From assembly GCF_900104485.1 (NCBI RefSeq), contig NZ_FMXQ01000010.1, positions 62,001 to 126,000 of the forward strand: DNA of 64,000 nt, in the 5' to 3' direction. The notes below the pieces were generated by a model that saw only the letters and a program-made list of their open reading frames with translations, had not been told where the DNA came from and did no database searches. The DNA comes from Bauldia litoralis (GTDB taxonomy: Bacteria; Pseudomonadota; Alphaproteobacteria; Rhizobiales; Kaistiaceae). Position 1 is the first letter of the stretch; the number at the start of each line of letters is the position of its first letter. The translations under genes were made by a program, and so were the position numbers. This document shows, piece after piece, positions 1-64,000 of this stretch.

Positions 1-109
1 ATCCCTGCTCAATCCATCAACCGACGGTTGCAGATTCGATTCACAGCTCTTATTCGGCTAGTGTTTGTGAATGCTGTCAGGTGAGGGCGGATTTAAGTCC
101 GGGCGATCC

Positions 110-1219
110 ATGTCGCGAAATCCGTATGAAGATTTGCCGCCGGATCGGTTCTGGAAGCACGGAGTTGCGACCGCAAGCTCAAGTGCGCCTCCGAATCTCT
201 ATTGCGCCAAATGGAAGATCGAGAAAAGCGACCGGATCGCGACGGCCGGAAGTTGCTTCGCCCAGCATATTAGCCGCCACCTCAAACAGGGCGGATTCTC
301 GCTCCTCGACGTTGAGCCGCCGCCAATCCCACTCCCCGTCGAGCGTCATCACGCCTACGGCTACAGCCTCTACTCGGCGCGATATGGAAACATATACACA
401 AGCAGGCAACTGCTACAGATCGCTCGGGAAGCGTTCGAGGGCTTCACCCCTTCCGAGGTGGCATGGACAAAGCGGGGCGCTTTTTATGATTGCTTTCGAC
501 CGGGCGTAGAACCCGTCGGCCTTTCATCGCCCTTGGAAGTAGCGGATCATCGCCGCTACCACATAGAACGCGTCCGTGACCTCTTTCTTTCAATGGACAT
601 CTTCATTTTCACGCTCGGATTGACCGAGTGCTGGATAAACAGTTCAGGCGGGGAAGCCTATCCGACGGTTCCAGGCTCGATTGCCGGAACATTCGACCCA
701 GATCGATACGTATTCAAGAACCTTACTTTTGGGGAAATCTATAAAGACATTCTTCGCTTCAGAGAAATTATCGACGCCGCTCGGGGCGGTCGACCATTTC
801 GTATACTCCTGACAGTATCCCCGGTTCCGCTGACAGCGACTGCTTCGGATCAACACGTATTGCAAGCTACAATATACTCCAAGTCGGTCTTGCGGGCGGT
901 GGCTGGTCAACTGCAATCAGAATTCGACGAGATTGATTATTATCCCTCCTATGAAATCATCACCCATCCGTGGGCGACCCGCGATTTCTTTGAGTCCAAC
1001 AAACGTACCGTATCGTCTCAGGGTGTCGCTCTCGCGATGAAGACCTTCATGGACGAGCACACCACGCTCCGCCCCAGCGCGACGCTGGGTGCCGCTCCGG
1101 CAAGCGCGCTGGCCACCAGATCAGGGGACGTCCCGGAGCATTCTCCCCGCGAGGCCGGGGAATCGGATCTGAAATGCGAAGAGTACCTTCTGGAGCAGTG
1201 GGCCGGAGAAACCCGTTGA
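110..1219 (+). CDS. GSCFA domain protein
   Basis: The 369-residue product carries the GSCFA motif at residues 47-51 that names this family, plus the conserved stretches TLGLTE and TVSPVPL. GSCFA proteins are related to the SGNH/PC-esterase hydrolases and are often found near polysaccharide genes; the substrate is unknown. The ATG at 110 was preferred over one at 71 because the family begins with a short N-PY-x-LPP-x-FW segment, visible here at residues 4-15. The last codons overlap the next gene, so the two are probably translated together. Base composition is AT-richer than most of the window, which suggests acquired DNA. Confidence 0.85.
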   Translation: MSRNPYEDLPPDRFWKHGVATASSSAPPNLYCAKWKIEKSDRIATAGSCFAQHISRHLKQGGFSLLDVEPPPIPLPVERHHAYGYSLYSARYGNIYTSRQLLQIAREAFEGFTPSEVAWTKRGAFYDCFRPGVEPVGLSSPLEVADHRRYHIERVRDLFLSMDIFIFTLGLTECWINSSGGEAYPTVPGSIAGTFDPDRYVFKNLTFGEIYKDILRFREIIDAARGGRPFRILLTVSPVPLTATASDQHVLQATIYSKSVLRAVAGQLQSEFDEIDYYPSYEIITHPWATRDFFESNKRTVSSQGVALAMKTFMDEHTTLRPSATLGAAPASALATRSGDVPEHSPREAGESDLKCEEYLLEQWAGETR

Positions 1220-1980
1220 AGGAAGTTCTGATTGCTGGAAACTCCCAATTGGGTGCGCTGCGAAATGCCTATCTCCTTGACAAGGACGTTGTTTCTGCCC
1301 GGCTTGACATAACCTTCTTCGCAACCCCTGGTGGGTCCGGGCCCTACATGGCAGTTGAAAACGGTCGCCTGGTTGCGAGCGATCGCGCTGACCCGAATCG
1401 TGTCTTCTGGTCGCCAGCGAAAGCATCAGAGCGTCCGATCGACTCCTACGATGCAGTCGTCGTCAGCGCCTTGGGCTTCATCGATGGCTTCACGAACGAT
1501 CTTCCGGCGGCCGCCCGCGTCCGACTGTCTACGTTCAAGCCATTGGATCGCGGGACGGTGCCGTTTGTGTCCGAGGCGTGTTTTCGTGAACTCATCAGAG
1601 CCGCCCTGAGCATACAGCCCGGCTTCATCTTCCTCAGAAATCTTCGACAGGTGTATAAAGGTGAAGTGATTGTCCAGCCATTTCCATATCATCCAAGTGG
1701 AGTGACAAGGCGGACCGGCTGGCAAATAGCCAGTCGATACGATGATTCAATCGGTTATTATAAATTTCTGAGCAAAATCAAAGACTCCTATCTTTCGCAA
1801 ACCTGTAATAGTCTTGGAGCAACCCTTCTTGACTATCCATACGCCGATCTTCGGAGCACCATGTTCACGCCCGAAGACTTGGTGGATCCAACGGATTTTG
1901 TTCATCCCAATACGGAGTATGGCGCTGCCGTCCTCCAGCAGATCGCTGAAGTCCTCGCTACTGGCGAGAAAGGCAGTTGA
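1216..1980 (+). CDS. SGNH-like protein coupled to the GSCFA gene
   Basis: This 254-residue protein has a GNSQ turn at residues 8-11, resembling the nucleophile block of SGNH/GDSL hydrolases, and near its C-terminus a DPTDFVHPN segment resembling the DxxH block. That fits a hydrolase or acyl/acetyl esterase acting with the GSCFA protein, but the function is inferred. The TTG at 1216 overlaps the upstream TGA by four bases (TTGA) and places the conserved beta-strand at the N-terminus. An in-frame ATG at 1174 would add 14 unlikely residues. AT-rich codons such as TAT, AAA and TTT are commoner here than elsewhere in the window. Confidence 0.7.
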   Translation: MKEVLIAGNSQLGALRNAYLLDKDVVSARLDITFFATPGGSGPYMAVENGRLVASDRADPNRVFWSPAKASERPIDSYDAVVVSALGFIDGFTNDLPAAARVRLSTFKPLDRGTVPFVSEACFRELIRAALSIQPGFIFLRNLRQVYKGEVIVQPFPYHPSGVTRRTGWQIASRYDDSIGYYKFLSKIKDSYLSQTCNSLGATLLDYPYADLRSTMFTPEDLVDPTDFVHPNTEYGAAVLQQIAEVLATGEKGS

Positions 1981-2058
1981 TGTCGGAACGCCCGGTGCGA
2001 ATGCCTGGCAGTGGCACCTTCCCCGGATCGGATTTCAAGCGAGAATTGCTGAAAATGC

Positions 2059-2133
2059 TGGAGCGGGTGATCGGGATCGAACCGACGACATTCAGCTTGG
2101 GAAGCTGACGTTCTACCACTGAACTACACCCGC
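2059..2133 (-). tRNA. tRNA-Gly (anticodon CCC), CCA encoded
   Basis: The minus strand folds into a complete cloverleaf. The acceptor stem is GCGGGTG/CACCCGC, the D arm contains GTTCAGTGGTAGAAC, the anticodon stem TCAGC/GCTGA closes the loop TTCCCAA, and the T arm contains GGTTCGATCCC. The anticodon is CCC, reading GGG glycine codons. The 3' CCA is encoded at 2059-2061. The 3' end points toward the AT-richer GSCFA genes, the side on which integrative elements normally insert. Confidence 0.96.
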
Positions 2134-2291
2134 GCGGCCGCCATTGATCAGCCGGGACAGCCTCAAGTCAAGAGGCTTGCCGTAGCCACGCGCCGGACCG
2201 GCGGCGTCACCGATCGCTAAAATTCGATCCAATTCCACAAGCCGTTTTTCACGAGAATGCGATTGACTGCCCTCAACAGGAAGCGGCGCCG

Positions 2292-2738
2292 ATGTCGCCG
2301 CGCCGACAGAGGCGTCAGGATATGTTGCGTGTTCCCACCTACCTCGCTCCGAGCGCGATCGAAGGCATCGGCCTGTTCGCCGCCGAGGCGATCCCGCGCG
2401 GTACGCTGATCTGGAAGCAGGACGATCGCTTCGACCTCAGCTACGATCTTCGTGATCTCGACCCGGAAGATCATCTCCTGCGGGACATGCTCCGCTGCTA
2501 CGGCTACCAGCCCGGCGACGAGCCGGTTTTCGTGCTGTGCGGCGACAATGCGCGGTTCATGAACCACTCGTCGCAGGCCAATGCCGATGACATCGGCGAC
2601 CTGACCATCGCCTGCGCAGACATCGCAAAGGGCGAGGAAATCACCTGCGACTATGCCAAATTCGATCGTGGCTTCGCCCGGCGCGACTTCGCCCGGCAAC
2701 TCGGCATGCCCGCGTCCGTGTCGGACCGCGCCGCCTAG
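2292..2738 (+). CDS. SET domain protein
   Basis: A compact 148-residue SET-domain protein. The first SET block GIGLFAAEAIPRG lies near residues 25-37, the FMNHSSQANAD segment contains the NHS motif of the S-adenosylmethionine site, and GEEITCDYAKFD matches the C-terminal GEELxYDY block. Bacterial SET proteins of this size are presumed lysine methyltransferases, but the target is unknown. Starts at 2292 and 2322 are both possible; the second removes a basic ten-residue leader. The gene converges on the dCTP deaminase gene, and the two stop codons share the four bases CTAG. Confidence 0.85.
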   Translation: MSPRRQRRQDMLRVPTYLAPSAIEGIGLFAAEAIPRGTLIWKQDDRFDLSYDLRDLDPEDHLLRDMLRCYGYQPGDEPVFVLCGDNARFMNHSSQANADDIGDLTIACADIAKGEEITCDYAKFDRGFARRDFARQLGMPASVSDRAA

Positions 2739-3835
2739 CCCACCCGGAAGTGCTTCGACAGCTTCAGGCCCTGCGCCTGGTAGTGCGAACCGATCCCCTG
2801 GCCATAGAGTTCCCGAGGCCGCTCCAGCATGTGCTCGTAGACCAGCCGGCCGACCGACTGGCCGTGTTCGAGGATGAACGGGATCTCGTGGCTGCGCACT
2901 TCCAGCACGGCGCGACTGCCGGCGCCGCCGGATTCCGAATGGCCGAAGCCCGGATCGAAGAAGCCGGCATAATGCACCCGGAACTCGCCGACCAGCGGGT
3001 CGAAGGGCACCATCTCGGCGGCATAGTCCGGCGGCACATGCACCGCCTCGCGCGAGACCAGGATGTAGAACTGGTCCGGGTCGAGGATCAGTTCGCGCCG
3101 GCCGCGGATGGCGATCGGCTCCCAGAATTCATGCATGTCATAGGCGTCGCGGCGGTCGACATCGACGAGCCCGGTATGACGCTTGGCGCGATAGCCGACG
3201 GTGCGCTCGTCGCCGCCAAGGTCGATCGACAGCATCAGCCCATCGGCGATCTGCGGATCGCCGTCGACCAGCGGCGTCTCGGCATGCAGCGCCTTCAGCG
3301 CCGTATCGTCGAGCCGCGCGTTGCCACGGCGGAAGCGGATCTGCGACAGGCGCGAGCCGGCCCGCACGATGATCGGAAAGGTGCGCGGGCTGATCTCGAG
3401 ATAGAGCTGACCGGTATAGCCGGCCGCGACGGTATCGAACTCGCGCGACCGGTCGGTGATCACCCGGGTAAAGACGTCGAGCCGACCGGTGGAGGACTTC
3501 GGGTTGGTCGCGGCGGCGATATCCGCCGGCAGCGCCAGTTCCTCGATCAGGGGCACGATATAGACGCCGCCGCTTCGCCCCGGCTCCAGCAGCGCACCGG
3601 AGGTCAGGTCGATCTCGTGCAGCTTGAGCGCTTCGATCCGCTCGGCAACTGTCGCGGAGGGGCCGGGCAGGAAGCTGGCGCGGACGCGATAGGCCACCGG
3701 CCCGAGCCGCAGATCGAGGCTCGCCGGCTGGATCTGGTCGGCGTCGAAAGGCGTCGCCGGGCGTATCTGTCCCGCCTCGGCCAGCGCGGCAATCCTGTGT
3801 GCCGGCAAGATCCCGGTGGGTCCGTCCTCGGCCAT
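2735..3835 (-). CDS. dcd: 2'-deoxycytidine 5'-triphosphate deaminase (long form)
   Basis: The 366-residue product matches the long, two-domain dCTP deaminase of Alphaproteobacteria. The N-terminus GILPAHRIAALAEAGQI leads into QPASLDLRLG, the family signature, and a second dUTPase-like domain fills the C-terminal half. The enzyme deaminates dCTP to dUTP, supplying the route to dTTP. The ATG at 3835 lies behind a GAGGG ribosome site and is preferred over a TTG at 3850. The usual short Dcd is about 190 residues, so the length marks the duplicated form. Confidence 0.9.
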   Translation of the reverse strand: MAEDGPTGILPAHRIAALAEAGQIRPATPFDADQIQPASLDLRLGPVAYRVRASFLPGPSATVAERIEALKLHEIDLTSGALLEPGRSGGVYIVPLIEELALPADIAAATNPKSSTGRLDVFTRVITDRSREFDTVAAGYTGQLYLEISPRTFPIIVRAGSRLSQIRFRRGNARLDDTALKALHAETPLVDGDPQIADGLMLSIDLGGDERTVGYRAKRHTGLVDVDRRDAYDMHEFWEPIAIRGRRELILDPDQFYILVSREAVHVPPDYAAEMVPFDPLVGEFRVHYAGFFDPGFGHSESGGAGSRAVLEVRSHEIPFILEHGQSVGRLVYEHMLERPRELYGQGIGSHYQAQGLKLSKHFRVG

Positions 3836-3895
3836 CGCCCCCTCACGCAATTCGCGGCCCAGGCCACTTCACCCGAGGCTTAGCCCATGTGGCAA

Positions 3896-3924
3896 TTGAC
3901 GCCAAGCGCCAAGCGGACTAGAAA
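3896..3924 (+). promoter_or_regulatory. Candidate sigma-70 promoter of the metZ riboswitch transcript
   Basis: TTGACG (3896-3901, 5 of 6 consensus) is followed after 17 bases by TAGAAA (3919-3924, 4 of 6). The predicted transcription start near 3931 falls just upstream of the riboswitch P1 stem, as expected for a riboswitch-led mRNA. Confidence 0.6.
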
Positions 3925-3932
3925 AAACTACT

Positions 3933-3989
3933 CCGTGGTAATTTGGGCCGGCCGGCTTGCAGCCACGTAAAACAAATCGCTAAAAGGTC
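3933..3989 (+). promoter_or_regulatory. SAM-II riboswitch
   Basis: The sequence fits the SAM-II consensus. The P1 stem CCGTGG (3933-3938) pairs with CCACG (3963-3967), an internal TTTGGGCCGGCCGGCTTGC loop follows the first arm, and the invariant 3' tail CGCTAAAAGG (3979-3988) forms the pseudoknot. SAM-II elements bind S-adenosylmethionine and are characteristic of methionine genes in Alphaproteobacteria. An intrinsic terminator and metZ follow, so SAM is expected to reduce metZ expression. Confidence 0.9.
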
Positions 3990-4006
3990 GGAAGGGTGTG
4001 CACCCG

Positions 4007-4031
4007 ACCCGGCCATGCGGCCGGGTTTTTT
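4007..4031 (+). terminator. Riboswitch expression-platform terminator
   Basis: An 8-bp GC-rich stem (ACCCGGCC 4007-4014 with GGCCGGGT 4019-4026, loop ATGC) runs into TTTTT (4027-4031). It sits between the SAM-II element and metZ. An alternative stem joins GGTC (3986-3989), at the edge of the riboswitch, with GACC (4006-4009), and an inner GGGT/ACCC helix extends it. That would consume the left terminator arm, giving a simple on/off switch. The structure is seen; the switching is inferred. Confidence 0.8.
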
Positions 4032-4049
4032 GTTGGAGGGGTGCAGGAT

Positions 4050-5252
4050 ATGGCCAAGCGCGCAAAGAAAAAGACAACCGGCCTGCGGCCGGCGACGACC
4101 CTGGTTCACGGCGGCATCGAGCGGTCTCGCTTCGGCGAAACCTCCGAGGCGATCTTCCTGACCCAGGGATATGTCTACGAGACGGCGGAATCGGCCGAGG
4201 CCCGTTTCAAGGGCGACGATCCCGGCCACGTCTATTCGCGTTATTCCAACCCGACCGTCGCGATGTTCGAGGAGCGGATGCGCCTGATGGAAGGCGCGGA
4301 AGCAGCCCGGGCGACGGCGACCGGCATGGCCGCTGTCAACATCGCGCTGATGGCCGGGCTCAAGGCCGGCGACCATGTCGTCGCCGCCAAGGCGCTGTTC
4401 GGCTCCTGCCGCTACATCATCGAGGACCTGCTGCCGCGCTTCGGCGTCACCTCGACGCTGGTCGATGGCGCCGACCTGGCGCAGTGGAAGAAGGCGGTGA
4501 AGAAGGGCAGGACCAGGGCCTTCTTCCTCGAGAGCCCGACCAACCCGACGCTGGAGATCGTCGACATCGCCGCGGTCGCCGAGATCGCCCGCAAGGCCGG
4601 CGCCAGGCTGATCGTCGACAATGTCTTCGCCACGCCGCTGATGCAAAAGCCGCTGGAGCTCGGCGCCGATGTCGTCGTCTATTCGGCGACCAAGCATATC
4701 GACGGCCAGGGCCGCTGCCTCGGCGGCGTGATCCTCGGTGGCGCGGATTTCATCGACGACGTCCATACGCTGCTCAAGCATACCGGACCGAGCATGAGCC
4801 CGTTCAATGCCTGGGTGCTGCTCAAGGGGCTTGAGACCCTGCCCATCCGCGTCGACCGGCAGGCCGCCTCGGCGGCGATCCTCGCCGATCGCATCGCCGA
4901 CCACCCGGCGGTCAAGCGAACCCTCTATCCCGGCCGCGCCGATCACCCGCAGGCAGCCCTCGCCGCGCGCCAGATGACCGGCGGCTCGACGCTGGTCGCC
5001 TTCGACGTCAAGGGCGGCAAGAAGGGCGCCTTCGCCGTCTCCAACGCCCTGAAGATCACCCGGATCTCGAACAATCTCGGCGACGCCAAGAGCCTCGTCA
5101 CCCATCCGACGACGACCACCCACCAGCGCCTGAGCGAGGAGGCCCGGCAGGAGCTCGGCATCACCCAGGGGCTGCTGCGGCTGTCGGTCGGCATCGAGGA
5201 TGTCGAGGACCTCTGGGAGGATCTTTCCCAGGCGCTCGACAAGGCGCGCTGA
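4050..5252 (+). CDS. metZ: O-succinylhomoserine sulfhydrylase
   Basis: This 400-residue Cys/Met metabolism PLP enzyme makes homocysteine from O-succinylhomoserine and sulfide. Lys215 in YSATKHIDGQGRCLGG is the Schiff-base lysine, and YSRYSNPTV (62-70) is the phosphate-binding block. The SAM-II riboswitch upstream supports a methionine-biosynthesis role. The ATG at 4050 follows GGAGGGGTGCAGGAT. Cystathionine gamma-synthase and methionine gamma-lyase are related alternatives, but the MetZ-type opening (LRPATTLVHGG) and the riboswitch favour MetZ. Confidence 0.93.
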   Translation: MAKRAKKKTTGLRPATTLVHGGIERSRFGETSEAIFLTQGYVYETAESAEARFKGDDPGHVYSRYSNPTVAMFEERMRLMEGAEAARATATGMAAVNIALMAGLKAGDHVVAAKALFGSCRYIIEDLLPRFGVTSTLVDGADLAQWKKAVKKGRTRAFFLESPTNPTLEIVDIAAVAEIARKAGARLIVDNVFATPLMQKPLELGADVVVYSATKHIDGQGRCLGGVILGGADFIDDVHTLLKHTGPSMSPFNAWVLLKGLETLPIRVDRQAASAAILADRIADHPAVKRTLYPGRADHPQAALAARQMTGGSTLVAFDVKGGKKGAFAVSNALKITRISNNLGDAKSLVTHPTTTTHQRLSEEARQELGITQGLLRLSVGIEDVEDLWEDLSQALDKAR

Positions 5253-5317
5253 GGCCCCACCGAAGGAATTGACGCCGCGGGTCCTGCCGCATAATTGTTC
5301 GGCGGCAAGGAGCACGC

Positions 5318-5710
5318 ATGTACAAGGCCACGACCCAGCAGATTCAGGTGACTGTCGAACCGAGCTTCCTGGAGTCCGAGTCTGCGCCGGACGACAGCCG
5401 CTACTTCTGGGCCTATACCATCGAGATCGCCAATCTCGGCGATGCCGTCGTGCAACTGCGTTCGCGTCACTGGCGGATCACCGATGCCAACGGCCGCACG
5501 GAGGAAGTGCGCGGCGCCGGGGTGGTCGGCGAGCAGCCGGTGCTCAAGCCCGGCGAGACCTTCTCCTATACCAGCGGCTGCCCGCTGACGACGAATTCCG
5601 GGATCATGGTCGGCAGCTACGAGATGGAAGGCGAGAACGGCGACCTGTTCTCCATCGACATCCCCGCCTTCTCGCTCGACCTTCCCGACCAGCGGAAGAC
5701 GGTCAACTGA
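5318..5710 (+). CDS. apaG: ApaG domain protein
   Basis: The 130-residue protein is full length for ApaG, an immunoglobulin-like beta-sandwich protein linked to Co/Mg resistance and Ap4A metabolism. The core segments [27 protein letters not shown] and [21 protein letters not shown] are all present. An AAGGAG ribosome site precedes the ATG. The stop codon overlaps the start of the next gene. Confidence 0.95.
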
Positions 5711-6633
5711 GCAGCGGCAAGGCCGCGATCCTCGCGCGCTACGGCCTCGGCGAAGGCGATCTCCTCGGCGTCGGCTCCGAATCCTGGGTCTATGCCCTCG
5801 ACGCCTCCCGCGTGCTGCGCATCCGCCGCGCGCCCGAAGCGCCCGGGACGGTTGAACGGCTGAAGCGTTTCCTCGACGATATCACCGGCCGCCTTCCCTT
5901 CCCGACGCCGCGCATCGAGGCGATCGAAGCGGAGGGCGTTACCATCGAGACGCGTCTCCATGGCAGGCCGCTTTCGGAAATCCTGCCCGACCTCGGCGCG
6001 GACGATCGGCGAACCGCGCTCCAGCGCTATTGCGACGTCGCCGTCGCCGTCGGCGCGGTGACGCTGCCCGACGAACCGTATGGCCTGCTCCTCGCCAGCG
6101 ACCGGGTCACCGCCGACACCTGGCCGGGCTTCTTCGCCGCCAGCCTCGATCGCCATGTCGCCCGCACCCGGCCCTACCTCGCCGCGGCCTTTGGCGATGT
6201 CGACGCGCTTGTCGGCAAGGCGCTGGACCGGATGACCGCCCTTCCCGCCACGCCGCGCAAGGCGCTCGCCCATGGCGACGTCTTTCCCGGCAACGTGTTG
6301 ATGGACGACGACCTCACCGTCACCGGACTGGTCGATTTCGGCACATGGACGCTGGTCGCGGACGCGGGCTACGACGTCACTGCCGCCGTGATGTTCGCCG
6401 AGGTCGACGCCGCCTGCACGCCCGACGACGGCGCCCCGTTGCGCGCGATCCTGCTCGACCATGCCGGCGCGGCCGCCATCCCGGCCATGACCTTCTACCG
6501 CGCCTATTTCGCCTTCACGCTGTTCGACCCCCACGACAACGGCCTCTACCCGAAACTCCAGCCCTGGAGTCTCGCGGCCCTGAAGGCGCTCGCCGATGGA
6601 TCCATCGACGACTGGGCTATGAGCCGCCGCTGA
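5707..6633 (+). CDS. Aminoglycoside phosphotransferase (APH) family protein
   Basis: The coding frame gives a 308-residue kinase-fold protein. HGDVFPGN near residue 190 is the catalytic loop and VDFGTWT is the metal-binding DFG segment. Substrates in this family include antibiotics, choline and other small alcohols, so no resistance role is claimed. There is no in-frame ATG, GTG or TTG for more than 180 bases upstream of residue 1. The first in-frame GTG after it lies at about 5809 and would remove the nucleotide-binding loop. A CTG at 5707, overlapping the apaG stop as CTGA and preceded by GGAAG at 5694-5698, is the best start. The 3' end overlaps hslO convergently by 17 bases. Confidence 0.82.
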
Positions 6634-7599
6634 ACTGATCGGGATCGAAGGCGTATTTGCGGCCGCAGAATTCGCAGGTCACGGCGATGCCGCCGTCCTC
6701 GATGCTCTCGGCGATCTCCTCGGCGGAGAAGCTTTCAAGCAGGCCCTCGACCTTCTCGCGTGAGCACGAACACCGATCGACGACCTGGATCGGCGAAAAA
6801 ACGCGCACGCCGCGCTCGTGGAAGAGGCGAAAGAGCAACCGTTCGGCGGGCACGGCCGGATCGGTCAGTTCGTGATCCTCGATCGTGCCGACCAGCGACT
6901 GGGCCTCGACCCAGGCGTCGTCTTCCGCGCCCGCCTCGACCTCCATCCCCTCGGGCGCATCGCCGCCGGGCAGGTCGGCCCGGATGCGCTCCGGCGCCTT
7001 CGGCAGGAACTGGACGATCAGGCCGCCGGCCCGCCACGTCCTGACCAGTTCGCCGGTCTCACGGCTCTGGAACTCGGCGACCGCCAGGCGGATGCGGGTC
7101 GGGATCTGCTCCGACTGGCGGAAATAGGTGTGGCCGGCGTCCTCCAGCGTCCCGCCGTCGAGCGGCACGATGCCCTGGTAGCGGCTCATCTCCGGGCCCT
7201 GGTCGATGGTCATCGCCAGGACGCCCTTGCCGAGCAATGCGCCGGGCTCGGTCCGCCCCTCCGCCTCGGCGGCGGCGACCTTCTCGGCGTCGAAGCGGGC
7301 ATAGCCGCGCATGCCGCCGTCGGTGCGGTAGTCGACGACCAGCATGTCGACCGGCCCATCGGTGTCGGTCTGGAGGATGAACTTGCCGTCGAATTTCAGC
7401 GACGACCCGAGAAGCACGGCAAGAACCAGCGCTTCGCCGAGCAGCTTCGAGACGGAGTCCGGATAGGCGTGGCCGGCGAGGATCGTGTTGAGCACCGGCC
7501 CCATCTGGATGGCTCGGCCGCGCACGTCGAGCGCCGCGACCTCGAAGGGCAGCGCCGCGTCGTCGCCGGCCGGCGCCACTGTCTGGACACCCGCCTCGC

Positions 7600-7603
<4 letters not shown>
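6617..7603 (-). CDS. hslO: Hsp33 redox-regulated chaperone
   Basis: The 328-residue protein is the cytosolic holdase chaperone activated by oxidation. Its C-terminus carries the zinc/redox switch [10 protein letters not shown] followed by [10 protein letters not shown] (CxC and CxxC). The N-terminal domain includes [21 protein letters not shown], typical of the family. The ATG overlaps the argF stop by four bases (ATGA), so it is the last gene of the argD-argF-hslO operon. This order recurs in Rhizobiales. Confidence 0.96.
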
Positions 7604-8520
<917 letters not shown>

Positions 8521-8524
8521 CGCC

Positions 8525-9718
8525 TCAGCTGCCCGCAGCCTTGGCAGCCTCGATCGCGGTCAATGCCGCGTCGAAGCGCTTGACGCCTTCGTCGATCTCG
8601 GCCTCGGTGACATTGAGCGGCGGCAACAGGCGCACGACATTCTCGCCGGCCGCGACGCACATCAGGTCCTGGTCGCGCGTCGCCGCGATCACGTCGCCGG
8701 CCGGCACGATGCAACGCACGCCGATCAGCATGCCCTCGCCCCGTATCTCGCCGACGCTGTCGGGGTGGCTGTCGACGACCGAGGCGAGCCGCTGCTTGAG
8801 ATAGAGGCTCTTGCGCTGCACCTCCTCAAGGAAGCCGTCCGCCATGATGATGTCGAACACGGTGTTGCCAACTGCCATCGCCAGCGGGTTGCCGCCGAAG
8901 GTCGAGCCATGGGTGCCGGGCGTCATGCCCTTGGCCGCCTCGTCCGTGGCGAGACAGGCGCCAAAGGGGAAACCGCCGCCGATGCCCTTGGCCGAGCTCA
9001 TGATATCGGGCGCGACGCCGGACCACTGATAGCCGAACAGCCGTCCCGTGCGGCCGATGCCGGTCTGCACTTCGTCGAAGATCAGGAGCAGGCCATGCTC
9101 GTCGCACAGCGCCCGCACGTCACGCAGGAACTGGCCCTCGACGAGGCGAACGCCGCCCTCGCCCTGGATCGGCTCGACCATGATCGCGGCGGTCTCGGGA
9201 CCGATCGCCGCTTCCAGCGCCTTCTTGTCGCCGAGCGGGACCTGGTCGAAACCGCCGGCGGCGGGACCGAAGCCCTCAAGGTATTTGGGATTGCCGGTGG
9301 CGGCGAGGGTCGCCAGCGTGCGGCCATGGAAGGCGCCGCTGAAGGTGATGATGCGGACGCGTTCCGGATGGCCGCTGACGAACTGGTAGCGACGGGCGGT
9401 CTTGATCGCGCATTCCACCGCCTCGGCGCCGGAATTGCAGAAAAACACCTTGTCGGCAAAAGTCGCGCCGACGAGCTTCGCGGCAAGCGCCTCCTGCTCC
9501 GGGATCTGGAACAGGTTGGAGACATGCCAGAGCTTCTCCGCCTGCGCCTTCAGCGCCTCGACAAGCTGTGGATGAGCATGGCCGAGCGCATTCACCGCGA
9601 CACCGCCCGAGAAATCGAGCATGCGGCGGCCGTCGGTGGTTATCGCCCATACGCCTTCGCCGCGCTCGAAAGCCAGCGGTGCCCGCGCGAATGTCTCGAA
9701 AAGAGGTGAGCGGTTCAT
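8525..9718 (-). CDS. argD: Acetylornithine aminotransferase
   Basis: A 397-residue class III PLP aminotransferase. [14 protein letters not shown] is the cofactor phosphate loop, [12 protein letters not shown] includes the pyridine-ring aspartate, and [14 protein letters not shown] holds the Schiff-base lysine. In this context it makes N-acetylornithine and may also act in lysine synthesis as succinyl-DAP aminotransferase, since dapD and dapE are in the window. It is the first gene of the argD-argF-hslO operon. Confidence 0.96.
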
Positions 9719-9752
9719 GGTCGCCCCCGTGCCAACTCATTGTCCAGAAATC

Positions 9753-9779
9753 AAAAAAGCGCCGCCCGCGGGCAGCACT
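9753..9779 (-). terminator. Terminator-like hairpin in the argD leader
   Basis: On the minus strand a 9-bp stem (AGTGCTGCC with GGCGGCGCT, two T-G wobbles, loop CGCG) is followed by a T6 run (9758-9753). It lies about 35 bases upstream of the argD ATG and just downstream of the candidate argD promoter. No gene ends here, because gcrA points away, so it is either an attenuator or a 5'-end structure. Confidence 0.55.
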
Positions 9780-9792
9780 CTCGCGAGCAGAC

Positions 9793-9823
9793 CTTATAGC
9801 ACCGCGCCAAGGTTTTGTGTCAA
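9793..9823 (-). promoter_or_regulatory. Candidate argD promoter
   Basis: Minus-strand TTGACA (9823-9818, perfect -35) and TATAAG (9798-9793, 5 of 6 for -10) are separated by 19 bases, longer than the optimal 17. It would start the argD-argF-hslO transcript near 9786, directly before the terminator-like hairpin. Confidence 0.45.
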
Positions 9824-9893
9824 TCACGGCGGCCCGGCCTCCCGGTGGAGATCGCGGGGACGAGTTGGGGAAAACAAACTTAAAACGGTCCGG

Positions 9894-10046
9894 GAGTCCT
9901 GCCGACTCTTGTCAGCGAGTCAGTGCATATTGTAGCCTCACTCCAGTCGAGTACGACATCTGTTTAGCGGCGGATCTCTGTTCCCATTTTAAAGCGTTTG
10001 GCGTTGACCCGAGTATCGGGCGGCGCACGTAGAGGGATTCCGAATC
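9894..10046. promoter_or_regulatory. Cluster of five GANTC sites upstream of gcrA
   Basis: GANTC, the CcrM methylation sequence, occurs at 9894-9898, 9904-9908, 9917-9921, 10036-10040 and 10042-10046. A random 153-base stretch should hold fewer than one. GcrA activates promoters carrying methylated GANTC, so autoregulation or cell-cycle timing of gcrA is plausible. The gene-free stretch 9719-10075 otherwise holds the argD promoter and leader hairpin. Confidence 0.6.
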
Positions 10047-10075
10047 CAGTCGCACCAAACGAGGGGTGAACCCGC

Positions 10076-10585
10076 ATGAGCTGGACCGACGAACGCGTCG
10101 AGTTGCTGAAGAAACTCTGGGCCGAAGGCTTGAGCGCAAGCCAGATTGCCGCGCAACTCGGCGGCGTCACCCGCAACGCCGTCATCGGCAAGGTACACCG
10201 GCTGAACCTGTCCGGTCGCGCCAAGCCTGCGTCGAGCACGCCGCGTCCGCGCAAGGTGCGCAGTGCCACGCCGCACCGGCCGGCGTCACGCTCCACCTTC
10301 GTCTCGGGCAACACCGCGCTGAAGGTCCATGCCCAGCCGACGCCGCGCCGCGCCCCGGCGCAGGTGCCGATCGAGGACCTGGTGGTGCCGATCAGCCTCA
10401 AGGTGTCGCTGCTCGCCCTCAACGACCAGATGTGCAAATGGCCGGTCGGCGACCCTGGCGCGGAGGACTTCCACTTCTGCGGCCACCGCAGCTTCAACAG
10501 CCTGCCCTATTGCGAGTATCACTCGCGGCTCGCCTACCAGCCGGCCAATGACCGGCGGCGCGACCGTCGCGAAAAGGAACTCTGA
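10076..10585 (+). CDS. gcrA: GcrA cell-cycle transcriptional regulator
   Basis: The 169-residue protein opens with SWTDERVELLKKLWAEGLSA followed by SQIAAQLG and RNAVIGKVHRL, the helix-turn-helix domain of GcrA. The C-terminus CKWPVGDPG and HFCGHRSFNSLPYCEYHSRLAY is the sigma-70-binding domain. GcrA recruits sigma-70 RNA polymerase to promoters with methylated GANTC sites. The ATG at 10076 follows GAGGGG. It diverges from argD and converges on phoB. Confidence 0.97.
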   Translation: MSWTDERVELLKKLWAEGLSASQIAAQLGGVTRNAVIGKVHRLNLSGRAKPASSTPRPRKVRSATPHRPASRSTFVSGNTALKVHAQPTPRRAPAQVPIEDLVVPISLKVSLLALNDQMCKWPVGDPGAEDFHFCGHRSFNSLPYCEYHSRLAYQPANDRRRDRREKEL

Positions 10586-10598
10586 GGGAAGACAGGGC

Positions 10599-10622
10599 AG
10601 CCCGGCGGTGAAGCGCCGGGCT
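10599..10622. terminator. Hairpin between convergent gcrA and phoB
   Basis: A 9-bp stem, AGCCCGGCG with CGCCGGGCT around GTGAAG, fills the 36-base gap between the gcrA and phoB stop codons. There is no strong T-run on either side, so it may be a weak bidirectional terminator or an mRNA 3' stabiliser. Confidence 0.5.
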
Positions 10623-11317
10623 CAGCCGACCTCGGCGAAGCTCTCGTCGAAGGAATAGCCCGAGCCGCGCACCGTGCGGATCGGATCGCGGCCGTGGCCG
10701 AGCGCCTTGCGCAGCCGGCCGACATGGACGTCGACGGTGCGTTCGTCGACATAGACGTCGCGACCCCATACCCCATCGAGCATCTGGGCCCGGGTGTAGA
10801 CCCGGCCCGGACTCTGCATCAGGAATTCCAGAAGTCGGAACTCGGTCGGCCCGAGTTGCAGCTCACGTCCCCGCCGGCGGACCCGGTGGGTTTCACGGTC
10901 GAGTTCCAGTTCCCCGGCGCGCAGCACCGAGGCGATGAGCTCGGGGCGCGAGCGGCGCAGGATCGCCCTGACCCGCGCCATCAGTTCCGGGACCGAGAAG
11001 GGTTTGACAACGTAGTCGTCGGCGCCGGTTCCGAGCCCGCGGACGCGCTCCGACTCCTCGCCGCGCGCCGTCAGCATGATGATCGGCAGGGTCCGGGTCG
11101 CCTCCTGGGAGCGAAGCCGGCGGCAAAGCTCGATGCCCGAGACGCCGGGCAGCATCCAGTCGAGCAGGAGCAGGTCGGGCACCATCTCGCGCAGCCGGGT
11201 TTCCGCCTCGTCGCCGCGCTCGACGGTATCGACCTGATAGCCCTCGGACTCGAGGTTGTACCGGAGCATCAGCGACAGCGGCTCCTCGTCCTCGACGATC
11301 ATTACCCGCGGCGTCAT
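10622..11317 (-). CDS. phoB: Phosphate regulon response regulator PhoB
   Basis: The 231-residue OmpR-family regulator has phospho-acceptor Asp53 in LLLLDWMLPG, the KPF switch lysine, and a C-terminal winged helix with RTVDVHVGRLRKALG. It binds PHO boxes when phosphorylated by PhoR. The ATG at 11317 sits seven bases after a perfect GGAGGT; a GTG at 11326 is less likely. Last gene of the pst-pho operon. Confidence 0.97.
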   Translation of the reverse strand: MTPRVMIVEDEEPLSLMLRYNLESEGYQVDTVERGDEAETRLREMVPDLLLLDWMLPGVSGIELCRRLRSQEATRTLPIIMLTARGEESERVRGLGTGADDYVVKPFSVPELMARVRAILRRSRPELIASVLRAGELELDRETHRVRRRGRELQLGPTEFRLLEFLMQSPGRVYTRAQMLDGVWGRDVYVDERTVDVHVGRLRKALGHGRDPIRTVRGSGYSFDESFAEVG

Positions 11318-11384
11318 GGCCGGCACCTCCGGGGCACCGCCGGCACGGTCAAACCCCGTTCATCGGCCGTACCGATCCCGGCCA

Positions 11385-12113
11385 TCAGTCGTCGGCGTCC
11401 GAATATTCGACCGTCGTGACGCTGCTCTCGTCCTTCTTCGGCCGCTCGTCGGTCAGCGGGATGCCGGTGACCAAGTAGTGGATCGTCTCGGCGATGTTGG
11501 TGGCGTGGTCGCCGATGCGCTCGATGTTCTTGGCGCAGAAGAGCAGGTGCGTGCAGAAGGTGATGTTGCGCGGATCCTCCATCATGTAGGTGAGGAGCTC
11601 GCGGAACAGCGAGGTGTACATCGCATCGATTTCATCGTCGCGCTTCCACACCGCGAGCGCCGAGTCGAGGTCGCGGGAGGTGTAGGCGTCGAGGATGTGC
11701 TTGAGCTGCGCCAGGCTCATCTCGGAGATGTGCTCGACGCCGCCGACCAGCCGCTGGGCGGCGAAATTGCCTTCGATGGCGAAGACGCGCTTGGCGGTGT
11801 TCTTGGCGAGATCGCCGACCCGCTCGAGGTCGTTGGCGATGTGGATCGCGGCGACGATTTCACGAAGATCCTGCGCCATCGGCTGGCGCCGCGCGATCAT
11901 GTGCGTGGCGTCGTCCTCGATCTCGCGCTGCAGCTGGTCCATCCGCTTGTCGCTGGAAATCACGCGCTGGGCGAGAGCCTCGTCGCGGCGGGACAGGGCC
12001 GCGACGGACTCGCCGACCTGCTGTTCGGCAATGCCGCCCATTTCCGCGATCTTCTGGGCGAGACCGTTCAGTTCGTCATCGAAGGACGTGACGATGTGCT
12101 CGTTGGTGGCCAT
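11385..12113 (-). CDS. phoU: Phosphate signalling protein PhoU
   Basis: The 242-residue protein consists of two PhoU three-helix domains. It opens HIVTSFDDELNGLAQKIAEM and contains ERVGDLAKNTAKR and ERIGDHATNIAETIHYL, the metal-binding signature repeats. PhoU links Pst transporter state to PhoR and is needed to shut off the regulon. The ATG at 12113 lies 13 bases after the pstB stop. Confidence 0.97.
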   Translation of the reverse strand: MATNEHIVTSFDDELNGLAQKIAEMGGIAEQQVGESVAALSRRDEALAQRVISSDKRMDQLQREIEDDATHMIARRQPMAQDLREIVAAIHIANDLERVGDLAKNTAKRVFAIEGNFAAQRLVGGVEHISEMSLAQLKHILDAYTSRDLDSALAVWKRDDEIDAMYTSLFRELLTYMMEDPRNITFCTHLLFCAKNIERIGDHATNIAETIHYLVTGIPLTDERPKKDESSVTTVEYSDADD

Positions 12114-12126
12114 GTCGATCCGTTCC

Positions 12127-12960
12127 TCAGCCGAAGCGGCCGGTGATGTAATCCTGGGTCCGCTTGTCGCTCGGATTGGTGAAGATCTGCTCGGTCGCGC
12201 CGAGCTCGACAAGAATCCCCAGATGGAAGAACGCGGTCCGCTGCGAAACGCGGGCCGCCTGCTGCATGGAATGCGTGACGATGATGATGGTGAAGTTGGC
12301 CCGCAATTCGTCGATCAGTTCCTCGATCCGCGCCGTGGCGATCGGGTCGAGCGCCGAGCACGGCTCGTCCATCAGGATCACTTCCGGCGACACGGCAATC
12401 GCCCGGGCGATGCAAAGCCGCTGCTGCTGGCCGCCGGACAGGCCGGTGCCCGGCTCGTTCAGGCGGTCCTTGACCTCTTCCCAGAGACCGGCCCGCTTCA
12501 GGCTGCTTTCGACGATCTCGTCGAGTTCGGTCTTGCCACGGGCAAGGCCGTGAATGCGCGGCCCATAGGAGACATTTTCATAGATCGACTTCGGGAAGGG
12601 ATTGGGCTTCTGGAACACCATGCCGACCCGGGCCCGCAGTTCGACCACGTCGAGAGACGGCGCGTAGATGTCGTCGCCGTCGAGGGAGATGCCACCCTTG
12701 ACGACGCAGCCTTCGATCGTGTCGTTCATCCGGTTGATGCACCGCAGGAACGTTGACTTGCCACAGCCCGACGGGCCGATGAAGGCGGTGACCGACTTCT
12801 CGACGATGTCGATGGAGACGTCGAACAGCGCCTGCTTCTCGCCGTAGAAGACGTTGACGTCCTTGGCGACGACCTTCGGCTTGGCGGCCTGGTCGAAGTC
12901 GAGCGACTTCGAGAGGTTTGCTGTCATCTCTGCGCTCATTGATGCGTCATTCACTGGCAT
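12127..12960 (-). CDS. pstB: Phosphate ABC transporter ATP-binding protein
   Basis: A 277-residue ABC ATPase with Walker A GPSGCGKS, signature [14 protein letters not shown], Walker [14 protein letters not shown] and the H-loop TH in [14 protein letters not shown]. It powers PstCA-mediated phosphate import at the inner membrane. The ATG at 12960 abuts GGGAG with no spacer, so a GTG six bases downstream (12954) or a later ATG may be the true start. Confidence 0.97.
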
Positions 12961-12976
12961 CTCCCAAATTTCGCGA

Positions 12977-14260
12977 TCACCACGAGCGTTCCAGACGCTG
13001 CCGCAGGAAGATCGCGATGCTGTTCATAATGATCAGGAAGCCGAGCAACACAAGGATGCCGGCGGATGTCAGGGCAACGAACCCGCGCTCGGGGCTGTCG
13101 GCCCAGATGAAGACCTGGGTCGGCAGGGCCGTCGCGGCGTCGAGGATGCCGCCGGGCGGGCTGGTGATGAAGGCGTTCATGCCGATCAGCAGCAGCGGCG
13201 CGGTTTCGCCAAGCGCCTGGGCCAGGCCGATGATCGTGCCGGTCAGGATGCCGGGGAGCGCCAGCGGCAGGACGTGATGCATGACCATCTGGTGCTTCGA
13301 CGCGCCGATGCCGAGGCCGGCCTCGCGGATCGATGGCGGAATGGCCTTCAGCGACGCCCGGGTGACGATGATGATCGTCGGCAGCGTCATCAGCGCCAGG
13401 ACGAGGCCGCCGACCAGCGGCGCCGATCGCGGCAGGCCGATGAAGTTCAGGAAGACCGCGAGGCCGAGCAGTCCGAAGACGATCGAGGGCACCGCGGCAA
13501 GGTTGTTGATGTTGACCTCGATCAGGTCGGTCCAGCGATTGCGCGGCGCGAATTCCTCAAGGTAGATCGCCGCGGCGATGCCGATCGGGAAAGCGACGAG
13601 GAAGCAGACCAGCAGGGCGTAGAACGACCCGACGATGGCCCCGGCAAGACCGGCAAGTTCCGGAAAGCGGCTGTCCGAGTTGAAGAACAGGCCCCAGTTG
13701 AAGGGAGTCGAGACGCGCCCCTCGGCTTCGAGCTGGTCGAACCACTGGATCTGCTGGTCGGTCACCCGGCGCTCGTCCTCGGGCGTATTGCGGTCGACAA
13801 GGCCCTTGTTGAGTTGGTCGAAGGGATCGGAGGCAGGGACCGAGAGCGACAGTTTCCCGCCGATCACCGAGGGATCGGCAACCACCGCGTCGCGAACCAT
13901 GAACTGGGTATTGTTGGTCAGCAACTGGCCGAGGGCGCGTTCGTCCGGTCCGGTGACGTTCGGGAACAGTTCCTCGATACCGGCCTTGACCACGGCACGG
14001 TAGTTGCCGCGCGCCGGATCCTCCGGGTTGACGTATTCGGTCGAGATCGGGAAATCGACCGTGATCCGCGTCGTCACGAAAGCGGAGTAGCCGGTCGCGA
14101 TCAGCGAGATGATCAGGATGCCTAGCAGCCCGATCGCCAGCGAGATCGCTGCGATGCCATAGGCCTGCAGCCGACGATTGGCGGCGTAGCGGCTCTTGCG
14201 GCGCGCGCGTGCTGCCGGCGTCGACCAGTCGATCGGCGGGCGGGTGGCTATGTCGACCAT
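12977..14260 (-). CDS. pstA: Phosphate ABC transporter permease PstA
   Basis: The 427-residue inner-membrane permease has one N-terminal membrane helix (about 34-60), a long soluble insert of about 170 residues, then a six-helix BPD_transp_1 domain. The EAA loop [20 protein letters not shown] couples to PstB. The length exceeds the roughly 300 residues of E. coli PstA because of the periplasmic insert, a known alphaproteobacterial form. Confidence 0.95.
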
Positions 14261-14275
14261 CTGACGAAACGTCCC

Positions 14276-15658
14276 CTAGTCATACTGTTCGCGATACTTC
14301 CGGACGATCCGGAGGGCGATCACGTTCAGGCAGAGTGTCACGAGGAACAGCACCAGGCCGAGGGCGAAGGCCGCCAGCGTCTTGGGGCTGTCGAATTCGG
14401 TGTCACCGATCAGCAGCGTGACGATCTGCACCGTGACCGTCGTCACCGAGTCGAGCGGGTTGAGCGTCAGGCTGGCGATCAGGCCGGCGGCCATGACGAC
14501 GATCATCGTCTCGCCGATCGCCCGGCTGACGCCAAGCAGGACGCCGCCGACAATGCCCGGCAGCGCGGCCGGCAGCAGGACCTTGATCATCGTCTCGCTC
14601 GGCGTGGCGCCGAGCGCCAGCGACCCGTCGCGCATCGAGCGCGGAACGGCGTTGAGCGCGTCGTCGGAGAGCGACGAGATGAAGGGAATGATCATGATGC
14701 CCATGACGCCACCGGCGGCGATGGCGCTGTTCGGCGAGACGGCAATGCCAATCAATCCACCGAATTCGCGGATGGCCGGCGCAACGGTGAGCACGGCGAA
14801 GAAGCCGTAGACGACCGTCGGCACGCCGGCGAGGATTTCCATGATCGGCTTGATGATCTTGCGAGCGCGGTCGCTCGAATATTCGACGAGATAGATCGCG
14901 GTGAAGATGCCGATCGGCGTGGCGACCAGCATGGCGAGGAAAGCGATGAGGATCGTGCCGGTGAAGACCGGGATCGCGCCGAAAGCGCCGAGGCCGGCGA
15001 CCTGGTCGTCGCGAAGGGCGATCTGCGGCTCCCAGCGGAGGCCGAACAGGAACTCCGTCACCGGCACCATCGTGAAGAATCGCCAGGCCTCGAAGACCAG
15101 CGAGGAAACGATACCGATGGTCGTCGCGATGGCGACCACCGAGCAGAAGATCATCAGCCCCGAAAGCACATGCTCGAAGGCGTTGCGGGCGCGGAAGCGC
15201 GGCGCCAGCCGTGACCGGGCAAACGACAGGGCGACCACCATGACGGCCAGGGCGACAACGATCATCGCCCAGCGGGCGATCTGGCCCCAGAGTTCGTAGC
15301 GCTCGGCAGCGGCGACGATGTCCGGCGTCGGTTCCTTGAAGACCTGCCCGGCGGCGACGTTCTTGATTTCCGAGACGAGGAGATTGATCTGCGAGGCGGT
15401 CGCGCCATCGGTCATCGAGGTCGGCAGCGAGGCAATCAGGAACTGATCGATGATCGGCCCCTGGAGGAACAGCCAGAACAGGCCCAGGATGAAGGCCGGG
15501 ATGCCAACCCAGGCGGCGACGAAGGCGCCGTGATAGCCGGGCAGCGAATGAACCTTCGATCCGTCGCCGCCGGCCCAGATCCGGGCTCCGCGGCCGCGGC
15601 CCAACAGGTAGGCGGCGGTTGTCATGAGGGCAATCAGCAGGAATGCGTAACCGGCCAC
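14276..15658 (-). CDS. pstC: Phosphate ABC transporter permease PstC
   Basis: The 460-residue permease has about eight membrane helices, with an N-terminal extension of roughly 150 residues before the core domain. The ABC-coupling loop MRDGSLALGATPSETMIKVL is present. The GTG start at 15658 follows AGGGGA at good spacing. It pairs with PstA to form the channel; its stop lies 15 bases before the pstA ATG. Confidence 0.95.
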   Translation of the reverse strand: MAGYAFLLIALMTTAAYLLGRGRGARIWAGGDGSKVHSLPGYHGAFVAAWVGIPAFILGLFWLFLQGPIIDQFLIASLPTSMTDGATASQINLLVSEIKNVAAGQVFKEPTPDIVAAAERYELWGQIARWAMIVVALAVMVVALSFARSRLAPRFRARNAFEHVLSGLMIFCSVVAIATTIGIVSSLVFEAWRFFTMVPVTEFLFGLRWEPQIALRDDQVAGLGAFGAIPVFTGTILIAFLAMLVATPIGIFTAIYLVEYSSDRARKIIKPIMEILAGVPTVVYGFFAVLTVAPAIREFGGLIGIAVSPNSAIAAGGVMGIMIIPFISSLSDDALNAVPRSMRDGSLALGATPSETMIKVLLPAALPGIVGGVLLGVSRAIGETMIVVMAAGLIASLTLNPLDSVTTVTVQIVTLLIGDTEFDSPKTLAAFALGLVLFLVTLCLNVIALRIVRKYREQYD

Positions 15659-15716
15659 TGTGCAATTCCCCTCGATCGGGACAAACCGTCGACATCAACG
15701 AAATCTGAGAGAGAAT

Positions 15717-15743
15717 CCGCCGCGCCCTCGTCGGGCGCGGCGG
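15717..15743 (-). promoter_or_regulatory. Intercistronic hairpin between pstS and pstC
   Basis: An 11-bp GC-only stem (CCGCCGCGCCC/GGGCGCGGCGG, loop TCGTC) lies 18 bases after the pstS stop in a 102-base gap. It is followed by a C/T-rich tract without a clean T-run. Such structures usually stabilise the upstream message or partly stop transcription, matching the greater need for binding protein than permease. Confidence 0.65.
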
Positions 15744-15760
15744 TGATTGTCAAACCAGGC

Positions 15761-16798
15761 TTAGCTGCCGAAGCCGAGGTTGTTCTTGCCGTTGACAGCG
15801 GCGTCGCGAACGGCTTCGCGCTTCTCCGGCGAGAGCGGGATGAGGCCGCGCTCGCTCAGGTAACCGCCGTCACCCATGGCTTCCTCGGAAACGTACTCGA
15901 CAATGAACTCGTCAAGGCCCGGGATAACGCCGCGATGCGCGTTCTTGATGTAGAAGAACAGCGGGCGCGAAACCGGATAGGAAGCGTCGGCGATGGTCTC
16001 GGTCGTCGGCGCGATGCCGTCGACGGCAGCACCCTTCATCGTGTCGAGGTTCTCGTAGAGGAACGAGTAGCCGAAGATGCCGTAAGCGTTGTGGTCGGCA
16101 TTCAGGCGCTGGACGATGAGGTTGTCGTTCTCGCCGGCCTCGACGAACGGACCGTCGGTGCGCATGCGGGCGCAGACGTCTTTCATGCGGTCTTCGTCAA
16201 GAGCCTCGATCGCCGGGAACTCTTCGCAGCCCTCTTCCATCACCAGTTCGACCCACGCGTCGCGGGTGCCGGAGGTCGGCGGGGGACCGAAGACAGTGAT
16301 CTCGAAATCGGGAAGCGAGGAGTCGATCTCCGACCACTTCTTGTAGGGGTTGGCAACGACTTCGCCATCAACCTCTACCTCGGCGGCGAGCGCCTGGAAG
16401 AGCTGGGCCTTGGTGAAGCCGACATCCGGGCCGTCTTTGGCATGGGCGAAGGACAGGCCGTCAAAGCCGATCTGCACTTCGGTGATCGAGTCGACACCGC
16501 CTTCGATGCAGGCCTTGAACTCGGACTCTTTCATCGCGCGGGAAGCGCCGGTGATGTCGGCCTTGTCCTCGCCAACACCCTCGCAGAAGATCTTCATGCC
16601 GCCGCCGGTGCCGGTCGACTCGACAACCGGAGCCGGGTTGCCGGTCATGTTGGCAAACTGCTCGGCAATCGCCTGCGTGTACGGGAACACCGTCGAGGAG
16701 CCGACGATGCGGATCTGGTCGCGCGCGGAAGCCGCGCCGGACATGGCCGTCGTCGCGAGCGCAACGGCCGCGAGACCGGTAAGAAGCTTGGTTTTCAC
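15761..16798 (-). CDS. pstS: Periplasmic phosphate-binding protein PstS
   Basis: The 345-residue protein begins with a Sec signal peptide (cleavage expected after ASA, about residue 25). It then shows GSSTVFPYT and SGTRDAWVE, the phosphate-binding loops. It delivers phosphate to PstCA. The GTG start at 16798 has GGGAG seven bases upstream. A PHO-box array lies just upstream, so it should be strongly induced by phosphate starvation. Confidence 0.97.
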   Translation of the reverse strand: MKTKLLTGLAAVALATTAMSGAASARDQIRIVGSSTVFPYTQAIAEQFANMTGNPAPVVESTGTGGGMKIFCEGVGEDKADITGASRAMKESEFKACIEGGVDSITEVQIGFDGLSFAHAKDGPDVGFTKAQLFQALAAEVEVDGEVVANPYKKWSEIDSSLPDFEITVFGPPPTSGTRDAWVELVMEEGCEEFPAIEALDEDRMKDVCARMRTDGPFVEAGENDNLIVQRLNADHNAYGIFGYSFLYENLDTMKGAAVDGIAPTTETIADASYPVSRPLFFYIKNAHRGVIPGLDEFIVEYVSEEAMGDGGYLSERGLIPLSPEKREAVRDAAVNGKNNLGFGS

Positions 16799-16893
16799 CT
16801 GGTGTCTCCCTGATGGGACAAGTTTCGGGTTCGGGAGCCGGCGTGGCGCCCGGGGTGCGAGACGGGAACCTAGAGACGCTTGGTATTGTTTCT

Positions 16894-16922
16894 GTGACAG
16901 AAGTATTACAGTTTTATGACGA
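16894..16922 (-). promoter_or_regulatory. PHO box array upstream of pstS
   Basis: Read on the minus strand, three 7-base units with 4-base spacers occur: TCGTCAT, CTGTAAT and CTGTCAC. The last two match the CTGTCAT-N4-CTGTCAT PhoB site (16894-16911); the first is weaker and overlaps the phoR stop codon. The array is about 100 bases upstream of pstS on its coding strand. Confidence 0.8.
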
Positions 16923-18257
16923 TGTAACTGTCTGACTTATATCGCTTATTTCTCTCGGCTCCGGAACGGCTTGAGCAGCCCCCTGTGGAAAAATGACACG
17001 GAAGACCGCCCCTTCCCCAGGGCGGCTTTCAACGCTCATCCGGGCCTGGTGGCGCGCGAGGATGTGCTTGACGATGGCCAACCCGAGGCCGGTTCCCCGG
17101 TGTTTCCGGCTGGCATCGACGTCGATCCGGTAGAAGCGCTCCGTCAACCGGGGAATGTGCTCGGCCGGGATTCCCGGTCCGAAGTCGCGGACGGTGACGG
17201 TCGATCCCTCCTCGCCCCGCGCCGGGTTGACCGCAACCTCGACGCGGCCGCCGGACTGGCCGTATTTGCACGCATTTTCGAGCAGATTCTCGAAAACCTG
17301 GATCAGTTCGTCACGATCGCCCGCGACCAGAACCGGCGTTTCGGGCAGGTCGGCCTCGATCGTCACCTTCATCTCGCTCGACAACGGCTCGAGGGCATCG
17401 CCAAGGTGGCGGATCACCGAGCAGAGATCGACCTCGCCGGACGGCCGGACGTGCTGCTTCATCTCGATCCGGGACAGCGACAAGAGGTCGTCGACCAGAC
17501 GGCTCATCCGGTTGGCCTGTTCCTGCATGACGCCGAGGAAGCGCTCACGGGCCTCGGTATCGTTGCGCGCCGGCCCCTGCAAGGTCTCGATGAAGCCGGC
17601 CAGCGAGGCCAGCGGCGTGCGCAACTCGTGGCTGGCATTGGCGACGAAATCCACCCGGATCCGCTCGCTGCGGTGGCGCTCGGTCAGATCGTCGAGGATC
17701 AGCGCGATGAAATTTCCCTGGCGGTGCCCGGCGTCGAAGGGCGCGAACCAGGCGGCGAACCAGCGCTCGGTCGGCACCCGTTCGGCGAATTCCACCCCTT
17801 CCGCCGGGCCGCCCTTGGCGACCCTGTCGAAGGCGGCGAGAAGGTCCGGAACCCGCAAGCGGAAGGCCAGCGGATCGCCCGGCCGGATCGAGAAGGCAGC
17901 GATCGCCCGGCTGTTGGCGAAGCGGACGACGCCCCGCCGGTCGAGCACCATGCAGGGATCGGGCAGCGCCTCGGAAAACAGCTTGATCCCGGTCTCGGGC
18001 CAGATCTGCTCCGTCGGGCGAGACACCGAGGCCGGGCGCGCCACGGAACCGCTCCGGCCGATCAGGGCAACAAAAAAGACCAGCCCGCCCAGCAGCACCA
18101 GTGCAGGCGTCCAGCCGACCATCCCGGTGAAGGCAAGGATCGCCAGCAGCGCAGCGAAGGCGACAATGATCCATCGCGCCTCGAAAAGCCGACGGAAAGC
18201 CGGCACTTCCGGGGGGGCGATACGGCTACCCTTGTCCTCCGTGTCGTCGCTGGCCAT
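16914..18257 (-). CDS. phoR: Phosphate regulon sensor kinase PhoR
   Basis: The 447-residue membrane kinase has two N-terminal membrane segments and a PAS domain around LPDPCMVLDRRGVVRFANS. The H-box is VDFVANASHELRTPLASL, and the ATPase domain shows N (ENLLENACKYG), G1 (DFGPGIP) and G2 (HRGTGLGLAIVKHI) boxes. It has no large sensory periplasmic domain, as usual for PhoR. The ATG at 18257 is chosen because upstream in-frame sequence is low-complexity and lies in the divergent ppk2 leader. Confidence 0.95.
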   Translation of the reverse strand: MASDDTEDKGSRIAPPEVPAFRRLFEARWIIVAFAALLAILAFTGMVGWTPALVLLGGLVFFVALIGRSGSVARPASVSRPTEQIWPETGIKLFSEALPDPCMVLDRRGVVRFANSRAIAAFSIRPGDPLAFRLRVPDLLAAFDRVAKGGPAEGVEFAERVPTERWFAAWFAPFDAGHRQGNFIALILDDLTERHRSERIRVDFVANASHELRTPLASLAGFIETLQGPARNDTEARERFLGVMQEQANRMSRLVDDLLSLSRIEMKQHVRPSGEVDLCSVIRHLGDALEPLSSEMKVTIEADLPETPVLVAGDRDELIQVFENLLENACKYGQSGGRVEVAVNPARGEEGSTVTVRDFGPGIPAEHIPRLTERFYRIDVDASRKHRGTGLGLAIVKHILARHQARMSVESRPGEGAVFRVIFPQGAAQAVPEPREISDISQTVTSS

Positions 18258-18409
18258 CGACGCCGGCTCCGCTTCCACTGGCTTCGCCTTGCGAATGCCC
18301 GAATCACCCCGATGGTGACCCGGTCGCGTCGCAGGATATATAAGGTCGTCGCGAACGACGCCAACATGAGTCGATGGACGCCGGAGCGGAAACAAGGTCA
18401 GGGGAACCG

Positions 18410-19351
18410 ATGGGCGACAAGAAGAAGGACGGCAAGGCGCGCAGGAAGCCGCGGGCCCGGGAGCCGCTGCCGCCGTCGATCGCCCCGACGGAGGATGCCC
18501 CACGGATCAAGACCCCGTCCGGCAGCTTCGACCTCGACGACCCGATCCTGCCCGAATGGGTCGATCGCGAGGCGCTGTCCTCCGACGGCTATCCCTACGA
18601 CAAGCAGATCAAGGACAAGCTCTACGAGGAGGAACTCGAACAGCTCCAGATCGAACTGGTCAAGCTTCAGCGCCATGTCGGCGAGGCCGGACTGCGGATC
18701 GTCCTGGTCTTCGAGGGCCGCGACGCCGCCGGCAAGGGCGGATCGATCTTCGCGCTGCGGCAGTATCTCAATCCGCGCTCGGCGCGCGTCGTCGCGTTGC
18801 CGAAGCCGAGCGAGGTCGAACAAGGCCAGTGGTATTTCCAGCGCTACGTCGCCCACCTGCCGACGCGTGGCGAAATGGTGATGTTCGACCGCTCCTGGTA
18901 CAACCGCGCCGGTGTCGAGCCGGTGATGGGCTTCTGTACCCCCGAGCAGCACCGGGCCTTCCTCGAGGCGGTGCCGGCGTTCGAGCACCTTTTGATCGAG
19001 CAGGACATCATCTTGCTGAAATTCTGGCTGAATATCGGCCAGGCGACGCAGTTGAAGCGCTTTTTCGAGCGCCGCCACGACCCGTTGAAGATCTGGAAAC
19101 TATCGCCGATTGACTATAAGGCCATGCACAAGTGGGACGATTACACCCGCGCCCGGGACGAAATGTTCACGGCCACCCATCGGCCGGCGACACCCTGGTC
19201 GGTCGTGCGGGCCAACGACAAGCGTCGGGCGCGGCTCAACATCATCCGGCATGTGCTCTCGATCATTGACTATCCGGGCAAGGACGCCGATGTCGTACGA
19301 AAGCCGGATCCGCTGATCCTCAACGATCCGTCGATCCTGGCCAAGGCCTAG
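18410..19351 (+). CDS. ppk2: Polyphosphate kinase 2
   Basis: The 313-residue enzyme has Walker [12 protein letters not shown] and the Walker B/lid region [19 protein letters not shown], typical of single-domain class I PPK2. These enzymes transfer phosphate between polyphosphate and nucleoside diphosphates. The ATG at 18410 follows CAGGGGA. The first 55 residues are a charged, likely disordered leader. It diverges from phoR across about 150 bases, placing polyphosphate metabolism beside the phosphate-sensing block. Confidence 0.95.
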
Positions 19352-19394
19352 GTCGCGCCGGCCTGCCTGCATATGAAGGACAGTTCTTACAGGT

Positions 19395-20993
19395 ATGAGT
19401 GACTTCTATTCGGTCCTGACCCAGTCGATCATCGATCGCGGCCTCCGCTCGGCGCGCGATCGCGAGGCGACCTATTCCCAGGCCCGGACCGCGATGATCC
19501 GCCGGCTGTGGTCTTACGACCCGCCGCTGGCGGAAGACGAGATCGATGCCCGCATCGGCCAGTTCGACCTCGCCGTCGACCAGATCGAAAGCAACGTCGT
19601 CGAGGTCTTCGAGGGCATGCCCGAGACCGTCGACGAGGCGGAGCCCGAGCCAGCGCCGTCCCCGCCAATCATCGACGGCTACGACCAGGAAGCGGACTAT
19701 GCGCCGGCCTTTGGCGGCAGCGGCGCCCACCCGCCTTCCGACGATGACGATGCCGGGAAAGCCGATCCGGGCGAAGTCGCCCCGCCCACAGCCAACGAAG
19801 AGCCGGCCCGTCCGGCCGCTCGCCCGGCGCCGGGCCGGACGTCGCTGACCGAACTCCTCAGCACCCTCGATATCCGCAGCCTCGCCGTCGAGGCCGCCCT
19901 GAATTCCGATCCGGATGAGCCGCCGGAGACCGGGGACGATGGTCCGGAAGTGGCGCCTCGCGCCGAACTGCGGACGAAACCCGACGACGACGAGCCGGAG
20001 ACCGATGGCTACGACGACGAGACAGTCGACGACGATCGGCCGGACGACGACGCTGCCTACGCGGACGCCCCCAATGAAGACGACGCCGAAGAGGCGATCG
20101 AGGCGGCGCCTTCACGGTCCTACCTGCCAGTGCCAGTGAGCCAGGCACGGGAGATGGCTGGCTACCACCACTACGAGGAAGAAGCGGTTCTGGTCGCGCC
20201 GCCGCCGCGCGCCGAGGTTCGCCCTGAGTCACGCGAGCGTGCGCCGGCACCGCGGCGCCAGCCCGCGTCGGATACCCGGCGCGCGCCGCCCAAGAAGCCG
20301 GCGCGACGTCCCGCGACCGGCAAGACCGCCCCGCCGAAGCAGGCCGGATCGCGGGGATCGTCCGTGGAGCCCCGGGTCGGCATCCTGGTTGCCGCCGTCG
20401 GCGTTCTGGCCGTCGCGTTGATCGCGCTCACCGCCTATATTCTCATGCCGGCGACAGAGGGGCCTGACGTTGCCGGCCAGCCGCCTGCCGTCGTGACGCC
20501 CGCCCCGGCAACGCCCGCCGCTCCGGCCCAGACCGCCGGTCTGCCACCGCCCGCCGAGGGCACCATCCACCGCTTCATGCTTTTCGATGGCAGCGACCCG
20601 ACGATTTTCGAGACGGATCCGAGCAACCCGGTGCGCTTCGACGGCAGTTCGGCTCGCATCGCCAGTTCGGCCGGGTCGGCCGGCGCCAAGGCGATCATCG
20701 GGCCCGGGCTCGCCGCCCGGCTTGGCGGTCACACCGTCCGCGTCATCGTCATGGCGCGGTCGGCCCGTGAGAACGGCACCGCGAACCTGCGTTTCGCCTT
20801 CCAGAGCGGCCTGGCCGTCAGCTACTGGAAGACGGCCAACCTGACCAGGGAATTCGCTCCGATCGACCTGACCTGGCGGGTGCCGACGATGCGGACGGAC
20901 CCGACCGGCAATGCCATCATCATCGAGCCTGGAATTCCGGGCGATGCCACGGGCGCCGAGATCGGCGCAATCGTCATCGACGTTCTCGACTGA
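19395..20993 (+). CDS. Large acidic single-pass membrane protein, unknown function
   Basis: The 532-residue protein has four parts. A small helical N-terminal domain (1-70, SDFYSVLTQSIIDRGLRSAR) recurs in rhizobial proteins of unknown role. A long Asp/Glu/Pro-rich disordered stretch runs to about 240, followed by a basic Pro/Arg/Lys stretch to about 325. One membrane helix lies at about 328-350. The compact C-terminal domain from about 395 is beta-rich by appearance. Topology is probably N-in, C-out. It starts 43 bases after ppk2 on the same strand and may be cotranscribed. I do not recognise a function. Confidence 0.8.
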   Translation: MSDFYSVLTQSIIDRGLRSARDREATYSQARTAMIRRLWSYDPPLAEDEIDARIGQFDLAVDQIESNVVEVFEGMPETVDEAEPEPAPSPPIIDGYDQEADYAPAFGGSGAHPPSDDDDAGKADPGEVAPPTANEEPARPAARPAPGRTSLTELLSTLDIRSLAVEAALNSDPDEPPETGDDGPEVAPRAELRTKPDDDEPETDGYDDETVDDDRPDDDAAYADAPNEDDAEEAIEAAPSRSYLPVPVSQAREMAGYHHYEEEAVLVAPPPRAEVRPESRERAPAPRRQPASDTRRAPPKKPARRPATGKTAPPKQAGSRGSSVEPRVGILVAAVGVLAVALIALTAYILMPATEGPDVAGQPPAVVTPAPATPAAPAQTAGLPPPAEGTIHRFMLFDGSDPTIFETDPSNPVRFDGSSARIASSAGSAGAKAIIGPGLAARLGGHTVRVIVMARSARENGTANLRFAFQSGLAVSYWKTANLTREFAPIDLTWRVPTMRTDPTGNAIIIEPGIPGDATGAEIGAIVIDVLD

Positions 20994-21017
20994 GCACCGG
21001 GGCGGTCGAAACCGTCC

Positions 21018-22190
21018 CTAGCGGCGCGCAAGCCATTCGACCATGCGGTCGGTCGCTTCCTGGATCTGGGCGGCGCCGCGGGCGAAGCAAAGCCGCATGA
21101 ACCCGGAGTCATCGCCGAAAGCGGTCCCGGGCGCGACACCGACATTCGCCTCGTCGACCATGCGCAGCGCCGCGGCGCGCGAGTCGGCTTCGCCATCGAT
21201 GGCAAAGTAGAGATAGAAGGCGCCGGCCGGTTCGGTGAGCCGGACGCGACCGGTCGCGGCGAGCCCCGAACAGGCGATCCGTCGCCCTTCGCGGGCCCGC
21301 GCGACCTGCGTCGCGATGAAATCGTCGCCGTCGTTCAGCGCCGCCGTGGCGCCGCGCTGCATGAAGGCGGCAACGCCGGATGTCGAATACTGGATCAGGT
21401 TCTCGATCGTCTGGCCGAGTTCGACCGGCGCCGAAATCCAGCCGATCCGCCACCCGGTCATCGCATAGTTCTTCGAGAAGGTATTGACGAAAAGGATCCG
21501 CTCGTCGCGATCGGCGAAATCGTAGAAGGACGCCGCCCGCGCGCCTTCATAGAAGAAGCGCCCATAGACCTCGTCGGCGATGATCCACAATCCGCGCTGT
21601 GCGGCGAAGGCGCGAATGGCCTCGAGTTCGGCCCGGGTCGCGGTCCAGCCGGTCGGGTTGGATGGCGAATTGACGAAGATCGCCGTGGTCCGCTCGGTCG
21701 CGGCGTCGAACAGCCTGTCGAGATCGAGCGACCAGCCGGCATTGCCGAAGGTCATCGGCACGGCGACCGGCACGGCCCCCGCGACCCCGACCGCCGCGGT
21801 GATGTTCGGCCAAGCGGGCGATGGCACCAGCACCTCGTCGCCGGTGCCGGCGACCATCCGCACCGCGATCTGGATCGCCTGCATGCCGCCGCCGGTGACG
21901 TAGAACCGCTCATCGGAAAAAGCGCCGCCGAACGTCCGCTGGTGATACGCGGACAGTGCCGCCCGCAGTTCCGGGACACCGCGTTGATAGGTGTAGAAGG
22001 TCTCGCCGTCGGCGAGCGATCGGGCCGCCGCGTCGGCGATGAAGGCCGGGGTCGGCAGGTCGCCCTCGCCAACCCAGAGCGGGATCAGGCCGGGCCGGTT
22101 TCGGCCATAGTCGAAGACCTCGACGATGCCGCTTTCAGGCGCTCCCCGCGCCTCCGGGCGCAGGATCGAGGTCAGGTCGGTTGGTCGCAT
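21018..22190 (-). CDS. PLP-dependent class I/II aminotransferase
   Basis: The 390-residue fold-type I aminotransferase has NSPSNPTG at the cofactor asparagine, IADEVYGRFFYEG with the aspartate, and NTFSKNYAMTGWRIGW with the Schiff-base lysine. It resembles aspartate/aromatic aminotransferases; the substrate cannot be fixed from sequence. It stands alone, with the preceding gene convergent and mscL further downstream in coordinates but divided by about 100 bases. Confidence 0.88.
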   Translation of the reverse strand: MRPTDLTSILRPEARGAPESGIVEVFDYGRNRPGLIPLWVGEGDLPTPAFIADAAARSLADGETFYTYQRGVPELRAALSAYHQRTFGGAFSDERFYVTGGGMQAIQIAVRMVAGTGDEVLVPSPAWPNITAAVGVAGAVPVAVPMTFGNAGWSLDLDRLFDAATERTTAIFVNSPSNPTGWTATRAELEAIRAFAAQRGLWIIADEVYGRFFYEGARAASFYDFADRDERILFVNTFSKNYAMTGWRIGWISAPVELGQTIENLIQYSTSGVAAFMQRGATAALNDGDDFIATQVARAREGRRIACSGLAATGRVRLTEPAGAFYLYFAIDGEADSRAAALRMVDEANVGVAPGTAFGDDSGFMRLCFARGAAQIQEATDRMVEWLARR

Positions 22191-22293
22191 GGGACGCTAC
22201 GCAGGTGAGTCACGACCGCCCGATGCAGTGGCGGCGTTTCAGGTCTGCCGCGCCAAGCGAGTCGACGCGGCAGAACCCGGATAGTGCGGCTGC

Positions 22294-22710
22294 CTAGCCC
22301 TTCTTGGCAAGCAGGTCGCGGATTTCCGCGAGCAGCACTTCTTCCTTGGTCGGCTCGGCCGGTGCCGGCGGAGCCGCTTCCTGCTTCTTCTTCATCCGGT
22401 TCATCGCCTTGATAATCAGGAACAGCACCCAGGCCACGATGAGGAAGTTGATCAGGAGCGTGATGAAGTTGCCGTAGGCCAGCGTCGCGCCGGCAGCGCG
22501 TGCCTGTTCAAGCGTCGGCTGCGGTTCGCCGGACAACTGGATATACATCTCGCTGAAATCGACGCCGCCGGTGATGAAACCGACGATTGGCATGATCAGG
22601 TCATTCACCACCGATTGCACCAGGCCACTGAAGGCTGCGCCAATGATAAACGCCACCGCCAGATCGACGAGATTGCCTTTCAGCGCGAATTCCTTGAATT
22701 CCTTGAGCAT
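22294..22710 (-). CDS. mscL: Large-conductance mechanosensitive channel
   Basis: This 138-residue channel is full length. It opens [20 protein letters not shown] with the GAAFSGLV pore helix, a periplasmic loop, the second helix [20 protein letters not shown] and a charged C-terminal helix bundle. It forms a homopentamer that opens under membrane tension during hypo-osmotic shock. Confidence 0.98.
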
Positions 22711-22896
22711 TGATCGCCCCCTCTTCTCGCGTGCGCGGGAATAGACGTCGACTATCCTTACAACCGCCGCACACCGTTGTGGGTACCTTCAATCCAAATG
22801 TTTGGCAATGAAGAACAGGCTCTTGCCAAGTGCGAAACCCCGTGCCCCGTGCGATGCTGTGGACAACGAATCGCATGGAAAGAAGGGTGATCGCCG

Positions 22897-23142
22897 ATGG
22901 CGGACGCCGGCTACAACCCCAGATGGCGCGAGACCGGTATCCTTGCCGGCGCGACGATGATCGCGGCGATTGTCGTGACACTGCTGTTCCTCGCCCTGGC
23001 CGATCCGGCCAACGGGAACGGCTTCCCGGCCGGCTTCGTGCTTGCCGCGACCGGCCTGCCCTTCGTCCTCGCCGGCATCGTCTTCTGGGCGGTGCATCGG
23101 CAGGAGGCGATCGACCGTCGCCACGGCCTGTTCGAGGATTGA
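22897..23142 (+). CDS. Small two-helix membrane protein, likely symporter subunit
   Basis: The 81-residue product has two membrane helices separated by a short ADPANGNGFPAGF loop and a charged C-terminus. It ends four bases before a sodium:solute symporter gene. This size and position match the small subunits that accompany one class of such symporters, although sequence identity to a named family could not be confirmed. An AAGAAGGGTGA stretch provides the ribosome site. Confidence 0.75.
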   Translation: MADAGYNPRWRETGILAGATMIAAIVVTLLFLALADPANGNGFPAGFVLAATGLPFVLAGIVFWAVHRQEAIDRRHGLFED

Positions 23143-23146
23143 GTCC

Positions 23147-24967
23147 ATGGCCCTGAGCGCCCATCGCGGTCGCGGGCCTGGCAAGGTCTTCGGCCTTCTC
23201 GCCGCCGCCTTCGCCCTGTCCGTCGTGGTCATCGCCCTGCTCGGCGAATTCGGCCTGCCGGATCGGGTGACGGCGGTGCTTGTGATCATGATCACGGTGG
23301 TCGTCTACGCGGTGATGGGCGTCGTGGCGCGGACGCTGTCGCTGTCGGATTTCTATGTTGCGGGCCGCACCGTCTCCGCCGGCTTCAACGGCATGGCGAC
23401 CGCAGCCGCCATGCTGGCCAGCGCCGGCTTCCTCGGCATCGCCGGGGCGTTCTATGCTGGCGAGACCGCCGGCCTGGCGCTCTCGGTCGGCTGGGCGGGG
23501 GGCCTCACCCTCCTCGCCATCGCGGTCGCTCCCTATTACCGCAAGTCCGGGGCGGTGACGCTGCCCGACTTCCTCGCCGTCCGTTTCGGCAATCCGCTGG
23601 TGCGGATCCTTGGCATCGTCGTCCTCCTCGCCTGCTCGCTGCCGCTCTTGGCGGCGGCCATCGTCGTCGCGGGCCGGGTGGCGGGTGCATCGCTGCACAT
23701 CGATCCGACGACCGCGGTCGCGGCAGTGTGCATGGTCCTGCTCCTGTCCTCGCTGTTCGGCGGCATGCGCGGCGTGACACTGGCCGCCGGCGCCCAGGCG
23801 ATCGTGATACTGATCGGTGTCGTCACCCCGGCGCTGGTCTACTCGCTCCAGCTCTACGGCCTGCCGATCCCCCAGCTGACCTATGGCGACGCAATGGCGC
23901 AGAATGCCCTGGCCGATGCCGCGTCGCTCACGGTCTTCTCGACCGGCGGGTTCCCGGACGGCGGCCTCGACGGCTTCAACCTCTTCGCCCTGGCGCTGAG
24001 CATCGTCGCCGGCGTGGTCTGCCTGCCGCATGTGCTCGCCCGGAGCGGCACGACGCGCGGTATCGCCGACGCCCGCCTCTCGGCCGGATGGGCGCTGCTG
24101 GTGGTCGCAGTCGTCGCCTCCACAGCGCCGGCGTTCGCCGCCTTCGCCAAGTCCGCGATCCTCGCCGAAGTCGTCGGCACCGAGCTCGCCGACCTGCCGG
24201 CATGGTTCTTCGACTATGGCGCCGACGGGCTGGTGCGGGTCTGTGGCGACGCCATCACGACGGTCGCGGCAATCAGCACCGCCTGCGGCGCGTCGGCGGT
24301 GGTCAACGGCCTGGCGCCGGGTGACGTCGCCATCGCCGCCGAGGTGGTGATGCTCGGCTTCGCCGATATCACCGGCCTGCCCTATGTGCTCACCGCGCTG
24401 ATTGCGGCGGCTGTTCTTGCAGCGGCGCTCGGCACCGCCGGCGCGGTGGCGATGGCGCTCGGCGCATCGGCCGGCCACGACTTCTATACCATGCTGGTCA
24501 ACCGCCGCGCTCCGGCCGGCCGTCGGCTATTCATCGCCCGCCTCTTCCTGATCCTCTTCGTCGCCGCCGGCGGCTGGCTCGCCGCCAGCGCTCCGGAGGA
24601 TGCCCTCGCCATCGCCTTCGCCGCGCCGTCGCTGGCCGCCGCCGGCTTCTTTCCCGCCGTCATCCTCGGCATCTGGTGGCGGCGCACGACGTTCCGCGGC
24701 GCGGCTCTCGGCATGATCGCCGGCTTCGGCGTCACTGCCGCCTATGTCCTGATGCTGCGCGCCGGATCGATCGAGCCGCTGCCGATCGTCGGCCTGACGG
24801 ATGGTCTTTCGGCCGCCGCCGCCGCGATCTTCGGTGTACCGATCGGACTTGCCGTTACCGTCGTTGTCAGCCTGCTGGGCGCCGCGCCCTCCGATGCCCG
24901 GATCGCGGTGGTCGACGCCATTCGCCGCCCGAGCCCGGACCCGGTCCTCGAAGACCATGCCGTCTAG
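23147..24967 (+). CDS. Sodium:solute symporter family permease
   Basis: The 606-residue inner-membrane protein has about 14 hydrophobic helices. SLSDFYVAGRTVSAGFNGMA matches the SSF-family opening, and GSLF-like and HVLARS segments follow (LSSLFGGMRGVTLAAGAQAI; CLPHVLARSGTTRG). This branch typically moves acetate or other short carboxylates with sodium, but the substrate is inferred. The ATG at 23147 is four bases after the small subunit stop. Confidence 0.88.
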   Translation: MALSAHRGRGPGKVFGLLAAAFALSVVVIALLGEFGLPDRVTAVLVIMITVVVYAVMGVVARTLSLSDFYVAGRTVSAGFNGMATAAAMLASAGFLGIAGAFYAGETAGLALSVGWAGGLTLLAIAVAPYYRKSGAVTLPDFLAVRFGNPLVRILGIVVLLACSLPLLAAAIVVAGRVAGASLHIDPTTAVAAVCMVLLLSSLFGGMRGVTLAAGAQAIVILIGVVTPALVYSLQLYGLPIPQLTYGDAMAQNALADAASLTVFSTGGFPDGGLDGFNLFALALSIVAGVVCLPHVLARSGTTRGIADARLSAGWALLVVAVVASTAPAFAAFAKSAILAEVVGTELADLPAWFFDYGADGLVRVCGDAITTVAAISTACGASAVVNGLAPGDVAIAAEVVMLGFADITGLPYVLTALIAAAVLAAALGTAGAVAMALGASAGHDFYTMLVNRRAPAGRRLFIARLFLILFVAAGGWLAASAPEDALAIAFAAPSLAAAGFFPAVILGIWWRRTTFRGAALGMIAGFGVTAAYVLMLRAGSIEPLPIVGLTDGLSAAAAAIFGVPIGLAVTVVVSLLGAAPSDARIAVVDAIRRPSPDPVLEDHAV

Positions 24968-25009
24968 CCCGGCCCGCCCTTCCGTCCCATACCCGGAGTT
25001 CGCGACCCG

Positions 25010-25969
25010 ATGACCGCGCCGCTATCGCTTTTCCCGCCGATCCAGCCCAATCGCGTCGAGCGCCTCAAGGTCTCGGAGCTGCACGAACTGCATGTCGCCG
25101 AATACGGCAACCCGGACGGCAAGCCCGTGGTACTTCTGCATGGCGGCCCCGGCGCCGGCACCAACCCGACCATGCCGCGCTTCCACGATCCCGCCGTCTA
25201 CCGCATCGTCATGTTCGACCAGCGCGGCTCCGGCCGCTCGACGCCGCATGCGGAACTGCGGGAGAACACCACCTGGGACCTCGTCGCCGACATCGAACGC
25301 ATCCGCGAGCATCTCGGCATCGAGCGCTGGCAGGTCTTCGGTGGCTCGTGGGGCGCCTGCCTGGCGCTCGCCTATTCCGAGACCCATCCGGAGCGGGTGA
25401 CCGAGATCATCCTGCGCGGCGTCTTTACGCTCCGCCGCAAGGAGATCCAGTGGTTCTACCAGGAAGGCGCCTCGAACATCCTGCCCGATGCATGGGAGGA
25501 TTTCCTCGCGCCGATCCCGGTCGAGGAGCGCGGCGACATGGTCTCCGCCTATCACAAGCGGCTGACCGGCGACGACGAGGAGACGCTGCTCGCCTGCGCC
25601 CGGGCGTGGAGCATGTGGGAGGGCGCGGCGCTGTCGCTGCTGCCCAATCCGGCCCGTGTCGCGGCCTTCGGCAACCCGACCTACGCCACCGCCTTCGCCC
25701 GCATCGAGTGCCACTATTTCATCAATGGCGGCTTCATGGAGAGCGATGGCCAGCTGATCGCCAATGCCGGCATCCTGCGCGACATTCCCGGCGCCATCGT
25801 CCACGGCCGCTACGACGTCTGCACGCCGGCCTCGATTGCCTGGGACCTGCACCGGGCCTGGCCGCAGGCCGACCTCAATATCGTCCCGGACAGCGGCCAC
25901 GCCATGTCGGAGCCGGGCATCGTCTCCGGGCTGGTCGCGGCGACCGAGCGTTTCAAGAAGCGGCACTGA
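25010..25969 (+). CDS. pip: Prolyl iminopeptidase
   Basis: The 319-residue alpha/beta hydrolase has HGGPGAGTNP at the oxyanion site, MFDQRGSGRSTPH, the nucleophile elbow GGSWGACLALAY, a catalytic aspartate in HGRYDVCTP and histidine in DSGHAMSE. The enzyme releases N-terminal proline from peptides. The family normally has GGSWGSTLALAY, so the AC after the elbow is a small deviation. It converges closely on the next gene. Confidence 0.93.
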   Translation: MTAPLSLFPPIQPNRVERLKVSELHELHVAEYGNPDGKPVVLLHGGPGAGTNPTMPRFHDPAVYRIVMFDQRGSGRSTPHAELRENTTWDLVADIERIREHLGIERWQVFGGSWGACLALAYSETHPERVTEIILRGVFTLRRKEIQWFYQEGASNILPDAWEDFLAPIPVEERGDMVSAYHKRLTGDDEETLLACARAWSMWEGAALSLLPNPARVAAFGNPTYATAFARIECHYFINGGFMESDGQLIANAGILRDIPGAIVHGRYDVCTPASIAWDLHRAWPQADLNIVPDSGHAMSEPGIVSGLVAATERFKKRH

Positions 25970-25973
25970 GCCG

Positions 25974-26396
25974 TCAGCTGTTCGGCTGGCGCTCGGCCCT
26001 GATGTCGCGCACCAGCTGGAACAGTCGGCCGACCAGCAGTTCGGCAAAGCCCGGCGCCGGCTCGATCCCGGTGACGGTCTCAGGCGGTTCGGCCTCGACG
26101 GCCGGCTTGCCCGCCTCGAGCGCGGCGAGCCTCCCGACGACATCGTCGAGCCGCGCGCCCAGCGCCCGCACCGTCGCGTCCAGCGCCTCGATCGCGCCCT
26201 TCTCCTCGGCCAGCGTCTCGCAGCGCCAGACGCCGTCGCGGCGGGTGCAATGCGCCATCGCCCCGGTCTCGGTATCGAGGCGAATGAAGCCGTCGACGCT
26301 CGGCTGAATCGCATAGCGACCGGTCCCAGGCTCCTCGGCGGAAACCGGGACGACCATCAGGCCCAGCAGGCAGGCGGCGATCGCGTGACGACGCAT
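25974..26396 (-). CDS. Secreted coiled-coil protein, unknown function
   Basis: The 140-residue protein has a signal peptide ending near VSA-E (residue 20), a short N-terminal domain RYAIQPSVDGFIRLDTETGA with two cysteines (AHCTRRDGVWRC), then a helical coiled-coil region and an acidic linker. It is likely periplasmic. Proteins with this arrangement are common and uncharacterised in Rhizobiales. Confidence 0.8.
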   Translation of the reverse strand: MRRHAIAACLLGLMVVPVSAEEPGTGRYAIQPSVDGFIRLDTETGAMAHCTRRDGVWRCETLAEEKGAIEALDATVRALGARLDDVVGRLAALEAGKPAVEAEPPETVTGIEPAPGFAELLVGRLFQLVRDIRAERQPNS

Positions 26397-26517
26397 GGCT
26401 CGCGTTCAACTCCGTAGACGAGGATTTTACCACGAATCGTGCCGCGAGTGTGACCTTGCCCCGACGCCGGGCGGTGCCTACCGTCCCCCCGAACCGAATC
26501 CAGCCGAGGCACCCCGC

Positions 26518-26862
26518 ATGGCCATCATCTACAAGATCTGTCCGGCGCCGCTGTGGCGCGAGGCCGAGGCGGCCGGCGTCTTCCATGGCGCCGGCATCGA
26601 CGCCAGGGACGGCTACATCCATTTCTCCACCGGTGCGCAGACGGCCGAGACGGCGCGGCTGCATTTCGCCGGCGTCGACAACCTCGTCCTCGTCGCGGTC
26701 GATACCGACAAACTCGGCGCGGCACTGCGCAACGAACCCTCGCGTGGCGGCGACCTCTTCCCCCATCTCTACGCCCCCCTCGACCTCGACGCGGTGGTCT
26801 GGGTCAAGCCGATGCCGCTCGGCGCGGACGGCCGCCACGCTTTGCCCGATCTCGCCGGATGA
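26518..26862 (+). CDS. DUF952 family protein
   Basis: The 114-residue protein matches DUF952 from its start (IYKICPAPLWREAEAAG) through DGYIHFSTGAQ and FPHLYAPLDLDAV. The fold is related to ADP-ribosyl-type small domains; the function is unknown. Its stop overlaps the pyrD start as ATGA, so the two are cotranslated. Confidence 0.92.
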   Translation: MAIIYKICPAPLWREAEAAGVFHGAGIDARDGYIHFSTGAQTAETARLHFAGVDNLVLVAVDTDKLGAALRNEPSRGGDLFPHLYAPLDLDAVVWVKPMPLGADGRHALPDLAG

Positions 26863-27923
26863 GCGGCTACGATCTCCTGCGGCCGGTCCTCTTCTCGCTC
26901 GATCCCGAGGCCGCCCATAAACTGGCGCTGAAGGCGCTGGCGACCGGCATTCACCCCCGCCCGCAGCGCCGTCACCCGGCGCTATCGCAAAAGCTCCTCG
27001 GCCTCGACTTTCCCAACCCGATCGGCATGGCCGCCGGCTTCGACAAGAATGGCGAGGTTCCCGACGCGCTGCTCGCCCTCGGCTTCGGCTTCACCGAGGT
27101 CGGCACGGTGACGCCGAAGCCGCAGGCCGGCAATCCCAGGCCCCGCGTCTTCCGCCTGCCGCGCCACCGGGCGATGATCAACCGGCTCGGCTTCAACGGC
27201 GAAGGCGCCGTCGCGGTCCATCGCCGGCTCGCCGCCCGCAAGGGTCGCCCCGGCATCGTCGGCGTCAACGTCGGCGCCAACAAGGACGCCGCAGACCGCG
27301 TCGGCGACTATGCCGCCGGCATCTACCGCTTCGCCGATGTCGCCGACTACTTCACCGTCAACATCTCGTCGCCCAATACGCCGGGCCTGCGCGATCTCCA
27401 CCACGAGGTGGCGCTGAGCGAGCTCCTGTCGCGGATCTTCGAGGCGCGCGACCTGGCGAAGAGCAAGGTGCCGATCCTGCTCAAGATCGCGCCCGACCTC
27501 GACGACGAGGCGCTTGCCGCCACCACCGAGATCGCGCTGCGCTCCGGCGTCGAGGGCATGGTGGTCTCCAATACGACGATCGCCCGCGAGGCGGTCGCCG
27601 GCGACCCGGCGGCGGCCGAGACCGGCGGCCTCTCCGGCGCGCCGCTCTACCACGCCTCGACCGTCATGCTCGCCAGGGTCCGCCGGATCGTCGGCCGCAG
27701 GATGGTGCTGGTCGGCGTCGGCGGCGTCGAGTCGGCCGAAACCGTGCTCGGCAAGCTTCTGGCCGGCGCCGATCTTGTCCAGTTCTACACCGGCATGGTC
27801 TATGCCGGCCCCGGCCTGCCGGCCCGCATCCTCGCCGAATTGCCGAAGCTGCTGGCCCGCGAGGGCGTGGCGTCGGTCACCGAGATCGTCGGACGTGATA
27901 CCGAGGCATGGGCCGGATCGTAG
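26859..27923 (+). CDS. pyrD: Dihydroorotate dehydrogenase, quinone type
   Basis: The 354-residue class 2 enzyme oxidises dihydroorotate at the inner membrane. It has an N-terminal membrane-associating helix (1-40), AAGFDKNGEV for FMN binding, NRLGFNGEG, and VNISSPNTPGLR with the catalytic serine of class 2. It overlaps the DUF952 gene by four bases, an arrangement conserved in Rhizobiales. Confidence 0.97.
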   Translation: MSGYDLLRPVLFSLDPEAAHKLALKALATGIHPRPQRRHPALSQKLLGLDFPNPIGMAAGFDKNGEVPDALLALGFGFTEVGTVTPKPQAGNPRPRVFRLPRHRAMINRLGFNGEGAVAVHRRLAARKGRPGIVGVNVGANKDAADRVGDYAAGIYRFADVADYFTVNISSPNTPGLRDLHHEVALSELLSRIFEARDLAKSKVPILLKIAPDLDDEALAATTEIALRSGVEGMVVSNTTIAREAVAGDPAAAETGGLSGAPLYHASTVMLARVRRIVGRRMVLVGVGGVESAETVLGKLLAGADLVQFYTGMVYAGPGLPARILAELPKLLAREGVASVTEIVGRDTEAWAGS

Positions 27924-27954
27924 ACTGCTGGCGGGCGCTTACCGGAGGCCGGAA

Positions 27955-29112
27955 TTGACTGCACGAATTACTGTCGGCATGCCGCTCCACGACGGCCAGG
28001 ACCTCGTGGCCGAGGCGCTCAGCGCCCTGCAGGCCCAGACCTTCACGGATTTCGAGGTCATCATCTCGGTCGACGGCAACGACCAGGCCAGCGCCGAGGC
28101 CTGCCGCCCCTTCCTGGCCGACAGCCGCTTCCGCATGGTGATCCACGAGGAGCGCCTCGACTGGGTCGGCAATTTCAACTGGCTGCTGCAACAGCCTCTC
28201 GGCGAATTCTTCTGCTATCGGCAGCATGACGATACGACCGCCCCCGACTTCTTCGAGAAGCTGCTGGCCGTTGCCGATCAGCGGCCCGACGCGGCGATCG
28301 TCTACGCGGATTGCCGGTACTTCGGCGAGGCGTCACACATCGAGGCCGAGCCCTCGATCGAAGGCGACACCCATCAACGCCTGAAGCGGTTCATTGAGCG
28401 GATCACGGCAACGCCGTGCCGCGGCATCATCCGGAAGGACGCGATCGCCCAGGCCGGCCCGGTCCGCGTCGACGAATTTCGCTCCAACCAGCAGATCTTC
28501 GTGTGGCTGGCCAAGGTCCTGCGCTGGGGCAGCTTCCTCCGGCTGCCCGAGCCGATCTACCTGCGGAGACTTCACGACGACAACTACCACAAGCAGATGC
28601 GCCGCGCGTCCGACGAGGAAAAGCTCGGCGCATGGACCACGGTCTTCACCGGCTTCCTCGAAGCGGTCCTGCCAACCTGCACCAGCGTGGAAGAGCACCT
28701 GTTCTTCCAGCACTTCATCCTCGACCGGGTGTGCGTCTCCCGGGAAGGCCAGACCTACTGGATCAGGCCAAACACGCCCGAGAAGAGCGGCGCCTTCATC
28801 CGCAAATGCTTCGAGCGCCTGGCCGCGGAGGGGAGCATGGATCGATGGATCGCACCCGATCCGGCCGTCGCATCCGGCGACGCTGCAACGTCGCTCGCCG
28901 ATGCCATCGCGGCGCAGGCCGACAAGCATCGGCTTGCGATGCAGCAGGCCGCGACCGAACGCGATCGCCTCCTGCAGGAAAACGCCCGCCTGAAGTCCCG
29001 AAACGCGGCAAAGACCAGGCGGGTCAGGCGGCTCGCCAGGAAGAACCGCCGGCTCCGCAAGTCGAAAGCCTCCCGCCTGGCGCGCGCGACGCGGCGGCTC
29101 TTCGGCCAATAA
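27955..29112 (+). CDS. Family 2 glycosyltransferase with basic coiled-coil tail
   Basis: The 385-residue protein has a GT-A fold. VGMPLHDGQDLVAEALSALQ is the nucleotide-sugar opening, SVDGND and YRQHDDTT supply the aspartates, and the acceptor domain follows. The final 80 residues form a basic, heptad-like coiled coil. The TTG at 27955, seven bases after GGAGG, is the best start; the next ATG is 24 bases inside. The acceptor is probably a cell-surface glycan. Confidence 0.85.
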   Translation: MTARITVGMPLHDGQDLVAEALSALQAQTFTDFEVIISVDGNDQASAEACRPFLADSRFRMVIHEERLDWVGNFNWLLQQPLGEFFCYRQHDDTTAPDFFEKLLAVADQRPDAAIVYADCRYFGEASHIEAEPSIEGDTHQRLKRFIERITATPCRGIIRKDAIAQAGPVRVDEFRSNQQIFVWLAKVLRWGSFLRLPEPIYLRRLHDDNYHKQMRRASDEEKLGAWTTVFTGFLEAVLPTCTSVEEHLFFQHFILDRVCVSREGQTYWIRPNTPEKSGAFIRKCFERLAAEGSMDRWIAPDPAVASGDAATSLADAIAAQADKHRLAMQQAATERDRLLQENARLKSRNAAKTRRVRRLARKNRRLRKSKASRLARATRRLFGQ

Positions 29113-29179
29113 TCCTCGTCGATAGACGGGAGCCTGGGCCGCCCCGCGTGCCACCGGGCGATTTCACCCCGTCGGGCGG

Positions 29180-29650
29180 CTACTTCCTGATGAGATGACA
29201 ATCGAGATTGTAGGCGATATCGGCCGTCTTCTTCGCCTTGGCCAGACTGAAGCCCTGGCTGCGCGCCTTCTTCTGAAAGGCCTTGTAGAGAGCGGCTCTC
29301 AATTCCGCGTCGATGTCCTCGTCGGTGATGACGAGCGAATCCGGAAAATCATCCCCGTCGCTGGCCTTCGATTTCGTCTTCCTGGCGGCAGCGCCACCGA
29401 ATATCGCTTCCCAGCCTGCCCGGTAGGCCGGCGTCGAGACGCTCGAAAAATGACTGATCGACGTCTGGGATGCCGACTTGGGCGCCGCATCCGCCTTGGC
29501 CGCCGGCGTCTCCGCCGAAGCGGTTTCAGTCGCCTTTTCCGGCTTCCCGGCATCCGGCGTCTTCGCCTCGGTCGACTTGACTTCGGTCTTGGTTGCCTCC
29601 GGCTTCTTCGAGGCAGCATCGCCCTTCCTGGGCGCCTTCACGTCGCTCAT
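29180..29650 (-). CDS. Uncharacterised protein with Lys/Ala/Pro-rich leader
   Basis: The 156-residue protein has a low-complexity half (repeated KxEAxK-type segments, residues 5-65). It then has a compact helical domain containing FSSVSTPAYRAGWEAIFGG and ending in AYNLDCHLIRK. No family is recognised. Starts at 29650 and 29659 are both possible and neither has a good ribosome site. An open frame continues upstream through the AraC gene, but that part reads as antisense. Confidence 0.65.
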   Translation of the reverse strand: MSDVKAPRKGDAASKKPEATKTEVKSTEAKTPDAGKPEKATETASAETPAAKADAAPKSASQTSISHFSSVSTPAYRAGWEAIFGGAAARKTKSKASDGDDFPDSLVITDEDIDAELRAALYKAFQKKARSQGFSLAKAKKTADIAYNLDCHLIRK

Positions 29651-29828
29651 TCCCGTCATGTCCTTCAAGAGACCACCAGACCGTACGCCTGGAAAATTCG
29701 CTGCTTCCATATCACTTCCGGCTGGCGGCGCAATCGGCGCTGAAGCACGCTTCCCGCCCTTTCCGGAAAATCGATTGCCGCCGGCGTTGACGCTGACGAA
29801 TCCGGTCCCGGCATCGTCGGCCTCCCTC

Positions 29829-30887
29829 TCACCTGCGTGTGCGAAAATCCCGCGGTGTTCTGCCGGTGGCCTTTCGGAAAGCCCGCGCGAAATTGGCCGG
29901 TGACGAATATCCCAGTTCCGCCGAAACCTGGAAGATCGAGCCATTGGTGTGACGCAGCAGTTCGTTGGCCCTCTGCATTCGTGCCGCGGTCGCCAGGCTG
30001 CGGAAATCGGTGCCGGCGCGATTCAGCTCGCGTTGCAGCGTTCGCGTGCTGGTGTCCATCGAGCGCGCCGCACTGTCGAGCGACGCGTGGCCACTGAGAA
30101 CCTGGGTCAGGATGTGTTCCCTGATGACATCGAGAAAGTCCCGGGGCGCGCCGCCATGGCGGTCGCGCGCCACGTCCTCGATGGTGATCATCGGCTCTGG
30201 CGCGCGCCTCGAAGCCGCTGTCATATGGTGGCGTTCGATGACGATGGTCACCTCCGGAGCGTTGAAGATGACCGGACAGTCGAAGGCGTCCTCGAAGATG
30301 CCCGGCTGGCGCGGTGTGTCGATGTCGAGCTCGACGCGAACCGGCCGCCAATCCGCCGGCAGGTAACTCCTGCAAACGCTGAGAAGAACGCCAGCGGCCG
30401 CGGCCGCGATGATCGCGTATCCGGCGCAACCGGCCAGGGCAAAGGCATAGCTGAATCGCAGCTCGCCGCCGACGACGGCGACCGACATCCTGTCATCCGT
30501 GCTGTGATAGGGAAGCGCGGCGATCGCGCGCTCGATTGCCAGGCCGAGGTTGTCGGCTCCAAGCAGGTAGCGCCCGTAGCTGCCATAGTTGGCAGCGTTC
30601 ATCTCGGGCACCATCAGAATGCCGAGATTGGCTTCGCCGGCCGCTCGCGCCGCCGTATCGACGAAGGAGACGACTGCCGCGTGAGGAATGAAGCAATTCT
30701 TCCCCTCGAGGCGTTCGAGATCGAATCCAGCGGCGCGGTTGGCCCGCACCAATGCTCTTCGTCCGATCTCGTGGCGCACGAATGCCGGCATTCCATGCAG
30801 CACATGATTGGAAATGACCGGGATATCAGCCATTCGCTCGCTCCGGATACGCTCGATACCTGGCGCGAAATGAATGGTTTTCGACAT
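29829..30887 (-). CDS. AraC family transcriptional regulator
   Basis: The 352-residue regulator has an N-terminal arabinose-binding-like domain (about 20-210) and a C-terminal double helix-turn-helix (SLDSAARSMDTSTRTLQREL and FQVSAELGYSSPANFARAFR). It is divergent from the DUF1254 gene across a 248-base gap, making that gene the likely target. The effector is unknown. I see no clear operator in the gap. Confidence 0.92.
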   Translation of the reverse strand: MSKTIHFAPGIERIRSERMADIPVISNHVLHGMPAFVRHEIGRRALVRANRAAGFDLERLEGKNCFIPHAAVVSFVDTAARAAGEANLGILMVPEMNAANYGSYGRYLLGADNLGLAIERAIAALPYHSTDDRMSVAVVGGELRFSYAFALAGCAGYAIIAAAAAGVLLSVCRSYLPADWRPVRVELDIDTPRQPGIFEDAFDCPVIFNAPEVTIVIERHHMTAASRRAPEPMITIEDVARDRHGGAPRDFLDVIREHILTQVLSGHASLDSAARSMDTSTRTLQRELNRAGTDFRSLATAARMQRANELLRHTNGSIFQVSAELGYSSPANFARAFRKATGRTPRDFRTRR

Positions 30888-31135
30888 CCATCCGCCAAAC
30901 GACGCGTGTTAGTACGGCATGAAGATATGGCGCAAATCGGAAGCTCATTTCTTGCCTACGTGAATTGATTGGCGAACCCGGCGGGCGGCAGACTTCAGGC
31001 GTCCCTGACGCAGGCTGTTTCCCGATTCCCGGCAACCGCAATCGCAATTGGTCTCTTCAGCAAACTGTCGGCATGCGCCGACCGGCCGCTGTTGTTCAGG
31101 CCGGCCCTCGAGGCAACAGGAACAGGAGAAGTCGC

Positions 31136-32572
31136 ATGCGTTTGGATGTTGGGTTGATGCGTGGCTACGCAATGCTGGCCGCTGCCGCGGTCTTCATGAC
31201 CGTGTCCGCACCGGCGAAGGCCCAGGACTGGCCGGACTCCGACGAGGCCCGGGCGATCGCCGAGGAGGGTTACCTCTACGGTCTGCCGATCGTGATGAAT
31301 TACGCGATCATGTATGACTATGCTGTCGACCGGAACTCGGGACAATTCAAGGCGCCCTTCAACGAGATCAACAATGAAGCGCGTGTCTACACCTACAAGG
31401 ACACGACGATCGTCAGTCCGAACAGCGACACGCCATATTCCGTCGCATGGCTGGATCTGCGGGCCGAGCCCATCGTCCTGTCGGTCCCGGCGGTGGAGAC
31501 TGATCGCTACTACTCAGTCCAGCTGATCGACGGCAATACCTACAACTATGGCTACATTGGCAGCCGCGCGACGGGCAATGACGCCGGCGACTACATGGTC
31601 GTCGGTCCGGCCTGGAAGGGGGAGACGCCTGACGGCATCAAGAAGGTGTTCCAATCGGGGACGCAGTTCTCTCTCGCCATCTATCGCACCCAGCTTTTCG
31701 GCCCCGATGACATGCCCAATGTCGAGAAGGTTCAGGCCGGCTACAAGGTCAGCACGCTTTCGGAATATCAGGGCAAGCCTGCACCCGCGGCGGCTCCGGC
31801 CATCGACTTTCCCAAGGTCGACAAGGACCTGATCCAGACCAACTTCTTCGCGTATCTGGATTTCGCTCTCCAGTTCGCGCCTGCCACTCCCGTCGAGGCG
31901 GACATGCGCGCCAGGCTCGCCAGGATCGGCGTCGGGCCAGGCAAGTCGTTCGAATTCAAGGATCTGCCGACTGGGCACAAGGCCGAAATCGCGGAAGGTA
32001 TGCGGGATGGCGAAGCGAAGCTGAAGGAATACCTCGGGGAGAAGCTTTTCAAGGCGAATGGATGGTCGGTAAGCGATCTGTGGGGCGACGCCTCGTTTGT
32101 CGGCGGTGACTGGATCAAGCGGGCAGCCGGCGCATCGGCGGGCATCTACGGCAACGACGCGGCCGAGGCGGTCTACATCCTGGGCAGGAACGCCGCCAAT
32201 GGCGACGAACTCGACGGCAGCAAGCAGAATTATACGCTGACCTTTGCCGCCGGCGCGTTGCCGCCTGTCAACTCGTTCTGGTCAGTCACCATGTATGACG
32301 GCAAGACCCAGCTTCTGATCAAGAACCCGATCGACCGCTATCTCATCAACTCGCCGATGGTGCCGAGCCTGAAGAAGAATGCCGACGGATCCGTGACGCT
32401 CTACATCCAGAAGGACACTCCCGGTTCGGAGAACGAATCGAACTGGCTTCCGGCGCCGGACGGACCGATCTATCTGGCATTGCGGATGTATTGGCCGAAG
32501 ACCGGTGACCCGTCAGTCCTGCCGGTCGGTAAAGGCACCTGGCAGCCGCCGGGGGTCGAGGTGGCTAAGTAA
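31136..32572 (+). CDS. DUF1254/DUF1214 periplasmic protein
   Basis: The 478-residue protein has a signal peptide ending AKA-Q (about residue 30), a DUF1254 domain (EGYLYGLPIVMNYAIMYDYA; SPNSDTPYSVAWLDLRAEP) and a C-terminal DUF1214 domain (NSFWSVTMYDGKTQLLI). Members are secreted and of unknown function. The ATG at 31136 follows CAGGAGAAG. The divergent AraC gene probably controls it. A GC hairpin follows the stop. Confidence 0.93.
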   Translation: MRLDVGLMRGYAMLAAAAVFMTVSAPAKAQDWPDSDEARAIAEEGYLYGLPIVMNYAIMYDYAVDRNSGQFKAPFNEINNEARVYTYKDTTIVSPNSDTPYSVAWLDLRAEPIVLSVPAVETDRYYSVQLIDGNTYNYGYIGSRATGNDAGDYMVVGPAWKGETPDGIKKVFQSGTQFSLAIYRTQLFGPDDMPNVEKVQAGYKVSTLSEYQGKPAPAAAPAIDFPKVDKDLIQTNFFAYLDFALQFAPATPVEADMRARLARIGVGPGKSFEFKDLPTGHKAEIAEGMRDGEAKLKEYLGEKLFKANGWSVSDLWGDASFVGGDWIKRAAGASAGIYGNDAAEAVYILGRNAANGDELDGSKQNYTLTFAAGALPPVNSFWSVTMYDGKTQLLIKNPIDRYLINSPMVPSLKKNADGSVTLYIQKDTPGSENESNWLPAPDGPIYLALRMYWPKTGDPSVLPVGKGTWQPPGVEVAK

Positions 32573-32592
32573 CCCTCACTGAGCACAGGTAC

Positions 32593-32618
32593 GCGTGGCG
32601 CCGGGCAAGGCGCCACGC
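32593..32618. terminator. Hairpin between the DUF1254 and MATE genes
   Basis: A 10-bp stem, GCGTGGCGCC with GGCGCCACGC around GGGCAA, sits in the 80-base gap between convergent genes. There is no T-run on either strand, so termination strength is uncertain. Confidence 0.5.
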
Positions 32619-32652
32619 AACCTCACCTTCGTCCGATTATTCGGTCTCCTCG

Positions 32653-33990
32653 CTATCCGCCCCCCGGAAACGCCATCGCCGCCCTGGCGCGCGTCCGCCA
32701 GAGCAGCGACAGGCCCCGCGCGCCGAGAAACACCAGTAGCGCGATCCATAACCCGCTGACGCCGAGGAGCGGGGTGAGCATCCACCAGATGGCGACGTAG
32801 AGAGCCAGCGACAGGAGCATCATGTTGCGCATGTCGGCCGACCATGTCGCGCCGATGAAGACGCCGTCCATCTGGAAGGCCAGCGTGCCGACCAGGGGCG
32901 TCAGGGCCGCGAAGGGCAGGTAGAGCCGCGCCGTCTCGCGCACCGCTTCGTTGGTGGTCATCGCATCGATGATCGCCGGACCGGCGATCCAGAAGACCAG
33001 GCTCGCCGCGAAGCCGATGGCGAAGCCCCAGCCGACCGTCAGCTTCAGCGAGCGGTCGAAGGCCGGCCGGTAGCGGGCGCCGACCGAGCGGCCGGCAAGC
33101 TGCTCGGCCGCCGTCGCCATGCCGTCGAGGAAGAAGGAGCCGACGAAGAACAACGTCATCAGCACCTGGTTGGCGGCCAGCACGACGTCGCCATGGGCGG
33201 CACTTTGCGAGGTGAAAAAGGCGAAGGCGAAGAGCAGCGCGAAGGAGCGGATCATGATGTCGCGATTGACCGCGATCATCCTGATCAGGGCGCCGCGATC
33301 GAGGATCACACCACGGTGCGGCATGCGCATCCGCTCGATTAGCCCGAAGGCGATGAAGAAGCCGACCGCCGCGGTCACCGCCTCGGCGGCGAAGCTCGCC
33401 CAGCCGACGCCGGCGACCCCATAGTCGAGCCCGAGAACGAGATAGAGGCTGAGCCCGATATTGACGCCGTTGAGGACGGTCTGGAGGACCAGCGCCAGCC
33501 CGGCCCGGTTCAGCCCGATCAGCCAGCCGAGGATGACGTAGTTGATCAGCGCGAAGGGCGTCGCCAGCACGCGGATGCCGTAATAGGTCCGCGTCGCCGC
33601 CTGCACCGCCTCGCTGCCGCCGATCAGCGACAGGGCCACCTCGAGGATGACATCCTTCAGCGCCAGCACCGCAAACCCGATGGCGACGGCGACGATCAGG
33701 GCCCGGAAGAAGGACGCGTCGACCTCGGTGCGGTCCTGGGCGCCATGGGCCTGCGCTGTCAGCCCGGTGGTGCCACTCCGCAAAAAATTCATCGTCGTGA
33801 AGACGATGTCGAAGATCACAGCGCCGAGCGCGATGCCGCCGATCAGCGCCGCGTCGCCGAGTTGCCCGATCACCCCGGTATCGACCAGCCCGACCAGCGG
33901 CGTCGACAGATAGGCGAGCGTCATCGGAATGGCGATCGCCAGCACGCCGCGATGGGTGACCTCGAAGGGACGGACGGTGGCGGTGGACAT
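32653..33990 (-). CDS. MATE family efflux transporter (DinF-like)
   Basis: The 445-residue inner-membrane protein has about twelve helices in two similar halves. The opening AIPMTLAYLSTPLVGLVDTG and the repeated ANQVLMTLFFVGSFFLDGMA segment match the DinF branch of MATE cation antiporters. The substrate is unknown; multidrug export is only a family-level expectation. Confidence 0.93.
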   Translation of the reverse strand: MSTATVRPFEVTHRGVLAIAIPMTLAYLSTPLVGLVDTGVIGQLGDAALIGGIALGAVIFDIVFTTMNFLRSGTTGLTAQAHGAQDRTEVDASFFRALIVAVAIGFAVLALKDVILEVALSLIGGSEAVQAATRTYYGIRVLATPFALINYVILGWLIGLNRAGLALVLQTVLNGVNIGLSLYLVLGLDYGVAGVGWASFAAEAVTAAVGFFIAFGLIERMRMPHRGVILDRGALIRMIAVNRDIMIRSFALLFAFAFFTSQSAAHGDVVLAANQVLMTLFFVGSFFLDGMATAAEQLAGRSVGARYRPAFDRSLKLTVGWGFAIGFAASLVFWIAGPAIIDAMTTNEAVRETARLYLPFAALTPLVGTLAFQMDGVFIGATWSADMRNMMLLSLALYVAIWWMLTPLLGVSGLWIALLVFLGARGLSLLWRTRARAAMAFPGGG

Positions 33991-34078
33991 CGACTTGGGA
34001 CAAACCGGCGGACGGAGGTCCGGCTGATATCACGTCCGGCGCGTCGGCGCTGCCCTCATCCGAACGCGATTGCGGCGA

Positions 34079-34354
34079 TCACCCCTCGCGGCGGCCGACG
34101 CGCAGGAGCCGCATGATCAGCCAGATCGGGATGACCACCACGGCGCCCAGCAGGAAGTAGCGGAAGATCCACTCGATGGTGCCGAAGCCCATGTTGTAGA
34201 TGCGCATGACCAGCCGCTCGAGGCCGTTGAGGATGTCATAGGGCGAAACGCCGAGCAGGCTGAGGATGACGCCGACGACGAAGGACATGGCGATGAGCTG
34301 GAAGACGACGCGGCCGGGTGACCCACCGATAAAACGCGTGACTGTGCCGCTCAT
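34079..34354 (-). CDS. Small two-helix membrane protein (DUF6460-like)
   Basis: This 91-residue protein opens SGTVTRFIGGSPGRVVFQLI and has two membrane helices (about 16-40 and 62-84) flanking the amphipathic stretch DILNGLERLVMRIYNMGF. Similar short proteins are widespread in Rhizobiales without assigned function. The ATG at 34354 is preferred over an upstream start at 34372. Confidence 0.8.
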   Translation of the reverse strand: MSGTVTRFIGGSPGRVVFQLIAMSFVVGVILSLLGVSPYDILNGLERLVMRIYNMGFGTIEWIFRYFLLGAVVVIPIWLIMRLLRVGRREG

Positions 34355-34427
34355 GATCCGTCTCCGAAACAACTGTCAGCCGTATATAGGAAAAGCGGCG
34401 GCGTTTTGAAACCGAACGCGGCCGCGA

Positions 34428-36032
34428 TCACTCCCGGATCAGCTTTTCCAGCGTCTCCAGCCGGTCGGCCTCGGACGGCGGCTTGTCCCAGCGTAGCTTC
34501 GACACGCGCGGAAACCGCATGGCGATGCCGGACTTGTGGCGGGTCGAGCGTTGCAGCCCCTCGAAGGCGACCTCGATCACCAGCCCCTTGTCGATCGTAT
34601 GCGTCACCTCGCGCACCGGGCCGAAGCGGTTCGTCGTGTTGTTGCGGACGAAGCGATCGATCTCGGCAAGCTCCTCGTCGGTGAAGCCGAAATAGGCCTT
34701 GCCGACCGGCACCAGTTCGTCGCCGTCGGCGCCGTCGCGCCAGACGCCGAAGGTGTAGTCGGAATAGAAGGAGGACCGCTTGCCGTGTCCCCGCTGGGCA
34801 TACATCAGCACCGCATCCACGACATGGGGATCGCGCTTCCATTTATACCACGGTCCCTTCGGCCGGCCCGGCTCGTAGACCGAATCCCAGCGCTTCAGCA
34901 TCACCCCCTCGATCACCGATTCCGGTGGCGCGGCGCGCAGTGCCTTGAGCGCGTCGCCGTTTTCGAAGGGTACCAGCGGTGAGATATCGAGACGGTCCGA
35001 TTCAGACGCGCCCACCACCGCCTCGAGCCGCGCCCGCCTGTCCCTGAAGGGGTGTCCGCGGGTGTCCTCCCCCCCGTCCACGAGACAGTCATAGACCCTG
35101 AGAAAGGCCGGATGGCTGGCCATCAGCTTGGCGGAAACCGTCTTGCGGTTCAGCCTCTGCTGCAACGCGGAGAAGGATCCGGTGACGAATCCGGCCGCCT
35201 CCCGGGCGCCGATCAGCAGTTCGCCGTCGAGCGCGCCCTCGAAGTCAAGTGCTTGAACCACATCGGGAAATGCCGTCGAAATATCGTCGCCGGTGCGCGT
35301 ATAGAGCCGGGCGACATCGCCCTCCCGCACCGCCTGGACCCGGATGCCGTCCCACTTCCATTCGGCCGCATAGAGGTCCGGCGTGATGCCGGCAAGCTCG
35401 TCGTCGCCCAGCGCATGGCTCAGCATCACCGGCCGGAAAGGCGCGGGAATCGTGGATTTCGGCCGCTCCCCCCTCCCCTCCAGCCAGGCAAAAAGCGCCT
35501 CATAAGGGGGCGTGATGCCGGGCCAGATTTCCTCGATGTCGTTGACCGGTTTCTGGCCGAATTCCGCCAATGCCTGCTTGGCCAGCCGCGCCGAAACCCC
35601 GATCCGCAAGCCGCCGGTGACCAGCTTGATCAGCGCCCAGCGTTCGCTGGCATCGAGCGCATCAAGCAGCCCCTCGACCAGCCGCGGCCCGTCGCTCCGC
35701 GATGCGGAAAGCAGGGTTTCGACGACCTCGCCGAGCTCCGGAATCCGGTTGGCGCCGGGCTTTCGCGGCCAGACCAGCGAGATGGTCTCGGCGAGATCGC
35801 CAACGTAATCATAGGAATAGGCGAAGAGCACCTCGTCGACCCGGTCGGTTACCAGGGCGCGCAGCATCGCCGGCTTGGCGGCGGCGATCGACAGGTCGCC
35901 GGTCAGCGCTGCCAGCGCATAGCCGCGATCGGGGTCGGGAACGCTGCGGAAATAGTCGACCATCAGCCGCAGCTTGACGTTCCGCTGCGGCGTCAGGACC
36001 AGTCGTTCGAGGAGGGCGGCAAAGGCCTGCAT
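34428..36032 (-). CDS. ATP-dependent DNA ligase (cisplatin damage response type)
   Basis: The 534-residue ligase has Lys226 in EWKWDGIR (motif I), DGELLIG, IEGVMLKRWD, KWKRD and a C-terminal OB domain ending in AMRFPRVSKLRWDKPPSEAD. This family normally travels with a ligase-associated exonuclease, helicase and phosphoesterase. None of those is next to it here; the divergent metallo-beta-lactamase-fold gene is not the exonuclease type. Confidence 0.93.
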   Translation of the reverse strand: MQAFAALLERLVLTPQRNVKLRLMVDYFRSVPDPDRGYALAALTGDLSIAAAKPAMLRALVTDRVDEVLFAYSYDYVGDLAETISLVWPRKPGANRIPELGEVVETLLSASRSDGPRLVEGLLDALDASERWALIKLVTGGLRIGVSARLAKQALAEFGQKPVNDIEEIWPGITPPYEALFAWLEGRGERPKSTIPAPFRPVMLSHALGDDELAGITPDLYAAEWKWDGIRVQAVREGDVARLYTRTGDDISTAFPDVVQALDFEGALDGELLIGAREAAGFVTGSFSALQQRLNRKTVSAKLMASHPAFLRVYDCLVDGGEDTRGHPFRDRRARLEAVVGASESDRLDISPLVPFENGDALKALRAAPPESVIEGVMLKRWDSVYEPGRPKGPWYKWKRDPHVVDAVLMYAQRGHGKRSSFYSDYTFGVWRDGADGDELVPVGKAYFGFTDEELAEIDRFVRNNTTNRFGPVREVTHTIDKGLVIEVAFEGLQRSTRHKSGIAMRFPRVSKLRWDKPPSEADRLETLEKLIRE

Positions 36033-36097
36033 CGCCCCTATCTAGGCGCCCCGGCCGCGACGGCCAACCTGCGCGACAGATCGCGGCCCTCAAGCGA

Positions 36098-36113
36098 TGT
36101 GACCGGGATCACA
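36098..36113. promoter_or_regulatory. Candidate CRP-type palindrome
   Basis: TGTGA-CCGGGA-TCACA has both half-sites identical to the E. coli CRP consensus. It lies in the 189-base gap between the divergent ligase and metallo-beta-lactamase-fold genes, 109 bases before the latter's TTG start. The regulator is not in the window. Confidence 0.5.
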
Positions 36114-36221
36114 GCGCAAGCCTGCGGCCGGGCGTAATCGGCGCGGCCCGATCGACATGAATCGGTTTGTCCAGAGTCCCCCACCGCAAGACACCCAACA
36201 GTCCCGATCAGGAGATACACC

Positions 36222-37022
36222 TTGGAAGCCCCGACCATGCTTGGCGCGCGCCAGGTCGCGCCCGACACCACCTGCCTGGAATCCTACTTCCCCCTCCCCG
36301 GCCTCGGCATGCTGCCGGTCAACGCCTTCGTCATCGCGGCACAACAGCCGGTGCTCGTCGATACCGGACTGTCCATGTTGCGAGATGACTTCCTCGCGGC
36401 GCTGGCCGAGACGATCGACCCGTCGACGCTTCGCTGGATCTGGCTGAGCCACATGGATGCGGATCACCTCGGCAACCTGCAGCAGATCCTCGATCTTGCG
36501 CCGGAGGCGAAGATCGTCACCAACTTCCTCGGCATGGGGAAAATGGCGCTTCGCGAATTCGACCTATCGCGGGTGCACCTCCTTGAACCGGGCGCGACGC
36601 TGGACGCCGGCGACCGGGAATTGTTTCCGGTCAAGCCGGCCTATTACGACGCGCCGGAGACAATCGGCTTCGTCGACACCCGCACCCGCGTGCTGTTCTC
36701 GGCAGATGCCTTCGGCGCACTGATGCAGGCGCCTGCGGAGGAAGCGGCAGCGATCCGGCCGGAAGCGCTTCGCGACGGCCTGACCACCTGGGCGGCGATC
36801 GACGCTCCGTGGCTTGGCGTCGCCAACCCGGAGGCCTTCGGCCGGGCCCTGGCCGGGATCCGTCGTTTCGACCCCACGGCGATCATCTCGGGGCACCTGC
36901 CGGTCGCCATCGGCATGACCGACCGGCTGCTCGAAACGTTGAGCGGCGCCGTCGGCCGCGGCACGCCCGCGGCACCCGACCATGACAGCATCGAGCAGTT
37001 GATGGCCCGCGACGCCGCCTGA
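36222..37022 (+). CDS. Metallo-beta-lactamase-fold protein (ODP-like)
   Basis: The 266-residue protein has the metal motif HMDADH, matching HxExDH of flavodiiron oxygen-binding domains but with Asp for Glu. FSADAFGA follows, and a late IISGHLP gives the distal histidine. It likely binds a di-metal centre; the reaction is unknown. The TTG at 36222 sits six bases after GGAGA, better placed than the ATG at 36237. A CRP-like site lies upstream. Confidence 0.82.
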   Translation: MEAPTMLGARQVAPDTTCLESYFPLPGLGMLPVNAFVIAAQQPVLVDTGLSMLRDDFLAALAETIDPSTLRWIWLSHMDADHLGNLQQILDLAPEAKIVTNFLGMGKMALREFDLSRVHLLEPGATLDAGDRELFPVKPAYYDAPETIGFVDTRTRVLFSADAFGALMQAPAEEAAAIRPEALRDGLTTWAAIDAPWLGVANPEAFGRALAGIRRFDPTAIISGHLPVAIGMTDRLLETLSGAVGRGTPAAPDHDSIEQLMARDAA

Positions 37023-37189
37023 CCGACCAGCCATGCCGACCCGAGCCAGACAGGCCTCAGCGACCGCGGGATCGTCTCTCGTGGAAGGTGGCTTCGGCTC
37101 GGGCCGGCCGGTCCCCGGCTTGCCATGATCGGTTCCGGCGCTACAAAGGTGCCAACATCCACAAGCTGTTTCAGCAGACAGGGAATCCC

Positions 37190-37813
37190 ATGCCGTCCGA
37201 TGAACAGAGCGCCATGCAGCCGATCCTTCGCGATATCCACCGCTACTGGTTCGGCCCGCTTGCAGCGCCGGCCGACCGCAATCCGGAAAAGGCCGAGATC
37301 TGGTTCAAGCGATCGGACGAAACGGACGCGCATATCCGCGAGACATGGGGCGACGCCATCGCAGCGGCCGCGGCCGTCGCCTGGGATCTCGACGAACTCA
37401 GCCGCGAGGAACAGGTTGGCCTGATCGTCCTGCTCGACCAGTTCCCCCGCAACATCTACCGGACGACCGGCGAGGCCTTCGCCTATGACCGCAAGGCGCG
37501 GGCGATCGCCGATGCGCTGCTCGTCGACGGCCTCGATCGCTTCTACCTCGTCGAGCAGACCTTCGTCTGCCTGCCCTTCGAGCATAGCGAAGCCATCGCC
37601 GACCAGGACCGCGCGCTGCTCCACTTCGCCGAGATGGCCGTAAACGCGCCGGAGGAACTTGCCGAAGCCAAGAGGCTCGGGCTCGATTTCGCCACCAAGC
37701 ATCGCGACCTCATCCGCAAGTTCGGGCGTTTTCCCCATCGCAACGAGATGCTGGGCCGTGAGTCGACCGAGGAAGAGAAGGCTTTCCTCGCAGAACACGG
37801 CCGGGGCTACTGA
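37190..37813 (+). CDS. DUF924 family protein
   Basis: The 207-residue all-helical protein contains WFKRSDETDAHIRETWGD, LIVLLDQFPRNIYRTTGEAF and HSEAIADQDRALLHF, typical of DUF924 and its TPR-like fold. No function is established. The ATG at 37190 follows CAGGGA. Confidence 0.93.
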   Translation: MPSDEQSAMQPILRDIHRYWFGPLAAPADRNPEKAEIWFKRSDETDAHIRETWGDAIAAAAAVAWDLDELSREEQVGLIVLLDQFPRNIYRTTGEAFAYDRKARAIADALLVDGLDRFYLVEQTFVCLPFEHSEAIADQDRALLHFAEMAVNAPEELAEAKRLGLDFATKHRDLIRKFGRFPHRNEMLGRESTEEEKAFLAEHGRGY

Positions 37814-37877
37814 CACCGCACGGCAGCCTCTCGACCTTTGGAATCGCACATCGCTTCTGGCGTCAGGAACCCTGTGT

Positions 37878-39017
37878 CTAGAGGCCGAGCGGCGAGTCGG
37901 GCGCGAACTCCAGAACCAGCGCCCTGAACATCTCGAACGCGGGATGCACCACCTTCGGGTCCGCGGTCTGCGACGCGAACACCGCGAGGGTGAGGTCCTT
38001 CGCGGGCAGGTAGCCCATGACCCCGGTGTAGCCGTTGATGTTCGGGTTCTGGAAATACCACCCGTTGGCCACTACGAAGCCGGCGGCGAAATAAGGGCCT
38101 TCCTCCGGCGCCGCATCGGGCCGCTTGATCAACGCCTCGAAGGACGCCGGCTCGAGGAGCTGGCCGGTTCCGAATGCGGGGCCCCATCTGCCCAGGTTGT
38201 CCAGGTTGGAGTAGAGCGCGCCGGATTCCCCGGCCCAGGAGGGGTTCCAGAAGGTCGCCTCCTCGTAGACGCCCCGGTCCGATGAGTAGACATGGAGCAC
38301 CGGGTCCGGGAGGGCGGGCGTCGTGCTGTAGCCGGTTCCTGTCAGCCCCAGCGGGTCGAGAATCTCGGCTTGATAGAGTTCGGCCATCGGACGTCCGGTC
38401 GCCCGCTCGATCACCTCGCGCAGGATCGTGAATTCGGTATGGGAATACCGTTGCTCCGTGCCGGGCGGGAAATTCATTTCGCCGTCCTTGGTGGCGAAAT
38501 CGATGATCTCCTGCGACGAGAACTGTCGGAACGGATCCTCCAGGACCAGGTCCAGAAAGGCTTCGTCGCGAACGTAGTCTTTGTAGCCCGCAGTGTTCTG
38601 CGCCAGCATTGCGACCGTCACCGCATCGGCCGACAGCAGGTCGGGAAGATACTGCGAGATCTTGTCGTCAAGGCTGAGATGCCCCTGCTCGACCAGTCGC
38701 ATCAGGAGCGTCCCCAGGAAGAGCTGGGAGATGCCGCCGATCCTGACCGTCATGCCCGGTTCGGCCGGTACCAGCGTCATCGATTCGCCCAGTGCGATCG
38801 TGACCCCGGGCGCATCGCCCTGCCATATGCCGGCCAGCACCGCCCGGGCGCCGCTTTCGGTGCGAAGCCGTTCGACCGTCGCCCGGAAAACGGCCGCGTC
38901 CGGCGCGGCCTGCGAACCGGGGGCATCTTCGGCAAACGCCGGGGACGCGACCACCAGGGCAGAAACACACACGATGCCGAGAGCTCTGGCGATCTGAACG
39001 AAGTGGCTGGTTTTCAC
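37878..39017 (-). CDS. Serine beta-lactamase-fold protein lacking the SxxK pair
   Basis: The 379-residue protein has a signal peptide (cleavage after AFA, about residue 29) and aligns with class C/D-peptidase-type hydrolases through LVEQGHLSLDDKISQYLPDL, RYSHTEFTIL and GYTGVMGY. Where the family has GSxTKxF with nucleophile Ser and Lys, this protein has IGGISQLF, so the nucleophile is Gly95 and the lysine is Gln98. The YSN tyrosine survives as YSH. It is probably a non-catalytic, ligand-binding homologue. The start is GTG. Confidence 0.88.
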   Translation of the reverse strand: MKTSHFVQIARALGIVCVSALVVASPAFAEDAPGSQAAPDAAVFRATVERLRTESGARAVLAGIWQGDAPGVTIALGESMTLVPAEPGMTVRIGGISQLFLGTLLMRLVEQGHLSLDDKISQYLPDLLSADAVTVAMLAQNTAGYKDYVRDEAFLDLVLEDPFRQFSSQEIIDFATKDGEMNFPPGTEQRYSHTEFTILREVIERATGRPMAELYQAEILDPLGLTGTGYSTTPALPDPVLHVYSSDRGVYEEATFWNPSWAGESGALYSNLDNLGRWGPAFGTGQLLEPASFEALIKRPDAAPEEGPYFAAGFVVANGWYFQNPNINGYTGVMGYLPAKDLTLAVFASQTADPKVVHPAFEMFRALVLEFAPDSPLGL

Positions 39018-39048
39018 GTCTCTCGCCTTTTGTTTGACGGCCGCCGGT

Positions 39049-40254
39049 CTAGCCTTCGCCGGCCGTCCGGAAGGGCAGTTCCGGCGGGCCATCGCTGTTG
39101 GCCGCCGGCGGGCGCTTCGGCTTTTCTTCGTCGACCTCGATCTCGACCGACTCGATGCTGGCGCCGCGCTTGGTGATCTTGTTGCTGGAGACCTCGATCT
39201 GCTCGATGTCCTTGTTGGCCTGGGCGAAATGCCCCTTGAGCCGCTGGACGCGGTCATCGAGCCGGGCGACATCCTCCATCAGCTTGATCACCTCGTGCTG
39301 GATGACATGGGCCTGCTCGCGCATGTTGGCGTCGCGGAGCAGCGACATCACCACCTGCACCGACAGCATCAGCAGCGACGGCGAGACGATGACCACCCGC
39401 GCCCGGTGGGCGCGCTGGATGATATCCTCGAAACGCTCGTGCATGTCGGCGAAGATCGATTCCGACGGCACGAACATGAAGGCGGTGTCGTGGGTCTCGC
39501 CGGAGATGTGATAGCGGTCGGCGATGTCCTGGATGTGCTTCTGGGTGTCGCGACGAAACCGCGTCTCGGCAGCCTTCACAAGCTCCGGGCTCTCCGCGCT
39601 GCGGATCGTGTTCCACGCCTCGAGCGGAAACTTGGCGTCGATGACCAGCGATGGCGCGTCATTCGGAAACAGGATGACGCAGTCCGGCCGCGTGCCGTTG
39701 GACAGCGTACGCTGGAACTCGTAGGCATTCTTCGGCAGCCCGTCCTGGACAATCGCCTGCATCCGCGCCTCGCCGAAGGCGCCGCGGGTCTGCTTGTTGG
39801 CGAGAATGTGCTGAAGCTCGACGACCTGGCTCGACAGCGTGGTGATGTTCTGCTGCGCCTTGTCGATCACCGCGAGCCGCTCGCCCAGCCGCGACAGGTT
39901 CTCATGCGTGCTGCGCGTGGTCTCCGTCATCGACTGGCCGAGCTTGTGGCCAAGGCCGTCCATGCGCTCGGAGAGGCCGCGAACCAGATCCGATTGCCGG
40001 GAGCCGAAGACCTCGGCCATGGTCTGCATCCGCCCCTGCATCTCGGTCTGGGCACGGACGAGTTCCGCCACCTGGCCCTCGAAGACCTGTCCCTGCTCGG
40101 CGCGGGCCTGCGCCTGCTCGGCCCGGCCGAGCGCCCGCCGCCAGGCGATCAGCAGCGTGAGAATCAACAGGGCGGCCAGCGCCGCCCCGCCAAGAACCAC
40201 GACTTCGCCAAGGGTGAACGACCGTCCGCCCAGTTCCAGAATGTGTTCGCTCAT
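39049..40254 (-). CDS. rmuC: DNA recombination protein RmuC
   Basis: The 401-residue protein has one N-terminal membrane helix (about 17-39) and a coiled coil (45-150). The RmuC nuclease-like core includes TRGAFGEARMQAIVQDGLP, DAKFPLEAWNT and DTAFMFVPSESIFADM. RmuC limits inversions between short repeats and acts in DNA repair. Confidence 0.96.
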   Translation of the reverse strand: MSEHILELGGRSFTLGEVVVLGGAALAALLILTLLIAWRRALGRAEQAQARAEQGQVFEGQVAELVRAQTEMQGRMQTMAEVFGSRQSDLVRGLSERMDGLGHKLGQSMTETTRSTHENLSRLGERLAVIDKAQQNITTLSSQVVELQHILANKQTRGAFGEARMQAIVQDGLPKNAYEFQRTLSNGTRPDCVILFPNDAPSLVIDAKFPLEAWNTIRSAESPELVKAAETRFRRDTQKHIQDIADRYHISGETHDTAFMFVPSESIFADMHERFEDIIQRAHRARVVIVSPSLLMLSVQVVMSLLRDANMREQAHVIQHEVIKLMEDVARLDDRVQRLKGHFAQANKDIEQIEVSSNKITKRGASIESVEIEVDEEKPKRPPAANSDGPPELPFRTAGEG

Positions 40255-40348
40255 CGACCTATGCTAGCTGATTCGGCCGATGAGTACAAATCAGGAACAT
40301 TGGGGCGATCGCATGGGCATCCATTCCGATCGAATTCTGACCGATATC

Positions 40349-40522
40349 TCAGTCGTCACCATCGGACGTTTCCGGCGGCTTCGGGTGTTTCGGCGTCCGG
40401 CGGTATTCGTCCTTGCCCTTGGCCACCTTTGGCTTGTAGAGCGGATCGCGAAGCGCGCGCGCAAACGGATTGCGCGGCGGCTTCCCCTCCTTGGGCGTCT
40501 TCGGCGCCTTGGGCTTCTTCAT
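40349..40522 (-). CDS. ArfA-like small basic protein
   Basis: The 57-residue gene encodes [20 protein letters not shown] followed by DEYRRTPKH. This lines up with the ArfA core, in which a (L)xDPLFRxRV segment is followed by KGKGSYxRKxKH. ArfA rescues ribosomes stalled on non-stop mRNA by recruiting RF2. The resemblance is by eye and the GS pair is replaced by DE, so the role is tentative. It lies between rmuC and the divergent def gene. Confidence 0.6.
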
Positions 40523-40580
40523 CTCTTCATCCCGGCCGCGGCGGCTTGACCGCGCCGTCCGCCTTTCATATCTGAGACCC

Positions 40581-41117
40581 GTGGCAAAGCTCGATATCAT
40601 CACCCTCCCCGACAGGAAACTCCGTCTCGTCAGCGAACCCGTTGAGCGCGTCGACGACGACGTGCGCAAATTCGCCGACGACATGCTGGACGCGATGTAC
40701 GCGGCGCCGGGCATCGGGCTGGCCGCGATCCAGGTCGGTGTGCCGCGGCGGATGCTCGTCTGCGACGTGGCGCAGCGCGAGGACGAGGAGGCAGATCGCG
40801 ACCCGATGGTGCTGATCAACCCGCAGATCCTCGCCTCGTCCGACGAAGGCGTGGTGCGTGAGGAAGGCTGCCTGTCGATCCCTGACTATTTCGCCGAGGT
40901 CGAGCGTCCTGACAGCATTCGCGTCGCCTTCCTGGATCGCGACGGCAAGGCCCAGGAAATCGAGGCGACCGGCGTCCTCGCAACCTGCCTGCAGCACGAG
41001 ATCGATCACCTCAACGGCAAGCTGTTCATCGACTACCTGTCGAAGCTAAAGCGCGACATGGTGATCCGCCGGTTTACCAAACAGGCGAAGCTGTCGCCAA
41101 AATCCGGCATTCTCTAA
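40581..41117 (+). CDS. def: Peptide deformylase
   Basis: The 178-residue metalloenzyme removes the N-formyl group from new proteins. Motif 1 [10 protein letters not shown], motif 2 EEGCLSIP (metal Cys) and motif 3 QHEIDHLNG (metal histidines and catalytic Glu) are intact. The start is a GTG at 40581. It heads the def-fmt-truA group. Confidence 0.98.
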
Positions 41118-41281
41118 GGCTTCCGGCGGCCCGGCCGCGTTCGCCAACTGCCTGCCGTGCTCCCGCGGCGGCCGAATAAAGACGAACGTAAGCGAAGCAG
41201 TTCATTGTCTTTTTCGGTGACTCATGGCCGTAATGGGTCGGTCGGCGTTACCGTCGGGTACGCATACAGGGAGCAGACACA

Positions 41282-41530
41282 ATGAGGAAACTTGCAATAA
41301 CCATCGCCGCGGTCTCCGGACTGGCGCTGACCGGTTGCACGACCGGCCAGGGGGCTCTGGTTGGCGGCGCCACCGGCGCGGCCGTGGTCGGTCTGGCGGG
41401 CGGCTCGCTCGGCGCGGCGATCGTCGGAGCCGGCATCGGCGCGGCGGCCGGCGCTATCCTGGTCCAGTCGACCGGCAACACCTGCTACTACAAGTACAAG
41501 GGCAAATACTACAAAGAGCCCTGCCGCTAA
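41282..41530 (+). CDS. Small glycine-zipper lipoprotein
   Basis: The 82-residue product has a lipoprotein signal with lipobox LTGC (Cys at 19). A glycine-zipper membrane stretch follows (GALVGGATGAAVVGLAGGSL) and then a short C-terminal tail with two cysteines (CYYKYKGKYYKEPC). It is probably anchored in the outer membrane or inner leaflet. GGGAG precedes the ATG. It is inserted between def and fmt. Confidence 0.88.
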   Translation: MRKLAITIAAVSGLALTGCTTGQGALVGGATGAAVVGLAGGSLGAAIVGAGIGAAAGAILVQSTGNTCYYKYKGKYYKEPCR

Positions 41531-41544
41531 GGCACCCCGAACGG

Positions 41545-41569
41545 CATCCCCGCGCTGGTCGCGGGGGTG
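41545..41569 (+). terminator. Hairpin after the lipoprotein gene
   Basis: A 10-bp stem, CATCCCCGCG with CGCGGGGGTG around CTGGT, begins 15 bases after the stop codon. The downstream bases are not T-rich, so it may protect the short mRNA rather than end it. Confidence 0.5.
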
Positions 41570-41644
41570 CGGTTCCTGGCTGGCATGTTGTGACCGGCGG
41601 CACGACGGGGTAAGCCCCTTGCGCAGCACATCACCGGCATCGAC

Positions 41645-42571
41645 ATGACCCTTCGCATCGTCTTCTTCGGCACGCCCGCCTTCGCCGTCCCGACCCTCAC
41701 CGAGATCGTCGGCCAGGGCCATGAGGTGGTGGCCGTCTACTCCCAGCCGCCGCGCGCCGCCGGCCGCGGCATGGCGCTACGCAAGTCGCCGGTCCACGAG
41801 ACCGCCGAGCGTTTCGCCATTCCGGTCGAGACACCGCGCAGCCTGCGGAGCGCGGAAGCAACCCATATTTTTGAAGCGCTTGGCGCCGATGTCGGCGTCG
41901 TCGTCGCCTATGGGCTGATCCTGCCGCCGGCCATCCTCGCGGCACCGACCCATGGCTGTCTCAACCTCCACGGCTCGCTCCTGCCGCGCTGGCGCGGCGC
42001 GGCCCCGATCGCCCGGGCGATCATGGCTGGCGACGAGGAAACCGGCGTGATGGTCATGCAGATGGAGGAAGGCCTCGATACCGGGCCGGTCGCCATGGCC
42101 GAGCGCGTACCGATCGGCCCGGACACCACCGGCGGCGAGCTTGGCGAGCGCCTGTCGCGCCTCGGCGCCGACCTGATGGTGCGGGCGCTTTCCGCCCTGT
42201 CCCGCGGCGGGCTCGAGACCAATCCGCAGCCGGCCGAGGGCGTCACCTATGCCGCCAAGATCGACAAGGCCGAAACCCGCATCGACTGGTCGCGGCCGGC
42301 GGCGGAGGTCCACAACCACATCCGCGGGCTGTCGCCCGATCCCGGCGCCTGGTTCGAGGGCAAATTCGGCCGCAATCCCGAACGGATCAAGGTGCTGCGT
42401 TCATCGCTGGCGGACGGCAACGGCGCGCCGGGGACGGTGCTCGACGGCCTGACCATCGCCTGCGGCAGCGGGGCGGTCAGCCTCACCGACGTGCAGCGCG
42501 CCGGCAAGCAGCCGGTCAAGGCCGATGACTTCCTGCGCGGCGTGCGCGCCATGCCGGAATCGGTCACCTGA
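41645..42571 (+). CDS. fmt: Methionyl-tRNA formyltransferase
   Basis: The 308-residue enzyme formylates initiator Met-tRNA using 10-formyl-THF. [16 protein letters not shown] contains the catalytic Asn/His, and EEGLDTGPV contains the Asp. The C-terminal OB domain follows [15 protein letters not shown]. It is functionally paired with def. Confidence 0.98.
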
Positions 42572-42611
42572 GCGACCGGCCGATCGCAACCACATTTGCC
42601 GAGGCGAGACC

Positions 42612-43379
42612 TTGCCGCGCTACAAGCTGACCATCGAATATGACGGCGGTCCGTTCGTCGGCTGGCAGCGGCAGGAGAACGGCCGGGCGGTCCAGCAGGC
42701 GATCGAGGAAGCCGTCTTCGGATTCACCGGGGAAACCGTCGCGGTCAAGGGCGCCGGGCGCACCGATGCTGGCGTCCATGCGCTCGGCCAGGTCGCCCAT
42801 GTCGACCTCACGCGCGACTGGGCCGGCAAGACGATCCGCGACGCGCTGAACGCCCACCTGCGGCCGGAGCCGGTCAGCATCGTCTCGGCCGAGCCGGTCG
42901 ACGCGGCTTTCGATGCACGCTTTTCGGCGATCGAGCGGCACTATCTCTACCGGATCAGCGACCGCCGCGCGCCACCGGCGCTCGACCCTGATCGGGTCTG
43001 GTGGGTCTCCACCGGGCTCGACGCGGAGGCGATGCACCTGGCGGCGCAGGCTCTGGTCGGCCGGCACGACTTCACCACCTTCCGCAACACCCAGTGCCAA
43101 GCGAAGTCGCCGATCCGCACCCTCGACCGGCTCGATGTCAGCCGCGCCGGGGGCGAGATCGCCATCCGCGCCTCGGCCCGCTCCTTCCTCCACTCCCAGG
43201 TGCGATCGATGGTCGGCACCCTGAAGAAGGTCGGCGAAGGCCGATGGCCGATCAGATCCGTCGGCGAGGCGCTGGCGGCGCAGGACCGCACCCGCTCCGG
43301 CCCGGTTGCCCCGGCCCATGGGCTCTATCTCGCCGCGGTGGACTATCCCGACGCCGACGACACGCCCGCGAACGGCTAG
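42612..43379 (+). CDS. truA: tRNA pseudouridine(38-40) synthase
   Basis: The 255-residue enzyme contains [12 protein letters not shown] with the catalytic aspartate, [18 protein letters not shown] at the start and [13 protein letters not shown] near the end. The start is a TTG at 42612 behind GAGGCGAG; no ATG lies close by in frame. It converges on a membrane gene with a four-base CTAG overlap. Confidence 0.97.
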
Positions 43380-43966
43380 AGGCCGAAGACCGAGTCGAGG
43401 GCAAGCGCGATCGTCAGGCTGACCGCGAGGTCGAGAATGACGATGCCGATGGCGAAACCGATGCCGACATCGAGGGCCCGGCGCGCGATCAGGAAATTGT
43501 AGCGCAGCACCACCATCAGCGAGGCGAGCATCAGGAAATTGGCGATCTCGGCATTGAGCAGGCCGAGGATGACCAGTAGTCCGATGACGCCGAACGGGGT
43601 CAGCGCGATCACCGCACCCCAGTTTCGGGCAACGATGAAGGCCGCGTAATTGCGCTGGATGCCGAGTGGCCGGGCCGCCAGCGCCAGCACCACCGGCAGC
43701 GCGATCCAGTCGAGCCCGAGGCCGACGACGCTGTCGAGGAACAGCGCGACGCCGCCCGGCCCGGCCGTCTCCACCGCCGTCTCGGACAGCATGATCTGCT
43801 CGGCCATCGTCGTCAGGAAATAGGCGGGCAGCAGCAGGACGATGACGCGGAAGGAGCGCCAGAAGCCTTCGACGCTGACATCGAAGGCGCGCATCGCCTC
43901 CGGCCGATCGAGGAACAGGTCCCAGGCGCCGGTCAGCGAGCGTCGAATCTCGTCCCGGTCAAGCAT
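43376..43966 (-). CDS. Conserved membrane protein downstream of dapE
   Basis: The 196-residue protein has about five membrane helices after a polar 35-residue leader. The ATG at 43966 overlaps the dapE stop within ATGCTTGA (eight bases), so it is translationally coupled to dapE. No family is recognised; the gene is typical of the rhizobial dap locus. Confidence 0.8.
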
Positions 43967-45131
43967 CGGCAGCCGACGCAAAATAGCGATCGAGGAAGCC
44001 GCGATAGATCGTTGCCAGGCGGGTCAGGTCGTCGATCGGCACCCGCTCGTCGACCTGGTGCATGGTGTCACCGACGAGGCCGAATTCGACCACCGGACAG
44101 ACATCCTTGAAGAACCGCGCATCCGACGTGCCGCCGCCGGTGGTCAGCGCCGGCGTCTCGCCGGTGACGTCGCGGATTGCCGCGGACAGCGGGCCGATCA
44201 GCGCGTCGGACCGGGTCAGGAACCACTCGCTCGGGCGCTGGACGATGTCGAGTTCGTGGATCGTGCCGTCCGCAGCGGCGGCGATCTCGGCGCGCAGGAA
44301 ATCGGTCAGGTCGGCGACCGACCAGCGGTCGTTGAAGCGGATGTTGAAGCGCGCCCTCGCCTCGCCGGGGATGACGTTGAAGGCCTGATTGCCGACATCG
44401 ACGCTGGTGATCTCAAGGTTCGACGGCTGGAACCCGTCGGTCCCCTCGTCCAGCGTGAGCGACGACAGGCGATGCAGGATCCGGACGAGGACCGGGACCG
44501 GGTTGTCGGCAAGGTGAGGATAGGCGACGTGGCCCTGGCGGCCCGGGACGCGGATCGTCCCCGACATGCTGCCGCGCCGGCCAATCTTCACCGTATCGCC
44601 GAGGCGCGCCGCCGAGGTCGGTTCGCCAACCAGCGCCGCGTCGAAGCGATGCCCCTTGGCCAGCGCCCAGTCGAGGAGCTTGACCGTGCCGTTGATCGCC
44701 GGCCCCTCCTCGTCGCCGGTTATCAGCAGCGACAGGGTGCCGGCCGGGCCGTCGGCGGCGAGGAAGCCGGAGGCGGCGGCAACGAAGGCGGCGATGCCGC
44801 CCTTCATGTCGACGGCGCCACGACCGTAGAGCGCGCCGTCGGCGATCTCCGCGGCGAAAGGGGGATGGGTCCAGCGCATTTCGTCGCCGACCGGCACGAC
44901 GTCGGTGTGACCGGCAAAGACGAGATGCCGCCCGCCGTCGCCGATCGTGGCGAAAAGGTTCTCGACATCCGGGGTGCCGGGCTCGGAGAAGACCAGGCGC
45001 TCGGTCGCGAAGCCCAGCCCACCGAGCGTTTCGGCGAGACGGCTCAAAGCGCCGCCCTCTGCCGGGGTCACCGATGGGCAGGCGACGAGGGACTTGAGGC
45101 AGGCGACAGGATCGATGGGGAATTGCGTCAT
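43959..45131 (-). CDS. dapE: Succinyl-diaminopimelate desuccinylase
   Basis: The 390-residue M20 di-zinc enzyme hydrolyses N-succinyl-LL-DAP. Metal and catalytic residues lie in FAGHTDVVPVG, GRGAVDMKGG, ITGDEEGPAINGT and TTGGGTSDARF. The start at 45131 gives the family's usual length; an upstream TTG at 45176 is less likely. It acts in lysine and peptidoglycan precursor synthesis with DapD. Confidence 0.97.
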   Translation of the reverse strand: MTQFPIDPVACLKSLVACPSVTPAEGGALSRLAETLGGLGFATERLVFSEPGTPDVENLFATIGDGGRHLVFAGHTDVVPVGDEMRWTHPPFAAEIADGALYGRGAVDMKGGIAAFVAAASGFLAADGPAGTLSLLITGDEEGPAINGTVKLLDWALAKGHRFDAALVGEPTSAARLGDTVKIGRRGSMSGTIRVPGRQGHVAYPHLADNPVPVLVRILHRLSSLTLDEGTDGFQPSNLEITSVDVGNQAFNVIPGEARARFNIRFNDRWSVADLTDFLRAEIAAAADGTIHELDIVQRPSEWFLTRSDALIGPLSAAIRDVTGETPALTTGGGTSDARFFKDVCPVVEFGLVGDTMHQVDERVPIDDLTRLATIYRGFLDRYFASAADA

Positions 45132-45165
45132 GGCAGCCGATCTATCGCCGCCACTGCCCGCCGCG

Positions 45166-45537
45166 TCAATCGGCACGGAAGGCTGGCGGCGGGCCGTAGG
45201 CGTTCGGACCGTCGGTTCCTGCGGCGAAAGCCAGAGCGATCAGCCCGAAAATCCCAAAGAACGGAACACCAAGAATGAGGCAGAAAGCGCCCGATATGCC
45301 GAGATCGTGACAGCGCTTCGCCGCCAGCACCAGTTGCGCGACAAGCAAGGGAAGCCACAGGCTGAGCATCAGGACCGCAGCCAGCGTCGCCCAGCTTTCC
45401 CGCGTCAGCAGCAAGGCGAAGAGCGCTGCGTTGATCGTGAAGATCAAACCGGCACCCAGCGCATATTCACGCCGGGCGATTCGTCCCTGCGGCCGGAAAA
45501 AGAAGGTGAAGAAGTCTTCGAGGCCGACGGAACGCAT
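45166..45537 (-). CDS. DUF805 membrane protein A
   Basis: The 123-residue protein opens with FFFRPQGRIARREYALG, the DUF805 signature, followed by three to four membrane helices and KRCHDLGISG. The function is unknown. It is the first of two adjacent DUF805 genes between dapD and dapE. A GTG at 45540 is an alternative start. Confidence 0.9.
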   Translation of the reverse strand: MRSVGLEDFFTFFFRPQGRIARREYALGAGLIFTINAALFALLLTRESWATLAAVLMLSLWLPLLVAQLVLAAKRCHDLGISGAFCLILGVPFFGIFGLIALAFAAGTDGPNAYGPPPAFRAD

Positions 45538-45604
45538 CACACCGGGCGAGGGATCGGGGGCGCGGCCAAACGGGCCGCGCGCCCATGAGACAACGGGGCG
45601 TCGT

Positions 45605-46057
45605 TCAGGCGCGCCCGGCGAGCGGGTCTTCCCCGTAGGTATTGGATCCGACCGTTCCGCGCAGGATTCCGAGTTCGATCAGGTACCAGATGCCGACGAT
45701 CAGCAGCAGGATGCCGAAGATGTAATCGAGGGCATTCTGGTTGAACGGATTGCCCATGAGGCCGAACACCGTCAGCAGCGACTGCAGGAGCGAGAGGCCG
45801 ATGCCGATCAGCGCAAGCGATCCCGGCTTATTGCGATCCTGGAAGCGCTTGGCGGACAACGCGTAGGCCGGATAGAGCAGAACGATGTTGAGGATCAACA
45901 TCGCGATACGGCCAACGACGGTCATGGCCCCGCCGAGGAGATAGGTAACGAGAACGCCGAGAATCAAGGCAATGACAATCAGAATCGCCAGCCCCGCCCA
46001 CCATTGGCTGCGAGGAATTCGTCCGCTCGTCGACGTGAGAATGTAACCGAAATCCAT
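45605..46057 (-). CDS. DUF805 membrane protein B
   Basis: The 150-residue paralogue shows STSGRIPRSQWWAG and AKRFQDRNKPG, the DUF805 hallmarks, with four membrane helices. It ends in NTYGEDPLAG, echoing PNAYGPPP in its neighbour. GGAGG lies just upstream of the ATG at 46057. Confidence 0.9.
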   Translation of the reverse strand: MDFGYILTSTSGRIPRSQWWAGLAILIVIALILGVLVTYLLGGAMTVVGRIAMLILNIVLLYPAYALSAKRFQDRNKPGSLALIGIGLSLLQSLLTVFGLMGNPFNQNALDYIFGILLLIVGIWYLIELGILRGTVGSNTYGEDPLAGRA

Positions 46058-46168
46058 GGCGCACCTCCGCTTTCCGGCCAAAAACCGTGCCGGACTCTAG
46101 CTGAGTCGCGCCGAATCCGACACCGGCGTCCAGTCCGCCGGTGTCGGCCTGTTGAACCCGTTGTCCGC

Positions 46169-47014
46169 TCAGTCGCGAAGCAGCTCGTTGACGCTGGTCT
46201 TGGCGCGGGTCTGCGCGTCGACCTGCTTGACGATCACGGCGCAATAGAGCGACGGGCCCGGCTCGCCATTTGGCAGCGGCTTGCCGGCGAGGTTGCCGGA
46301 CACCACCACCGAATAGGGCGGCACCTTGCCGACGTGGATTTCGCCGGTGGCGCGGTCGACGATCTTGGTCGAGGCGCCGATGAAGACGCCCATCGAGATC
46401 ACCGATCCCTCGCCGACAATCACCCCCTCGACGACCTCCGAACGCGCTCCGATGAAGCAGTTGTCCTCGATAATGGTCGGCCCGGCCTGCAACGGCTCAA
46501 GAACGCCGCCGATGCCGACGCCGCCCGACAGATGCACATTCTTGCCGATCTGCGCGCAACTGCCGACCGTCGCCCAGGTATCCACCATGGTGCCGGAATC
46601 GACATAGGCGCCGAGATTGACGAAAGACGGCATCAGCACGACGCCCGGCGCGACATAGGCCGAATGACGGACGATACAGTTCGGCACCGCGCGGAAGCCG
46701 GCCTTGCCGAATGCCTCTGCATCCCATCCGTCGAACTTCGACGGCACCTTGTCCCACCAGGATGCGTCGCCCGGTCCGCCCTTGATCAGCCCCATCGGAT
46801 TGAGCCGGAAGGACAGGAGCACCGCTTTCTTGAGCCATTGGTTGACGACCCATTCGCCGTCCTTCCTCTCGGCGGCGCGGGCCGCGCCGCTGTCGAGAAG
46901 GCCAAGCGCCGCGTCCACCGCGTCGCGAACCTCGCCGGTGGTGTCGACGTTGATCGTGTCTCGGGCGTCGAAAGCGGCGTCGATGGTGGCTTGCAGGGCG
47001 GCGAAATCGGCCAT
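46169..47014 (-). CDS. dapD: Tetrahydrodipicolinate N-succinyltransferase
   Basis: The 281-residue trimeric left-handed beta-helix enzyme transfers succinyl from succinyl-CoA. Hexapeptide repeats run through [20 protein letters not shown], and [14 protein letters not shown] and [15 protein letters not shown] are conserved. It is the first step of the succinylase DAP route completed by dapE. Confidence 0.98.
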
Positions 47015-47093
47015 GGGAGTCCTCGGCTTCAGAAAGGGAAGAATTGCGCGCGGAACCTAGGCGAAGCCCGGCGCGGGCGCAATCGACCCGCGG

Positions 47094-47693
47094 TCAGCGC
47101 GATACGATCCCGGCAAGCCAGTCTCCGACCAGGGACGCCTTCGCGTCATCGTCAAGGCCCTGCCCGTCGAGCGCGCGCCAGGTGGCAAACTGAACCGCCG
47201 CACCGAGCGTCGCGCCGGCGCGGGGATCGCTTCCAGCCGCATCAACCGCCGTGAGAAGATCCGCGACGATGCTTTCGAGGTAGGCACCAAACGCTTTCAT
47301 GGGCCCCTGCAGGGCAGGAACGTCCTCGACGTCGCGATAGGAGACGGTCCACATCCGCCGGGTCGCCCGGTAGTAGGCGTAAAGGCTTGCCAGCGCCGTC
47401 CGGACACGCGCGCCCCCGCTCTTTTCGGCCCAGGTCTCAGGATCAGGCGGCGGATGGCCCTCCAGCCAATGCGCGGTGCAGGCCTCGAACAGCACGCCCT
47501 CGTCGGGGAAGTGGCGATAGACGGTAAGCCGCTGGACGCCCGCTCGTTCAGCGATCGCGCTGATGGTCGACTGGCGCGGCCCGAGTTCCTCATGAATTGC
47601 CGCCGTCGCCTCGATGATCTTCTGGCGGGTTTCCTCACGGGATTCGGCGCGCTGCTTCTGGACATAACGACGTTTGATCATTTCAATAAACAT
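47094..47693 (-). CDS. TetR family regulator
   Basis: The 199-residue repressor has an N-terminal helix-turn-helix (STISAIAERAGVQRLTVYRH) and a variable ligand domain. It is divergent from the SnoaL-like gene, whose promoter carries matching inverted repeats. One repeat copy begins two bases outside its own start codon, suggesting autorepression. Confidence 0.92.
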   Translation of the reverse strand: MFIEMIKRRYVQKQRAESREETRQKIIEATAAIHEELGPRQSTISAIAERAGVQRLTVYRHFPDEGVLFEACTAHWLEGHPPPDPETWAEKSGGARVRTALASLYAYYRATRRMWTVSYRDVEDVPALQGPMKAFGAYLESIVADLLTAVDAAGSDPRAGATLGAAVQFATWRALDGQGLDDDAKASLVGDWLAGIVSR

Positions 47694-47694
47694 A

Positions 47695-47768
47695 ATTGTT
47701 CAATGAATTCTTGACAAGGAAAAACGCCGCGGATAAATGCGCGCCAATCGAGTGAACAATAACGTTCA
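47695..47768. promoter_or_regulatory. Divergent promoter and TetR operator candidates
   Basis: A perfect -35 TTGACA (47711-47716) with GATAAA 15 bases later (47732-47737) reads toward the SnoaL gene. Downstream is the palindrome TGAAC-AATAAC-GTTCA (47753-47768). The 8-mer TGAACAAT in it recurs on the opposite strand at 47695-47702, beside the TetR start. Two operators flanking one promoter fit local TetR control. Confidence 0.6.
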
Positions 47769-47788
47769 ATTAAATATGGAGAATGAAA

Positions 47789-48229
47789 ATGACGAACAGT
47801 GCGCAAATCGAACGCAACCGGACCGTCGTCGCCGAATTCCTCGACGGCACCCATTCCGGCCGCTTCGAGGTGATCGAGGATACCGTCGCGGAAACCATCG
47901 TCACGCACGGTTTCCCGGGTGGAAATCCCGATAGTCGCGAAAGCTACCGGCAGTGGTTCCTCGGCTTCCAGGCCGGATTCACGGTCGTCGGCTTCGACGT
48001 TCCGGCGATGGTCGCCGACGAGGAGAGTGTGGCGGTGCGTTGGGAATTCACGGTCGACCATACCGGCCCGTTTGCCGGCGTCCCGGCGACGGGCAAGCGC
48101 ATCACCTTCGACGGCACCGCCTTCTACCGCCTGGAAAATGGCCGGATTGTCGAGACCTGGCTGCACATCGACCAGCTCTCGCTTCTCGGCCAGGTCGGCG
48201 CCTTGCCGGCCATGGCCAATGCCGCCTGA
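47789..48229 (+). CDS. SnoaL-like ester cyclase family protein
   Basis: The 146-residue cone-shaped alpha+beta protein has RWEFTVDHTGPFAGVPATGK and FYRLENGRIVETWLHIDQLS, typical of SnoaL-like polyketide cyclases. The chemistry is unknown. The ATG at 47789 lies seven bases after GGAG; an ATG at 47783 is too close to it. Probably controlled by the divergent TetR gene. Confidence 0.88.
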   Translation: MTNSAQIERNRTVVAEFLDGTHSGRFEVIEDTVAETIVTHGFPGGNPDSRESYRQWFLGFQAGFTVVGFDVPAMVADEESVAVRWEFTVDHTGPFAGVPATGKRITFDGTAFYRLENGRIVETWLHIDQLSLLGQVGALPAMANAA

Positions 48230-48250
48230 GCGACAGGCCAGGCCCACAAC

Positions 48251-48283
48251 AAAAAAAGGCGAGAGGAGACTTCTCCTCTCGCC
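48251..48283 (-). terminator. Intrinsic terminator of the envelope-protein operon
   Basis: A near-perfect 11-12 bp stem (GGCGAGAGGAGA with TCTCCTCTCGCC) is followed on the minus strand by a seven-T run (48257-48251). It lies 24 bases after the stop of the minus-strand gene and may also stop the convergent SnoaL transcript. Confidence 0.85.
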
Positions 48284-48306
48284 TTCCTCGCTCGGTCGAT
48301 GCGCGA

Positions 48307-49203
48307 CTAGACGCGTCGTGCGACGAACACGCGGGACACCGTGTTGCCATCCCGGTGCGAGCCGCCCATCGTGGCGCCGAACCACGCTGCGACGAGCGCG
48401 ATCAGGAACCCGGTCGCGGTGAGGAAGCCCATGACCAGCGTCGCATTCTGCGCCGCATCGGTCGCTTCCTCGGCGGCATCGGCCGCGGCCTCGGCGGCGG
48501 ATTGCGCCTCGGCATAGACCTCATCGACCCGGGCCTCGGCCTCTTCCTGCGTCAACGCCGTGCGGGAAGCGACGAGTTCGGCCAGATAGGTCTTGTCGTC
48601 GGCATCGAGTTCACCGTCGGCAACGGCGCGCGCCAGGATCTGCGCACCCTGCTCCCGGACTTCACTCGCCCGCGAGGCCGATATCGGCGGCGTGGCGCGG
48701 GTCAGCTTGTCGACGGTATAGCCCGCGACCGCTTCCGCTCCATCCGACTGGACCACGGAGCCCGCCGCATCGACCGCGGCGGAACCGACCTGGGCAGCAC
48801 CGGTCGCCACAGAGGTTGCCGTGGAAATCCCGATCCAGGCGAAAACGAAAACGCCGAGCGCCCAGATGACCGCGCCATGGAGCGCGTCGCGCATCTCGAC
48901 TTCGCCGCCGGTCGCGTCACCGACGGGCGGCCGCATCCGGCCAGCCACGTATCCGCCGACATAGTAGGCGAAGGCGGTCGAGGCGAGGAACCAGATCGCG
49001 GCGATGATGCCGATGGTCGTGACGCCTGCCCCATCGTTATCCCAGGGCGATACGAGCCCAAGGCCGAGCGCCGACCCGAAGCCGACAAACACCACGCTGG
49101 TCGCCAGCGCGACAGCCGCTCCGGCGAAAATGGCGCTCCAGTTGAAGTATGAGGCGACCGGGCTGCCGGCCGCCGGTGTGACCACGCTTGTTGTGTTGCT
49201 CAT
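48307..49203 (-). CDS. Conserved membrane protein (PhnA-like annotation in Rhizobiales)
   Basis: The 298-residue protein has four predicted membrane helices in its first 125 residues and one near the C-terminus. Between them is a long polar region with an EEAEARVDEVYAEAQSAAEA coiled-coil stretch, probably periplasmic. Similar proteins are labelled PhnA-like without experimental support. It is cotranscribed with a 24-residue microprotein gene and closed by a strong terminator. Confidence 0.8.
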   Translation of the reverse strand: MSNTTSVVTPAAGSPVASYFNWSAIFAGAAVALATSVVFVGFGSALGLGLVSPWDNDGAGVTTIGIIAAIWFLASTAFAYYVGGYVAGRMRPPVGDATGGEVEMRDALHGAVIWALGVFVFAWIGISTATSVATGAAQVGSAAVDAAGSVVQSDGAEAVAGYTVDKLTRATPPISASRASEVREQGAQILARAVADGELDADDKTYLAELVASRTALTQEEAEARVDEVYAEAQSAAEAAADAAEEATDAAQNATLVMGFLTATGFLIALVAAWFGATMGGSHRDGNTVSRVFVARRV

Positions 49204-49223
49204 GACCCTGCCCCCGATCCGGC

Positions 49224-49298
49224 TCAAGCCAAACCGACGAAGGACAGGATCGCCATGACAACGACGATGAGTCCGATGATGTAGATGATGCCATGCAT
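49224..49298 (-). CDS. 24-residue single-helix membrane microprotein
   Basis: The minus strand encodes 24 residues, MHGIIYIIGLIVVVMAILSF plus four more, almost entirely one membrane helix. The ATG at 49298 has AGAGGAGACGC upstream, a strong ribosome site, and the stop lies 20 bases before the larger membrane gene. Size, hydrophobicity, ribosome site and position support a real gene. The 206 bases upstream of it hold no other clear gene. Confidence 0.7.
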   Translation of the reverse strand: MHGIIYIIGLIVVVMAILSFVGLA

Positions 49299-49504
49299 GG
49301 TGTTGCGTCTCCTCTCGATGATCCCTTTCGGGACGGTTCCGGCTGTCGAGCGCGCGAACGACATCGGCCCGGCAAAACCGCCGAGGAAGACACTTCGTTT
49401 TACGTGCGTTGTTGCGTCGCCAGCCCGCCTGACCTTACCGCCAGGCTATCGGAGACAAGAACGCGCCATCGCCAAATCGGTTCCACGGCCCTGACGACTC
49501 TCCG

Positions 49505-50251
49505 TCAGGCAGCGGGGATGGCGTCCAGCACGGTTTCGAGGAACGCGCCAAGATCGTCGGTCAGGAACTCGACATGCGGTTCATTGCGCCCCTCGACCTC
49601 CCAATCCTCGTGGAAGACCTCGGCAGTGCCACCAGGCACGACCAGAACGGTTCGCATGCCCAGCGCCGCCGGGACTGCGAGATTGCGCGAAAGATCCTCG
49701 AACATCGCCGCCCGCGCCGGATCGATCCCGGTCTCGGCGATGAAGCCGTCATAGGTCTCGCGATTGGGCTTGGGCAGAAGCCCGGCACGAACGATGTCGA
49801 AGATGTCCTCGAAGTGATCGGTGATGCCGAGTCGCGCGGCTACCTTCTCCGCATGTGCCTTGCTGCCGTTGGTGAAGATGAACTTGCGACCCGGCAGCCG
49901 CTGCAGCGCCGCGGCCAACCGTGGATCTGGCTGCACCACCGAATGGTCGATGTCATGGACGAATTCGAGGAATTCGTCCGGCTTGATCCCATGCTCCTCC
50001 ATCAGTCCGCGCAGCGTCGTGCCATAGCGACGATAGTAGTCCTTCTGCACGGCATGGGCTTCGGTCGGCCCCATCTTGAGCAGGCGGCCGACATAGTCGT
50101 GAATGCGCTGGTCGACCTGGAGAAAGAGGTTAGCGTGGCGCGGATAGAGCGTGTTGTCGAGATCGAAAATCCAGCCGTCGACGGAGGCAAAGGGCTTCAG
50201 GTCGGCGACCGTGTGTCCGTTGGCCTGGCGCGGCGCGGGGATGTCGTTCAT
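49505..50251 (-). CDS. HAD family pyrimidine 5'-nucleotidase
   Basis: The 248-residue HAD phosphatase has motif [10 protein letters not shown], motif II FTNGS, motif III lysine near LLPKPN and motif IV FEDLSRN. It belongs to the pyrimidine 5'-nucleotidase branch. The ATG overlaps the argB stop as ATGA, an arrangement fixed in Rhizobiales. Confidence 0.93.
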
Positions 50252-51153
50252 GGCAGGATCAGCGTTCCGGCGCCATGATCGGTGAACAGTTCGAGCAGGA
50301 CGCAATGCGGCGTCTTGCCGTTGAGAATGACGACGCCTTCGACACCGCGATCAAGGGCCTCGATGCAGGTCTCGACCTTGGGGATCATACCGCCCGTGAT
50401 GGTGCCATCGGCGATCAGCGCCTTCACCTCGGCGACCGTCAGTTCCTTGATCAGCTTGCCGTTCCTGTCGAGCACGCCGGGGACATCGGTCAGGAACAGG
50501 AGCCGCGCTGCGCCGAGCGAGCCGGCGATCGCGCCGGCAAAGGTATCGGCGTTGACGTTGTAGGTCTCGCCGTCGGCGCCGGGAGCGACAGGCGCGATGA
50601 CCGGGATCAGTTCGGCGCCGAGCAGCATGTCGATCACCGCGCGATTCACCGTCTTCGGTTCACCGACGAAGCCGAGATCGATTACTTTCTCGATGTTCGA
50701 ATCCGGATCGATCTCGGTGCGCCGCATCTTCTCGGCGACCACCATGTTGCCGTCCTTGCCGGAGAGACCGACCGCCTTGCCGCCCTCGGCGTTGATCGCC
50801 ATGACGATCTCTTTGTTGATCGAGCCGGCCAGCACCATCTCGACGACATGGATCGTGCGCTTGTCGGTCACGCGCAGGCCACCGCGGAACTCGGACTCGA
50901 TGTCGAGCTTCTTGAGCATTTCGCCGATCTGCGGTCCGCCGCCATGGACGACGACCGGACGAACGCCGGATGTCTCGATCATGGTGATGTCGCGGGCGAA
51001 ATCCTTCGACAATTCGGCATCGCCCATGGCGTGACCGCCGTATTTGACGACGACGATCTTGCCCTCGTAGCGCAGCATGTAGGGCAGCGCCGCCGAGATC
51101 AGGCGGGCCTTGGCGATGGCATTCTCGGTGTCCTGATCGTAGCTGTCGACCAT
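50248..51153 (-). CDS. argB: Acetylglutamate kinase
   Basis: The 301-residue amino-acid kinase has [12 protein letters not shown] for phosphates, [13 protein letters not shown] for the substrate and [14 protein letters not shown] near the C-terminus. It catalyses the second step of arginine synthesis and is usually feedback-inhibited by arginine. The start at 51153 is chosen over upstream in-frame codons because [10 protein letters not shown] then falls at the usual place. Confidence 0.98.
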
Positions 51154-51363
51154 ACCTGTACGCTCTCGATGAAGGTGGGCGGCCTCTATAGCCGCTGCGG
51201 ACCGTGGCGACAATCGCAGCCGGAAGCGGCACGAAGAAGACGCCGGCCCGATTGGCGATATCTGCGAATGGGCGCGCGACGCCACCGGCGCTTGAATGTC
51301 GGGCGCCGCATCCGTACAAGCCGATTGCCCGCAACCCGTGGCGATCGTCCCGAGGCCAGCCCG

Positions 51364-51651
51364 ATGTTTCGTCTCCTTCTCGTCCTGATCATCGCCGCCG
51401 CTGCGCTACCTCTCCTCGTCGAGAGCACCACGTCGCCCTGCGAGGCGCTGGAGCGCCGGCTCGCCCAGGCCGAGTCGCGCGCCGCCGGAACGTCGCCGCT
51501 GTCGAGCCTCCTGCCGAGCCCGGCGCCGCAGCCCTCCGGCAGCGGTATGGCGACCGTCGCGGTGCGGGAAAGGTATCCCGACCTGCCGCCGACGGCTGCC
51601 TGCTACATCGTCTATTACGAGACCTATTACCGGTCGATCGTCGGCAGCTAG
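51364..51651 (+). CDS. Small secreted or membrane-anchored protein
   Basis: The 95-residue protein has an N-terminal hydrophobic segment (2-19), a short coiled coil with one cysteine, a Ser/Pro linker and a tyrosine-rich end ([17 protein letters not shown]) with a second cysteine. No family is recognised. It is on the opposite strand from argB and engB, interrupting that gene series. Confidence 0.65.
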
Positions 51652-51667
51652 CCGGCCGAAGGGCCGC

Positions 51668-52306
51668 TCACAGCAGCGCGGCGATCACCGCGCGCAGTTC
51701 GGGAATGCCAAGGCCGGTTCGCGACGCGGTCTGGATAATCTCCGGATGCGCCGCCGGGCGCTTCGAAATCGCCAGCCGGGTTGCGGCGAGCACGGCCTCA
51801 AGAGCCGTGGCCTTCGGCTGATCGCACTTGGTGAGCACGATCTGGTAGGAAACCGCCGCCGTGTCGAGGACATCAAGGGCTTCGATGTCGTTCGCCTTCA
51901 CGCCATGGCGTGAGTCGATCAGGACATAGACCCGACGCAGGTTCGAACGGCCGCGCAGGTAGTCGAAGATCAGCCGGGTCCAGGCGCCGATCGCCGTCTT
52001 GGAGGCGCGGGCATAGCCGTAGCCCGGCATGTCGACGATGGTCAGGGCGGGCCCGGCGGAGAAGAAATTCAGTTCGCGGGTCCGGCCGGGCGTATTGGAG
52101 GTGCGGGCCAGCGCCTTCTGTCCGGTCAGCGCGTTGATCAGGGACGACTTGCCGACATTCGAGCGGCCGGCGAAGGCGACCTCGATACCGGTGCGCGGGG
52201 GAAGTCCGTCGACCGCGCCGGCGCTCATCACATAGGCCCAGGGACCGGCAAATAGCAGCCGCCCCTTCTCAAGGTCCGCGTCGTTGTCTTGCGATGACTC
52301 GGTCAT
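51668..52306 (-). CDS. engB: Ribosome biogenesis GTP-binding protein EngB/YsxC
   Basis: The 212-residue GTPase has G1 [13 protein letters not shown]2 NTPGRT, G3 VDMPGYGYA and G4 TKCDQ. It assists assembly of the large ribosomal subunit. It lies downstream of yidC in the rpmH operon order. Confidence 0.97.
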
Positions 52307-52364
52307 GGCCCGGACGGCCTCCCGCAGCTATGGCGGCGGCCCGGGGACCCGGACCGTCCGAAGA

Positions 52365-54371
52365 TCAGGCTTCTGCCGGTCGGGACGGCTTTGCCGTCGG
52401 CTTCCGTCGCTTTGCGGCTGGCTTCGCCTTGGGCGCAGCCTTCTTCTTCGGCGTCGACGACTTGGCCGGGACCGACTTGGCGGCGGGCGCCGAGTCGTTG
52501 GCCGGCTTCGGCGCCTCGACGGCCTTGGTGGCGCCGCCCGACGACTTCGGGGTGCCACCGCCAGCGCCACCTTCGGGCGTCGGCTTCTTGAGGCCAACCG
52601 ATTCCAGGATGTTGCCCATCAGGTTCACGTCAACGCCCTGGCGGCGCATGATGTAATATTGCTGGGCGACCGACAGCGTGTTGTTCCAGGCCCAGTAGAT
52701 GACCAGACCGGCCGGGAAGCCCGCCAGCATGAACATGAAGATCAGCGGCATCCAGGTGAAGATCATCCGCTGGGTCGGGTCCGGCGGCGTCGGGTTCAGC
52801 CGCATCTGGACGAACATCGAGATGCCCATCAGCAACGGCCAGACGCCGAGCATCAGGAAATCCGGCGGCGTCCAGGGGATCAGCCCGAAGAGGTTGAAGA
52901 TCGACGTCGGGTCGGGCGCCGACAAATCCTGAATCCAGCCGAAGAACGGCGCATGCCGCATCTCGATGGTGACGAAGAGCACCTTGTAGAGCGCGAAGAA
53001 GACCGGAATCTGGATCGCGATCGGCCAGCAGCCCGCGAGCGGATTGATCTTTTCCTTCTTGTACAGCTCCATCAAGGCCTGCTGCTGCTTGACCTTGTCG
53101 TCCTTGTATTGCTCGCGCAGCTCCGTCATCTGGGGCTGCACCTTCTTCATCGCGCTCATCGACTTGTAGGACTTGTTGGCGAGCGGGAAGAAGACCAGCT
53201 TGACGAGGACGGTCACGGCAAGGATGGCGACGCCGAAGTTGCCAAGCATGCGGAACAGCCAGTCGATGAGGAAAAACATCGGCTTGGTGAAGAAGTAGAA
53301 CCAGCCCCAGTCGATCAGGAGCTCGAAGCTCTCGATGTCGTAGGTTTCCTGGTAGCCATCGACGACCGAGACCTGCTTGGCGCCGGCGAAGAGGCGGCTG
53401 GTGCTTTCTGCCGTGCCGCCGGCCTGGATCGTCAGCGGCGAGCCGCTGAAATCGGCCTGATAGCGAAGCGAGGGGTCGGTCGAGCGGAGGAACCGGCCGG
53501 TGAATTCCTGGTCGGCCGGCGGGATCAGGGTCGTCGCCCAGTATTTGTCGGTGATGCCGAGCCAGCCGCGCTTGGCCGGCGACATGACCATCGGCGGGAC
53601 GTCCTCGAGATCGCTGTAGTCGATCTCCTCAAGCCCTTCGTCGCCGAAAACGCCGATCAGGCCTTCATGCAGGATGAAGAAGCCCTCGATCACCGGCTCG
53701 TCAAGACGCGTCACCCGTCCATAGGGCGTCAGCGCAACGGCTGCATCCGTCGCGTTGGACACCGTTTCGGTGACGCTGAACATGTAGAATTCGTCGACCG
53801 AGATCTTACGCTCGAAGACCAAGCCCTGGCCGTTGTCATACGTCAGGGTGACCGGCGAACCGACGGCAAGCGTCGCACCTTCCGGCGCTGTCCAGATCGT
53901 CTCGGGACCCGGCAGCGGGCCGTTGTCGGCCGAACCGATCCAGCCGAACTCGGCGAAGTAGCCATCCGGCCCCTTGGCCGGCGACAGGAGGATGATCGTC
54001 GGGCTGTTCGGGTCGACCGTCTCGTGGAAGTCGTTGAGACGAAGATCGTCGATCCGTCCGCCGCGAAGATTGACCGAGCCGCTCAGGCGTTCCGTGACGA
54101 CCGGGACGCGGGGCGATTCCGCCAGCGCCGCATCGCGGGTCAGCGCTCCGGTCTCGCCGATGCCGGCGGGCGCGACGCCGGCCGGAGCCGGAACCCCGGG
54201 AATATTAGCGTTGTCGCCGGTCGCAGGGGTCGCGGGACTGGCGGTCTGCTCAGCAATGATCTGTTGCTGGCGCGCCTTTTCGATTTCCGGGCCGGCAACG
54301 AAATATTGCCAGCCGATCAGCACCGCAATCGACAGCGCGATGGCCACGAGAAAGTTCTTGTTGTCCATCAT
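52365..54371 (-). CDS. yidC: Membrane protein insertase YidC
   Basis: The 668-residue insertase has an N-terminal helix (NFLVAIALSIAVLIGWQYFV), a large periplasmic beta domain (about 70-360), the five-helix core (NKSYKSMSAMKKVQPQMTEL; CWPIAIQIPVFFALYKVLF) and an unusually long tail. The last 80 residues are Ala/Lys/Pro-rich and basic, suited to ribosome binding. The start overlaps the rnpA stop; two adjacent ATGs (54371, 54368) are possible. Confidence 0.97.
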   Translation of the reverse strand: MMDNKNFLVAIALSIAVLIGWQYFVAGPEIEKARQQQIIAEQTASPATPATGDNANIPGVPAPAGVAPAGIGETGALTRDAALAESPRVPVVTERLSGSVNLRGGRIDDLRLNDFHETVDPNSPTIILLSPAKGPDGYFAEFGWIGSADNGPLPGPETIWTAPEGATLAVGSPVTLTYDNGQGLVFERKISVDEFYMFSVTETVSNATDAAVALTPYGRVTRLDEPVIEGFFILHEGLIGVFGDEGLEEIDYSDLEDVPPMVMSPAKRGWLGITDKYWATTLIPPADQEFTGRFLRSTDPSLRYQADFSGSPLTIQAGGTAESTSRLFAGAKQVSVVDGYQETYDIESFELLIDWGWFYFFTKPMFFLIDWLFRMLGNFGVAILAVTVLVKLVFFPLANKSYKSMSAMKKVQPQMTELREQYKDDKVKQQQALMELYKKEKINPLAGCWPIAIQIPVFFALYKVLFVTIEMRHAPFFGWIQDLSAPDPTSIFNLFGLIPWTPPDFLMLGVWPLLMGISMFVQMRLNPTPPDPTQRMIFTWMPLIFMFMLAGFPAGLVIYWAWNNTLSVAQQYYIMRRQGVDVNLMGNILESVGLKKPTPEGGAGGGTPKSSGGATKAVEAPKPANDSAPAAKSVPAKSSTPKKKAAPKAKPAAKRRKPTAKPSRPAEA

Positions 54372-54724
54372 GCTCCGGATCCGCCTCCGGCGGCCTCGTT
54401 CTGCGACAGTGCTGCCATTCCGCTGCTTAGATCGTCAACAAGTCGGTCAAAAGGAAGGCGCAGGGCTGCCCGACGCCCAATCAACACATAATCCGTGCTT
54501 TCGCTCGCACCACCCGCAGCCGAAAGCCTGACGACTTCCCGCAAGCGTCGACGAATGCGATTACGGACGACAGCGTTACCGATCTTCTTTGTCACGGTGA
54601 AGCCGAAACGTGGTTCGCGGCCTGTTTCAGTCGCCCGAAGCGCCTGAAGGACAAAGCCGGGGCGCGAAATGCGGCGGCCTCGACCGACCGCACGAAATTC
54701 ACTGCGACGCTTCAGCCGGTCCAT
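54368..54724 (-). CDS. rnpA: Ribonuclease P protein component
   Basis: The 118-residue basic protein shows RFGFTVTKKIGNAVVRNRIR with RRRLREVVR, the RNA-binding RNR signature. It assists the RNase P RNA in tRNA 5' processing. Its stop overlaps the yidC ATG as ATGA. rpmH lies 25 bases upstream. Confidence 0.97.
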   Translation of the reverse strand: MDRLKRRSEFRAVGRGRRISRPGFVLQALRATETGREPRFGFTVTKKIGNAVVRNRIRRRLREVVRLSAAGGASESTDYVLIGRRAALRLPFDRLVDDLSSGMAALSQNEAAGGGSGA

Positions 54725-54749
54725 GGGCCCGGCATCCGCCCGCCGGACT

Positions 54750-54884
54750 TCAGGCGGACAGCCGCTTGCGGCCGCGGGCGCGACGGGCCGCGATCACCTT
54801 CCGGCCGCCGGTGGTCGCCATGCGGGCGCGGAAGCCGTGCCGACGCTTGCGCACCAGCTTGCTGGGTTGGAATGTCCGTTTCAT
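54750..54884 (-). CDS. rpmH: Ribosomal protein L34 (44 residues)
   Basis: The minus strand encodes a complete 44-residue L34. It starts [20 protein letters not shown], continues [20 protein letters not shown] and ends RLSA. It heads the conserved rpmH-rnpA-yidC order. Confidence 0.98.
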
Positions 54885-55267
54885 ATCTACCTACATCTCC
54901 GCGCGAGAACGCGTCGGGCTTATAAGGTTCGGGTCGAATCGAGTCAACGCTACCCGTGGCCGCATGCCAGCGGCCCGCCACCAGCTGGGAGGCGAGAGAA
55001 CGCCGGAATCGCGCCGCGAGCAGCACCCCGATCCACGAATTTGACCGGCAAATTACATTAGCGCATTGTTTTTGCAAGATGATTCTGTCGAAGCCATCGC
55101 AAGGACGGGCTCGTCACTCCGTCCAGGGACCTTGTAGCAAAAAATATGGCGCCCCCTTTCGCCATCCCCAACTGGTAACCGGATGACCGCATCTTGTTCC
55201 GACGGCCTGCGCAACATGTCCCATTTCGCCATCTACCAATCGGCTTCGGTCGCGGCTACAGAGTGTC
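54885..55267. promoter_or_regulatory. Divergent gap rpmH / FAD oxidoreductase, with rpmH promoter candidate
   Basis: This 383-base stretch holds no gene I can support. On the minus strand TTGCAA (55077-55072) and TAATTT (55055-55050), 16 bases apart, form a modest promoter toward rpmH. Two GANTC sites touch at 54936-54945. A 6-bp inverted repeat (GGACGG 55103-55108 with CCGTCC 55119-55124) lies nearer the oxidoreductase. No DnaA-box cluster was seen. Confidence 0.45.
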
Positions 55268-56704
55268 ATGGCTGAAGAGCTGAAACCGGATATCTGCGTC
55301 ATCGGCGGCGGGCCCGCCGGTATCGCCGTCGCCATTGCGGCTGCGAATGCCGAGGTTCCCGTTGTCCTCGTCGAAGGCAGCGAGATGGGCGGCGTCAACG
55401 TGGCCGCCGCGGTGCCCTCCAAGGCGCTTGTCGCGGCGGCGAGCCGATACGAAAGCCTGCGGGTCGGGCCGGCTTTTGGCGTGACCGGGGCACCGCTGCA
55501 GGTCAATCTCGGCAAGGTCCACGATCATCTTCGCTCGGCGACCGAGGCGGTGGCGGCCAACGGGTCGGCCGAACGGCTGACCGCGCTCGGCGCCACGGTC
55601 GTCAAGGCGCAGGCCCGATTCGTCGACGGGCATACGGTGGTTGCCGGCGACACGACGATCCGCGCCAAGCATTTCGTTATCGCCACCGGCGCCAAGCCGG
55701 TCATTCCCGATGTTCCGGGTCTCGGCGAGGTCGACTACCTGACCTTCGAGACGATCTTCGACGCGACGCGAAAGATGGGCCACCTGATCGTGCTCGGCGC
55801 CGGTCGATACGGACTTGAGATCGCGCAGGCCTATACCCGGCTGGGCATCGACGCGACGGTGATCGACGACGGGCCGGCGCTCGCCGACGAGGATCCGGAA
55901 CTCGCGGCGCTGGTGCTGGAACGCCTGCGGGCCGAAGGGATTCGCGTCCGCGACCGGACACGTATCCTTGGTGTGGCCAGGCGGCGCGGAGGAATCCGGG
56001 CGACCGTCGCCGCCATCGCCGGGAGCGAAAGCGAGGAGATCCCGGTCGACGGCACACATATTCTCGTCGCACCGAGCCGGCGGGCAGCCAATATCGGCGG
56101 ACTTGGCCTCGACAAGGCCGGCATCGAGCATGATGGCGAGGGCATCAAGGTCGATCCGCATTTGCGGACGACCAACAACCGCGTCCATGCGATCGGCGAT
56201 GTGATCGCAGGGCCCGCCGGCGTCAACCGCGCCGAACATCAGGCGGCGATGGTGGCCAAGCGACTATTGCGCCAGGCCGGACCTGCGACCGGCGTGTTCC
56301 CCATCCCCTCCATGGCGATGACCGATCCGGCACTGGCCGCGGTCGGCCTTGACGAAAACGAGGCCCACCGGAAGCACAAGGATGTCCGTGTGCTGCGATT
56401 GCCGTTTGCCGAAAGCGACCTGAACCAGGCCGACCGAGCGACGTCTGGATTGCTGAAGATCATTGTCACGGATCGCGGGCAAATCCTTGGCGCCGCCGCG
56501 GTCGGCCGCGAGGCAGGCGAGGTCATAGCCCTCTGGTCGCTGGCGATCGCCAACCGGCTCACCATTGACGCCATGCAGACCTTCGTGGCGCCGTATCCGA
56601 CCCGTGCCGACCTGTCGCGGCGGATCGCCGAAAGCTTCACCGGCCCGGGTTTGACGCCACCGCCGCGGCGACGCATCATCGATTTCCTGAGAAAATCCGG
56701 CTGA
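55268..56704 (+). CDS. FAD/NAD(P) oxidoreductase of disulfide-reductase fold lacking redox cysteines
   Basis: The 478-residue protein has the FAD motif VIGGGPAGIA (11-20), a central NAD(P) motif VLGAGRYGLEIAQAYTRLG, the second FAD contact VHAIGDV and a C-terminal dimerisation domain, like dihydrolipoamide dehydrogenase. The CxxxxC of GGxCxNxGCxPSK is replaced: GGVNVAAAVPSK puts Val43 and Ala48 there. The C-terminal HPTxSE dyad reads PYPTRAD. It cannot use the classical dithiol mechanism. It is followed after six bases by a histidine kinase gene. Confidence 0.85.
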   Translation: MAEELKPDICVIGGGPAGIAVAIAAANAEVPVVLVEGSEMGGVNVAAAVPSKALVAAASRYESLRVGPAFGVTGAPLQVNLGKVHDHLRSATEAVAANGSAERLTALGATVVKAQARFVDGHTVVAGDTTIRAKHFVIATGAKPVIPDVPGLGEVDYLTFETIFDATRKMGHLIVLGAGRYGLEIAQAYTRLGIDATVIDDGPALADEDPELAALVLERLRAEGIRVRDRTRILGVARRRGGIRATVAAIAGSESEEIPVDGTHILVAPSRRAANIGGLGLDKAGIEHDGEGIKVDPHLRTTNNRVHAIGDVIAGPAGVNRAEHQAAMVAKRLLRQAGPATGVFPIPSMAMTDPALAAVGLDENEAHRKHKDVRVLRLPFAESDLNQADRATSGLLKIIVTDRGQILGAAAVGREAGEVIALWSLAIANRLTIDAMQTFVAPYPTRADLSRRIAESFTGPGLTPPPRRRIIDFLRKSG

Positions 56705-56710
56705 TTGGCT

Positions 56711-58192
56711 ATGGACGACCGGCCGCGCAATACAGAGGCCGAAATCGCGCGCGACGCAGCGGCCAGAATACCTCGGGCCCGTCGCGGCCCGGGCCTGTCG
56801 TGGAAGCTGTTGATCCTGACTCTGCTCTTCGTCTCGGTCAGCGCAGTGCTCATCTATGTTCCCTCGATCGCCAACTTCCGTCTCACCTGGCTCTCGGACC
56901 GGCTGGCGATGGCCGACACAGCCAGCGTCGTGCTCGCCGCCGCCGACACGGTCGACGTTCCCCGCGATATCCAGGACCAGTTGCTCGCCGCGGTCGGCGC
57001 CACGGCGATCGCCATCCGCACCGGCTCGGTCAGCCGGCTGATCGCCGCGGTCGAGATGCCGCCCGAGATCGATCGGACCGTCGACCTGAGGATGATGGAA
57101 CCGGTGGCCGACATCGTCGCCGCCTTCGAGACGCTGCTCGCCCCTGACGAGCGGATGCTCCGGGTGATCGGCGATTCACGCAACAGCGGCGCGGTCGAAC
57201 TGGTCATCACCGATACGCCGCTTCGCGATGCCATGCTGTCCTATTCAGTGCGGGTTCTGTGGCTCGCCGTGCTGATCTCGGTCATCCTGTCCGGCCTTCT
57301 CTTCCTGAGCGTCGACCGGATGTTCGTGCGGCCGATGCGCCGCCTGTCGCAGAACATGGTCGCCTTCTCCGACGCGCCGGACGATTCCACCCGGGTGATC
57401 ACGCCGAGTGGACGCGGCGACGAAATCGGTGTCGCCGAGGACCACCTCGCCAGCATGCAGCGTGACCTGCAGACAACGCTGCGCGAACAGCGGCATCTCG
57501 CCGATCTCGGCCTTGCGGTGTCGAAGATCAATCATGACCTGCGCAACATGCTCGCCTCCGCCCAGCTCTTCTCAGACCGGCTCGGCGGCGTTTCCGATCC
57601 GACCGTCCAGCGCTTCGCGCCGAAGCTCATCGCCGCACTTGATCGGGCAATCTCCTATTGCCAGACGACGCTCGCCTATGGCCGGGCCCGCGAGGCCCCG
57701 CCGTCCCGACGTCTGATAGCGCTCGATCGGCTGGTCGACGATGTCGCAGACGGGCTGGGACTCGTTGGCCACCAGACCATCGCCTTCGACAATGCCGTGG
57801 CGCAGGGCATGGAGATCGATGCCGACCCCGACCAGTTGTTCCGGATTCTGGTCAATCTCGGCCGCAATGCCATCCAGGCGCTGGAGAGCGATTCGTCGCC
57901 CGCCCTCGTCCGGCGGCTGACGATCTCCGGCGAGCGGCGCGACGGGTGCATTGCCATCCGCGTGGACGATACGGGCCCGGGCATTCCGCAAGCGGCGCGC
58001 GCGCATCTCTTCCAGGCGTTCCAGGGCACCGTACGGCCCGGCGGCACAGGGCTAGGACTGGCGATCGCGGCCGAACTGGCACGCGCCCATGGCGGCTCGG
58101 TGGCGCTTGCCGAGAAGGCCGGCCCGGGCGCCTGCTTCGAGATCATCATCCCCCATCGCCGCGAATCGAACGGCCGGCCACGCGCCGCCTGA
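56711..58192 (+). CDS. Orphan sensor histidine kinase
   Basis: The 493-residue inner-membrane kinase has two membrane helices (about 31-53 and 178-202) bracketing a 125-residue periplasmic domain. A HAMP-like linker, the H-box SKINHDLRNMLASAQ and an ATPase domain follow (NLGRNAIQAL, DDTGPGIP, GGTGLGLAIAAELARAHGGS). No response regulator lies nearby. It is six bases after the FAD oxidoreductase stop; a TTG at 56705 is an alternative start. Confidence 0.92.
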   Translation: MDDRPRNTEAEIARDAAARIPRARRGPGLSWKLLILTLLFVSVSAVLIYVPSIANFRLTWLSDRLAMADTASVVLAAADTVDVPRDIQDQLLAAVGATAIAIRTGSVSRLIAAVEMPPEIDRTVDLRMMEPVADIVAAFETLLAPDERMLRVIGDSRNSGAVELVITDTPLRDAMLSYSVRVLWLAVLISVILSGLLFLSVDRMFVRPMRRLSQNMVAFSDAPDDSTRVITPSGRGDEIGVAEDHLASMQRDLQTTLREQRHLADLGLAVSKINHDLRNMLASAQLFSDRLGGVSDPTVQRFAPKLIAALDRAISYCQTTLAYGRAREAPPSRRLIALDRLVDDVADGLGLVGHQTIAFDNAVAQGMEIDADPDQLFRILVNLGRNAIQALESDSSPALVRRLTISGERRDGCIAIRVDDTGPGIPQAARAHLFQAFQGTVRPGGTGLGLAIAAELARAHGGSVALAEKAGPGACFEIIIPHRRESNGRPRAA

Positions 58193-58301
58193 GCGCTCGC
58201 ATTGGCGTCGTCTTCAACAGGACGAACGCCAGCGCGCTTGCATTCCCGCCGATCCTTCATTAGCTATTGCCGCCGTCCGGTCCGTCACGCGGCACCGGCG
58301 C

Positions 58302-58378
58302 GCGCCCGTAGCTCAGCTGGATAGAGCACCAGACTACGAATCTGGGGGTCAGAGGTTCGAATCCTTTCGGGCGCGCCA
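58302..58378 (+). tRNA. tRNA-Arg (anticodon ACG), CCA encoded
   Basis: A complete 77-base cloverleaf: acceptor GCGCCCG/CGGGCGC, D arm GCTCAGCTGGATAGAGC, anticodon stem CCAGA/TCTGG with loop CTACGAA, T arm AGAGGTTCGAATCCTTT, discriminator G and encoded CCA at 58376-58378. The anticodon ACG (I34 after deamination) reads CGU, CGC and CGA. Confidence 0.97.
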
Positions 58379-58560
58379 ATTCTCTCCCGATATGATTGAC
58401 CGGCAATCGATGCAATATCCGGCACCGCGCTCCCGCTCCTGCGAGGATGGTGATTGCGGTGGCGCCGATTCATGGAAATGGGGTTGCGCGAGCTCCGGCA
58501 AGGCGACCGCCGGAAACACTGCGGCTTGACAAGGAAGCGGATTGTTCCCCAAGAGAAGCA

Positions 58561-58713
58561 GCGTTGGACAGGCGAGGAGGGAATGCGACTGGGGCCCCCG
58601 AAGCGCTGCTGCCCCCCGCGATCGTGACTGGAAAAGGTCACCCCCAAGCCACTGACAATAATGCCGTGAAGGTGGAGAACCCTGAATGCGCAAGCCGGGA
58701 GACCTGCCAACGC
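58561..58713 (+). promoter_or_regulatory. Cobalamin riboswitch of the cob operon
   Basis: P1 is a perfect 7-bp helix GCGTTGG (58561-58567) with CCAACGC (58707-58713). Between them are GGGAATGCGACTGGGG, the AAGCCACTG core element and the B12 box AGCCGGGAGACCTGCC (58693-58708). Adenosylcobalamin binding normally represses the downstream genes. A perfect -35 TTGACA lies at 58526-58531, without a convincing -10. Confidence 0.92.
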
Positions 58714-59003
58714 AAAGAGTGAGTGGTCGGCCGGGGTGCTCCGCGGCCGGTTGGACGTGCAGTTGTCTTGTCAGGACACGCCACCTCCTGTCCTGCCCTT
58801 TCCATTGATGGACGGACAAGACGATGAGCGTCTCGCTGCAGGTTTGCGCGCGGCCGTGGCGCGGCTGAGTGGATTTTTGCCCTTGCGCCACCACCTGGAC
58901 ACAACGCGACGCGATCCCACACCCTTCCGGAAGGGATCGCCCGCGTGGCCCGTACCCGTTCCTGGCGGGCGGATCGCGATTGCGACGCGTCGGGGAGCCG
59001 ACC
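58714..59003 (+). other. Leader between the riboswitch and cobG
   Basis: This 290-base leader has a GC hairpin (CGGCCGGG pairing with CCGCGGCCG near 58727-58752) but no T-run, so control may be at translation. An open frame of 67 codons from an ATG at 58808 ends at 59011 and overlaps the cobG ATG by eight bases (ATGGCTGA), the coupling geometry of real genes. It has no ribosome site and no recognisable family. It could be a short coupled leader gene, a remnant of a lost cob gene or chance. Confidence 0.35.
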
Positions 59004-60167
59004 ATGGCTGAGCCGGTCATCAAGGGCTGGTGTCCGGGTGCGCTGCGCCCGATGCTGTCGGGCGATGGCTGGGTCGTTCGCCTGCGGCCGCCCGAAGGAC
59101 GGCTCTCGCCGCAGCAGGCATCGGGAATTGCCCGGCTGGCGCTTGAATTCGGCAACGGTGTGATCGGCCTCTCGGTGCGCGCCAATATCCATTTGCGCGG
59201 CGTGATCGAGCAAGGCATCGGCCAACTGGTTGAACGGCTCGACGGGCTGGGACTCATCGACGAGACCCACGATGCAGAGGAGCGGCGCAATATCGTGCTC
59301 ACGCCGTTCTGGTCTTCCGAAGACGGCATCGTTAGGTTGGCTGCCGCGCTGGCCGCATCGATGACCGCATCGGACGCACCCCGCCTGCCGGCGAAGTTCG
59401 GCTTCGCCATCGATTGCGGGCCGATCCCGGTCCTGAGCGGTGTCCCCGCCGACATAAGGCTGGAGCGTGGCGCCGATGGTGGCTTGATCTGTCGCGCCAG
59501 CGGTGTTGCGTCCGGTGCGCGTGTGTCGGCGGATACTGCCGTCGATACCATGTTGGCGCTCGCCAACTGGTTTGTGCAATCGGGCGGGATTACCGGCCAC
59601 CGCGGCCGCATGACATCTCACATCGCGCGCGGCGCGGTGCTGCCGGAAATTTTCACCGAGGCAATGGCTCAGTCAGCATCAACGTTTTCCCCGAAGCCGG
59701 GGCCGGTTGCGGCGGGCGTTCTGGTCGGTTTCGAATTCGGCCAGGTGCCTGCCGACATGCTCAGGACGCTATCCGATATGGGCGCGCTACGCGTGACGCC
59801 GTGGCGGATGCTGCTGATCGAAGGTGTGAGCGCCACGCCCGACCTGCCCGGCCTTGTCACGCGCGCCAATGACCCGATGCTTCGCGTCATCGCATGCACT
59901 GGCGCACCGGGATGCCTGCAAGCCGAGCAGCCGACACGTGCGCTGGCGAAATCCTTGGCCCCGCACCTGCCGGACGACGCCGTGCTGCATGTGTCGGGCT
60001 GCGCAAAGGGCTGCGCGCATGCCGGCCCGGCACCTTTGACGCTGACGGCGCAAGCCAACGGGTTCGACCTGATCCGTCACGGTACAGCGAGAGACAGACC
60101 TCAGCGCCGAGGTTTGACGGCAGAGTTTCTTGCGGCCAACCCGGCAATCCTGCGGGAGGCGCCCTGA
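59004..60167 (+). CDS. cobG: Precorrin-3B synthase
   Basis: The 387-residue protein is related to sulfite/nitrite reductases. The 4Fe-4S cysteines appear as CTGAPGC (CX5C) and GCAKGC (CX3C) in the C-terminal third. CobG uses O2 to make precorrin-3B, marking the aerobic cobalamin pathway. The ATG at 59004 follows GGGGAG. Its stop shares one base with the cobH start (TGATG). Confidence 0.95.
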   Translation: MAEPVIKGWCPGALRPMLSGDGWVVRLRPPEGRLSPQQASGIARLALEFGNGVIGLSVRANIHLRGVIEQGIGQLVERLDGLGLIDETHDAEERRNIVLTPFWSSEDGIVRLAAALAASMTASDAPRLPAKFGFAIDCGPIPVLSGVPADIRLERGADGGLICRASGVASGARVSADTAVDTMLALANWFVQSGGITGHRGRMTSHIARGAVLPEIFTEAMAQSASTFSPKPGPVAAGVLVGFEFGQVPADMLRTLSDMGALRVTPWRMLLIEGVSATPDLPGLVTRANDPMLRVIACTGAPGCLQAEQPTRALAKSLAPHLPDDAVLHVSGCAKGCAHAGPAPLTLTAQANGFDLIRHGTARDRPQRRGLTAEFLAANPAILREAP

Positions 60168-60796
60168 TGCCTTTCGCCTACGAAACCGACGGCAGCGCGA
60201 TCTATCGCAAGTCTTTCGAAACGATCCGCGCCGAAGCCGATCTTGGCCGCTTCACAGCGGAAGAAGAAGTCGTGGTCGTTCGCATGATCCACGCGGCAGG
60301 CATGGTCGGGCTGGAGCAGCACATAAGTTTTTCCTCCGGCATGGCACAGGCAGCGCGGGCCGCACTCGAAGCTGGTGCACCGGTCTTGTGCGACGTGCGG
60401 ATGGTGAGCGAGGGAATCACGCGGCCTCGGCTTCCGGCCCACAATGACGTAATTTGCACGCTGCAGGAGACCGGTGTGCCCGAGCTTGCGCTCAAGATGG
60501 GGACAACCCGTTCGGCCGCGGCCGTCGAACTGTGGCGGCCTTATCTGGCAGGCGCCGTTGTCGCGATCGGCAACGCGCCGACTGCGCTGTTTCACCTGCT
60601 CAACATGCTCGAAGACGGAGCATGCCCCCGTCCTGCTGCGATCGTCGGCTGTCCGGTGGGATTTGTCGGCGCAGCCGAGTCGAAGGCGGCGTTGATCACC
60701 ACGCTGCCGGCACCGGCCCTGGTCGTCAAAGGTAGACTCGGCGGGTCCGCGATGACCGTCGCTGCCATCAATGCGCTCGCAAGCCGTAAGGAATAG
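60167..60796 (+). CDS. cobH: Precorrin-8X methylmutase
   Basis: The 209-residue enzyme moves the C11 methyl to C12 to form hydrogenobyrinic acid. VVVRMIHAAGMVGLEQHISF holds the catalytic histidine, and DVRMVSEGITR and MGTTRSAAAVELW are conserved. A GGGAGG ribosome site precedes the ATG. Confidence 0.97.
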   Translation: MPFAYETDGSAIYRKSFETIRAEADLGRFTAEEEVVVVRMIHAAGMVGLEQHISFSSGMAQAARAALEAGAPVLCDVRMVSEGITRPRLPAHNDVICTLQETGVPELALKMGTTRSAAAVELWRPYLAGAVVAIGNAPTALFHLLNMLEDGACPRPAAIVGCPVGFVGAAESKAALITTLPAPALVVKGRLGGSAMTVAAINALASRKE

Positions 60797-60799
60797 TTC

Positions 60800-61531
60800 T
60801 TGGGCACGATCATTTGCACGGGCCTCGGCCCCGGCGATCCGGATCTGATCAGTGTCCGGTCAGACCGGCTGATCCGCGCCGCACGCCATGTTGCGTATTT
60901 CCGCAAGGCCGGCCGACCCGGTCAGGCGCGCAGCATTGTCGAAGGCATGTTGGCGACTGATGTCACGGAACATGCGATGGAATATCCGGTCACCACGGAG
61001 CTTCCCTTCGGGAGTGCCGAATACAAACGGCTGCTGGCTTCCTTCTATGACGACTGGGCCATGCGGCTTGCCACTCTCGCCGCAACCACCGACGTCGTCG
61101 TGCTCTGCGAGGGCGACCCGCTGTTCTACGGTTCGTTCATGCATCTTCAATCCCGGCTGCACGGTCGGGCGGACGTCGAGATCGTGCCTGGCATCAACGG
61201 CATGACCGGATGCTGGAACGCGATCGGCATTCCCATCACCTGGGGAGACGATGTTCTTTCCGTCCTGATGGGTACACTGCCCGAGGACGATCTGCTGCGC
61301 CATATGCAGAGTGCCGATGCGCTGGTTGTCATGAAAACCGGTCGGAACCTGCCCAAGGTGCGCCGGGCGCTCGAGCGCGCGGGTCGCTTGTCCGATGCAT
61401 GGTTGGTTGAACGCGGCACGATGCCCGATCAGCGCGTGGTGCGGCTCGCCGAAACCGAGATCGCCGAATGCCCCTATTTCGCAACCGTCCTGGTCCACGG
61501 ACGAGGCCGCCGCCCGGAGACAGGGGAATGA
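60800..61531 (+). CDS. cobI: Precorrin-2 C20-methyltransferase
   Basis: The 243-residue tetrapyrrole methylase has the SAM-binding opening ICTGLGPGDPDLIS and LCEGDPLFYGSFMHL. It methylates precorrin-2 at C20 to precorrin-3A. The start is a TTG at 60800, seven bases after AAGGA. Its stop overlaps cobJ as ATGA. Confidence 0.96.
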   Translation: MGTIICTGLGPGDPDLISVRSDRLIRAARHVAYFRKAGRPGQARSIVEGMLATDVTEHAMEYPVTTELPFGSAEYKRLLASFYDDWAMRLATLAATTDVVVLCEGDPLFYGSFMHLQSRLHGRADVEIVPGINGMTGCWNAIGIPITWGDDVLSVLMGTLPEDDLLRHMQSADALVVMKTGRNLPKVRRALERAGRLSDAWLVERGTMPDQRVVRLAETEIAECPYFATVLVHGRGRRPETGE

Positions 61532-62262
61532 ACGGTTCCCTGATGGTCGTCGGCCTTGGTCCGGGAGACACGGCGCTCGTCACCCCCGAGGTCAGCGCAG
61601 CATTGGCGGCCGCGACGGATGTCGTCGGCTATCTTTCCTATCTGGCGCGCGTGCCGCCGCGCGAAGGTCTCACGGTGCACGCCTCGGATAACCGGGCCGA
61701 GCTGCAACGCGCGCGGCAAGCCCTGACGCTGGCGGCGGAGGGACGGCGTGTGGTTGTCGTTTCGTCGGGCGACCCCGGCGTATTTGCCATGGCGTCAGCC
61801 GTGTTCGAAGCGCTGGAGGATGCACCGGAGTTGCAGACACTCGATATTCGCGTGCTGCCCGGCATCACAGCCATGCTGGCGGCCGCCGCTCGCGTGGGCG
61901 CGCCGCTTGGCCATGATTTTTGCGCGATCAACCTCAGCGACAATCTCAAGCCCTGGGCGCTGGTGGAACGGCGGCTTCAGTTGGCCGCCGAGGCTGATTT
62001 CGCCATGGCGTTCTACAATCCCCGCTCCGCCGCCCGCCCGCATCAATTCGCACGGGCGCTGAATATCCTTCACGCCGCATGCGGACCCGATCGGCTGATT
62101 ACCTTCGCGCACGCGGTGACGACGGCCGACGAGCACATCGAGACCGTGACACTGGCCGAGGCACGGCCGGAAATGGCCAATATGCGGACCGTCGTGCTGG
62201 TCGGGAATTCCGCCACCCGCCGGGTCGGGCGTCACGTCTACACACCGAGGCGCGCAGATTGA
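61528..62262 (+). CDS. cobJ: Precorrin-3B C17-methyltransferase
   Basis: The 244-residue methylase has VVGLGPGDTALVTPE, VVSSGDPGVFAMAS, and FAMAFYNPRSAARPHQ, which separates CobJ from its paralogues. It methylates C17 with ring contraction to precorrin-4. Its 3' end overlaps the convergent cobK by 25 bases. Confidence 0.97.
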   Translation: MNGSLMVVGLGPGDTALVTPEVSAALAAATDVVGYLSYLARVPPREGLTVHASDNRAELQRARQALTLAAEGRRVVVVSSGDPGVFAMASAVFEALEDAPELQTLDIRVLPGITAMLAAAARVGAPLGHDFCAINLSDNLKPWALVERRLQLAAEADFAMAFYNPRSAARPHQFARALNILHAACGPDRLITFAHAVTTADEHIETVTLAEARPEMANMRTVVLVGNSATRRVGRHVYTPRRAD

Positions 62263-63002
62263 TCGAGCCAGCGCATGACCTCATCGACGCTTTGTGCAGT
62301 CCTGCGCTCCGCCAGGCCAGGCGGATCAATTTGCGGCCGGCCGATCATGATGACGGGCAGGCTGAGCGCGCGAGCGGCTTCAATTTTCGCCCTCGAACCT
62401 TCGCCGCCTGCGTTTCTGGCGACGATGAGCGTGATGCGGTGATGGCGCAGCAGCGCGAGATCGCCCTCGACGGTGAAAGGACCGCGCGCCAGCACGATCT
62501 CGGCATCTGGCAACGCCAGCGTGGTCGCCGGCGGATCAACGAGACGCAGCAGGTAAAAGTGCTGCAATCGAACGGCGAACGGCTGCAGATATTGCTTTCC
62601 GATGGCAAGAAAAATCCGTGCTGGACGATCCGGCAGCGCCGCGGCCGCTTGTTCGACCGTCCCTACATGCTGCCAATTGTCACCCGGCCCCGCTACCCAT
62701 GGTTCGCGCGAGAAAGCGATCAGCGGTGTACCGGTCCGTGCGCAGGCGTCGACCGCGTTCTTGCTGATCTGGCTGGCAAAGGGATGCGTCGCGTCGATCA
62801 CATGGGTAATCCCTTCCTGCCTGAGATATTCGGCGAGGCCGTCAACGCCGCCGAAGCCGCCTGTCCGCGTCGGCATCGGTTGCGCGGTCGGCGCCGCAGT
62901 GCGCCCCGCATAGGAAATGACCCCCGGCACGTCGGCGGCGGCAAGCGCGCGGCCGATCTGGCCCGCCTCCGTCGTGCCGCCCAGGACGAGGACAAGCATC
63001 AT
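62238..63002 (-). CDS. cobK: Precorrin-6A reductase
   Basis: The 254-residue enzyme reduces precorrin-6A to precorrin-6B using NADPH. VLVLGGTTEAGQIGRAL, ISYAGRT, VIDATHPFASQIS and LLRLVDPP are family hallmarks. The ATG at 63002 lies six bases after AGGGGAG; a second ATG follows at 62999. The gene is reversed within the cob cluster, and its start codon shares bases with that of cobL. Confidence 0.95.
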   Translation of the reverse strand: MMLVLVLGGTTEAGQIGRALAAADVPGVISYAGRTAAPTAQPMPTRTGGFGGVDGLAEYLRQEGITHVIDATHPFASQISKNAVDACARTGTPLIAFSREPWVAGPGDNWQHVGTVEQAAAALPDRPARIFLAIGKQYLQPFAVRLQHFYLLRLVDPPATTLALPDAEIVLARGPFTVEGDLALLRHHRITLIVARNAGGEGSRAKIEAARALSLPVIMIGRPQIDPPGLAERRTAQSVDEVMRWLDQSARLGV

Positions 63003-64000
63003 GTCTGACTCCCCTGCCGGTTCGGCGACCAGGCCCTGGATCCGGATCATCGGGATCGGTGAGGATGGCCTTACGGGCTTGTCCCAATCAAGTCGAGACG
63101 CGCTGGCGCAGGCGGACATCGTGTTTGGAGGACCGCGTCACCTCAAGCTTGCCGGGATCGGTGCCGGCGGCCGCCCGTGGCCCGTTCCGTTTTCAGTTGA
63201 CCCGGTGCTTGAATGCCGGGGCCGGCAAGTGGCTGTTCTGGTGTCGGGAGATCCGTTCTGGCATGGCGCGGGGGGCAGCCTGGCGGCGCGCCTTTCTCCC
63301 GGTGAATGGATCGCATTTCCGGCGCCATCGAGCTTCTCGCTGGCAGCTGCAAGATTAGGCTGGCGCTTGGAGGAGGTGAGTTGCCTTGGCCTTCACGCCG
63401 CCCCGTTCGAGACATTGCTTCCGCATCTGACGCGCGCGCGGAGGGCGATCTGCCTTCTACGGGATGGCGCGGCCGCGGGCGATCTGGCCAGGTGGCTGAC
63501 GCACAAGGGTTTCGGTGCATCATCGTTGAGCGTGATGGAGGCGCTCGGCGGTCCTTCGGAGCGCATCCGCACGACGCCGGCCGCAAGCTTTGATCTTGCC
63601 GACGTCGCCGCGCCGGTCGCGATGGCGATCGTGGCGGCGGGAGCCGCCGGATTGCCTCGAACGCCAGGATTGCCGGACGAAGTCTTCGTCCACGATGGTC
63701 AGATTACCAAGAGTCCGATCCGCGCCCTGACATTATCCGCGCTGGCACCGCGGCCCGGGGAAACATTGTGGGATATTGGCGCGGGATCGGGGTCGATATC
63801 CGTGGAATGGTGCCTTGCCGGTGGCAATGCGTTTGCAATCGAAGCGCGCGCCGATCGCGCCGAGAATATTCGTAGCAACGCGGCCGCATTCGGCGTGGCT
63901 CATCGCTTGACGGTCGTGACGCAAGAGGCGCCGGCGGCGCTGGAGAAGCTGCCATCCCCGGATGCAGTCTTCGTCGGCGGTGGAGGCGGTCAGTCCTTGA
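63001..64000 (+). CDS. cobL: Precorrin-6Y C5,15-methyltransferase (decarboxylating), partial
   Basis: The frame from the ATG at 63001 stays open to the window edge (333 codons of an expected 400 or so). The N-terminal CobE-like methylase domain shows IRIIGIGEDGLTGLSQSSRD and VLVSGDPFWHGAGGSLA. The C-terminal CbiT-like SAM domain begins near TLWDIGAGSGSISVEWCLAG and reaches DAVFVGGGGG. It methylates C5 and C15 and removes the C12 acetate carboxyl. Confidence 0.95.
   Translation, partial: MSDSPAGSATRPWIRIIGIGEDGLTGLSQSSRDALAQADIVFGGPRHLKLAGIGAGGRPWPVPFSVDPVLECRGRQVAVLVSGDPFWHGAGGSLAARLSPGEWIAFPAPSSFSLAAARLGWRLEEVSCLGLHAAPFETLLPHLTRARRAICLLRDGAAAGDLARWLTHKGFGASSLSVMEALGGPSERIRTTPAASFDLADVAAPVAMAIVAAGAAGLPRTPGLPDEVFVHDGQITKSPIRALTLSALAPRPGETLWDIGAGSGSISVEWCLAGGNAFAIEARADRAENIRSNAAAFGVAHRLTVVTQEAPAALEKLPSPDAVFVGGGGGQSL

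Follow-up and report, generated by a model that had tools for sequence, protein, structure and literature searches.

Sequence comparison inclines us to regard the gene pair described here as a cut-down version of an old gene unit of the Alphaproteobacteria, made up of a TVP38 membrane protein, a MerA-like reductase and an orphan sensor histidine kinase, a reading that we hold to be somewhat better than an even bet. The pair lies in the window, by which we mean the whole 64,000-nucleotide stretch of DNA that was analysed, and consists of a protein with the fold of the flavoprotein disulfide reductases (FDR), encoded directly upstream of, and on the same strand as, the kinase (HK):

55268 to 56704, + strand: FDR, flavoprotein-disulfide-reductase-fold protein without redox cysteines, a putative pseudo-reductase (open reading frame, 478 aa).
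56705 to 58192, + strand: HK, orphan membrane histidine kinase (open reading frame; Pfam HATPase_c).

Two starts are candidates for HK, a TTG at 56705 that abuts the FDR stop (495 aa) and an ATG at 56711, six bases past the stop (493 aa); the sequence-only reading of this DNA, which put the kinase six bases after the FDR gene, is right for the second of these. No TVP38/VTT gene was found upstream of the window FDR, where the genes run on the opposite strand, and the genome has a single TVP38 match (E<=1e-15), which sits next to a second, canonical FDR on a different contig. A tRNA-Arg gene (ACG, 58302-58378) directly follows HK, and a cobalamin cluster seems to come after it, by gene calls made by eye.

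What is left of a disulfide reductase in the window FDR? The segments of interest are these:

55292 to 55321, + strand: FAD-binding motif ICVIGGGPAG (residues 9-18), kept; G13, G15, G18 and E36 are found in 9/9 own-family sequences.
55385 to 55426, + strand: former redox-cysteine motif (residues 40-53), now MGGVNVAAAVPSKA; C44 and C48 are found in 0/9 own-family sequences.
55784 to 55819, + strand: LIVLGAGRYGLE (residues 173-184), the NAD(P)-binding motif; unbroken in the window, eroding in relatives.
56585 to 56623, + strand: former Tyr-Glu motif (residues 440-452), now VAPYPTRADLSRR, by motif comparison.
56660 to 56701, + strand: tail helix at the C terminus, basic and ending in RRRIIDFLRKSG; a subfamily trait kept in most cysteine-less forms.

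The protein is predicted to have a full-length reductase fold; it matches Pfam Pyr_redox_2 and Pyr_redox_dim, and its AlphaFold model (pLDDT 90) has 1ebd as best PDB match (Foldseek TM 0.86/0.90). Of the marks of a class I flavoprotein disulfide reductase, the FAD motifs and the fold are present, and the CxxxxC motif and the acid-base pair are not. The canonical GGDCLNxGCVPSKAL reads GGVNVAAAVPSKAL, with both cysteines absent; the canonical YPTxxE reads YPTRAD, so that Tyr-Asp replaces Tyr-Glu; and the GxGxxG motif of the NAD(P) site reads GAGRYG and is intact. By sequence, then, the window FDR appears to be catalytically dead with its FAD site retained. The sequence-only reading was correct that both redox cysteines are lacking, and they are absent from eight own-family relatives as well, while C44 and C48 are present in all 85 canonical HK-adjacent FDRs. 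Its statement that a His-Glu pair is lacking needs amendment: the Glu is now Asp, but the His position is Tyr anyway in this subfamily, where Tyr-Glu is found in 101/101 compared relatives with both cysteines (85 HK-adjacent and 16 not, three other own-genome reductases being left out as outgroup). Likewise, its statement that the FAD and NAD(P) sites are kept is true of the window, but the second and third glycines of the NAD(P) motif persist in only about half of the clade.

HK is an old orphan kinase, nearly universal in the order. It is present in 28/28 genomes of the family, in 232/249 genomes of the order (E<=1e-40), where 11 of the 17 misses are genomes of 0.9-1.5 Mb, and in 136/289 genomes of the class (E<=1e-60); nearly all of the positive order and class genomes have one match. 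Its own genome has a single full-length match of 1052 bits, the next best scoring 61 bits. The features of HK are as follows:

56795 to 56869, + strand: TM1, residues 31-55, by hydropathy.
57224 to 57313, + strand: TM2, residues 174-203, by hydropathy; helix conservation here best tracks catalytic FDR.
57518 to 57574, + strand: H box VSKINHDLRNMLASAQLFS with phospho-acceptor H277, which is found in 30/30 aligned sequences.

H, N and G boxes are present, and H277, N384, D422, G424, G426, G449 and G451 are invariant in the alignment of 30. Pfam HATPase_c scores 73 bits in the window HK; the HisKA profile does not reach its threshold there, and does so in the ortholog L155. The AlphaFold model of HK (pLDDT 81, pTM 0.49) has a periplasmic domain between the two helices, and the Foldseek and VIA matches listed for HK, among which a periplasmic sensor fold was sought, are to the kinase core throughout. 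Residue 47, in TM1 (56843-56845), is Glu in 127/141 orthologs and Ala in the window HK and five close relatives. Does the kinase have a linked response regulator? With a profile built from nine own-genome receiver domains, a receiver domain was found in the fetched flanks of only 6/140 HK loci, at no constant position, and on the window's contig the closest response regulator detected is about 45 kb off, which bears out the earlier observation that none is nearby.

The adjacency of FDR and HK is far from chance. An FDR gene lies just upstream of HK on the same strand, starting 1.3-2.6 kb from it, in 89 of 140 fetched loci (order 50/80, class 39/60), so that the survey proposed in the sequence-only reading turns up a strongly conserved arrangement. 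The two are direct neighbours in 50/50 order and 34/39 class loci, the other five class loci having a gap of about 0.5-1 kb. The 80 order loci were chosen for family spread among the better matches listed, with the result of the order-wide FDR search already in view, and they leave out families whose HK matches are weaker. For the class, 60 of the 136 HK matches were fetched, about one per family (one of them, L213, belongs to the same order), and "no FDR" was judged at the HK locus only. Counting was strict: L225, with an FDR 3.3 kb upstream, is scored as not adjacent, and both L133, where a broken 325-aa FDR piece follows TVP38 and lies 0.8 kb upstream of HK, and L252, with a 393-aa FDR homolog 5.2 kb downstream, were excluded from the FDR counts and the tree. 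The broken piece at L133 could be true decay or an assembly error. In the window's own family FDR is found in 9/28 genomes (E<=1e-70), the best match adjoining HK in 9/9, and in the order it is found in 173/249 genomes (E<=1e-65). The FDR is dispensable: none, or only a broken piece, lies beside HK in 30/80 order loci and it is absent from 4/9 own-family genera; the window gene may itself be on its way out.

A third gene commonly completes the arrangement. A TVP38/DedA (VTT) gene, identified by PF09335 in the representative tested and of COG0398 type by name, lies upstream of HK in 44/80 order and 42/60 class loci and precedes the FDR in 78/89 FDR-HK loci. The trio is found in 7 of 10 named orthologs (>150 bits to the HK queries) among 80 loci listed; its carriers among the matches listed are Roseibium, a Hyphomicrobiaceae MAG, a Hyphomicrobium MAG, Ruegeria (R. 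denitrificans, L296), Roseibacterium, Maliponia and Acuticoccus. The remaining three, from Afipia and two Bradyrhizobium, have no FDR, the Afipia record and one Bradyrhizobium record offering only 2.2 and 1.3 kb upstream. TVP38 is also seen upstream of HK with no FDR between them, for example at L105, L229, L244, L248 and L260, and a DUF547 (PF04784) gene stands ahead of the trio in 12 loci (6/80 order, 6/60 class), such as L118. Among the nine own-family genomes with a cysteine-less FDR, TVP38 (E<=1e-15) is found in two, the same two whose genomes hold a canonical FDR as second copy, which suggests that catalysis goes with TVP38; a counterpoint is provided by four canonical FDR loci without an adjoining TVP38.

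Is the cysteine-less form the original one? Of the 100 distinct FDRs adjacent to HK, 85 have both cysteines and Tyr-Glu, and both cysteines are found in 16/16 fetched non-adjacent homologs, which were chosen as second or relocated copies and not at random. The FDRs at 82 of the 89 fetched loci are canonical, which marks the cysteine-less FDR as the derived state. The sequence-only reading had treated the lack of cysteines as part of how the module is built, and this is not supported: counting the window, 82/90 HK-adjacent FDRs keep both cysteines, usually behind a TVP38 that is lost here. The 15 cysteine-less HK-adjacent FDRs are nine from the window's own family, five from family f19 and one from family f42. 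In a quickly built tree with SH-aLRT support only, the nine form one clade (support 100) nested inside the order's canonical HK-adjacent FDRs, and those of f19 form a separate clade (97), to which the lone f42 sequence attaches by a very long branch; by this sequence evidence cysteine loss is placed at two or three occasions. The f42 member, L213, is a very divergent cysteine-less FDR next to the HK of a different family within the order, and its long branch makes its position unsure. The canonical second FDR of the window's genome (L270, contig C6, 64501-75907) is 40% identical and has TVP38 directly upstream. It looks horizontally acquired, and the second copies of f19 look acquired from outside as well, as the tree groups them with FDRs of other orders; the second FDRs in f40 and f44, which the tree places among the order's own, look relocated.

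Loss of the cysteines is accompanied by an uneven erosion of other residues, scored at sites at least 90% conserved in the 85 canonical FDRs. Glycines 13, 15, 18, 41, 42, 141 and 310 of the FAD site are retained, together with E36 and D311, by all nine own-family proteins, each of which has lost C44, C48 and the flavin-side FTH (F318, T319, H320). E448 is lost in 6/9, and the NAD glycines 179 and 182 remain in 4/9 and 5/9. The f19 proteins have lost G15, E36, G42 and D311 as well, and their binding of FAD is doubtful for that reason. Most cysteine-less FDRs retain the basic C-terminal tail. NG86 estimates of omega are 0.20-0.65 over 36 own-family pairs, rough values with dS often near 1, and 0.33-0.59 over 10 f19 pairs. 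Under neutral evolution the window FDR and its nearest relative should have accumulated about 27 nonsense changes between them, and both frames are open. Relative to HK, FDR dN is 1.3-2.6x in the own family and 2.7-13x in f19, compared with 0.5-1.5x for canonical FDRs (15 pairs). Omega below 1 and open frames, together with the raised dN, indicate a cysteine-less FDR that is relaxed but not neutral.

Does the kinase register the state of its neighbours? In a scan of conserved HK sites, those most often lost without a canonical FDR sit nearly all in TM1 and TM2. Mean conservation of the transmembrane sites is 0.93 with a canonical FDR, 0.78 with a cysteine-less one (8 loci) and 0.82 with none, against cytoplasmic means of 0.945, 0.962 and 0.931; the labels were taken from the alignment (81 canonical, 51 none, 8 cysteine-less), L231 being left out for a misread start. 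Over 32 edge-disjoint pairs on an HK tree built from the cytoplasmic columns, transmembrane sites are better kept with a canonical FDR (mean 0.084, p=0.0015; p=0.019 with the consensus from the FDR-less set), and no such difference is seen at cytoplasmic sites (p=0.6) or at periplasmic ones (p=0.85). Dropping L133 and L225, which are counted as having no FDR, leaves 31 pairs with p=0.0012 (p=0.015 with the FDR-less consensus). When supported branches alone are used, 14 pairs give the same direction at a suggestive level (median p 0.06 for transmembrane sites, 0.22 for transmembrane minus cytoplasm). The test is post hoc, since it was prompted by the site scan on the same alignment.

Related comparisons run the same way. 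In four genomes, from only two families, where the FDR-TVP38 unit has been relocated, the HK helices score 0.99, and in 23 genomes of the order where the order-wide FDR search found none of this kind they score 0.77 (Mann-Whitney p=0.0017, ignoring kinship). Within one genus the helices score 0.96-1.00 with a canonical FDR (2) and 0.68-0.76 with a cysteine-less one (3), the cytoplasmic part being 0.96-0.99. Small samples give 0.78 for TVP38 without FDR (7 loci) and 0.90 for canonical FDR without TVP38 (4 loci). The window HK has a helix score of 0.68, and the relaxed helices at cysteine-less loci argue against full signalling from the pseudo-reductase. A redox cysteine in HK was considered as an FDR-linked sensor and rejected. 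The commonest, C319 (94/141), does not track FDR state, being present with 53/80 canonical, 34/51 absent and 7/10 cysteine-less FDRs, labels that were set by a text pattern which mislabels a few canonical FDRs, including L263. The conserved adjacency, the want of a linked regulator at nearly all loci and helices that track the FDR unit make a functional link likely.

What would such a link look like? HK most likely belongs functionally to the membrane TVP38-reductase unit and would read it through its helices. In the full unit, we infer, HK would sense, by way of its two transmembrane helices, what state a membrane complex of TVP38 and FDR is in, and would pass the signal on to an unlinked regulator. 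Comparison shows that TVP38 has gone from the locus in the window's family and that the FDR there is without its cysteines, FTH and, mostly, the Glu of Tyr-Glu, with FAD residues and a selected open frame beside HK remaining. The window FDR would no longer reduce disulfides, and might persist as a flavin-binding, membrane-docked partner of HK or as a remnant nearing loss; the HK core is fully kept and its helices are relaxed. A bolder version, in which a DedA protein and a reductase form an undescribed sensory input to an orphan kinase via its transmembrane helices and the window reductase is a dead, flavin-binding ligand of HK, a pseudoenzyme sensor, strikes us as less likely than not.

One might argue instead that decay is simply in progress, with HK alone reading a periplasmic signal of its own, TVP38 and FDR merely co-transcribed with it, and the window FDR dying without a role. 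The faster evolution of FDR, the stages seen in the family, where first the cysteines, then the NAD motif and then the whole gene go missing, and the many genomes that keep HK without such an FDR would fit this account, but the open frames with omega below 1 in two lineages, the FAD residues in 9/9 own-family FDRs, and helices that track the presence of the unit, even in the four genomes where it is relocated, do not, and we judge it possible though on the unlikely side. Could the cysteine-less FDR instead be active, as an NAD(P)H:acceptor (quinone) oxidoreductase like LpdA (Rv3303c), either as an ordinary metabolic enzyme or, much as the sequence-only reading proposed, as a signal of electron supply for HK? 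The intact FAD and NAD motifs of the window protein, its predicted full-length reductase fold and the match to Rv3303c (1xdi) at 110 bits in a sequence search of the PDB would allow it. Against this stand the breakage of the NAD motif in about half of the own-family FDRs and of the FAD site in f19, the second cysteine-less lineage, the loss of the flavin-side FTH in 9/9 own-family proteins, and an HK without a cysteine that tracks FDR; such activity seems improbable. Finally, the pair might be functionless and held together merely by its position near a fixed chromosomal neighbourhood (rnpA, yidC and engB, names given by eye), since a yidC-like cluster lies upstream in 61/81 order loci including the window, on a crude choice of open reading frames. 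As the pair is also found without those neighbours, for example at L122-L126 and L144, and in other orders, this explanation is already disfavoured, and we give it hardly any weight.

Fusions of COG0398 DedA (TVP38/VTT) proteins with pyridine nucleotide-disulfide oxidoreductase domains have been reported (PMC10127716), and they share their partners, PF09335 with PF07992/PF02852, with the TVP38-FDR unit. The term "histidine kinase" is absent from the main text of that paper (PMC10127716). Unlike the fusions, the window locus is without a DedA partner and without the FDR catalytic residues. The best family matches of the window FDR, over nearly its whole length, are in the MerA-like group (NCBIfam PRK06370 and MerA TIGR02053), at scores far below the curated cut-offs (302 vs 620 bits and 279 vs 454). 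MerA has Tyr at the catalytic His position, a trait that the window FDR shares with the group, from which it differs in lacking both redox cysteines. Mycobacterial LpdA (Rv3303c, PDB 1xdi) is a reductase-fold relative, distant in sequence at 110 bits, that acts as a quinone reductase without normal disulfide chemistry; we know of no linkage of LpdA to a kinase. RegB/PrrB are membrane kinases thought to report membrane redox state, and HK differs from them: it lacks a linked response regulator and a cysteine that tracks FDR, and it has a periplasmic domain between two helices. Among open-licence papers, a scope outside which most subscription journals fall, no paper on the TVP38-FDR-HK trio was found, and the unit is apparently undescribed.

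What might this unit mean for the bacteria that carry it? COG0398 DedA is reported to be essential in Caulobacter crescentus and Dinoroseobacter shibae, and the function of COG0398-type DedA proteins and their link to aerobic metabolism are open questions (PMC10127716). The unit proposed here would tie an orphan kinase present in 232/249 genomes of the order to proteins of this type. Its members would also form a natural series, from full unit to pseudo-reductase to kinase alone, in which the change of an enzyme into a regulator, or its loss, could be followed.
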